A stretch of DNA of 32,922 bases from an uncultured Lachnospiraceae bacterium (GTDB taxonomy: Bacteria > Bacillota > Clostridia > Lachnospirales > Anaerotignaceae). Shown here one piece after another: positions 1 through 32,922 of the stretch (position 1 is its first letter; each line of letters starts with the position of its first letter). The translations under genes were made by a program, and so were the position numbers. The stretch covers positions 1-32,922 of the forward strand of contig CALWHO010000035.1 of the NCBI GenBank assembly GCA_944380405.1. The letters run 5' to 3'. Below the pieces are notes generated by a model. The model ran no database searches, had not been told where the DNA came from, and was given only the letters and a program-made list of their open reading frames with translations.

Positions 1-1
1 C

Positions 2-1462
2 GGTATGGGCACTAAGAGCGGTACGATAAGGAATGTGGAGGAAAGAGACAATAGTGCCTTTTCTTTCGGTGAGGTGGCAGGGCTGCTCAATGAAGGTCAG
101 GAGTCGAAACCGTGGGGACAGGGGACCAATGGTATTCCTGTTTTGGTAAATCATTTGCCTGCAGGTGTAACATATAAGATGCCTGTCCGTATCACGATTG
201 TGATGCCAGACGGAAAGTCGGAAGAATATGGATACACAACAAAAGAAAGCTCTTTGGCAGAGTATCCAAGCGGATATGTGTTCTTTGAAGATAAGGACCT
301 TACAAAACCGGTAGAGAAAGCAGAAAAACAATATGACACTGACACGACAATCTATGCTGTAAAAGCAGTGGCAAGTATCACGCTGAACAAAACAGAGCTT
401 TCCCTTTATATCGGAGGAGAGGAAGCTCTTACAGCTACAGTTAAGCCTGATAATGCTGATGATAAGTCTTTAACATGGTCAAGCAGTGACAATGAAGTTG
501 TAACCGTAGATAGTAACGGTAATGTTAAGGCAATTAGCCGAGGAGAAGCGGTCATCACAGCAACAGCAAATGATGGCAGCGGCAAAACAGCAACTTGCAC
601 CGTCACCGTACGAAAGAAATCCTCAGGCGGCGGCTCACCTTCATATTACTTTGTAACATTTAACACCAACGGCGGAGACGACATGGATAAGCTTATTAAG
701 GTGGAGGAAACAGAAATAGACATTGACGAATATGTCCCAGAAAAAGAGGGATATAAGTTTATGGGCTGGTACCTTGATGAGGATTTTGAAGAAAAAGCTG
801 AAGATATGAAGCTTACAAGTGACATAACACTTTATGCAAAATGGGAAAAAGTTGAGGAAGAAGAAATAAAAGAAGATATAGAAGAAACGGAAGAAATAAC
901 AAAAGAAACATTTGCAGATGTAACAGAAAATGACTGGTATTTTGACAGCGTAAACTATGTAGTTGAAAAAGGCATTATGAGCGGCATGGGCGACGGCACA
1001 TTTAAGCCAAATATGCCTTTTACAAGAGAAATGCTTGCAGTGGTGCTTTATAATATTGAAGGCAGACCAGAAAGCACTGGCATAAGCGTATTTTCAGATG
1101 TAAATAATGGTATGTGGTACACAGACGCCATAATATGGGCAAACACAAATGATATTGTGGCAGGATATGACAATGGCACATATGGCACAGGTGACGCAAT
1201 AACAAGAGAACAGTTTGCAGCAATACTTTACCGTTACGCTTCTTTCAAAGGCTATGACACGACGCAAGGCGGCATGGCAGTACGAGAATTTTCTGATTAT
1301 GAAAAAATTTCAGACTATGCAAGACCTGCCATGGCTTGGGCAGTGAACGCAGGCATCATAGGCGGCATGGACGACGGAACCCTCAATCCACAGGGTAAAG
1401 CCACCAGAGCCGAAGCGGCTACCATGCTTATGAATTTCTGCGAAAATATCGTGAAAAAATAA
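2..1462 (+). CDS. SLH-domain surface protein, 5' end outside window
   Basis: C-terminal part of a secreted S-layer-type protein anchored to the cell wall by SLH domains. The frame is open to the window edge and the first Met (base 5) is not followed by a signal peptide, so the true start probably lies upstream. Counting from that Met, a bacterial Ig-like (BIG2) domain spans about residues 124-202, then a Ser/Gly linker, an InlB B-repeat/Listeria-Bacteroides repeat at about 215-281 (ending in the typical YAKWE), a Glu-rich linker, and three SLH repeats at about 304-350, 361-410 and 430-478 carrying DGTFKP/TREQFAAILY-like motifs. SLH repeats usually bind pyruvylated secondary wall polymer. A strong terminator follows 21 bases after the stop. 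The ligand or enzymatic role of the missing N-terminal part cannot be judged. Confidence 0.85.
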   Translation, partial: GMGTKSGTIRNVEERDNSAFSFGEVAGLLNEGQESKPWGQGTNGIPVLVNHLPAGVTYKMPVRITIVMPDGKSEEYGYTTKESSLAEYPSGYVFFEDKDLTKPVEKAEKQYDTDTTIYAVKAVASITLNKTELSLYIGGEEALTATVKPDNADDKSLTWSSSDNEVVTVDSNGNVKAISRGEAVITATANDGSGKTATCTVTVRKKSSGGGSPSYYFVTFNTNGGDDMDKLIKVEETEIDIDEYVPEKEGYKFMGWYLDEDFEEKAEDMKLTSDITLYAKWEKVEEEEIKEDIEETEEITKETFADVTENDWYFDSVNYVVEKGIMSGMGDGTFKPNMPFTREMLAVVLYNIEGRPESTGISVFSDVNNGMWYTDAIIWANTNDIVAGYDNGTYGTGDAITREQFAAILYRYASFKGYDTTQGGMAVREFSDYEKISDYARPAMAWAVNAGIIGGMDDGTLNPQGKATRAEAATMLMNFCENIVKK

Positions 1463-1483
1463 AATCTATTTCAAAAAAATTTT

Positions 1484-1513
1484 AGGCAGTGAGAAACATC
1501 TCACTGCCTTTTT
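1484..1513 (+). terminator. Rho-independent terminator after the SLH gene
   Basis: Perfect 10-bp stem AGGCAGTGAG/CTCACTGCCT (1484-1493 with 1500-1509) with a 6-base loop, followed by a T run. It lies just after the stop at 1462. Confidence 0.9.
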
Positions 1514-1579
1514 CATTGGTACTTTAGCGTAAATAAACCACTGGTTCTGCCAGTGGTAGATAAAATACATTGGTAAGAT

Positions 1580-1643
1580 AAAACCTCCATGATACTATTA
1601 AGATGGTTTGTCATTCGCATCAAAAAAGTATCATGGAGGTTTT
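1580..1643 (+). promoter_or_regulatory. IS200 leader hairpin that hides the tnpA ribosome binding site
   Basis: A perfect 17-bp inverted repeat (1580-1596 with 1627-1643, 30-base loop) just before the tnpA ATG at 1651. The right arm contains the Shine-Dalgarno GGAGG (1635-1639), so a folded transcript would block translation. Known IS200 elements use such a 5' stem to keep transposase translation low; this assignment by analogy is inference. Confidence 0.75.
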
Positions 1644-1650
1644 AAACTAT

Positions 1651-1953
1651 ATGAAAAACCAAATAAAACAAACAGCTCATTCAAGCTATCGCTGTGAATA
1701 TCACAAAAGTATTTGCACCAAAGTATAGAAGAAAGGTTATATATAAAACATTAAGAAAAGGTATAGGTCAGATTTTCAGAAAATATGTGCTAAATTGAAA
1801 GTAGAAATAATAGAAGCAGAAGCACGTTCTGACCATATACATATGTTAGTAAGTATTCCACTATACATGAGTGTAGCACAATTTGTAGGCACGTTAAAGA
1901 GAAAGAGTGCATTGCTGATATTTGACAGACATACAAACTTAAAATATAAATAA
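1651..1953 (+). pseudogene. tnpA: IS200-type TnpA (Y1 HUH transposase) pseudogene
   Basis: Remnant of the small single-strand transposase. Reading across frames gives pieces typical of the family: YRCEYHK, then VFAPKYRRKVIYK in a second frame, then CAKLKVEIIEAEA, DHIHMLVSIP and LKRKSALLIFDRHTNLKYK in a third. At least two frameshifts are needed, near 1700 and near 1790. The HUH metal motif (H-I-H in DHIHM) remains, but the C-terminal region that carries the catalytic tyrosine is gone. Family members are about 130-155 residues; about 100 are recognisable here. Confidence 0.85.
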
Positions 1954-1996
1954 GTATAATATAATTGGGTCGACAGGATTATAAGTTGATATGGCT

Positions 1997-2997
1997 TTAC
2001 AGTTGTGTGTTTTTTTGCCGGTCAGTATCATGTGAAGTGTAAAATTTTGCTTTCTCCTCATACATTTGCCTATCTGCTTCATCAAACTGTACTTCACTGT
2101 TACAGTTGCTGTCTCTCCATGATATTCCAATGGAAACACTAATGCCATGTTGCTCCATGTTTTTTTCATTGTGGCAATTGCATTTTGGAAAGCGTCCTCT
2201 TCCAGTTGGGTATCAATGACTACAAATTCATCACCGCCTATGCGATATGCTTTTCCTGCAAACATACTGGAAATATGCTCTGCTGTATGGCAAATAAGAC
2301 TATCTCCAATTCTATGACCATTGACATCATTTACTTGTTTTAATCCATTTAAGTCAATAGCAGCTATACCAAGATGTGAAGGTGGATCATTTTTAATACT
2401 TTGCATATCAAGATTAAATTTATTTCGGTTAAATAATCCAGTAAGTAAATCCTCAAAACTAAGTTTTTCCAAAAGCTTAGTCTGTTCTTCAATATTGCTT
2501 TTATGTTCCTCAATGCATTTATGGAGATATTCGTATGTATGTTGCCCAATCTGTGTTGGAAAACCTATATCTTGTTGTGTCATTTCGGAATATGGATTAG
2601 ATATGTGAATATGACAGCAGTAAGGTGTACCATCTATCCAGTGAAAAACAGCCGTAATACGCTGATGTACACACAAATAGATATTTGTGGATGGATCAGT
2701 AGCTATCCATGCTCTTCCAGTACAAATGTATACATCTGGTGAAACATCAATTACATGGTATTCTTCATCCCAAATACTGCATTTAGGAACCATACCTGCA
2801 AATTTTCGGAAAATATCTGAAACAGCTTCAGTTCCTACTGTATATTCATTTTCGCCTGCACCAAACCAACTTAGCTTATTATCAAACAGTTTAATAATAG
2901 CCTCTACATCGTTTTCACAATAGTGCTTATGAAATAAAAAACTTGTTAATTTTTTTACTGCCAGTATCTTTTTCTCTATATCTTTAAATTGTGTCAT
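1997..2997 (-). pseudogene. NTF2/SnoaL-like + GGDEF diguanylate cyclase, frameshifted in an A7 run
   Basis: Cytoplasmic protein with an N-terminal SnoaL/NTF2-like fold (about residues 10-135), a short helical linker and a GGDEF domain from about residue 178 (DLLTGLFNR, then D215 in AAIDLNG, then GGDEF at 254-258). Such domains make c-di-GMP from two GTP. No RxxD inhibitory site is seen before GGDEF. After MKK at about residue 279 the reading frame leaves the family pattern and runs to a stop at 1939. One extra A in the A7 run (T7 at 2160-2166 on the given strand) restores a normal ending with GISVSIGIS and DEADRQMYEEK, stopping at 1997. So the gene carries a one-base frameshift, is phase-variable, or the base was lost in assembly. 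Start supported by AAGGAGG 7 bases upstream. Coordinates give the restored gene. Confidence 0.75.
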
Positions 2998-3646
2998 ATG
3001 TTATTCCTCCTTTTGAATATTTTCTAAGGAAGCAATCTCCAAGCACTGTACATTTTAGCATCACATTGATTGACTTAATAGTTTAAATACATTAAGTGTA
3101 TTTATTGCTTTGTGATAATAATTTCTCTTAATACCGTTACAATATGCTTGAATAGCAATTTTATTTTAATGATATATTTTTGCATTTTTTATGCAGATAG
3201 TGTATTGTAATGATTTTATATAATGGAAAGTAAATAATATTTATCTAAAACAATATATTTGTTTAACGATATTATAGTATCTGCATATTAAAATGTAAAG
3301 AATACAGTATATGGCATAATAAATGCAAAAAAAGTATGGGGTATATTATGTAATAGCCTATAATATAGAGCAGTGTAAGATGAAAATATGTTACAGAATA
3401 TGGAGTATTATGTGCAGATATGTATGTAACTAATATGTTGGTATAGGACAAGTAACTATTTTGGGAAATGACAGGGATTATATTTATTTAAATAGAGAAC
3501 TTTAAATGCAGTATTGTTTTACAATTTGAGCTTTAAATTGTTGTTGTTTTTTTGTTTTTGATATAATATTATTATAAAAATAGTTAGCAGAGTTTGTATG
3601 ACAGTACAGAGTGTTTTTTTGCTTAAAGTGTTTTGGAGTGACGGCT
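2998..3646. other. Divergent intergenic region between two GGDEF genes
   Basis: About 650 very AT-rich bases without a supported gene. It holds a 21-bp dyad TAAATACA-TTAAG-TGTATTTA (3084-3104), about 90 bases upstream of the leftward GGDEF start, and a rightward promoter candidate with TTGTTG (3538-3543) and TATAAT (3562-3567), spacer 18. No c-di-GMP riboswitch core was recognised in it. Confidence 0.5.
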
Positions 3647-4774
3647 ATGGAATATATATATACTTTGCCTTTAATTGAAGTTTTAATATTTAATTTAATT
3701 ATATTAAACTATTGTTTTAAAAGGAAATACTCAATGTTTAAAACAATAGTTTCATTTGTTGTTTTTACTGTGATTTTTTACTTGCCAATTTTTATTTTAA
3801 AAAATGTTAAATTTGATGGAAATGGCAAATTTTCAATATTGGGATTTATGTATATATTTCCTTTGAAATTACTATATGACGAAAAAGCCGAAAGGCTTCT
3901 TCTTAATATGTGCATGATCTGGACATATACTCTTGGTATAATGTCTATTTCTATACAGATAGTACATATTTTTGGGGATATACATTATTATCTGTTTTTG
4001 ATAATGGTTGAGACAGTATTGTTATTAATAGTATTTTTCCCGTTTAAAAAATACATAATTCCTAAATACAGTTATATTTTACAAAATATATATGACTTTC
4101 AAAAAACACAGCTTAGATATTTGGAATTAAGTATATATTTAAATTTTCTCATACTGTTTATTATTCATGTAATCTTTTTAGATAGTGAAAAATACTTTCT
4201 GCAAATTATTGTTTTAGGTATATTTCTTGTAGCAAATTACTTATTCTATTCTATTGTTTTTGAAGTAATAAATAGTTCACTTAAAATTAATGAGCTTGAG
4301 AAAAAAGTTTCAGATGATGCCTTAACAGGCCTTGGAAACAGGGTTAAAATGATAAGGCATATTAATGTTTTAATAGAAGAAAATCATATTTTTTCTATTA
4401 TGTTTCTTGATTTAGATAGATTTAAGGTTATTAATGACAAATACGGTCATGATGTTGGTGACAAATATCTGATACATTTTGGAAAAGTATGCTCTGACGA
4501 ATTAAATGGCAAAGGAAAGCTTTATAGATATGGCGGAGATGAATTTGTTGTGATATATTACGGTATTTTAACTAAAGAAATGGCTGCGTCTATAGCAGAG
4601 TGTAAAAATTGGGATAAAGGTGCCCCATGTGAGTTTAATCATGTAAGTGTTGGTTTTGTTGTGTGCAAGCCACCATATGATGCTAAAGAACCTGAAGCTA
4701 TATTAAAACATGCTGACAGTATAATGTATAGAAATAAGTTGAATAAGAAAATGGGGTATCAGGAGAATAGATGA
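3647..4774 (+). CDS. Membrane-bound diguanylate cyclase (GGDEF)
   Basis: Membrane protein of 375 residues: about six hydrophobic segments in the first 220 residues, a short coiled-coil-like linker (INELEKKVS), then a GGDEF domain starting at DALTGLGNR. Catalytic features visible are LDLDRFKVINDKYGHDVGD and YGGDEF with GGDEF at residues 296-300; the tail (HADSIMYRNK) is complete. It should make c-di-GMP in response to an unknown membrane or ligand signal. No RxxD product-inhibition site precedes GGDEF. The start is set at ATG 3647, which has GGAG 9 bases upstream; an in-frame GTG at 3611 lacks a site. A terminator follows. The N-terminal sensor is not one I recognise by name. Confidence 0.88.
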   Translation: MEYIYTLPLIEVLIFNLIILNYCFKRKYSMFKTIVSFVVFTVIFYLPIFILKNVKFDGNGKFSILGFMYIFPLKLLYDEKAERLLLNMCMIWTYTLGIMSISIQIVHIFGDIHYYLFLIMVETVLLLIVFFPFKKYIIPKYSYILQNIYDFQKTQLRYLELSIYLNFLILFIIHVIFLDSEKYFLQIIVLGIFLVANYLFYSIVFEVINSSLKINELEKKVSDDALTGLGNRVKMIRHINVLIEENHIFSIMFLDLDRFKVINDKYGHDVGDKYLIHFGKVCSDELNGKGKLYRYGGDEFVVIYYGILTKEMAASIAECKNWDKGAPCEFNHVSVGFVVCKPPYDAKEPEAILKHADSIMYRNKLNKKMGYQENR

Positions 4775-4850
4775 AAAAATACTAAAACTAAAAATTTTAT
4801 ATAAAATGAATTAATATTTGCAGTATAAAAATATTTTATAATATTAGAAA

Positions 4851-4877
4851 GCCGCTCTTAAAAAAGAGTGGTTTTTT
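4851..4877 (+). terminator. Rho-independent terminator after the GGDEF gene
   Basis: Nine-bp stem GCCGCTCTT/AAGAGTGGT (4851-4859 with 4864-4872, two G-U pairs) and a T6 tail. Confidence 0.8.
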
Positions 4878-4913
4878 ATTTGCAATAAATTTACAGATTT
4901 GTTTTTTTAATAG

Positions 4914-4942
4914 TTGAAAAGTATTTATTTTAATTATATTAT
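4914..4942 (+). promoter_or_regulatory. Sigma-A-like promoter for the stalk-domain protein gene
   Basis: TTGAAA (4914-4919) and TATTAT (4937-4942) with a 17-base spacer, about 80 bases before the ATG at 5025. The region is AT-rich, so chance matches are possible. Confidence 0.45.
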
Positions 4943-5024
4943 CATTATATATTAATTTTATATTTTATGAAATTTGGTATGAAATATAACAATCACAAAA
5001 TCATAAAAACAGGGGGATTATATT

Positions 5025-6182
5025 ATGAAATTAAGAAAAATTGTGGTAGGTGCAGCTATGTCAGCATTTATGTTATGCTCAATAAATACAGTAGCTTTTG
5101 CTGACAGCAAAAAAGACGAAATTTTAGCTACCATGGAAAATACACAAAAAATAGGACCAATAACAGTTTCGGATGTTGTTTCTTCAAAAGTATATGATTG
5201 GTATGAATCAAATGACCCTTCAAAATCAGCAGAGGGTAAAACATTTTACAGCGTTGACGTTGAAAAAGGTGCATATATTTATTCTGACATGGACAATACG
5301 CAGTTTATAGTAGCTATATCAAACAGCCTTTATGATCTTGAAAGCAATTATGACATAATGACAACTGATAAAGGCTATAGCTGCCCAGCATACAGCTATG
5401 ATGTAAGCGACAGAGGCATTAAAGCTTTTCCAAGTACAAAAAACAGCAACGGAACATGGAGCGAAGGCCTTATGTGGCAGTTAAATTTTACTGATGTTGG
5501 ATATACTGTCATTCGTGTTGATATTGAAGATGAGTCTTATTATTACGCTTTTTCTCAATCAGACAGAACTTTTGACAGTGTTACATCTGTTACATTAGAG
5601 CCAGAAAATACTACTGTTACAAATGATACAAATACCAGTGAAAATACTGAAGAAGAAAATGAAATAGATGTATACAGCATGAATACTTGGGAAAATATAA
5701 AAGTAATAGATGCTTTGCCTGAAAAAGCAACAGCAGTGCCTAATAGCTCAAAGGTCTATGTAGATGGAAAAGAAGTTAAGTTTGAAGCCTATAACATAAA
5801 TGGCAGCAATTATTTTAAACTTCGTGATATTGCTTATGCAATGAATGGTACAAAGAAACAGTTTGATGTAACTTGGAATCCTGACATAAGTATATTAAGC
5901 ATGACACCTGGAAATTCTTATATAGGCGTTGTTCAGATATTACCTTACAAAGCTTACACAACTGTTGGTGGTGAATTAAGCACAGGAAACGGCAAGAGTA
6001 AACCATGCAGCAAAACAAATGCACCTATTTGTGTAGATGAAACCAGTGTTAGAATGGCATGCTATAATATTGACGGAAATAACTTTGTTAAACTTCGTGA
6101 TATAGGCAAACTTTTTAATTTCTATGTTGGTTGGGAAAATAACAGCATAGTTATAAATTCAAGCAGTGCATATAATGGCTAA
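5025..6182 (+). CDS. Secreted protein with C-terminal stalk (copper amine oxidase N-terminal-like) domain
   Basis: Exported protein of 385 residues with a clear signal peptide (MKLRKIVVGAAMSAFMLC..., likely cut after residue 26, VAFA). Residues 30-190 form a region I do not recognise. A Thr/Asn/Glu-rich linker (about 192-216) leads to a C-terminal stalk domain of the Cu_amine_oxidN1 type: VYVDGKEVKFEAYNINGSNYF, KLRDIAYAMNG and, after an insert of about 70 residues, NNFVKLRDIGKLFNFYVGW. Such stalks are found on many clostridial surface proteins and probably bind wall material; this is not an amine oxidase. The start has AGGGGG upstream. A single-gene unit with its own promoter and terminator. 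Confidence 0.8.
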   Translation: MKLRKIVVGAAMSAFMLCSINTVAFADSKKDEILATMENTQKIGPITVSDVVSSKVYDWYESNDPSKSAEGKTFYSVDVEKGAYIYSDMDNTQFIVAISNSLYDLESNYDIMTTDKGYSCPAYSYDVSDRGIKAFPSTKNSNGTWSEGLMWQLNFTDVGYTVIRVDIEDESYYYAFSQSDRTFDSVTSVTLEPENTTVTNDTNTSENTEEENEIDVYSMNTWENIKVIDALPEKATAVPNSSKVYVDGKEVKFEAYNINGSNYFKLRDIAYAMNGTKKQFDVTWNPDISILSMTPGNSYIGVVQILPYKAYTTVGGELSTGNGKSKPCSKTNAPICVDETSVRMACYNIDGNNFVKLRDIGKLFNFYVGWENNSIVINSSSAYNG

Positions 6183-6195
6183 TTAATATAAAAAG

Positions 6196-6236
6196 TTCCG
6201 AAAGGGCAGTTAAAAGCCTCTTTCGGAATTTTTTTT
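6196..6236 (+). terminator. Rho-independent terminator after the stalk-domain protein gene
   Basis: Stem TTCCGAAAGGGC/GCCTCTTTCGGAA (6196-6207 with 6216-6228, one bulge), then T8. Confidence 0.9.
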
Positions 6237-6301
6237 AAAACTAAATAAAATGGTAGTAAATACAAATCCTGCTGCTTATTTTAATTGAATTTATTTTTTT
6301 C

Positions 6302-6362
6302 TTGACAGATAGTGATAAATAGGTATATACTTACATAAGTTAGATAAGACTAATTTATCTAA
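6302..6362 (+). promoter_or_regulatory. feo operon promoter with downstream dyad operator
   Basis: TTGACA (6302-6307) and TATACT (6326-6331) with an 18-base spacer predict a start near 6337. Immediately downstream lies a perfect dyad TTAGATAA-N7-TTATCTAA (6340-6362), well placed for a repressor. The spacer holds GATAGTGATAA (6308-6318), one base away from a Fur half-site (GATAATGATAA). Iron-dependent repression by a Fur- or DtxR-family protein is inferred from the genes downstream, not shown. Confidence 0.65.
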
Positions 6363-6439
6363 ATTTTTTTATAACTATGTTAACTTATGGTAATTACAAT
6401 TAGTATAAATGAATTTATGTTATTTAAGGGAGAGATAAT

Positions 6440-6652
6440 ATGACATTGACTAACGCACTTGAGGGAAAAGAATACATAATACAGAAAATTAATACTGATG
6501 ACGAAGAATTAGATGCTTTTTTATTCTCTCTTGGCTGTTATGCAGGTGAACCTATTACTGTTGTATCAAGATTAAAAGGCGGATGTGTCGTGTCTATTAA
6601 AGACGGAAGATACAACATAGATAATCAGCTGGCAGATGCCATAGAGATTTAA
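6440..6652 (+). CDS. feoA: Ferrous iron transport protein A (FeoA)
   Basis: Small cytoplasmic SH3-like protein of 70 residues, normal length for FeoA, which assists FeoB in Fe(II) uptake. Typical features are the start with low-complexity polar residues, the central LFSLGCYAGEPITVVSRLKGG segment with FeoA-like Gly placement, and the C-terminal SIKDGRYNIDNQLADAIEI corresponding to the usual R..I....A..I ending. GGGAG lies 8 bases before the ATG. It is the first gene of the operon, 110 bases ahead of feoB; a hairpin lies in that gap. Confidence 0.88.
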   Translation: MTLTNALEGKEYIIQKINTDDEELDAFLFSLGCYAGEPITVVSRLKGGCVVSIKDGRYNIDNQLADAIEI

Positions 6653-6691
6653 TATTTACATAAATGTGATTTAAAACAAGATTATTATGGG

Positions 6692-6717
6692 GTATGGTTA
6701 GCTTCAGATAACCGTAT
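6692..6717 (+). other. Intercistronic hairpin between feoA and feoB
   Basis: Nine-bp stem (6692-6700 with 6709-6717, two G-U pairs) with an 8-base loop GCTTCAGA. No T run follows, so it is not a standard terminator. It might stabilise or process the mRNA and set the feoA/feoB ratio. Confidence 0.35.
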
Positions 6718-6762
6718 TGCCAATAAAAATAAAAATGCAACAACATAAAAGGAGGAAATGTT

Positions 6763-8769
6763 ATGAGAATTGCCCTTGCAGGCAACCCAAACTCTGGCAA
6801 GACCACTATGTTTAATGCCCTTACAGGACGTAATGAAAAGGTGGGAAACTGGGCTGGTGTTACCGTTGAGAAAAAAGAGTATCCTATCAAAAAAAATTAC
6901 TATGGTGAAGGTGAAACGTTAATTGCTGTAGACCTTCCAGGTGCATATTCTATGTCACCTTTTACTTCTGAGGAAAGCATAACAAGTTCATATGTAAGAA
7001 ATGAGCATCCAGATGCAATTATCAATATTGTTGATGCAACTAATTTAAGCCGAAGCTTATTTTTTACAACGCAGCTTTTAGAGTTAGGTGTTCCTGTGGT
7101 GGTGGCTCTTAACAAAAGCGACATTAATAAGAAAAAAGAAACAACTATTGATGTTAAAACACTTTCTGAAAAGCTTGGCTGCCCTGTTATTGAAACAGTT
7201 TCTATTGCTTCAGAAGGCCTTAAAAGCGTTGTTGATGCAGCTGTTGCGTCTTATGGAAAAGGTCAGATTGCGCCTTATGTTCAGGGTGATATTGATTTAA
7301 ATGATAAGCATGTTGTTGAGGAGGCAGACCGCAAGAGATTTGCTTTTGTTAACAAGCTTGTTTCTGAAGTTGAAAAAAGAAAGGTTCTTACAAAAGATAA
7401 AGGTACTGGTGACGCCATAGACAGTATTTTAACAAACAAAATTGTTGGTATTCCAATTTTTGCCGTTGTTATGTTTTTGGTATTCCAGATATCACAGGTT
7501 TGGGTTGGACCATTTATTGCAGATACTTTAGTTGCATGGATTGAAACTTTCCAGGGCTATGTTGGAGAGCTTCTTGCAGAGGCTAATCCTTTATTATCAG
7601 CTTTACTTGTAGACGGTATTATTGGCGGTGTTGGAGCTGTTGTTGGCTTCCTTCCATTAGTAATGATTATGTATTTCCTTATTGCTTTATTGGAAGACTG
7701 CGGATATATGTCACGTGTTTCTGTAGTACTTGACCCAATATTTAAAAAGGTAGGCCTTTCAGGAAAGTCAGTTATTCCTTTTGTAATAGGTACAGGATGC
7801 GCAATTCCTGGTGTTATGGCAAGCCGTACAATCAGAAATGAACGTGAAAGACGTGCAACAGCCATGTTAACTCCATTTATGCCATGTGGTGCTAAAATTC
7901 CTGTTATTGCGTTATTTGCCGGTGCATTTTTTGATGATGCAGGCTGGGTAAGCTTTGTTATGTATTTTACAGGTATTATTTTAATTTTCCTTGGAGCTTT
8001 ACTTGTAAACAAAATTGCAGGATACAAAAACCGTAAATCATTTTTTATTATGGAGCTTCCTGAATATAAGGTGCCATCACTTATATTTGCTCTTAAAGCT
8101 ATGTTAGCTCGTGGTTGGGCATATATTGTAAAGGCTGCCACAATTATTCTTTTATGTAACACAGCAGTGCAGGTTATGCAGACATTTACATGGAGCTTCC
8201 AGGTGGCAGAAACTGCCAATAGCTCAATTTTAGCATCTATTGCAGGACCTTTTGCGTACTTATTAGTTCCAATTGTAGGTGTACTTAGCTGGCAGTTAGC
8301 AGCAGCGGCTGTTACAGGATTTATTGCAAAGGAAAATGTTGTAGGTACATTAGCTGTTTGCTTTGTAGGACTTGAAAACCTTATTGATGCTGATGAATTA
8401 GCTATGGTTGAAGGTGCTGGAGGCGAAATTGCAACAGTAATTGCAATTACAAAGGTTGCTGCTTTGGCATACTTAATGTTTAATCTTTATACACCTCCTT
8501 GCTTTGCTGCTATTGGTGCTATGAACTCTGAAATGAGAAGCAAAAAATGGCTTTGGGGTGGTATAGCATTACAGCTTTGCACAGGATATACAATTGGTTT
8601 CTTAGTTTACCAGATTGGTACTTTAGTTACTACAGGCAGTGTAGGTGCTGGATTTATTCCAGGTTTAATTGCAGTTGCAATTATGGCAGCAGTTATTATA
8701 TATCTTTGTGTAAAATCAGAAAAAGACCTTAAGAGAGAATATAACTTGAATGGAGCTAAAACAGTATGA
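6763..8769 (+). CDS. feoB: Ferrous iron transporter FeoB
   Basis: Membrane Fe(II) transporter with a G-protein domain, 668 residues. G motifs: GNPNSGKT (7-14), T34 in WAGVTVE, DLPG (57-60) and NKSD (117-120). A helical GDI-like linker follows to about residue 215. The membrane part has two Gate domains, with the conserved GTGCAIPGVMASR and MPCGAKIPV motifs of the first Gate and VGVLSWQLAAAAVTGFIAKENVVG near the second. Start ATG at 6763 is preceded by AAAGGAGG. The stop overlaps the ATG of the next small gene (ATGA), so those two are translationally coupled. All family residues checked by eye are present. Confidence 0.96.
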   Translation: MRIALAGNPNSGKTTMFNALTGRNEKVGNWAGVTVEKKEYPIKKNYYGEGETLIAVDLPGAYSMSPFTSEESITSSYVRNEHPDAIINIVDATNLSRSLFFTTQLLELGVPVVVALNKSDINKKKETTIDVKTLSEKLGCPVIETVSIASEGLKSVVDAAVASYGKGQIAPYVQGDIDLNDKHVVEEADRKRFAFVNKLVSEVEKRKVLTKDKGTGDAIDSILTNKIVGIPIFAVVMFLVFQISQVWVGPFIADTLVAWIETFQGYVGELLAEANPLLSALLVDGIIGGVGAVVGFLPLVMIMYFLIALLEDCGYMSRVSVVLDPIFKKVGLSGKSVIPFVIGTGCAIPGVMASRTIRNERERRATAMLTPFMPCGAKIPVIALFAGAFFDDAGWVSFVMYFTGIILIFLGALLVNKIAGYKNRKSFFIMELPEYKVPSLIFALKAMLARGWAYIVKAATIILLCNTAVQVMQTFTWSFQVAETANSSILASIAGPFAYLLVPIVGVLSWQLAAAAVTGFIAKENVVGTLAVCFVGLENLIDADELAMVEGAGGEIATVIAITKVAALAYLMFNLYTPPCFAAIGAMNSEMRSKKWLWGGIALQLCTGYTIGFLVYQIGTLVTTGSVGAGFIPGLIAVAIMAAVIIYLCVKSEKDLKREYNLNGAKTV

Positions 8770-8942
8770 TAGATTACATAATAATAGGAATTATTCTTAT
8801 TATTTTGATTTTGGCTATTTCTTATGTTTATAAAGCCAAAAAGAGAGGTCAAAAGTGCATAGGCTGCCCTGACAGCTGCACTTGTGGAAAAGAAAAAGAA
8901 AATTCTTGCTGCGGCTGTGTAGGTTCAGAAGATAAAAAATAA
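8766..8942 (+). CDS. FeoB-associated Cys-rich membrane peptide
   Basis: Peptide of 58 residues: one N-terminal membrane helix (about residues 3-22, IIIGIILIILILAISYV), a basic patch (KAKKRGQK), then a Cys-rich cytoplasmic tail with seven cysteines (CIGCPDSCTC and SCCGC). This matches the small FeoB-associated family found at the 3' end of feo operons in Firmicutes. Its ATG overlaps the feoB stop, indicating coupling. The cysteines could bind Fe(II) emerging from FeoB or act as a redox partner; this is inference, since the family's role is unsettled. Confidence 0.88.
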   Translation: MIDYIIIGIILIILILAISYVYKAKKRGQKCIGCPDSCTCGKEKENSCCGCVGSEDKK

Positions 8943-8959
8943 TTTGAAACAATAATATA

Positions 8960-8995
8960 AAAAGGTATTCCATAAGCTTGTGGGATACCTTTTTT
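8960..8995 (+). terminator. Rho-independent terminator of the feo operon
   Basis: Long stem AAAAGGTATTCCATA/TGTGGGATACCTTTT around loop AGCT, with G-U wobbles, then a T run. Confidence 0.85.
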
Positions 8996-9339
8996 ATATA
9001 TAAGTATTGGTAATGTCATAGATATCAAACTTAGTTTATTAAAATAAATTGTAAATATTTAATAATTTATAATATATTATTTTAGTTTTAATTTATAAGA
9101 GGACATATTTATTAATAATAGTTTATTTATAGAAATTGTATAAAGTTAAAAATATGCAGATATGCATTCCATAAAAAAGTAAATAATATTAGAAAATATT
9201 TTTAATATTTAAGATTTATACAGTAATAAGAAAATGCCAAAAAAATTGTGCAAAATGTCACAATATATAACGATAATTACATATACAAAAATTATACAAT
9301 AAAATATAAAAATATACAAAAAATCATGCAATATTCACA
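8996..9339. other. AT-rich spacer upstream of the SLH gene
   Basis: About 340 bases of extremely AT-rich DNA with many A tracts and no open frame with a ribosome binding site. No RNA gene or riboswitch recognised. A tracts upstream of a promoter may bend DNA or act as an UP element. Confidence 0.5.
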
Positions 9340-9367
9340 TTGCGTAAAATCGGGGGGGGGGTATAAT
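9340..9367 (+). promoter_or_regulatory. Promoter with a G10 tract in the spacer
   Basis: TTGCGT (9340-9345) as a weak -35 and a consensus TATAAT (9362-9367) as -10, spacer 16. Ten consecutive G (9352-9361) fill the 3' part of the spacer and touch the -10 box. Such G runs are rare in this AT-rich DNA. A gain or loss of one G by slippage would alter spacer length and promoter strength, as known for phase-variable promoters in other bacteria. The SLH gene starts 49 bases downstream. Confidence 0.6.
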
Positions 9368-9415
9368 TGTTTTGTATAAATATTTTTATTTTAATAACTT
9401 TGAGGTGATAATTAA

Positions 9416-11887
9416 ATGAAGAGGAAAGTAGGAAAGGTCACATTATCAATGGCATTGGCTGCTGCAATGGTATTTGCACCTGTGCAGGCTTTTGCATCAG
9501 CTACAGATGTTTCAGGTCATTGGGCAGAAGAAGTCATTACAAAATGGCAGGATGCAGGATTAATTTCCGGTTATGAAGATGGCACATTTAAGCCTGAAAA
9601 CAGCGTAACACGTGCAGAATTTGCTGCAATGGTAAATAATGCACTTGGCTTTACTGAAAAAGGCAATGTTGCTTTTAGCGATGTTAAGCCTGGCACATGG
9701 TATTATGATGCAGTTGCAATTGCTGTAGAGGCTGGATACTGCTCAGGATACGAAGATGGTACATTTAAGCCAGATGCAACTATAACAAGAGCAGAAGCTG
9801 CAGTAATGATTTCTCGTGCAAAAAGTTTAGCAGAAAATGCAGCAGAAGCAGAAGGATTTGCTGATGCAGACAGTATTCCATCATGGGCAAAGGGCTTTAT
9901 AGGTGCTGTTAGCGAAGCAGGCTTTATGAGCGGTAGACCAGACGGCACATTTGATGCTACAAGCACAATTAAAAGAGGAGAAGCTGTATCTTCTTTAGAC
10001 AGAGCGATGAGCGAAGAAGAAACAGAAGTTGTTGAAGAAGAAAAAGACGTTGTAGTAACAGAAGACGATACAGTAATTGAAGGACAGGTAATCGAAGGCG
10101 ACCTTATTATTGATGAAGCTGTTGGAGATGGTGAAGTTTATGTAAACGACACAACAGTTAAGGGTGATGTAATAGTTAAAGGCGGCGGAGATGACTCCGT
10201 ATACTTTGAAGGCGTTACTGTTGAAGGCAGTGTTTATGCAGAAAAGAAAAATGTCAGATTACAGCTTAAAGGTGAAAATGACATAAAAACTATAGTAGTT
10301 AAAGAAGTATGCAATATTGTTGGCAGAAACTTTGAAGGCGTTATTGATTTAATTTCAATAGAAGAAGAAACAGGAACAAGCGACGAGGTTATAATTGATA
10401 TTCCTGTAACAGAACTTGAAGTTAATGCAAAGGCAAGTGTTCAGATTAAAAAGGACGTTGAAAAGTTAACAATAGCAGAAGATGCTGCATCATCAAAGGT
10501 TGAGGTTGTAAGCGGTGCTACTGTTGAAACAGTTGTAGTAGATGCAAAGGCTGCTTTTTCAGGTGCAGGAAAGATTGAAACACTTGAAGCAAATGCAGAT
10601 GGAATTACTGTTTCAAGCAGCACTAATGTTTCAAAAACAGAAGTGGCTGACGGCGTAAGTAAGCCAACTACAAGCACAAGCACAAGCGGCGGCGGTGGCG
10701 GCGGCGGAAGCTCATCAGGCGGAAGCTCAAGTTCTAGCACAACTAAAACAGTAAATAGTGCTTCTGAACTTAAATCTGCATTAGAAAAGACAAGCGTTAA
10801 AACAATAAATATTAGCGGTACAATAGGTTCAACAGAAGCTTATGAAATTTATAATGTTGACCGTGCTGTCGAAATAAAAGGTGGTACAGTATATGGTTCA
10901 TTTGTTGTAACAGGTAACGAAGCAACATTTGATGATGTTACAATTATAAATAAAGGCGACGAATCAGGACAGAATACAGCTGTTCGTAACGGTATAAGTG
11001 CTGCATGCCATACATTAACAGTTAAAAACTGTACATTTAAAATGGAACAGCCAACAGGCGGTATTTCAAATGGTTTATCTATATGGCCAACTAAGACTGA
11101 TGTAAGCTATACAATTACAGGTAACACATTTAATGGCTTTAAACAAAGTGACAACGGCTATGCTTCAACAGCTATAACAATTTCAGGTGGTATAACTAAG
11201 GAAGCTATTACAGGCATTGCTAAAGCAAGTGTACCTGCTGATATGACAGAAGAAGAAGACTTAGCTATAATCGAAGGCAATACATTTAAAGACTGCAAGA
11301 GCGATTATTCTCGTGAAGACTGGACAAACGGAAACAAAGTATATTGCCGTGCGGTATCAAATGGTACTAACTTATTACCAAACAATGCAGCAGACAGTGG
11401 TGCTAAATATTACATTACAGGTGCTGTAAACCGTACAGGAGATACAACAATAAAAGGAAATACAACACTTACTATTACAACAAAAGGCTCTCTTACAATG
11501 GGTGAAGGAACAACTCTTACAGTAGATGGTGATGTAACAGGTACAGTAATTGGTAATACTGATTGTAAGCTTATTGTTAATGGCAGTGTAAACGCATTGG
11601 AAAAAGATACATATACATGGACAGGTGAAGCATGGACAGTAGAAGCAGAAGGTGCATCACTTATGATGATGGAAGTATTAGAAGCAGAAGCTGTAGCAGA
11701 TGAAGTTACAGAAGCAGAAGTTGTAGAAGGCGAAGCAACAGAAGCAGAAGCTGCAGAAGGCGAAACAACAGAAGCAGAAGCTGCAGAAGGCGAAGCAACA
11801 GAAGCAGAAGCTGTAGAAAGTGAAACAACAGAAGCAGAAGCTGCAGAAGGTGAAACAACAGAAGTTGAAGGTTTAGTTGAAGCTTAA
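9416..11887 (+). CDS. SLH-domain surface protein with beta-helix-like body and acidic repeat tail
   Basis: Secreted protein of 823 residues. Signal peptide MKRKVGKVTLSMALAAAMVF..., cut near residue 28 (AFA-SA). Three N-terminal SLH repeats (about 31-74, 86-133, 147-195), each with GYEDGTFKP or similar, should bind the cell wall. Next are a Glu-rich linker, a Val/Asp-rich repetitive segment (VIEGDLIID, VKGDVIVKG) suggesting a parallel beta structure to about residue 415, a Gly/Ser linker (about 422-444), and a second beta-helix-like region resembling pectate-lyase-type folds (about 445-745), with no catalytic site seen. The tail (763-822) is six copies of a 10-residue acidic repeat. Start fixed by GAGGTG upstream. 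The promoter has a G10 tract, so expression may switch on and off. Confidence 0.88.
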   Translation: MKRKVGKVTLSMALAAAMVFAPVQAFASATDVSGHWAEEVITKWQDAGLISGYEDGTFKPENSVTRAEFAAMVNNALGFTEKGNVAFSDVKPGTWYYDAVAIAVEAGYCSGYEDGTFKPDATITRAEAAVMISRAKSLAENAAEAEGFADADSIPSWAKGFIGAVSEAGFMSGRPDGTFDATSTIKRGEAVSSLDRAMSEEETEVVEEEKDVVVTEDDTVIEGQVIEGDLIIDEAVGDGEVYVNDTTVKGDVIVKGGGDDSVYFEGVTVEGSVYAEKKNVRLQLKGENDIKTIVVKEVCNIVGRNFEGVIDLISIEEETGTSDEVIIDIPVTELEVNAKASVQIKKDVEKLTIAEDAASSKVEVVSGATVETVVVDAKAAFSGAGKIETLEANADGITVSSSTNVSKTEVADGVSKPTTSTSTSGGGGGGGSSSGGSSSSSTTKTVNSASELKSALEKTSVKTINISGTIGSTEAYEIYNVDRAVEIKGGTVYGSFVVTGNEATFDDVTIINKGDESGQNTAVRNGISAACHTLTVKNCTFKMEQPTGGISNGLSIWPTKTDVSYTITGNTFNGFKQSDNGYASTAITISGGITKEAITGIAKASVPADMTEEEDLAIIEGNTFKDCKSDYSREDWTNGNKVYCRAVSNGTNLLPNNAADSGAKYYITGAVNRTGDTTIKGNTTLTITTKGSLTMGEGTTLTVDGDVTGTVIGNTDCKLIVNGSVNALEKDTYTWTGEAWTVEAEGASLMMMEVLEAEAVADEVTEAEVVEGEATEAEAAEGETTEAEAAEGEATEAEAVESETTEAEAAEGETTEVEGLVEA
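11702..11881 (+). repeat. Six tandem 30-bp repeats encoding an acidic C-terminal tail
   Basis: Units begin at 11702, 11732, 11762, 11792, 11822 and 11852; the core is GAAGCAACAGAAGCAGAAGC plus CTGTAGAAGG-like bases. The middle four units are nearly identical, the last diverges. They encode E(A/T)TEAEAAEG decapeptides. Unit number could change by recombination or slippage without changing frame. Confidence 0.92.
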
Positions 11888-11914
11888 TAATTAAACTTAA
11901 TATTCCACAAACAA

Positions 11915-11944
11915 AAGCCAATGGTTTATGCCATTGGCTTTTTT
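11915..11944 (+). terminator. Rho-independent terminator after the SLH gene
   Basis: Perfect 10-bp stem AAGCCAATGG/CCATTGGCTT (11915-11924 with 11931-11940), loop TTTATG, T run. Confidence 0.92.
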
Positions 11945-11964
11945 ATATAATCTATTTTTATAAC

Positions 11965-12002
11965 AAAAAAGCAGATGAAAAATACAACTTTCATCTGCTT
12001 TT
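11965..12002 (-). terminator. Rho-independent terminator of the leftward dockerin gene
   Basis: Stem AAAAGCAGATGAAA/TTTCATCTGCTTTT (11967-11980 with 11989-12002). Read leftward it ends in a T6 run, which suits the gene ending at 12045. It stands back to back with the preceding terminator between convergent genes. Confidence 0.85.
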
Positions 12003-12044
12003 AATTTTATTTAGCAAGGGATTGAAATTTTTAATTATAAACAG

Positions 12045-13560
12045 TTAAATATTATATTTCTGGCAAAGACGCTTTTGTGTTGTGCCGTAGTATACTTTAT
12101 AGCCTGTTACATTTACCATTTTGTCCCATGTTAATGTAACGGACTCGCTTCCTGCTGTGGCTGTTAAGTTCTGTGACTTTGCAGCTTCTGCTTCAGGAGC
12201 TTTTTCAAGTGTTTCTTCAACAAATTCAATCTGCTTAATTACGGCTGTTTCATTATCTGCTGTTTTAGTTACCTGAATAGTAACTTTTTTAACTACTTTT
12301 CTTGTTCCTAAGTTTACAACAAGCACGTTATCTGTACTGCGTGAAGAAAGTCTTGCCATAGAAACAGCATTTTCATATGGAATAGTTTCTGTTCCGTTTT
12401 CAGTTTCAACAATTAAGTTGAATTTTTCTATACCTGCATTAGACGGTGTTGAAATCTGTATTTCGCTCATTTCAACAGGCTCTGTAAATGATATTGGTAT
12501 TTCAAGAGGTGAGCTTTCTGAAATTTCTTCGCTGTCTGTTTTTGTAAGAGTAACTTCTTCTTCAGCTGTAAATAAATCGCTTAATGATTTGCCGTCACTT
12601 ATTTCTACATTTGATAAGTCTGTTTCAGCTGTATCAATATTATTAATAACAGCCTGTGCAACCATTGAGCCATTTTGAGCTACAGCCATGCCTGTACCCT
12701 GAACCATTATGCCTCTGTTTACATAATATAAATCAATAATATTTACTTTTCCGTCTTTATTAATGTCATAGTCTGCATTTGTTGTTCCAAGAGCAGACTG
12801 CATTTCTTCCTGGTCGTGGCTGTTTACTGTGCCGTCATTATTTACATCGCCTAATGTAAATGTGCTTTCTTTTGTGCCGATTGTTACTATTTTTGAATAC
12901 TTTTCCAAAGAAAGCTGTCTATATGTATAGGTACGGTATCCGTCACCTGTTACAGTTACTGTATATATATCATCTGCACTGCCAGCAGGAAGTGAATGGG
13001 CTATAATGTCTATTGCTGCAACAATATCATTTTGGCTGCATTCATTTCCGTATTTATCAACATATTTATATGATATGTTTGGTGAAGCAAGTGTTTTTCC
13101 ATTAGCAGATGATACTGTCATTTTTATATTTTGTTTCTCAACAGTTTCTTTTGTTAATGGATAATCCATTCTTATACGGACTGTAATTGAAGATGTGCTT
13201 TCAACAGAAGAAAGGTATACAGTTTCTTTTTCTTCTTCTTTTTCCATTTCTTCTGTTTTAAGCTCTTCTTTTGGTTCTTCTTCAGGTTCTTCTTCTGGAA
13301 GTGCTTCGTTTTCTTTATTATTTTCCTTTATTTCTTCTTCTCTAAATGCGCTGTCGCTTTCTGACTGAGAAGAGCTATCTTCTTTATTGTCTTCTGTTTG
13401 TGATAAATCTTCATCTTCTATGTTGTAGTTTCTTCAGATGCGGTGCTATCACTGGAAGATATTATTTCATTTGGTGATAATTCTTCTGCATAAACGCCCT
13501 GTAAAGAGCTGCTTGCCATTAACGCTGCCAGCACTATGCACGGCAGTGCATTTTTTTCAT
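12045..13560 (-). pseudogene. Secreted dockerin/FN3 protein gene with several lesions
   Basis: Remains of an exported modular protein. The best start is ATG at 13560, with GAGGT 8 bases upstream, but its frame closes after MKKMHCRA. One more A in the A7 run right after the ATG would give MKKNALPCIVLAALMAS and QGVYAEE, a fine signal peptide. A second -1 shift near 13419-13430 is needed to join the frame that is open from there to 12045. That frame encodes a Glu-rich linker, a beta-sandwich-like region, a type I dockerin with two calcium loops (DVNNDGTVNSHD, DINKDGKVNIID), a further beta-rich domain, and the first 40 or so residues of a fibronectin III domain (TLTWDKM..GYKVYYGTT), which stops early at 12045. 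Two shifts and a cut FN3 domain suggest a decayed gene, though assembly errors could explain the shifts. Intact, it would be a surface or cohesin-bound protein. Confidence 0.7.
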
Positions 13561-13823
13561 AGTTCAATACCTCGCTTTTCATAAATTTTTATTTTGGTAA
13601 ATTTTGTATTCATTAGACAAAATTATAGTTTCGGTGGGCAGTATAGCATATAATTGGAATAATTTATAGTATTTCACTATGAATTTTTTAAAAAAGTCAT
13701 TTTTAACAAATAATGACTATTATTTAACAATAAAATAAGCAATATAATAAAAATGAGTTGATTCATGTAGTTTATAGTAGTAATGTATATTGAACTTTTG
13801 TTTATTTAAAGAAATAAATTGTA

Positions 13824-13881
13824 TTGACAATTAAGTCTACAGTGTGTAGAATAAAATTACAGATATGGTCTACAACTTGTA
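13824..13881 (+). promoter_or_regulatory. Promoter and two BlaI-type operators
   Basis: TTGACA (13824-13829) and TAGAAT (13847-13852) with a 17-base spacer form a good promoter. Operator 1, TCTACA-GTG-TGTAGA (13836-13850), overlaps the spacer and -10; operator 2, TACAACTTGTA (13871-13881), lies between the start site and the ribosome binding site. Both carry the TACA/TGTA half-sites typical of BlaI/MecI binding, so autorepression is likely. Confidence 0.8.
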
Positions 13882-13895
13882 AACGAGGTGATTAT

Positions 13896-14252
13896 ATGAT
13901 AGGAAAAATGACAGAAACAGAGTTTGAAGTAGCTGATATAATATGGCAGCAAGAGCCTATACTTTCTACAAAACTTGTGGCTATATGTATTGAAAAATTT
14001 AACTGGAAAAAATCAACTGCCTATACAATATTAAAGCGTATTGAAAATAAAGGTATTATTGTAAATGAAAATGGTGTTATAAAATCCCTTATTAAAAAAG
14101 ATGAATGGGAGACTTATGAAAGTGAAAAGTTTATAAATGAAACATTTTCAGGATCACTTCCTAAATTTTTAACAGCTTTTTCAAGAGGCAGCAGGCTTAC
14201 AAAAAAAGAAATTGAGGAGTTAAAAAAGCTTATTGAGCAACAGGAGGGATAG
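13896..14252 (+). CDS. BlaI/MecI-family transcriptional repressor
   Basis: Winged-helix repressor of 118 residues, near the usual 120-130. N-terminal MTETEFEVADIIWQQ, helix-turn-helix containing WKKSTAYTILKRIENKGII, and a C-terminal dimer region (LPKFLTAFSRGSRLTKKEIEELKKLIEQ) fit the family. ATG at 13896 has GAGGTG upstream; an upstream TTG falls in the -35 box and is not a start. The gene is followed after 3 bases by the M56 protease gene, forming the usual repressor-sensor pair. In characterised pairs the repressor is inactivated by cleavage once the sensor is activated. No beta-lactamase or penicillin-binding protein gene is next to it, so the regulon is unknown. Confidence 0.88.
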   Translation: MIGKMTETEFEVADIIWQQEPILSTKLVAICIEKFNWKKSTAYTILKRIENKGIIVNENGVIKSLIKKDEWETYESEKFINETFSGSLPKFLTAFSRGSRLTKKEIEELKKLIEQQEG

Positions 14253-14255
14253 TTT

Positions 14256-16271
14256 ATGACTAATCTTTGTTTGGAAGTTATAAATTTGTTTTTGACAGGA
14301 AGCATTATAATTGTTTTTGTGATTTTGTTAAGGCTTTTAATGAAAAAAAGTCCTAAGATTTTTTTGTATGTTTTATGGGTTATTGTTTTTATAAGACTTA
14401 TATGTCCTTTTACAATAGAAACAGAAAAAAGTCCTGTTGTTAAAAATATAGTTTCAGAAGAAATGGTTAAAAGGGCAGTTAATACATCAGAAAATACAAA
14501 TAATTATGTATTTGAAACTGAAAGCACAGGTGGAAACTTTAGTTATCAGGAAAAAGAAATAAATAATATAGTAGTAATTGATATTGCAGCAGTAATTTGG
14601 GTTTTGGTTACAGCAGTATTTATATTAAAGGGCGTAATATCACTTATAAAGCTTAAAAAAAGCCTTTTAAATGCCAAGCATATTGAAAAGAACATATATG
14701 AAATAGAAAATATAAATACAGCTTTTGTTTTTGGAATAGTGCCTAAAATATATATACCAAATGACATTTCAGAAAATGAGAAGGCGTATATAATACTCCA
14801 TGAAAAAATACATATCAGCAGAAAAGATTATATTATAAAGTTTTTGGCATATATAATTCTTTCCATACACTGGTTTAATCCTTTTGTTTGGGCAGCATTT
14901 AAGTTTATGGAAGAGGATATGGAGTGCTCTTGTGATGAGGCTGTTATTGAAAAACTTGGAAAGGATATTAAAAAGGATTATTCAATGTCCATACTGCGTT
15001 TATGTGAAAAAGAAAGTAGTTTTTCAATAAATCCGTCTTTTGGAGAAAAGGCTGTTAAAGTACGTATTAAAAATATACTAAGCTATAAAAAACCAGCTGC
15101 TATAATAATCGCTGTTTCTGTTATATTGGCTATTTGTGGAGGATGTGCAATAATTTCTTCAGCACCTGAAAAGAAATCTATTGAGGAGCAAGCGGTGTTA
15201 TACGGTAGTGATATTTGTAAAAGCTATGCGGATACAGTCGATACTGAGGTTTTGGAATATAACGGAGAAGCCAATAAAAAAGCAGATTTTGAAAATTTAT
15301 ATAACGGTGTAGAGGTATGGGAGATTAAATACAATTTTAGAGCAGATACATCAGAAGAACTTCCGTCAACTGATAGTTGGTATCAGCAGGGAGATATTAT
15401 ATATGGTGAAGATAAATATCTATTGTTTGACAGCAGCAAAAATGAGCTGTTGTGCGAAATATGGGCTGTGGATTTAACAGGCAGTATTTCAAACCTTGAA
15501 ATTAATGCCAGAAAAGCCCTTGAAGAAATGGGCTATATATCAGGGCCTACATTTGACGGAGAACATGTTTTGGCAAAGTTTGAAATTTCAACAGGCGAAA
15601 CATGCCAGATGCTTATTTCACAGCCAATAGTTAAAGGTGATAGCGGCATATGGTGTGTGGAAAGATGGGCAGACGGAAATGGCAACATATATTACGAAGC
15701 ACCAGACGAGAACATGACAATAAATGAATACTATACTGAAATTCAAAAACAGTGTGATGAAGGTCATAGGGTTGGACTTTTGGATTACAAAGATGTTGCC
15801 TATACATTTATTACTGATTTGGGTCAGGAAATAAAAAATGTTGAGTTTATTGAAAACGCTTCATTTGAGGATTTTCAAAACATGCCGGAAAGTCTGTTTT
15901 TTGGCAGAATAACAAAAGCAGAGAAAAATGAAAATAATGTTTTAAGAATATATTTTAATAAATCAAGCTATTACTCAGCAGAAGAAAATAAAGAAGAGCT
16001 TAAAAATATGGGAATAGACCCAGATTATCTGCCAAATGGATACTATATTGATGATTGGGATAAATGGGGTACGTTTTTTGCAGTTGATGAAAATGCCGTA
16101 TATTCTATATTGGGAGAAGACCAGTATGGGAATATTGTAAGTATAGAATATAATAACTGGCAGGATTTTGAAAATTACTGCAAAAATGGTTTTCCATGGG
16201 AAAGTAATTATTTTTGGATAACAGTTAAGGCAGGAAAAATTACAAACATAACTCAGCAGTACATACCATAA
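14256..16271 (+). CDS. BlaR1-like M56 membrane metalloprotease with unrecognised sensor domain
   Basis: Membrane zinc protease of 671 residues. Hydrophobic helices at about 9-28, 34-52, 102-122, 193-213 and 280-300 frame the M56 catalytic site HEKIH (182-186) and a downstream acidic helix (EEDMECSCDEAVIEKLGKD) typical of the family. The final helix leads to a large outer domain of about 370 residues that lacks the SxxK, SxN and KTG motifs of penicillin-binding sensors. It has segments such as VEVWEIKYNFRADTSEELPS and ALEEMGYISGPTFDGE that I cannot name, and perhaps two subdomains. It probably senses an envelope signal and triggers loss of BlaI-type repression. It starts 3 bases after the repressor stop with GGAGGG as ribosome binding site inside the repressor end. 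Confidence 0.83.
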   Translation: MTNLCLEVINLFLTGSIIIVFVILLRLLMKKSPKIFLYVLWVIVFIRLICPFTIETEKSPVVKNIVSEEMVKRAVNTSENTNNYVFETESTGGNFSYQEKEINNIVVIDIAAVIWVLVTAVFILKGVISLIKLKKSLLNAKHIEKNIYEIENINTAFVFGIVPKIYIPNDISENEKAYIILHEKIHISRKDYIIKFLAYIILSIHWFNPFVWAAFKFMEEDMECSCDEAVIEKLGKDIKKDYSMSILRLCEKESSFSINPSFGEKAVKVRIKNILSYKKPAAIIIAVSVILAICGGCAIISSAPEKKSIEEQAVLYGSDICKSYADTVDTEVLEYNGEANKKADFENLYNGVEVWEIKYNFRADTSEELPSTDSWYQQGDIIYGEDKYLLFDSSKNELLCEIWAVDLTGSISNLEINARKALEEMGYISGPTFDGEHVLAKFEISTGETCQMLISQPIVKGDSGIWCVERWADGNGNIYYEAPDENMTINEYYTEIQKQCDEGHRVGLLDYKDVAYTFITDLGQEIKNVEFIENASFEDFQNMPESLFFGRITKAEKNENNVLRIYFNKSSYYSAEENKEELKNMGIDPDYLPNGYYIDDWDKWGTFFAVDENAVYSILGEDQYGNIVSIEYNNWQDFENYCKNGFPWESNYFWITVKAGKITNITQQYIP

Positions 16272-16381
16272 TATTTAAACCTCCAAAATTTAAACAAATT
16301 TAAGCCTTATTATATTTTTATTGTTTATATATAGAGCATATTTTATAATAGGTTTATAAAGTTTAATTTTTGGAGGTCTGT

Positions 16382-17215
16382 ATGCTTAATATAGGTTGTC
16401 ATTTGTCAGTTTCAAAGGGCTTTTTGGCTATGGCTAAAGAGGCAGTTTCAATAGATGCCAATACATTTCAGTTTTTTACAAGAAACCCAAGAGGAAGCAA
16501 GGCAAAGGACATTGACGAAAGTGATATAAATAAATTTTTGGAATTTGCAAAGGAGCATAATTTTGTTAAAGTGCTGGCTCATGCACCTTATACATTAAAC
16601 CCATGCTCAAAAGACGAAAAAACAAGAGAGTTTGCCCTTGAAACAATGGCAGACGATTTAAAAAGAATGGAGTATATCCCCGGAAATATGTATAACTTCC
16701 ACCCAGGAAGCCATACAGGACAGGGCAGTGAAGAAGGCATAAAGCAGATAGCTTTTGCTCTTAACTCAATACTTACAGAAGACATACATACAACTGTGCT
16801 TCTTGAAACAATGGCAGGCAAAGGCACAGAAGTGGGCAGAAATTTTAATGAAATATGCAGCATTATAGACAGCGTTAATTTAAATGAAAAACTTGGTGTA
16901 TGCCTTGATACTTGCCACGTACATGACGGAGGGTATGACATTGTAAATGATATTGACGGTGTACTTGATGAGTTTGACAAAATAATAGGTCTTGAAAGAC
17001 TTTGTGCCATTCATCTTAACGACAGCATGAATGTATGCGGAAGCCATAAGGACAGACATCAGAAAATCGGCGAAGGCGAAATAGGTCTTGAAGCAATAGA
17101 AAAAATTATTAATAACCCAAGACTTAAGGGCATACCTTTTTATCTTGAAACACCTAATGATATAGAAGGGTACAAAAGAGAAATTGCACTTCTTAAGAGC
17201 ATTTACAAGGAGTGA
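16382..17215 (+). CDS. nfo: Endonuclease IV (AP endonuclease)
   Basis: Metal-dependent TIM-barrel enzyme, 277 residues, that cuts 5' of abasic sites in base excision repair. Family motifs in order: GCHLSVSKG at the N-terminus, [67 protein letters not shown] and FYLETP, which supply the trinuclear zinc ligands (His, Glu, Asp). Length matches the usual 280. The start is ATG 16382, with GGAGG 7 bases before it; an in-frame TTG at 16370 precedes that site. A FadR-type regulator gene begins 5 bases after its stop, and its ribosome binding site overlaps the nfo end. Confidence 0.95.
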
Positions 17216-17219
17216 TAAT

Positions 17220-17894
17220 ATGAGAAAAGAAAAAATGCTGTCGGACAAAACAGCCGACAGAATATACGATATGATTAAGGAAAAAGGCACTTTTTCTCCT
17301 GGAGACAAGCTCCCTAACGAAATAGAGCTTTCAAAAATACTTGGCGTAAGCAGAACGACACTTAGAGAGGCTGTTAAAATACTTGTTACGGCAGGTATTT
17401 TGGAAATTAAAAGAGGCAAAGGTACATTTGTAAGTGAAAACGCAGAAAATGTTGACAAAACAAACCTTGATTCCATAGATGCTTTTAAAATAAGTGCTAT
17501 GGACATATTTGAATTAAGGCTTATTATTGAGCCAGAGGCGGCTTTTCTGGCAGCTAAAAGAGCAACTGATGAGGAGCTTAAGGATATACTTAAAAAAGGC
17601 ATGGCTGTTGAAAAGAAGCTCATCAAAAATCAGGACAGAACTAAAGAAGAGTATATGTTCCATAAAAGCATTGCTGATGCTGCACACAACCAATTTATGA
17701 GCGAGCTTTTGCCTATTATATTTAATGCCATAGATACAGGCGTTAAAATTTCAAAGGAAATAGAAGAGATTACAACAAATACACTTTATGACCACAGAAC
17801 AATAATGAGTTTTATGGAAAACAGAGATGCAGAAGGGGCTAAAACAGCCATGAAGCTTCATATTATGCATGCCATAAATTCCATGAGAAAATAA
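17220..17894 (+). CDS. FadR-type (GntR/FCD) transcriptional regulator
   Basis: Regulator of 224 residues. The N-terminal winged helix carries the GntR signature (LPNEIELSKILGVSRTTLREAVKILVTAGILEIKRGKGTFV, split here only for reading). The C-terminal all-helical FCD domain starts near residue 88 (IFELRLIIEPEAAFLAA) and has the metal/ligand residues FHKSIADAA and LYDHRTIMS plus a final His in MKLHI. ATG 17220 follows AAGGAG that overlaps the nfo stop. The gene sits directly upstream of ilvD, and two operator-like repeats lie between them, so it likely controls ilvD. Its effector may be an organic or sugar acid, as for other FCD regulators; that is inference. Confidence 0.9.
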   Translation: MRKEKMLSDKTADRIYDMIKEKGTFSPGDKLPNEIELSKILGVSRTTLREAVKILVTAGILEIKRGKGTFVSENAENVDKTNLDSIDAFKISAMDIFELRLIIEPEAAFLAAKRATDEELKDILKKGMAVEKKLIKNQDRTKEEYMFHKSIADAAHNQFMSELLPIIFNAIDTGVKISKEIEEITTNTLYDHRTIMSFMENRDAEGAKTAMKLHIMHAINSMRK

Positions 17895-17906
17895 TTTTTA
17901 AAATGC

Positions 17907-17947
17907 GTTGTATGATGATTGCAATTAGTTGTATGATGTGATAATAT
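17907..17947 (+). promoter_or_regulatory. ilvD promoter with paired direct repeats
   Basis: Direct repeats GTTGTATGATG at 17907-17917 and 17928-17938, 21 bases apart (two helical turns). They flank or overlap a promoter TTGCAA (17919-17924)/TAATAT (17942-17947), spacer 17. TTGTATGAT resembles half-sites of FadR-family operators, and the FadR-type gene is directly upstream. Confidence 0.6.
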
Positions 17948-17998
17948 TGTTTTAATATATTTTTAATGTATTTTATGTTACGAAAGGAGAGTTTTTAA

Positions 17999-19666
17999 AT
18001 GATTAGTGATTCAGTAAAAAAAGGCTTAGATGCAGCACCACAGCGTTCATTGTTTAACGCTCTTGGCTTTACACAGGAAGAAATGAAAAAACCTCTTGTA
18101 GGTATTGTCAGCTCATATAACGAAATTGTACCAGGTCACATGAACCTTGATAAAATAGTAGAGGCTGTAAAATTAGGCGTTGCCATGGCTGGTGGCGTAC
18201 CTGTTGTATTCCCTGCTATTGCTGTTTGTGACGGTATTGCAATGGGTCATGTAGGTATGAAATATTCTCTTGTTACAAGAGATCTTATTGCAGACTCAAC
18301 AGAAGCTATGGCTATTGCTCATGCTTTTGATGCCCTTGTTATGGTTCCTAACTGTGACAAAAACGTACCTGGTCTTCTTATGGCAGCAGCAAGAGTTAAT
18401 GTGCCAACAATATTTGTAAGTGGCGGCCCTATGCTTGCTGGTCGTATTGACGGAGAAAAAACAAGTCTTTCAAGCATGTTTGAAGCTGTTGGTGCTTACC
18501 ATGGCGGTCTTATTGACGAAGCTAAACTTCTTGAATACGAAAACAAAACTTGCCCAACTTGTGGTTCATGTTCAGGTATGTACACAGCAAACAGTATGAA
18601 CTGTCTTACAGAAGTTCTTGGTATGGGTCTTAAAGGCAACGGTACAATTCCTGCTGTATATTCAGACAGAATTAAGCTTGCTAAAAAAGCAGGTATGCAG
18701 GTTATGGAGCTTTTAAGAAACAATATCCGTCCAAGAGATATTATGACAGAAGCAGCTTTCAGAAATGCCCTTACAATGGATATGGCTCTTGGCTGCAGCA
18801 CAAACAGTATGCTTCACCTTCCAGCTATTGCTCATGAATGCGGTATTGAAATTAACCCTGATATTGCAAACGAAATAAGCAGCAAAACACCTAACCTTTG
18901 CCATCTTGCACCAGCAGGTCATGCGTACATAGAAGAACTTAACGAAGCTGGCGGTATTTATGCCGTTATGAATGAAATTAATAAGCTTGGACTTCTTGAC
19001 ACAAGCTGCATTACATGTACAGGCAAAACAGTTGGCGAAAATATTGAAGGATGCAAAAACCTTAATCCTGAAATCATTCGTCCAGTTGAAAATCCATACA
19101 GCCAGACAGGCGGTATTGCAGTTTTAAGAGGAAACCTTGCACCAGACACAGGTGTTGTAAAACGTTCTGCAGTTGTGCCTGAAATGCTCCAGCACGAAGG
19201 CCCAGCAAGGGTATTTGACTGCGAAGAAGATGCAGTTGCAGCTATTAACGGCGGCAAAATTAACCCTGGTGATGTTGTTGTGATCAGATATGAAGGCCCT
19301 AAAGGTGGTCCTGGTATGAGAGAAATGCTTTCTCCTACATCTGCTATTGCAGGCAGAGGTCTTGGCAGCACAGTTGCACTTATTACAGACGGACGTTTCA
19401 GTGGTGCCAGCCGTGGTGCTTCAATTGGCCACGTATCTCCAGAAGCAGCAGTAGGCGGAAACATTGCCCTTGTTGAAGAAGGCGATATTATCAAGATTGA
19501 CATTATAAATAACACTCTTGATATGCTTGTATCAGACGAAGAACTTGAAAGAAGAAGAGCTAACTGGAAACCAAGAAAACCAGCTATTACTTCAGGATAC
19601 CTTGCAAGATATGCTTCTCTTGTTACATCAGGAAACAAAGGTGCAGTTCTTGAATCAAAACAGTAA
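17999..19666 (+). CDS. ilvD: Dihydroxy-acid dehydratase
   Basis: Iron-sulfur enzyme of branched-chain amino acid synthesis, dehydrating 2,3-dihydroxy acids to 2-keto acids; 555 residues, the normal length. Motifs: [23 protein letters not shown] with a cluster Cys at 119, [17 protein letters not shown] with C185, C188 and C191, [19 protein letters not shown], and [19 protein letters not shown] near the C-terminus. ATG 17999 is preceded by GAAAGGAGA. It appears alone rather than in an ilv cluster. Linked sugar-acid dehydratases share the fold, and the FCD regulator next to it leaves a small chance of a sugar-acid substrate, but motif spacing favours IlvD. No T-box was recognised in the leader. 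Confidence 0.94.
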
Positions 19667-19701
19667 TTTTTTATTTATAAGCAAAGAGAGAATATATATT
19701 T

Positions 19702-19729
19702 GGAGCGGTATAAAAACCGCTCCTTTTTT
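19702..19729 (+). terminator. Rho-independent terminator after ilvD
   Basis: Perfect 8-bp GC-rich stem GGAGCGGT/ACCGCTCC (19702-19709 with 19716-19723) and T6. Confidence 0.93.
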
Positions 19730-19822
19730 AAGTTTGTGTAACAAAAGAGGGTATTTTATTGTTCATTAAAAAGCAATATGTTACCATTTATATATAAATT
19801 GTGGATAAAAGGGGTGGCATAT

Positions 19823-20824
19823 ATGAAAAAATGTAGATTGTTTTTTGCATTGATAGTTTCAAGCTTTTTATTTGGAGTAAGTGCTCAAGCTGAAACACTT
19901 AATAAAGAGCAGATTATAATTTCAACTGATGTTCCGGTACTTAAATTTATAAGTGATGATGGAAAAATAAGTGATGCATACCTTGAAAGTAATGATTTAT
20001 TTACTGCTGAAAATGGAAGTATATACATAAGTTTGGAGGCAGTAAAAAGCATTTCTAAGCAGGATACAAATAATGATTTGGATGTTATTAAAAAAGACGG
20101 AAAGACATATGTGCCTTTAAGAGGATTTTTTAATTCAATAGGTTATAGAGATGAAGAAATAATATATAATTTAGCCTTAAAAACTGTATTTATAAATAAA
20201 AATCCTGTTTTTGATACTGATAAAATTACAGTTACAGACAAAAATATATACCATTACAGAAATACGCCTGAAATAATTACAATTACAAATAAAGAAGATA
20301 TAGAAAAATTTACGGCAGTATTAAACGAAGAACCGTTTTTTCAGTCAAGTGCAAGCTATGGCGGAAGTGACGGGACATACATTATAGATTTTAATAATGG
20401 AACAGTTTTAAATATAGTTACAGAAGGATTTTGTAAGATTTATATAGATGGAAAATGCTCAGGAAATTATATAATGCCTTTTAAATCATATATTGAAGCT
20501 GAAAGGCTTATAAGAAAATATACAGATCTAAATAAAATTAATTATGACAAATGGGTACATACTGATTATTCAGAAGAAGAATTATACAGAAGGGCATTTA
20601 TTGCCTGTGATTTTAATAATGATGATTACAGCTATGCATTAAGATATTTGGATAGTAAAATTGATGGATTTTTGGAAAATGCCGAGTATGATGTTAAGGT
20701 AGCTGAAAATGGCAGCAAAACTCTTATAATTAAATATAATGGCAAAGAATATTCTGTTACAGTATACAAAGATTATGGTATACGCCAAAGTGCGTTAGAC
20801 GCTACTGTAAGAATATTTATTTAA
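19823..20824 (+). CDS. Secreted protein with stalk-like domain, function unknown
   Basis: Exported protein of 333 residues. Signal peptide MKKCRLFFALIVSSFLFGVS, likely cut after AQA near residue 23. Residues 28-120 look like a copper-amine-oxidase N-terminal (stalk) domain: a paired strand region with ENGSIYISLEAVKSI and KKDGKTYVPLRGFFNSIGY followed by KTVFINKNPVF. The remaining 200 residues have mixed strands (GGSDGTYIIDFNNGTVLNIVTEG) and no catalytic motif I can name. ATG 19823 has GGGGTGG upstream; an in-frame start 45 bases earlier lacks a site and would spoil the signal peptide. Terminators on both sides suggest a single-gene unit. Confidence 0.75.
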   Translation: MKKCRLFFALIVSSFLFGVSAQAETLNKEQIIISTDVPVLKFISDDGKISDAYLESNDLFTAENGSIYISLEAVKSISKQDTNNDLDVIKKDGKTYVPLRGFFNSIGYRDEEIIYNLALKTVFINKNPVFDTDKITVTDKNIYHYRNTPEIITITNKEDIEKFTAVLNEEPFFQSSASYGGSDGTYIIDFNNGTVLNIVTEGFCKIYIDGKCSGNYIMPFKSYIEAERLIRKYTDLNKINYDKWVHTDYSEEELYRRAFIACDFNNDDYSYALRYLDSKIDGFLENAEYDVKVAENGSKTLIIKYNGKEYSVTVYKDYGIRQSALDATVRIFI

Positions 20825-20831
20825 AAAATTT

Positions 20832-20865
20832 GAGCCTCTTGAATTTTTTCGAGAGGTTCTTTTTT
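20832..20865 (+). terminator. Rho-independent terminator
   Basis: Stem GAGCCTCT/AGAGGTTC (20832-20839 with 20852-20859, one G-U) with a T-rich tail. Confidence 0.85.
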
Positions 20866-20915
20866 GTATTTTTTTGTGGTAAAATTTATTTAAATTACAG
20901 AAGGGAGGTCTTTTA

Positions 20916-21461
20916 ATGGGACACATAACAACATTCACAAAATTACATATTGACCCTCTTAATCCAAGTATAGACGATATTTGTCTTTACGACATAGCAC
21001 ATTCTCTTTCTCTTTTAACAAGGGCAACTGGACATTTTCCGCAGTTTTACTCTGTGGCACAGCACTGTCTTAACTGTGCTAAAGAGGCAGAGGCAAGAGG
21101 TTACAGCAAAAGGGTTATATTAGCGTGTCTTCTCCATGATGGAGCTGAAAGCTATTTAAATGATGTAACACGTTCTGTAAAAAGCCTTATACCCCTTTAT
21201 GAAGAAATAGAAAACAAGTTTTTAAATTTAATATATACAAAATTCCTTGGAAGCCATATTACGGAAGAAGAGGAGCAGCTTGTAAAGGAGATAGATGACA
21301 CAATACTTTTTTATGAGTTCAGGCATTACATGGATGAAGATATAAAAGAAGAAGCGCCTCTTTTATTAAGCAAGCCTGTTTTCAGGTATCAGATATTTGA
21401 GGATGTGGAAGATGAATACAAAGAAAAGGCAAAAGAGTTAATTTTTTCTATTATGAAATAA
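20916..21461 (+). CDS. HD-domain phosphohydrolase (YfbR-like)
   Basis: Soluble metal-dependent hydrolase of 181 residues. The HD set is visible: H50 in SVAQHCLNC, H74-D75 in LLHDGAESYLNDV, and a later Asp in EIDDTILFYEF near residue 127. The N-terminal part (FTKLHIDPLNPSIDDICLYDIAHSLS) and the ATGHFPQFYSVAQH segment match a group of YfbR-like HD proteins, some of which are 5'-nucleotidases acting on deoxynucleoside monophosphates. Substrate here is not proved. Start ATG has GAAGGGAGG upstream. It is followed after 60 bases by a small membrane protein gene with its own strong ribosome binding site. Confidence 0.85.
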   Translation: MGHITTFTKLHIDPLNPSIDDICLYDIAHSLSLLTRATGHFPQFYSVAQHCLNCAKEAEARGYSKRVILACLLHDGAESYLNDVTRSVKSLIPLYEEIENKFLNLIYTKFLGSHITEEEEQLVKEIDDTILFYEFRHYMDEDIKEEAPLLLSKPVFRYQIFEDVEDEYKEKAKELIFSIMK

Positions 21462-21521
21462 ACAATTGTTTATTTTTGACTTTATAGGTGGTATACTTAT
21501 GTCAAAAGGAGGTTTGTAATT

Positions 21522-21788
21522 ATGGATAAATTTATTGAGAAAGTTAAGTTTTTTATTTACACACTTGATATTACAGAAATAGCATTTATTAAAATTGCGG
21601 CTGTGTCATTTGGTATTCTTTTAGGTATTAATATGCCGCCAAAGAGCAAAAAGGTTGCAGGTGCTGCAGCGTCATTTGCCATGATAGCATTTTCAATACC
21701 TCTTATATCCAGATTTTATAAAGATGTAATTTCTAAAAACAAAGAAACAAGCTATGAAATGGACGACGATTGTTTTGAAATAATTTAA
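21522..21788 (+). CDS. Small two-helix membrane protein, unknown
   Basis: Protein of 88 residues with two probable membrane helices (about 18-38, IAFIKIAAVSFGILLGI, and 46-66, AGAAASFAMIAFSIPLIS) joined by a short basic loop (PPKSKKV), and a polar acidic tail (YEMDDDCFEII). No family recognised. Reality is supported by AAAGGAGG before ATG, ordinary codon use and a terminator just after the stop. Confidence 0.75.
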   Translation: MDKFIEKVKFFIYTLDITEIAFIKIAAVSFGILLGINMPPKSKKVAGAAASFAMIAFSIPLISRFYKDVISKNKETSYEMDDDCFEII

Positions 21789-21794
21789 AAAATC

Positions 21795-21842
21795 AAAATG
21801 CTGATAAAAAAGGTTTTAGCCTTATTTATCAGCATTTTTTTT
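21795..21842. terminator. Bidirectional terminator between convergent genes
   Basis: Fourteen-bp inverted repeat AAAATGCTGATAAA/TTTATCAGCATTTT (21795-21808 with 21825-21838), with A and T runs on the outside. It serves the rightward small gene and the leftward aminotransferase, whose stop (21841-21843) touches it. Confidence 0.88.
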
Positions 21843-23067
21843 ACATTGCTTCTTTAATTAAAGGGGAATACTCATTTTCTATATTTTCTTCATTAAGTTT
21901 TTGGGCAAAACTTGAAATTCTTTTTACTGCTTCTTTTAAAACTTCCATACTTGTTGCGGCAGAAATACGTACATGGCCTTTGCCGTAAATACCGAAACTG
22001 CTGCCTGGAAGAACAGCAACACCGCCTTCTTCAAGAAGTCTTTTCTGGAATACTTTATCATCTTCACAAAGAGCTTTTACACTTGGGAAAGCATAAAATG
22101 AGCCTTGTGGCATAAGGCATGTAATGCCGTCTATTTTGTTAAGCTCAGATACAACATATTCAAGTCTTTCTTTATATGCCATATTCATAGTATTAACTAT
22201 GTCCTGTGGGCCTCTTAAAGCTTCTAAAGCTGCCTGCTGTGTAAATGCTGCTACACATGAGTTTGAGTTTACCATAAGAACTGTCATAGCCTTTGCTATT
22301 TCTTTATTCATTATACCGTAGCCAATTCTCCAGCCTGTCATTGAGTATGGTTTTGAAAAACCGTCAAGTACAATAGTTCTGTCTTTCATTTCTGGTACTG
22401 AAGCTATTGAGAAAGGCTTTGCTGTACCGTGGCAGAGTCTATCGTATATTTCATCACTTAATACAAACACATTTGGGTGTCTTTTAAGAACTTCTGCTAT
22501 TGCTCTTATGTCTTCTTCTTCCATAACACCGCCTGTTGGGTTACCAGGTGAGTTTATAATAAGAAGTTTTGTTTTATCTGTAATAAGGCTTTCTATCTGT
22601 TCTGCTTTATATTTAAATTTGTTTTCCTGAAGAACAGGCACAGGAACTGCTTTACCGCCTGTAAAGTTTATAAGAGATTCGTAAATAGGAAAGCCTGGGT
22701 TTGGATAAAGTACTTCGTCCCCTGGATTAATAAGGGCAAGCATTGCATAAAACATAACAGGTTTTCCGCCAGGAACAACAACTATTTCTTCTGGGTTTGT
22801 ATCTACATTTTTATATTTTTTAACGTGGTTTGCTATTTCCTGTCTTAACTGAAGCTCTCCCTGTGATGGTGAGTACTGAGTTATGCCTGATTTAATAGCG
22901 TCACAAGCACTTTGGGATATATGCTCTGGAGTTTCAAAGTCAGGCTGACCGATTTCAAGGTGGATAATATCCATACCCTGTGCTTCAAGTCTCTGTGCCT
23001 GATTAAGTACTTCAAATGCTGATTCACTTTTTAAATTTTTAACTCTATCTGATAAGTAATTTTCCAT
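21841..23067 (-). CDS. PLP-dependent aminotransferase, class I/II
   Basis: Cytoplasmic fold-type I aminotransferase of 408 residues. Visible features: IGQPDFETPEHI near the N-terminus, Y65 in TQYSPSQGELQLR, NSPGNPTGG with N175, SDEIYDRL with D205 and Y208, the PLP-binding lysine K239 in DGFSKPYSMTGWRIGYG, and the C-terminal substrate Arg in GHVRISAA. The pattern fits the aspartate/aromatic aminotransferase group; the exact amino acid cannot be read from motifs. Unusual is Pro after the catalytic Lys, where Ser/Thr is common. The start has GGAGGG upstream, and a bidirectional terminator follows. It does not look co-transcribed with msrA, which ends 380 bases upstream behind its own terminator. 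Confidence 0.9.
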   Translation of the reverse strand: MENYLSDRVKNLKSESAFEVLNQAQRLEAQGMDIIHLEIGQPDFETPEHISQSACDAIKSGITQYSPSQGELQLRQEIANHVKKYKNVDTNPEEIVVVPGGKPVMFYAMLALINPGDEVLYPNPGFPIYESLINFTGGKAVPVPVLQENKFKYKAEQIESLITDKTKLLIINSPGNPTGGVMEEEDIRAIAEVLKRHPNVFVLSDEIYDRLCHGTAKPFSIASVPEMKDRTIVLDGFSKPYSMTGWRIGYGIMNKEIAKAMTVLMVNSNSCVAAFTQQAALEALRGPQDIVNTMNMAYKERLEYVVSELNKIDGITCLMPQGSFYAFPSVKALCEDDKVFQKRLLEEGGVAVLPGSSFGIYGKGHVRISAATSMEVLKEAVKRISSFAQKLNEENIENEYSPLIKEAM

Positions 23068-23450
23068 TTGCTTTTACCCTCCAATGCATTACCAAAAACT
23101 GAACTAATTATATCATGTAATATTGCCTAAAAAAAGCATAAAATATAAATTTCAACAAGTTTATTGACTTTATATAAAAGGACAAATGTGTTTCATAGAA
23201 AAACTATTGCAAAATATATACAAAAAATGCTTTGATATATATAAAATTTAGTGTAAATATATATAATAAATTCTGCTGATATGTGCATGAAAAAGTATGG
23301 TAAAAATTTCACGAGAGTATTTTGAGTTAAAAACATATGTTTTTAAGTGGCAAACTGTAAAATAAAAAGAATTTAAATGAACAAAATTTTATTAAAGAAT
23401 GAAATAAAAAAATGCCTGCTTATTTATGTTTTTGCAGACATTTTATTGTT
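23068..23450. other. Intergenic region with msrA terminator and a 20-bp palindrome
   Basis: No gene seen. It holds the leftward terminator of msrA (23405-23441) and a perfect 20-bp palindrome TTAAAAACATATGTTTTTAA (23327-23346), about 260 bases upstream of the aminotransferase start. The rest is AT-rich DNA that must contain the aminotransferase promoter. Confidence 0.55.
23405..23441 (-). terminator. Rho-independent terminator after msrA
   Basis: Read leftward: ATGTCTGC, 14-base loop, GCAGGCAT (23434-23441 with 23412-23419, one wobble pair), then T7. Confidence 0.8.
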
Positions 23451-23963
23451 TTATAAATTTGAATTAAATTCTTCTATATTTTTGAAGGCACTTTTGCCTA
23501 TATGGCAATAGCCAGTTGGGTTTTTAGTGAGAAATTTTTGATGAGCGTCTTCGGCTTTGTAATAGTTTTCAAGTATTTTACATTCTACAACAACTATTTC
23601 ACCTCTGTATCTTTTTTTAAGCTTATCAAGTTCTTCTTTGGCTGTTTTAAGGCTTTCTTCCTCTGTGCAGTATATGCCTGTTCTGTACTGACGTCCTACA
23701 TCTGGACCCTGCTGGTCTACAAGAGTTGGGTCTATTACGTCAAAATAGAGATTTATAAGTGTTGAAAGAGGTAATGTGTTTTCATCGTATGTTACTTTAA
23801 CTGTTTCTGCATGGTCAGTATCTCTGTAACATACATCTTCGTATGTTGGGTTTTGAGTTTTGCCATTGGCATATCCAACTTCTGTTTCGGCAACGCCTTT
23901 TATAAGTGACATGTATTTTTCAACGCCCCAAAAACAGCCTCCTGCAAAATAGATTTCTTTCAT
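23451..23963 (-). CDS. msrA: Peptide methionine sulfoxide reductase A
   Basis: Reduces methionine-S-sulfoxide in proteins, 170 residues. The active-site motif GGCFWG occupies residues 8-13; TEVGYANGKTQNPTYEDVC, HAETVKVTYD and DPTLVDQQGPDVGRQYRTGIY are the standard MsrA substrate-site segments, and the end reads NPTGYCHIG with a possible resolving Cys. ATG at 23963 is chosen because GGAGG lies 8 bases upstream and the motif begins at once. A longer frame into the upstream gene has no support. It starts 4 bases after the HAD gene stop, so the two form one leftward operon. Confidence 0.95.
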   Translation of the reverse strand: MKEIYFAGGCFWGVEKYMSLIKGVAETEVGYANGKTQNPTYEDVCYRDTDHAETVKVTYDENTLPLSTLINLYFDVIDPTLVDQQGPDVGRQYRTGIYCTEEESLKTAKEELDKLKKRYRGEIVVVECKILENYYKAEDAHQKFLTKNPTGYCHIGKSAFKNIEEFNSNL

Positions 23964-23967
23964 ATTT

Positions 23968-24762
23968 TTATTCCTCCAATAATTGGTAGTGTAAAAGTGC
24001 TTTATATATACCTTCGTTTTTAACTGTGTCTGTAACAAAATCGCCTTTTCCATCAAGAAGAGGTGAGTGATGACCCATTACAACAGAGTTTTTAACTGCC
24101 AAAAGCATATCAATATCATTTCCACCATCACCAAAGGCATAAGCATTTTCTTTTGTAAGTGAAAATCTTTTAAGTATAGCGTCTACGCCGTATTGTTTTG
24201 AAACACCAATAGGGTTAATATCACAGCTTGTAAGACCCAAATGAGGAAGTGTTATTTTTGTTCTTGATGAAAATTTTTCCTCAAATTTTTTAAAATAGCT
24301 GTGGTCAGGATATATAATGAAAAATTTATATATATCTTCCTCTTCGCCATTATACTGCTTAAATAAATCCTCTGTTAAATTAAACATATGTATTTTTTCA
24401 AGAAACATAGGGCTTTTAATATTGTTGCAATAGCAACTGTTTTCGTTTTCTCCAACAGCTATAATATCGTTATGACTGCAATAATCAAACATTTCATTTA
24501 CTATGGATTTATCAAAAGGCTTTTTGCAGAGGACTTCATTTTTATAAAATGTATATCCTCCGTTATTTGTAATCATGCAGTCAAAATCAATTCCACATTC
24601 AGGTACATATGAAAGGCTTCTGCCTGTGGCAAGGCAAAGGGCATAGCCGTTATTTTGCAAATTTTTTAATGATGATATTGTTTTTTCCGTAGGGAAAAAT
24701 ATTTTTTCGTTTTTGTCTACAAGTGTTCCATCGTAGTCGAAAAATAATACTCCTTTATACAA
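23968..24762 (-). CDS. HAD-superfamily hydrolase, Cof-type
   Basis: Soluble phosphatase-like protein of 264 residues. Motif I FDYDGTLVD (nucleophile near residue 9), a motif II Thr in LATGRS, a type IIB cap in the middle, a Lys in the NPIGVSKQYGVDAIL segment, and motif IV FGDGGNDIDML near residue 210. Cof-type enzymes dephosphorylate sugar phosphates or similar metabolites; substrate unknown. The start is TTG at 24762, with AGGAGG 8 bases upstream. An in-frame ATG further upstream (24855) would add 31 residues absent from the family. It is divergent from the LRR gene and forms an operon with msrA. Confidence 0.87.
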   Translation of the reverse strand: MYKGVLFFDYDGTLVDKNEKIFFPTEKTISSLKNLQNNGYALCLATGRSLSYVPECGIDFDCMITNNGGYTFYKNEVLCKKPFDKSIVNEMFDYCSHNDIIAVGENENSCYCNNIKSPMFLEKIHMFNLTEDLFKQYNGEEEDIYKFFIIYPDHSYFKKFEEKFSSRTKITLPHLGLTSCDINPIGVSKQYGVDAILKRFSLTKENAYAFGDGGNDIDMLLAVKNSVVMGHHSPLLDGKGDFVTDTVKNEGIYKALLHYQLLEE

Positions 24763-24870
24763 ATTATATTCCTCCTTTGTATTGGCTTTTATTTTATCAG
24801 ATAATTTCAAATTGGTATATAATAAAATTATTTCCATAGCTTTAAAGCTATACACATGGCGGGTTTTTTG

Positions 24871-24879
24871 TGATATAAT
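24871..24879 (+). promoter_or_regulatory. Extended -10 promoter for the LRR-VWA-MoxR genes
   Basis: TGATATAAT, an extended -10 with consensus TATAAT (24874-24879), 35 bases before the LRR gene start. No clear -35 element. Confidence 0.45.
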
Positions 24880-24913
24880 TTGCAGTAATTTTGATATGAA
24901 TTAGGTGGAAAGC

Positions 24914-25858
24914 ATGATATTTGGAGATTTTGAGTATTCCGTAAATGAAAATAACGAAATTATAATATATAAATACTTAGGCGAAAATTCATTTGTGTCT
25001 GTGCCTGAAAGCATAGATGGCAAAATAGTTACAGAAATAGGTGATGGTGCATTTAGGAACAAAAGATGCATAACAGATTTAATACTGCCTAAGGGTCTTA
25101 AAATAATAGGAAACTATGCTTTCTGTGAATGCAGAGGTCTTAAAGAGGTGTCTCTTCCAGAAGGGCTTTTGGAAGCAGGCGGTCACGCTTTTTATAACTG
25201 CCGAAATCTTGAAAAAATGGAAATTCCAACAACAATTGAGTTTATAGCAGACGGCTTTATTAAAAACTGCGAAGTTTTAAAAGAAGTTTATGTTATAACA
25301 GATGGCAGACTTGGAAGTGCCATTGCAGGTTTTTTGATTAACATTACAAATGAAATAGAAGTTACATTTGTAAAGCAAAACATGAAATTTTTACTTCCTG
25401 AGTATGATTACGAATATGTGGCAAATGCTCCTGCAAAAATATTTGTTACACTTACTCATGGTTCAGGTGAGTTTTTCAGAAGAGCCATAGAGTCAAAGGG
25501 CTTTGATTATAAGTTTTATGATGAGAATTTTAAAAGGGCAGTTTTGTCTGAGAAAAAAATAACTTCTGTTAAAATGGCACTTTGCAGAATAATGTATCCT
25601 TACAGGCTTGATGAAAAATACAAAGAAAGCTATATAAATTTTATAAAAGAAAATATAGCAGACGTAGTTTCTTATGCCTGTGAAAAAGACGATATATTAA
25701 TTATAGAAAAAATAGACGAAAACGGCTGCTTTAATAATGAAAATATTTCCGAAGCCATAGAGGAAGCAGCAAAAAGCACCAACAGCGAAATAAGCGCTTA
25801 TATAATGGATATTAAGCTTTCACGCTTTGGCAGAAAAAAGAAAACATTTGACCTTTAA
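24914..25858 (+). CDS. Cytoplasmic leucine-rich-repeat (BspA-like) protein
   Basis: Protein of 314 residues with no signal peptide or membrane helix. Residues 1-135 hold about four LRR_5/BspA-type repeats (GAFRNKRCITDLILPKGL, YAFCECRGLKEVSLPEGL, HAFYNCRNLEKMEIPTTI). The rest is mostly helical and unrecognised; it ends in a basic tail (SRFGRKKKTFDL). ATG 24914 has AGGTGG 6 bases upstream; a GTG 9 bases earlier is less likely. It is followed after 17 bases by a VWA-like gene and then a MoxR-type ATPase gene, so it likely serves as their partner or adaptor. BspA-type repeats are mostly known from surface proteins, so a cytosolic one in this setting is notable. Confidence 0.8.
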   Translation: MIFGDFEYSVNENNEIIIYKYLGENSFVSVPESIDGKIVTEIGDGAFRNKRCITDLILPKGLKIIGNYAFCECRGLKEVSLPEGLLEAGGHAFYNCRNLEKMEIPTTIEFIADGFIKNCEVLKEVYVITDGRLGSAIAGFLINITNEIEVTFVKQNMKFLLPEYDYEYVANAPAKIFVTLTHGSGEFFRRAIESKGFDYKFYDENFKRAVLSEKKITSVKMALCRIMYPYRLDEKYKESYINFIKENIADVVSYACEKDDILIIEKIDENGCFNNENISEAIEEAAKSTNSEISAYIMDIKLSRFGRKKKTFDL

Positions 25859-25875
25859 TTTAGTCTGGTGATTAT

Positions 25876-27330
25876 ATGAACGAATACGACATTATATATA
25901 AGCTGACGGAAGTTGGCGACAATATTTTGGAAACAACAAAAAGCAGAGTGTATATGTCTCTCAGGTTTTTGGCAATGGCTTTTGACGGACTTAAGTATGC
26001 CTTAAACGGTGATACTCCAAGGCTTGGAACTGACGGGTATTATATACATTACTCACCTGCGTTTTTGATGACAACATTTAAAGAAAACGATAAATGGCTG
26101 GCAAGAGCTTATGTCCATATTGTAATGCACTGTATATTCCGCCATGTTGTTAACAGAGATGAGAGAGAAGAAAGGCTTTGGAATTTAAGCTGCGATATAG
26201 CTGCTGAATACGTTATTGATAGCCTTAACAACAGATATTTAAGAGAAAACATGAGCGGTTTAAGACGTGAAACATATTCTCTTCTTGAAAAAAACGTAAA
26301 GGTATTAACAGCAGAAGGCATATATCGTTTTTTGGAAAATGAATATACCGACAGAGAAAAAATACACTCTCTTGAAATGGAATTTTTAAGAGATGACCAT
26401 AGTTTCTGGCGTGCTTATGATGACAATAATGAAAGCCAAGAGGGCGACAATGGCCCTGACGGTGACGGTAACGGCGAAAACGACGGTGACGAAAAAGACG
26501 GCGATGGCAACGGAAACGTAGCTTTCGGTCATACAGAAAAATCAAACGAAAAGCCTAAGAAATTAAATAAAGACGATTTTAATGACAAATGGAAAGACAT
26601 AAGCGAAAAAACTCAGACAGACATGGAGACATTTTCAAAAGACCAGGCAGAAGAAGCAGGGGCACTTATGGAATATGTCCGTGTTGAAAACAGGAAAAGA
26701 TATGATTATAAGGAGTTTTTAAGACGTTTTTCAGTAAACAGGGAAGTAACAAAGCTGGATTTAGATAGCTATGATTATATATACTACACTTACGGTTTAA
26801 AGGTATACGGAAACATGCCTTTAATAGAGGCTCTTGAGTATAAGGACTCTAAAAAAATAGAGGACTTTGTAATTGTTATTGATACCTCTGCCAGCTGTAG
26901 TGGCGATTTAGTGAAGGGCTTTTTGGCAGAAACATACAGCATACTTAGTGAAAACGAAAGCTTCTTTAGAAAAATAAATCTTCATCTTATACAGTGCGAC
27001 TCAAAAGTGCAGGAAGACACAATTATTACATGCAAAGAAGAGTTTGAAAAGTACATGGATAATTTTGAGGTAAAAGGCGGTGGCGGCACCGACTTTGTAC
27101 CTGCATTTGATTATGTAAACGAACTTTGCGAAGATAAAAAAATAGCAGAGCTTAAAGGGCTTATATATTTTACAGACGGCTATGGAACATATCCAAAGAA
27201 AATGCCTAAGTATGAAACGGCATTTGTATTTTTAAGTGAAAACTACGACGACAGCGGTGTTCCGCCTTGGGCTGTTGAAATAGTTGTTGATAGTGAGGAA
27301 TTTTATAAAGCAGCAAAAAAATTACAGTAA
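25876..27330 (+). CDS. VWA-like protein with DUF2201-type metallopeptidase-like N-terminus
   Basis: Cytoplasmic protein of 484 residues. The N-terminal region matches the putative metallopeptidase part of DUF2201 proteins, with HIVMHCIFRH at residues 81-90; the usual HExxH glutamate is replaced by Ile/Val, so peptidase activity is doubtful. A Gly/Asp/Asn-rich linker (about 184-215) follows, then a helical segment, then a VWA-like domain with a MIDAS-like DTSAS (D336, S338, S340), a GGGGTDF Thr loop and a FTDGYGTYP. VWA proteins next to MoxR ATPases typically work with them as metal-binding adaptors or chaperones. The gene ends 12 bases before the ATPase gene. Confidence 0.85.
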   Translation: MNEYDIIYKLTEVGDNILETTKSRVYMSLRFLAMAFDGLKYALNGDTPRLGTDGYYIHYSPAFLMTTFKENDKWLARAYVHIVMHCIFRHVVNRDEREERLWNLSCDIAAEYVIDSLNNRYLRENMSGLRRETYSLLEKNVKVLTAEGIYRFLENEYTDREKIHSLEMEFLRDDHSFWRAYDDNNESQEGDNGPDGDGNGENDGDEKDGDGNGNVAFGHTEKSNEKPKKLNKDDFNDKWKDISEKTQTDMETFSKDQAEEAGALMEYVRVENRKRYDYKEFLRRFSVNREVTKLDLDSYDYIYYTYGLKVYGNMPLIEALEYKDSKKIEDFVIVIDTSASCSGDLVKGFLAETYSILSENESFFRKINLHLIQCDSKVQEDTIITCKEEFEKYMDNFEVKGGGGTDFVPAFDYVNELCEDKKIAELKGLIYFTDGYGTYPKKMPKYETAFVFLSENYDDSGVPPWAVEIVVDSEEFYKAAKKLQ

Positions 27331-27342
27331 GGAGAATGTGTT

Positions 27343-28893
27343 TTGAATATAAAGCAGGCAAAAAACGAAATTAAAGACGCTGTTGAGGCATATTTAGCTA
27401 AGGACGAATACGGCGAATATATTATACCTATTGAAAGCCAAAGACCACTTTTACTTATAGGTGCTCCTGGTATTGGTAAAACTGCCATTATGAAGCAGGT
27501 GGCTTCTGAGTGCAATATAGGTCTTGTATCATACACAATTACACACCACACAAGACAAAGTGCCATAGGTCTTCCATATATTTCACAGAAAGAATTTGGC
27601 GGCAAAGAATATGCCGTAACTGAGTATACAATGAGCGAAATTGTAGCTTCTGTATACAATCAAATGGAAGAAACAGGTCTTAAAGAGGGCATACTTTTTA
27701 TTGACGAAATAAACTGTGCCAGCGAAACTTTAGCACCTGCAATGCTTCAGTTTTTACAGTACAAGACATTTGGCAGTCACAAAGTGCCTGATGGCTGGAT
27801 AATAGTTTCAGCAGGTAACCCACCTGAATACAACAAATCTGTACGAGAATTTGACATTGTTACCCTTGACCGTGTTAAGAAAATAGATGTTGAAGAAGAT
27901 TATGATGTATGGAAAGAGTATGCTGTAAAACAGAATGTCCATAGTGCCATTATTTCATACCTTGATGTACGAAAAGAAAATTTCTATACAGTAAGAAACA
28001 CAGCAGAGGGTAAAATGTTTACAACAGCCAGAGGCTGGGAAGACCTTTCCAGAATAATGACTGTATACGAAAAGCTTAAAAAGCCAGTTACATTTGATGT
28101 TATTTATCAGTATCTTCAAAATAAGAAAACAGCAAAGGATTTTGCCGGATATTTTGAGCTTTACAACAAATACAAAAAGGACTACTCAATTACAGGCATA
28201 CTTGCAGGGGAAATTGAGGACGCATATGTTGACAGACTTCGTCTTGCTTCATTTGACGAAAAGCTTAGCGTAATAAGCCTTATATTAAGTGCTTTAAACG
28301 ACGATTTCAAAAAAGCAGACTTTTTGGATATGTTTGTAACAGAGCTTCACACTGTTCTTAAAGATATGAAAGCATCTCTTTTAAGCAAGTTTGCAGAAGA
28401 TAAACGTCCAGAGGACATGATTATGCCTATAATTGAAATGCGTAAAAATGCCTTTGAAAAGAAAAAGAAAACAGGTCTTATGAAGAGGGACGAAGAAAGA
28501 TTTGAGCTTAAAATTCAGGAAAGACTTGAAGAAATGCTTATTGCCCTTAAAGGAAATGGCATATCAAAATGCAGCGATGCTTTTGAATATTTAAAAGAAC
28601 TTTTTGCTTCTGATGTGGAAAACAGAAGCACATTTATGGACGACACAGGTTATAAACTTGATAATGCATTTTCATTCCTTGAATACGTATTTGGTGAAAG
28701 TCAGGAAATGGTTGTGTTTGTAACAGAGCTTAACAGTGGATATTACAGCATTAAGTTTATAGACGAAAATGGCTGTGTTAAGTTCTATCAACACAACAAG
28801 AATCTTCTTTTTAAGGAAAGACAGAGAAACATAATTTCAGACATAGACGAAATTAATGCTATGATGGACAGCCTTAAACAGAGTAAACAGTAA
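27343..28893 (+). CDS. MoxR-type AAA+ ATPase
   Basis: AAA+ ATPase of 516 residues. Walker A GAPGIGKT (40-47), Walker B LFIDEINCA (about 117-125), sensor 1 in SAGNPPEYN and arginine-finger candidates in the following VTLDRVKK. This matches MoxR-like ATPases, which are usually about 300-350 residues; the extra C-terminal 190 residues are Lys/Glu-rich, partly coiled-coil-like (FEKKKKTGLMKRDEERFELK), then a mixed region. TTG 27343 is the start, with TAAGGAG 8 bases upstream; no nearby ATG fits. Third gene of the LRR-VWA-ATPase unit, ended by a terminator. It probably uses ATP to remodel a target presented by the VWA protein. Confidence 0.88.
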   Translation: MNIKQAKNEIKDAVEAYLAKDEYGEYIIPIESQRPLLLIGAPGIGKTAIMKQVASECNIGLVSYTITHHTRQSAIGLPYISQKEFGGKEYAVTEYTMSEIVASVYNQMEETGLKEGILFIDEINCASETLAPAMLQFLQYKTFGSHKVPDGWIIVSAGNPPEYNKSVREFDIVTLDRVKKIDVEEDYDVWKEYAVKQNVHSAIISYLDVRKENFYTVRNTAEGKMFTTARGWEDLSRIMTVYEKLKKPVTFDVIYQYLQNKKTAKDFAGYFELYNKYKKDYSITGILAGEIEDAYVDRLRLASFDEKLSVISLILSALNDDFKKADFLDMFVTELHTVLKDMKASLLSKFAEDKRPEDMIMPIIEMRKNAFEKKKKTGLMKRDEERFELKIQERLEEMLIALKGNGISKCSDAFEYLKELFASDVENRSTFMDDTGYKLDNAFSFLEYVFGESQEMVVFVTELNSGYYSIKFIDENGCVKFYQHNKNLLFKERQRNIISDIDEINAMMDSLKQSKQ

Positions 28894-28904
28894 TTTGAAA
28901 AATG

Positions 28905-28944
28905 AGCATACAAACTTAAAAAAAGTGGTTTGTATGCTTTTTTT
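28905..28944 (+). terminator. Rho-independent terminator after the MoxR-type gene
   Basis: Eleven-bp stem AGCATACAAAC/GTTTGTATGCT (28905-28915 with 28928-28938) and T8. The radical SAM gene starts 15 bases later, so it may depend on read-through or its own promoter. Confidence 0.88.
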
Positions 28945-28958
28945 GAAAGGAGATATGT

Positions 28959-30104
28959 ATGGAAAAAAGAACATTTGCCATTGGAAATATAAGACCGCCT
29001 TTTCATGCCAACAGTTTACTTTTACAGGTAACTGAAAACTGCACATGGAACAGATGTAATTTCTGCACACTTTACAGAGGCGGACAGTTTAAAATGAGAA
29101 GTGCCGAAGATGTAAAAAAAGACATAGATACAGTTGCTTATTACAGAGATAAAATATTTGAAAAGTATGACGGCAAAGATTTTGACATGGACAAAATAAT
29201 GAGGGAATACTCTTCTTTAAGTGTAGAAGAGAAAAATTGTTACGCTATGGTTTTCAACTGGATACGTTCTGACAACATGAAAACAGTTTTCCTTCAGGAC
29301 GCCAATACAACTTCAATAAGACTTGATGTTATTACGGACATTCTTAGGCATTTAAGAAAAATACTGCCTTCTCTTGAAGTGGTTTCAAGCTACGGAAGAG
29401 CAGACACACTTACTCGTCTTGATGTTGACGGCTTTAAGGCACTTAAAGAGGCAGGGCTTACAATGATTCATTCAGGCTACGAAAGCGGCTGCAACGATGT
29501 TTTAAAGCTTCTTAATAAAGGCACAACAAGGGAGCAGCAAATAGAAGCAGGGCAGAAAATAAAGGCAGCAGGAATTGACTTTAATGTATTTTACATGCCA
29601 GGAAGTGGCGGCAAGGCATTAAGTGAAAGAAACGCCATTGAAACAGCCGATGTAATTAACCAGATAGACCCTGAGTATATAAGAATAAGAACGTTTGTTG
29701 TAAAGCCTCAGACTCCTATGTGGGAAATAGCCAAAGGAAATGATTTTCAGGAGCTTACAGACATAGAAAAGCTTCAGGAGCTTGTTCTTATGACTGAAAA
29801 CTTAAAGGGCATAAAGAGCTATCTTATAAGCGACCACATTATTAATCTTCTTCCAAGATTTGAAGGATACATTAATAAGGATAAAGAAGATATGTTAAGG
29901 TATGCAAAAGAGTTTTTGAATTTGCCAAAAAATAAACAAATGGAGTTTCAGCTTGCAAGGCGACTTTGCTATAACGTGGATTATAATATGATGAACTATA
30001 TGCCTTCTGAAGATATGACTCAAATAAGAGAAGTTATAAAAAATATTTCTTCTCCTCAGGAGTGGGAAGAACTTTTAAGAAGATATTTAAGACAATACAT
30101 TTAA
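28959..30104 (+). CDS. Radical SAM protein
   Basis: Iron-sulfur enzyme of 381 residues. The cluster motif is ENCTWNRCNFC with C28, C33 and C36, so CX4CX2C, a spacing shared by a set of radical SAM proteins that includes Elp3/HemN-like relatives (CPHNKCTFC type). Further barrel motifs: VFLQDANTT, SSYGRADTL, GLTMIHSGYESGCNDVLKLLNKGTT, FNVFYMPGSGG and RIRTFVVKPQTPM. These resemble the HemN/Elp3-like class, but the substrate is not evident. ATG 28959 follows GAAAGGAGA. It sits behind a terminator after the LRR-VWA-MoxR genes; the link is positional only. Confidence 0.85.
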   Translation: MEKRTFAIGNIRPPFHANSLLLQVTENCTWNRCNFCTLYRGGQFKMRSAEDVKKDIDTVAYYRDKIFEKYDGKDFDMDKIMREYSSLSVEEKNCYAMVFNWIRSDNMKTVFLQDANTTSIRLDVITDILRHLRKILPSLEVVSSYGRADTLTRLDVDGFKALKEAGLTMIHSGYESGCNDVLKLLNKGTTREQQIEAGQKIKAAGIDFNVFYMPGSGGKALSERNAIETADVINQIDPEYIRIRTFVVKPQTPMWEIAKGNDFQELTDIEKLQELVLMTENLKGIKSYLISDHIINLLPRFEGYINKDKEDMLRYAKEFLNLPKNKQMEFQLARRLCYNVDYNMMNYMPSEDMTQIREVIKNISSPQEWEELLRRYLRQYI

Positions 30105-30512
30105 AAACAAACTGAAAAAAGCCAGTCATTTTTTAGTTAATATTTTAATGAAATAAATTTCTTTTTATAAAATACAAAAACGCCCTTTTGCAATATATTT
30201 AATGAAATGTTAAATAAGCTTTGTTAAAGTCTTTGTGCAATATTGCTTTTTTTGAGGGTGGAAAATTGTTAAAATTTTGTTTATTTAATTACGTTTTTTT
30301 GTCTTTTGGAAAAAAAATAGGCACATTTTGCAGTTTCAGCAATATTTTTGACGGACAAGAGGGTATTTTGTTTGCGTTATTGTGGTGAATTTAACGAAAT
30401 AAACATACTGTATTGAGTTTATTAAATTGGTATGATAAAATAATTATGATGCAGTAGTTTGCATGAATAATACTGCACTGACGATTTCCAAAATCTATAG
30501 GGGGGAAAAATA
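30105..30512 (+). other. nifJ leader region with promoter
   Basis: No gene is seen. A weak A/T-stem hairpin (about 30109-30139) and a possible long-loop hairpin before T7 (GCAATATTGC at 30237-30246) might end the radical SAM transcript. A promoter TTGAGT (30413-30418) / TAAAAT (30436-30441), spacer 17, fits nifJ, giving a leader of about 65 bases. AGGGGGG before the ATG is the ribosome binding site. Confidence 0.5.
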
Positions 30513-32922
30513 ATGAAGAAACAGTTAAAGAAAGCAACAATGGACGGCAATACAGCAGCTGCTCACGCTTCCTATGCTTTCACAGAAGTTGCTACCATTT
30601 ACCCAATTACACCATCATCACAGATGGCTGAAATGATTGACGAATGGAGCGCTAACGGCAGAAAAAATATTTTCGGACAGACTGTAGACGTTAGAGAAAT
30701 GCAGCATGAAGGTGGCGCTGCTGGTGCTATGCACGGTGCTCTTCAGGGTGGTGCTCTTGCTTCAACATACACAGCAAGCCAGGGCCTTATGCTCATGCTT
30801 CCAAACATGTACAAAATAGCAGGTGAACTCCTTCCAGGCGTATTCAACGTAAGTGCTCGTGCTCTTGCTTCAAACGCTCTTTCTATCTACGGTGACCATC
30901 AGGACGTTATGACTTGCCGTAACACAGGTTTCACTCTTCTTGCAGGAAGCTCAGTACAGCAGGCTTTCCACATGACTTGTATAGCTCACCTTTCAGCTAT
31001 CAAGAGCAGAATTCCAGTACTTAACTTCTTCGACGGTTTCAGAACAAGCCACGAATATCAGAAGATTGAACTTATTGATTATGATGATCTTAAAGAATTA
31101 GTAGATATGGACGCTGTTAAGGCTTTCAGATCAAACGCTCTTAACCCAGATCACCCTGTATCAAGAGGTACAGCTAACAACCCTGATATTTTCTTCCAGG
31201 TAAGAGAAACTGTAAACAAATTCTATGAAAGAGTTCCAGGCATCGTTTTAGATTACATGAACAAGATCAACGATATCGCTGGTACAGATTACAGACTCTT
31301 CAACTACTATGGTGCACCAGATGCTGAAGACATCATCATCTCTATGGGTTCATCATGTGAAGTTATTAAAGAAACAATTGACTACATGAACGGCAAAAAA
31401 GGTGACAAGCTTGGTCTTGTTGAAGTTCACCTTTACAGACCTTTCGTAGCAGAAGCTCTTCTTGCAGAAATCCCTGCTTCAGTTAAGAGAATTGCAGTTC
31501 TTGACAGAACTAAAGAACCAGGCGCACTTGGCGAGCCTCTTTACCTTGATGTTAAGAACGTATTTGCTGATTCAGACAGAAAACCTCTTATCGTAGGCGG
31601 TCGTTATGGTCTTGGTTCAAAAGACTTCACACCTATGGATGTTATGGCTGTATATCAGAACCTTAGAACAGCTCAGCCAAAGAACGGCTTTACTGTTTCT
31701 ATCGTAGACGACGTTACAAACCTTTCACTTCCAGCTTATGCAGAACCATTTGACTCAACACCAGAAGAAAACTTCTCATGTAAGTTCTGGGGTCTTGGTT
31801 CAGACGGTACTGTTGGTGCTAACAAACAGGCTGTTAAGATCATCGGTGACCACACAGACTACAATGCACAGGCTTACTTTGCTTATGACGCAAAGAAATC
31901 AGGCGGTGTAACAATTTCTCACCTTCGTTTTGGCCCAGCTAAGATCAAAGGTTCATACCAGATCAAAGCTGCTAACTACATTGCTTGCCACAACCAGGCT
32001 TATGTAAACAAATATGCCCTTATTGATGACCTTAAAGAAGGCGGCAGCTTCCTTCTTAACACAATTTGGACACCAGAAGAACTTGATGCTAACCTTCCAG
32101 CTGATCTTAAGAGAAAGATCGTTGAAAAGAAAGCTAAGTTCTACACAATCGACGCTGTTAACATCGCTAAAGAAATCGGTCTTGGCGGACGTGTTAACAT
32201 GATCGTTCAGGCTGCATTCTTTGCAATTTCAAAAATCCTTCCTGTTGAAGATGCTGTTAAGTATCTTAAAGAACAGGTTAACAAAACATACGGTGCTAAG
32301 GGTCAGGATATCGTTGATATGAACTGTGCAGCTATCGATAAAGGTGTTACAATGTTCAAACAGATCGACGTTCCAGCTGAATGGGCTAATGCTACAGATG
32401 AAGGACATCAGCTTGATCCTAACATGCCAGAATACTTCAAGAACGTACTCTTCAAGATGGGCCGTCAGGAAGGCGACAAGCTTCCAGTATCTGCTTTCAC
32501 AGGTTATGAAGACGGTAGCTGGCCACCAGCATTTACTAAGTGGGAAAAGAGAGGTATCGCTATCGACGTTCCAACTTGGGATATGACAAAGTGTGTTCAG
32601 TGTAACCAGTGTTCAATGGTATGTTCACATGCAGTTATCAGACCAATGCTTCTTGATGAAAAAGAAGTTGCTGCAGCTCCAGAAGGCTATGATATGCTTG
32701 ACGTTAAGGGCTTCCCAGGCTTTGAAGGCATGAAATATCACCTTGCTATTTCTGGTATGGACTGTACAGGATGTGGCGTTTGTGTTAAGGTATGTCCTAC
32801 AAAGGCACTTTCTATGACAGGCTTTGCTGAAGTTAAAGATCAGATGGTTAAGAACTGGGATTACTCAGTTAACTGCGTAGAATACAAAGAAATCCCGGAA
32901 GCAAGAAAAGGCACAGTTAAAG
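30513..32922 (+). CDS. nifJ: Pyruvate:ferredoxin (flavodoxin) oxidoreductase, 3' end outside window
   Basis: Homodimeric PFOR: pyruvate + CoA to acetyl-CoA, CO2 and reduced ferredoxin. About 803 of the expected 1175-1185 residues are present. Domains in order: N-terminal pyruvate-binding domain (ATMDGNTAAAHASYAFTEVA, YPITPSSQMAE), domain II (LGLVEVHLYRPF), the gamma-type domain with FWGLGSDGTVGANKQ, and the ferredoxin domain with CVQCNQCSMVC (from C694) and CTGCGVCVKVCP. The C-terminal TPP-binding domain lies beyond the window. Codons are richer in C-ending Asn, Phe, Ile, Tyr than in neighbouring genes, as in highly expressed genes. It is central to energy metabolism in anaerobes. Confidence 0.96.
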   Translation, partial: MKKQLKKATMDGNTAAAHASYAFTEVATIYPITPSSQMAEMIDEWSANGRKNIFGQTVDVREMQHEGGAAGAMHGALQGGALASTYTASQGLMLMLPNMYKIAGELLPGVFNVSARALASNALSIYGDHQDVMTCRNTGFTLLAGSSVQQAFHMTCIAHLSAIKSRIPVLNFFDGFRTSHEYQKIELIDYDDLKELVDMDAVKAFRSNALNPDHPVSRGTANNPDIFFQVRETVNKFYERVPGIVLDYMNKINDIAGTDYRLFNYYGAPDAEDIIISMGSSCEVIKETIDYMNGKKGDKLGLVEVHLYRPFVAEALLAEIPASVKRIAVLDRTKEPGALGEPLYLDVKNVFADSDRKPLIVGGRYGLGSKDFTPMDVMAVYQNLRTAQPKNGFTVSIVDDVTNLSLPAYAEPFDSTPEENFSCKFWGLGSDGTVGANKQAVKIIGDHTDYNAQAYFAYDAKKSGGVTISHLRFGPAKIKGSYQIKAANYIACHNQAYVNKYALIDDLKEGGSFLLNTIWTPEELDANLPADLKRKIVEKKAKFYTIDAVNIAKEIGLGGRVNMIVQAAFFAISKILPVEDAVKYLKEQVNKTYGAKGQDIVDMNCAAIDKGVTMFKQIDVPAEWANATDEGHQLDPNMPEYFKNVLFKMGRQEGDKLPVSAFTGYEDGSWPPAFTKWEKRGIAIDVPTWDMTKCVQCNQCSMVCSHAVIRPMLLDEKEVAAAPEGYDMLDVKGFPGFEGMKYHLAISGMDCTGCGVCVKVCPTKALSMTGFAEVKDQMVKNWDYSVNCVEYKEIPEARKGTVK

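Follow-up and report, generated by a model that had tools for sequence, protein, structure and literature searches.

The window, a stretch of 32,922 nucleotides of contig CALWHO010000035.1 from an uncultured Lachnospiraceae bacterium (assembly GCA_944380405.1), carries three consecutive forward-strand genes at positions 24914-28893. The first (24914..25858) encodes a leucine-rich repeat (LRR) protein of 314 aa when read from the ATG at 24914, the mechanically called open reading frame beginning at a GTG at 24905, and matches the Pfam family LRR_5 (1.6e-20). The second (25876..27330) encodes a VWA protein of 484 aa, consisting of a DUF2201_N domain, an acidic linker and a DUF2201 VWA domain, and the third (27343..28893), which starts with TTG, a MoxR-type AAA+ ATPase of 516 aa (Pfam AAA_5, 9.3e-8). 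The tight spacing described in the original prediction was confirmed, the coordinates leaving gaps of 17 nt between the LRR and VWA genes and 12 nt between the VWA and AAA+ genes. Upstream of the LRR gene, an extended -10 promoter-like site (24851..24879, forward strand; TACACA-17-TATAAT, 10/12 matches with TG) is no more than a match to the consensus; the region contains 28 sites of this kind versus 15.7 expected. An intrinsic terminator follows the AAA+ gene on the same strand (28905..28944), with an 11-bp stem, a T tract and a fold of -19.3 kcal/mol (z -5.74). The three genes are a real unit, closed by this strong terminator. No conserved operator was found 5' of the unit among six patterns tried, and an Rfam search of the DNA gave no match. 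The source genome holds a second copy of the module.

Joint conservation of the three genes was examined in related genomes. All three were present in 44 of 58 genomes of the same family, two in one genome (G013, where the contig is cut) and none in 13; counted by part, the VWA and AAA+ genes each occurred in 45 and the LRR protein's C-terminal domain in 44. This all-or-none inheritance gave a Fisher p of 4e-12, uncorrected for kinship of the genomes. The LRR C-terminal domain lay within 2.6 kb of the AAA+ gene at 56 of 60 places. Among 63 named loci, picked by the AAA+ gene alone and each with at least 4.5 kb upstream, both partners were found within 6 kb of the AAA+ gene in 57, one or the other was absent nearby in six, and a VWA gene adjoined the AAA+ gene in 60; a further 17 of the 80 loci, with less than 4.5 kb upstream, were excluded from this count, and nine of these hold both partners. 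Gene order across 115 loci was LRR-VWA-AAA+ in 88, VWA-AAA+-LRR in nine and VWA-LRR-AAA+ in one, the nine grouping in one part of the tree, so that linkage is kept despite changed order. At least 584 matching stretches were found among GTDB species genomes, with patchy presence across the order (33/147). Commensals that carry the module include [Clostridium] symbiosum, Coprococcus comes and Anaerostipes hominis (loci L092, L103 and L129). A chance neighbourhood was rejected on the co-occurrence in family genomes and the linkage at named loci, and the joint conservation looked for on the basis of the original prediction was observed: the LRR, VWA and AAA+ genes are inherited together in many clostridial gut bacteria. 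Every other neighbour family was confined to at most 7 of 80 loci. At the genus level the module is syntenic with HAD, msrA, aminotransferase and PFOR genes, which suggests vertical inheritance, and the HAD, msrA and PFOR neighbours were dropped as a clue to the client because of this synteny.

The AAA+ protein consists of a core (residues ~1-287) and a helical extension (~288-516) in a model of pLDDT 85.4; the C-terminal extension originally put at 190 residues is therefore present, with a length nearer 229 by our own boundary. Residues G40, P42-G43, G45-K46-T47, D121-E122, N159, R177 and R230 were invariant in 45/45 rows, Walker A and Walker B are intact, and N159, R177 and R230 are called sensor or Arg-finger residues here. 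In the model, a helix-2 insert hairpin (strands 80-85 and 88-93, before helix 97-111) lies between Walker A and B, the stretch just before its strands (68-79) having a pLDDT below 50. The Pfam MoxR profile AAA_3 scored 17.8 bits against a cut-off of 27, and AAA_5 exceeded its own cut-off. The protein is a divergent MoxR-type ATPase, the profile score being taken as a proxy and not as a defining residue. With the model as query, Foldseek placed NorQ as the best solved match and CbbQ2 at rank 33; VIA-align, covering residues 1-275, returned a tie of HslU, ClpX, p97 and others (Z 12-13), so that NorQ is singled out by Foldseek only.

The VWA protein matched DUF2201 (VWA-like; 8.4e-13) and DUF2201_N (putative metallopeptidase; 8.2e-10) in Pfam, and no solved structural relative was found by sequence. 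Its MIDAS motif, as originally noted, is complete (D336-T-S-x-S340, T405, D434) and was invariant in 32/32 rows of alignment A6 and in 21/21 rows of A2 except for the Thr (20/21), alignments A1, A2, A3, A5, A6 and A7 being hand-picked subsets. The metallopeptidase-like label fared less well: the DUF2201_N match stands, but HIVMHCIFRH is found where HExxHxxxxH would be expected, and the catalytic Glu was absent from all 53 rows checked (0/32 and 0/21), the residue after the first His being M, S, L, I or V throughout. The three His are kept, and H81, H85, H90 and D107 of DUF2201_N are invariant, but loss of the Glu indicates that this domain is probably no peptidase, and an active peptidase role was rejected; it is probably a non-catalytic, zincin-like metal-binding scaffold. 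The loss of the catalytic Glu from this 'metallopeptidase' domain, as read from the alignments, is new here. The Pfam label and the invariant residues would be the basis for regarding the unit as an ATP-dependent protease-like machine in which DUF2201_N cuts the remodelled target, a reading that is scarcely credible given that Glu never follows the first His and that three phage relatives retain HEVLH, HELSH and HELLH.

Those relatives belong to phage and bacterial MoxR-DUF2201 pairs of the same two families, represented by Thermus phage phiFa (gp34/gp30), Aeromonas phage phiA009 and PHROG 1297/1314 (phrog_1314, 1e-41; phrog_1297, 7e-44), the phage-type AAA+ showing 24% identity over AAA+ residues 1-290. 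They differ from the trio in that HExxH is intact in the three proteins read, the phiFa AAA+ has 335 aa and so lacks the long extension, and no adjoining LRR gene is annotated, most neighbours being hypothetical. A phage- or plasmid-borne module was also considered. IMG/VR viral contigs contained no relative, and plasmid matches all had less than 80% cover, the 20 listed being at 21-28% identity. Among 20 listed GenBank phage matches, seven good short ones (at least 50% cover, 40-49% identity) were unannotated 'Bacteriophage sp.' human fecal records; since the two of these examined (UNVERIFIED, from Mexico) contain the full LRR-VWA-AAA trio, they are probably bacterial contigs, and phage or plasmid carriage was rejected on these searches.

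The literature searched contained neither a described system that unites these three families nor an LRR version of a MoxR-vWA system, in agreement with the original prediction, which knew of no described function for the combination. Among the closest known systems is NorQ-NorD, the iron-insertion chaperone of cNOR (PMC13036017, PMC9976466), which likewise pairs a MoxR AAA+ with a VWA protein having an N-terminal domain, a flexible linker and a complete MIDAS. Unlike NorQ-NorD, the trio has no adjoining enzyme gene, an LRR protein as third part, a long helical extension on its AAA+ and DUF2201_N as the N-terminal domain of its VWA protein. A metal- or cofactor-insertion chaperone of the NorQD/CoxDE kind, serving an enzyme encoded elsewhere in the genome, would account for the Foldseek match to NorQ and for the NorD plan of the VWA protein, and LarB/C/E-like genes (by our reading of the sequences) neighbour the module in 3/80 loci, PFOR adjoining it in some f1 genera. 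However, no client enzyme of the NorQD/CbbQO type and no metalloenzyme stood as a steady neighbour across the 80 loci, and the Lar genes occur in few, so this reading is considered improbable.

Described MoxR-vWA ternary systems combine a motor pair with a varying third component (VMAP, iSTAND, FtsH, beta-propeller, iSTAND2 or TERNS3; PMC7159879, PMC8195603). The same motor logic with a variable third part, together with the patchy presence across the order, would fit a conflict (defence) system with the LRR protein as sensor of an invader and a threshold set by the MoxR-VWA pair. The trio matches none of these described systems, including the ternary conflict systems of Kaur et al.: its third part is a BspA-type LRR protein, no VMAP, iSTAND, FtsH or beta-propeller was detected in 45 LRR rows, and the bpMoxR profile scored 19.9 bits on its AAA+, below the cut-off of 27. 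Moreover, Pfam detected no effector domain in any of the three proteins encoded at the locus, PADLOC returned nothing for the LRR or VWA protein and weak P-loop matches only for the AAA+, and synteny with housekeeping genes in sister genera, with no relative in IMG/VR viral contigs and no long plasmid match, argues against it. A defence role therefore appears quite unlikely.

The LRR protein comprises BspA-type LRRs (~1-128), a constant C-terminal domain (~129-305) and a tail (306-314) ending KKTFDL. Its model had a mean pLDDT of 93.2 and 65 in the last block, which suggests that the tail is probably flexible. The repeats share the fold of the BspA-type surface proteins TpLRR (6mlx) and PcpA (4cp6), superposing on 6mlx_B with Z 17.1 and rmsd 1.8 over 111 aligned residues, the VIA structure list spanning mainly residues 1-221. 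Unlike those proteins, it is short, has an extra C-terminal domain and tail, lies in a MoxR-VWA operon and is probably cytosolic. The absence of a signal peptide was correctly anticipated: the window protein has no hydrophobic stretch (top 19-residue Kyte-Doolittle mean 1.2; N-terminus 0.61). The C-terminal domain alone gave no Pfam profile over cut-off, and by the secondary structure of the model we read it as mostly helical hairpins.

The conserved tail is encoded at 25835..25855 (forward strand; residues 308-314, KKKTFDL), as judged from the sequence, alignments and counts. A strict [K/R]-x-F-[D/E]-L-COOH-like tail was present in 56/68 LRR copies at named loci versus 0/478 other proteins, and in 31/39 linked LRR proteins of the other set; it was absent from 112 VWA proteins, 116 AAA+ proteins and seven complete unlinked LRR_5 proteins. 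These counts took all complete six-frame ORFs rather than alignment A4, and the two pooled sets share genomes (e.g. L081 and G053). Alignment A4 itself consists of the window protein and 44 of 51 listed LRR proteins that carry the C-terminal domain, and five of the seven left out (L105, L115, L116, L121, L133, L141, L154) lack the strict tail. The penultimate residue was D or E in 72/95 LRR proteins; among 107 linked ones, 20 lacked the strict tail and 12 even a loose one. Among the unlinked LRR_5 proteins, one family has the terminus KKIRFELV, which departs from the motif by a single residue; the tail may thus have arisen from a common BspA end strand. In one clade (L121, L151, L154) the protein ends L-[ED/GE]-W instead, and these modules differ at VWA positions 54, 373 and 444 and AAA+ positions 152, 220 and 447; tail/receptor coevolution was set aside, as the signal came from a single clade with three rows and other tail-poor modules (A1) keep E447. 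The constant C-terminal domain and conserved tail of the LRR partner, as far as the aligned proteins indicate, are likewise new here. The original prediction mentioned neither the tail nor the lost Glu, nor the second copy of the module.

In described MoxR systems such as NorQD, a steady neighbour gene often encodes the client. The LRR protein, as sole steady neighbour of the pair, may accordingly be a client that MoxR-VWA folds, assembles or switches between bound and free states and that then works alone, its conserved tail serving as an engagement tag. Yet it is the least conserved part (mean pairwise identity 32-33%, versus 71% for the AAA+ core), its length of about 264 to 1128 aa resembles a recognition surface more than a fixed product, and Pfam found no catalytic domain in 45 rows (LRR_5 in all 45, LRR_8 in 10, one weak RFC1), so a client role is possible but unlikely.

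The best-supported reading remains that the LRR protein would give specificity, as the original prediction had suggested. We consider it slightly better than an even prospect that the trio is a three-part protein-remodelling machine, in which the LRR protein recognises the target and, as an adaptor, docks by its tail on a MoxR-VWA motor. From family knowledge, the AAA+ would form an ATP-driven ring on which the VWA protein is seated like NorD on NorQ; the LRR protein, to judge by its sequence, would be an adaptor dedicated to this motor, on which its constant C-terminal domain would dock together with the exposed tail, and its LRR face, greatly variable in length between genomes, would bind the target. 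A sixth ligand for the MIDAS metal could plausibly come from the tail, either from its penultimate acid or from its free C-terminal carboxylate, and ATP hydrolysis would pull or twist the target so that a cytosolic complex is activated, assembled or taken apart. More tentatively, and on balance less likely than not, the trio may represent a new class of MoxR-VWA machine whose LRR proteins are interchangeable adaptors that dock by the free tail, the acid or carboxylate closing the MIDAS site, so that a change of LRR face would direct one conserved motor to different targets in each lineage, much as adaptors program ClpX or p97.

To our knowledge, few AAA+ machines are as poorly understood as MoxR-VWA motors, since clients and docking rules have been established in a few cases only. 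The present locus points to a putative arrangement in a common gut lineage in which one motor is served by a recognition protein that is separate and variable and by a docking tail that is short and portable. Such a tail would offer a direct test of client choice by MIDAS-type partners, and the LRR face a handle on the client.

Three forward-strand genes make up the module at window positions 24914-28893, encoding in order a leucine-rich-repeat (LRR) protein of 314 aa, a DUF2201_N/VWA protein of 484 aa and an AAA+ ATPase of 516 aa, separated by gaps of 17 nt and then 12 nt. A promoter-like site (consensus match only) lies upstream of the trio, an intrinsic terminator with an 11-bp stem (z -5.74) lies 3' of it, with an unrelated radical SAM gene beyond, and a simple hydropathy measure detected no membrane-like stretch in the three proteins. 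The window is one contig (C35) of the 209 that make up a draft genome of 2.03 Mb, from a family that takes in genomes recorded as Candidatus Neoanaerotignum and Chakrabartyella. As the module's neighbours in the window (an aminotransferase, msrA and a divergent HAD hydrolase upstream, and a PFOR gene downstream) were found again beside it in sister genera, vertical descent is indicated there. Elsewhere in the window, a BlaR1-type M56 peptidase gene (14256-16271) lies immediately 3' of a small ORF (13824-14252) that is probably its repressor gene.

The original prediction had grouped the three families as one module, and this was borne out by a gene-neighbourhood check. Among 58 genomes of the family, the VWA protein and the AAA+ were each present in 45 and the LRR C-terminal domain in 44, which carried all three; the 13 genomes without the AAA+ were the same 13 that lacked the VWA protein and the LRR domain (Fisher p 4e-12, which overstates independence because the genomes are related). 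The sole difference between the AAA+ and LRR-domain sets was one genome (G013), whose VWA gene stops only a few bases from the edge of its contig. The AAA+ lay less than 2.6 kb away for 56 of 60 LRR-domain places, the exceptions being found at 3.9 kb (G021), at 17.9 kb (G014), on another contig (G016) and on own-genome contig C143, where the domain starts at the contig end. A collection of named genomes was queried with the AAA+ alone, which yielded at least 584 relatives; the 80 best matches were taken further, and in 57 of the 63 of these loci with at least 4.5 kb upstream, both VWA and LRR genes were located within 6 kb of the AAA+. Within that distance the LRR gene was absent at L085, L109 and L148, the VWA gene at L120, and both at L125 and L158.

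The trio forms a unit, in the order LRR-VWA-AAA in 88 of 115 loci, VWA-AAA-LRR in nine and VWA-LRR-AAA in one. On the AAA+ tree these nine group in a single region, together with a small number of other loci. A second copy in the window's own genome also has the order VWA-AAA-LRR (L041:5117-8493 on contig C61, with L042:32-952 on C143); the LRR gene of C61 runs past the contig edge and C143 starts within a similar one, and the two fragments may be one gene split by assembly. Counted at E 1e-60, the AAA+ was found in 33/147 genomes of the order, 8/147 of the class and 2/149 of the phylum. The family is well delimited, since matches were far stronger than this threshold (weakest best match at order level, 9e-175). 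Named carriers among the best 80 of at least 584 relatives include Blautia, Coprococcus, Anaerostipes, Oscillibacter and Caproiciproducens; the unexpected labels of L154 (a Muribaculaceae MAG) and L143 (a Paenibacillaceae MAG) may come from faulty binning. Two UNVERIFIED human-fecal records labelled 'Bacteriophage sp.' (L165, MT835935.1; L166, MT837836.1) hold a complete LRR-VWA-AAA trio, so that they are probably misfiled contigs of bacteria. At L087, L104 and L113, LarB/LarC/LarE-like genes (nickel-pincer cofactor, as read from sequence) lie near the module.

The catalytic residues of the AAA+ were invariant (45/45 rows), with a mean identity between rows of 71% in the core and 34% in the extension. 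A hairpin insert, as a MoxR protein should have, is seen in its model (pLDDT 85), and NorQ chains were its best solved Foldseek matches, with CbbQ2 further down; VIA-align scores did not set MoxR proteins apart from the rest of the AAA+ group, and the AAA_3 profile score was under the cut-off. In the VWA protein, the residues of the MIDAS metal site were invariant in 32/32 rows and, except for one Thr, in 21/21 of a second set. H81, H85, H90, D107 and E111 of the N-terminal domain were kept in all rows, and the Glu of an active HExxH metallopeptidase motif followed the first His in 0/32 and 0/21 rows; three phage members of this family retain the motif intact. The two halves of the VWA protein are connected by a variable acidic linker, a plan shared with NorD. 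One match to the DUF2201 VWA protein, Bacillus phage G gp576 (L162:3974-5152), carries HEVLH and DTSGS; its name 'HNH endonuclease' (RefSeq), shared with PHROG 1314 (PHROGs), looks wrong.

The LRR protein was modelled by AlphaFold with a mean pLDDT of 93 as BspA-type LRRs, a mixed, mostly helical C-terminal domain and a lower-confidence tail (65), its best VIA match being 6mlx_B (Z 17.1, rmsd 1.8, 111 aligned residues). It is poorly conserved as a whole and differs widely in length among relatives; on average, pairs of sequences are 32.6% identical over the LRRs, 31.5% over the C-terminal domain and 49.5% over the tail. A strict C-terminal pattern, [K/R]-x-[F/Y/W]-x-[L/F/I], ended 56/68 linked copies of the named loci and 31/39 of the family genomes (overlapping sets), and was found in 0/478 other complete ORFs of at least 150 aa, 0/112 VWA and 0/116 AAA+ proteins. 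A looser F-x-L end was seen in 95/107 linked copies versus 9/478 other complete ORFs, with D or E penultimate in 72 of the 95. One clade (L121, L151 and L154) instead ends in L-[ED/GE]-W. Both the C-terminal domain and the tail motif were absent from 7/7 complete unlinked LRR_5 proteins; as several of these end in KKIRFELV, the tail may originate from a common BspA end strand. A separate LRR_5 family without the C-terminal domain (L076:362-1876, with L168, L171, L173 and L189), mostly ending in or near KKIRFELV, is common to several family genomes.

In NorQ-NorD (PMC9976466, PMC13036017), the VWA protein is plugged into a MoxR ring, and the MIDAS is proposed to bind an acidic site of the client. 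Since the sole steady partner here ends in a free tail whose last residue but one is acidic, the analogy suggests that the LRR protein would be an adaptor, its tail filling the MIDAS-binding role of that acidic site. Alternatively, the LRR protein could itself be a fixed client; however, its LRR face is variable and no other steady neighbour was found, any further family occurring in at most 7/80 named loci, which favours, without proving, the adaptor.

The original prediction knew of no described function for this combination, and a literature search at the level of titles, with most subscription papers outside its scope, likewise found no description of the trio. Four MoxR-vWA ternary classes were set out by Kaur et al. 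2020 (PMC7159879), in the passages covered of which the term LRR occurs solely within a reference, and iSTAND2 and TERNS3 were added in 2021 (PMC8195603). The trio would be a new variation on these known MoxR-vWA systems, with a specific idea of how docking may occur.
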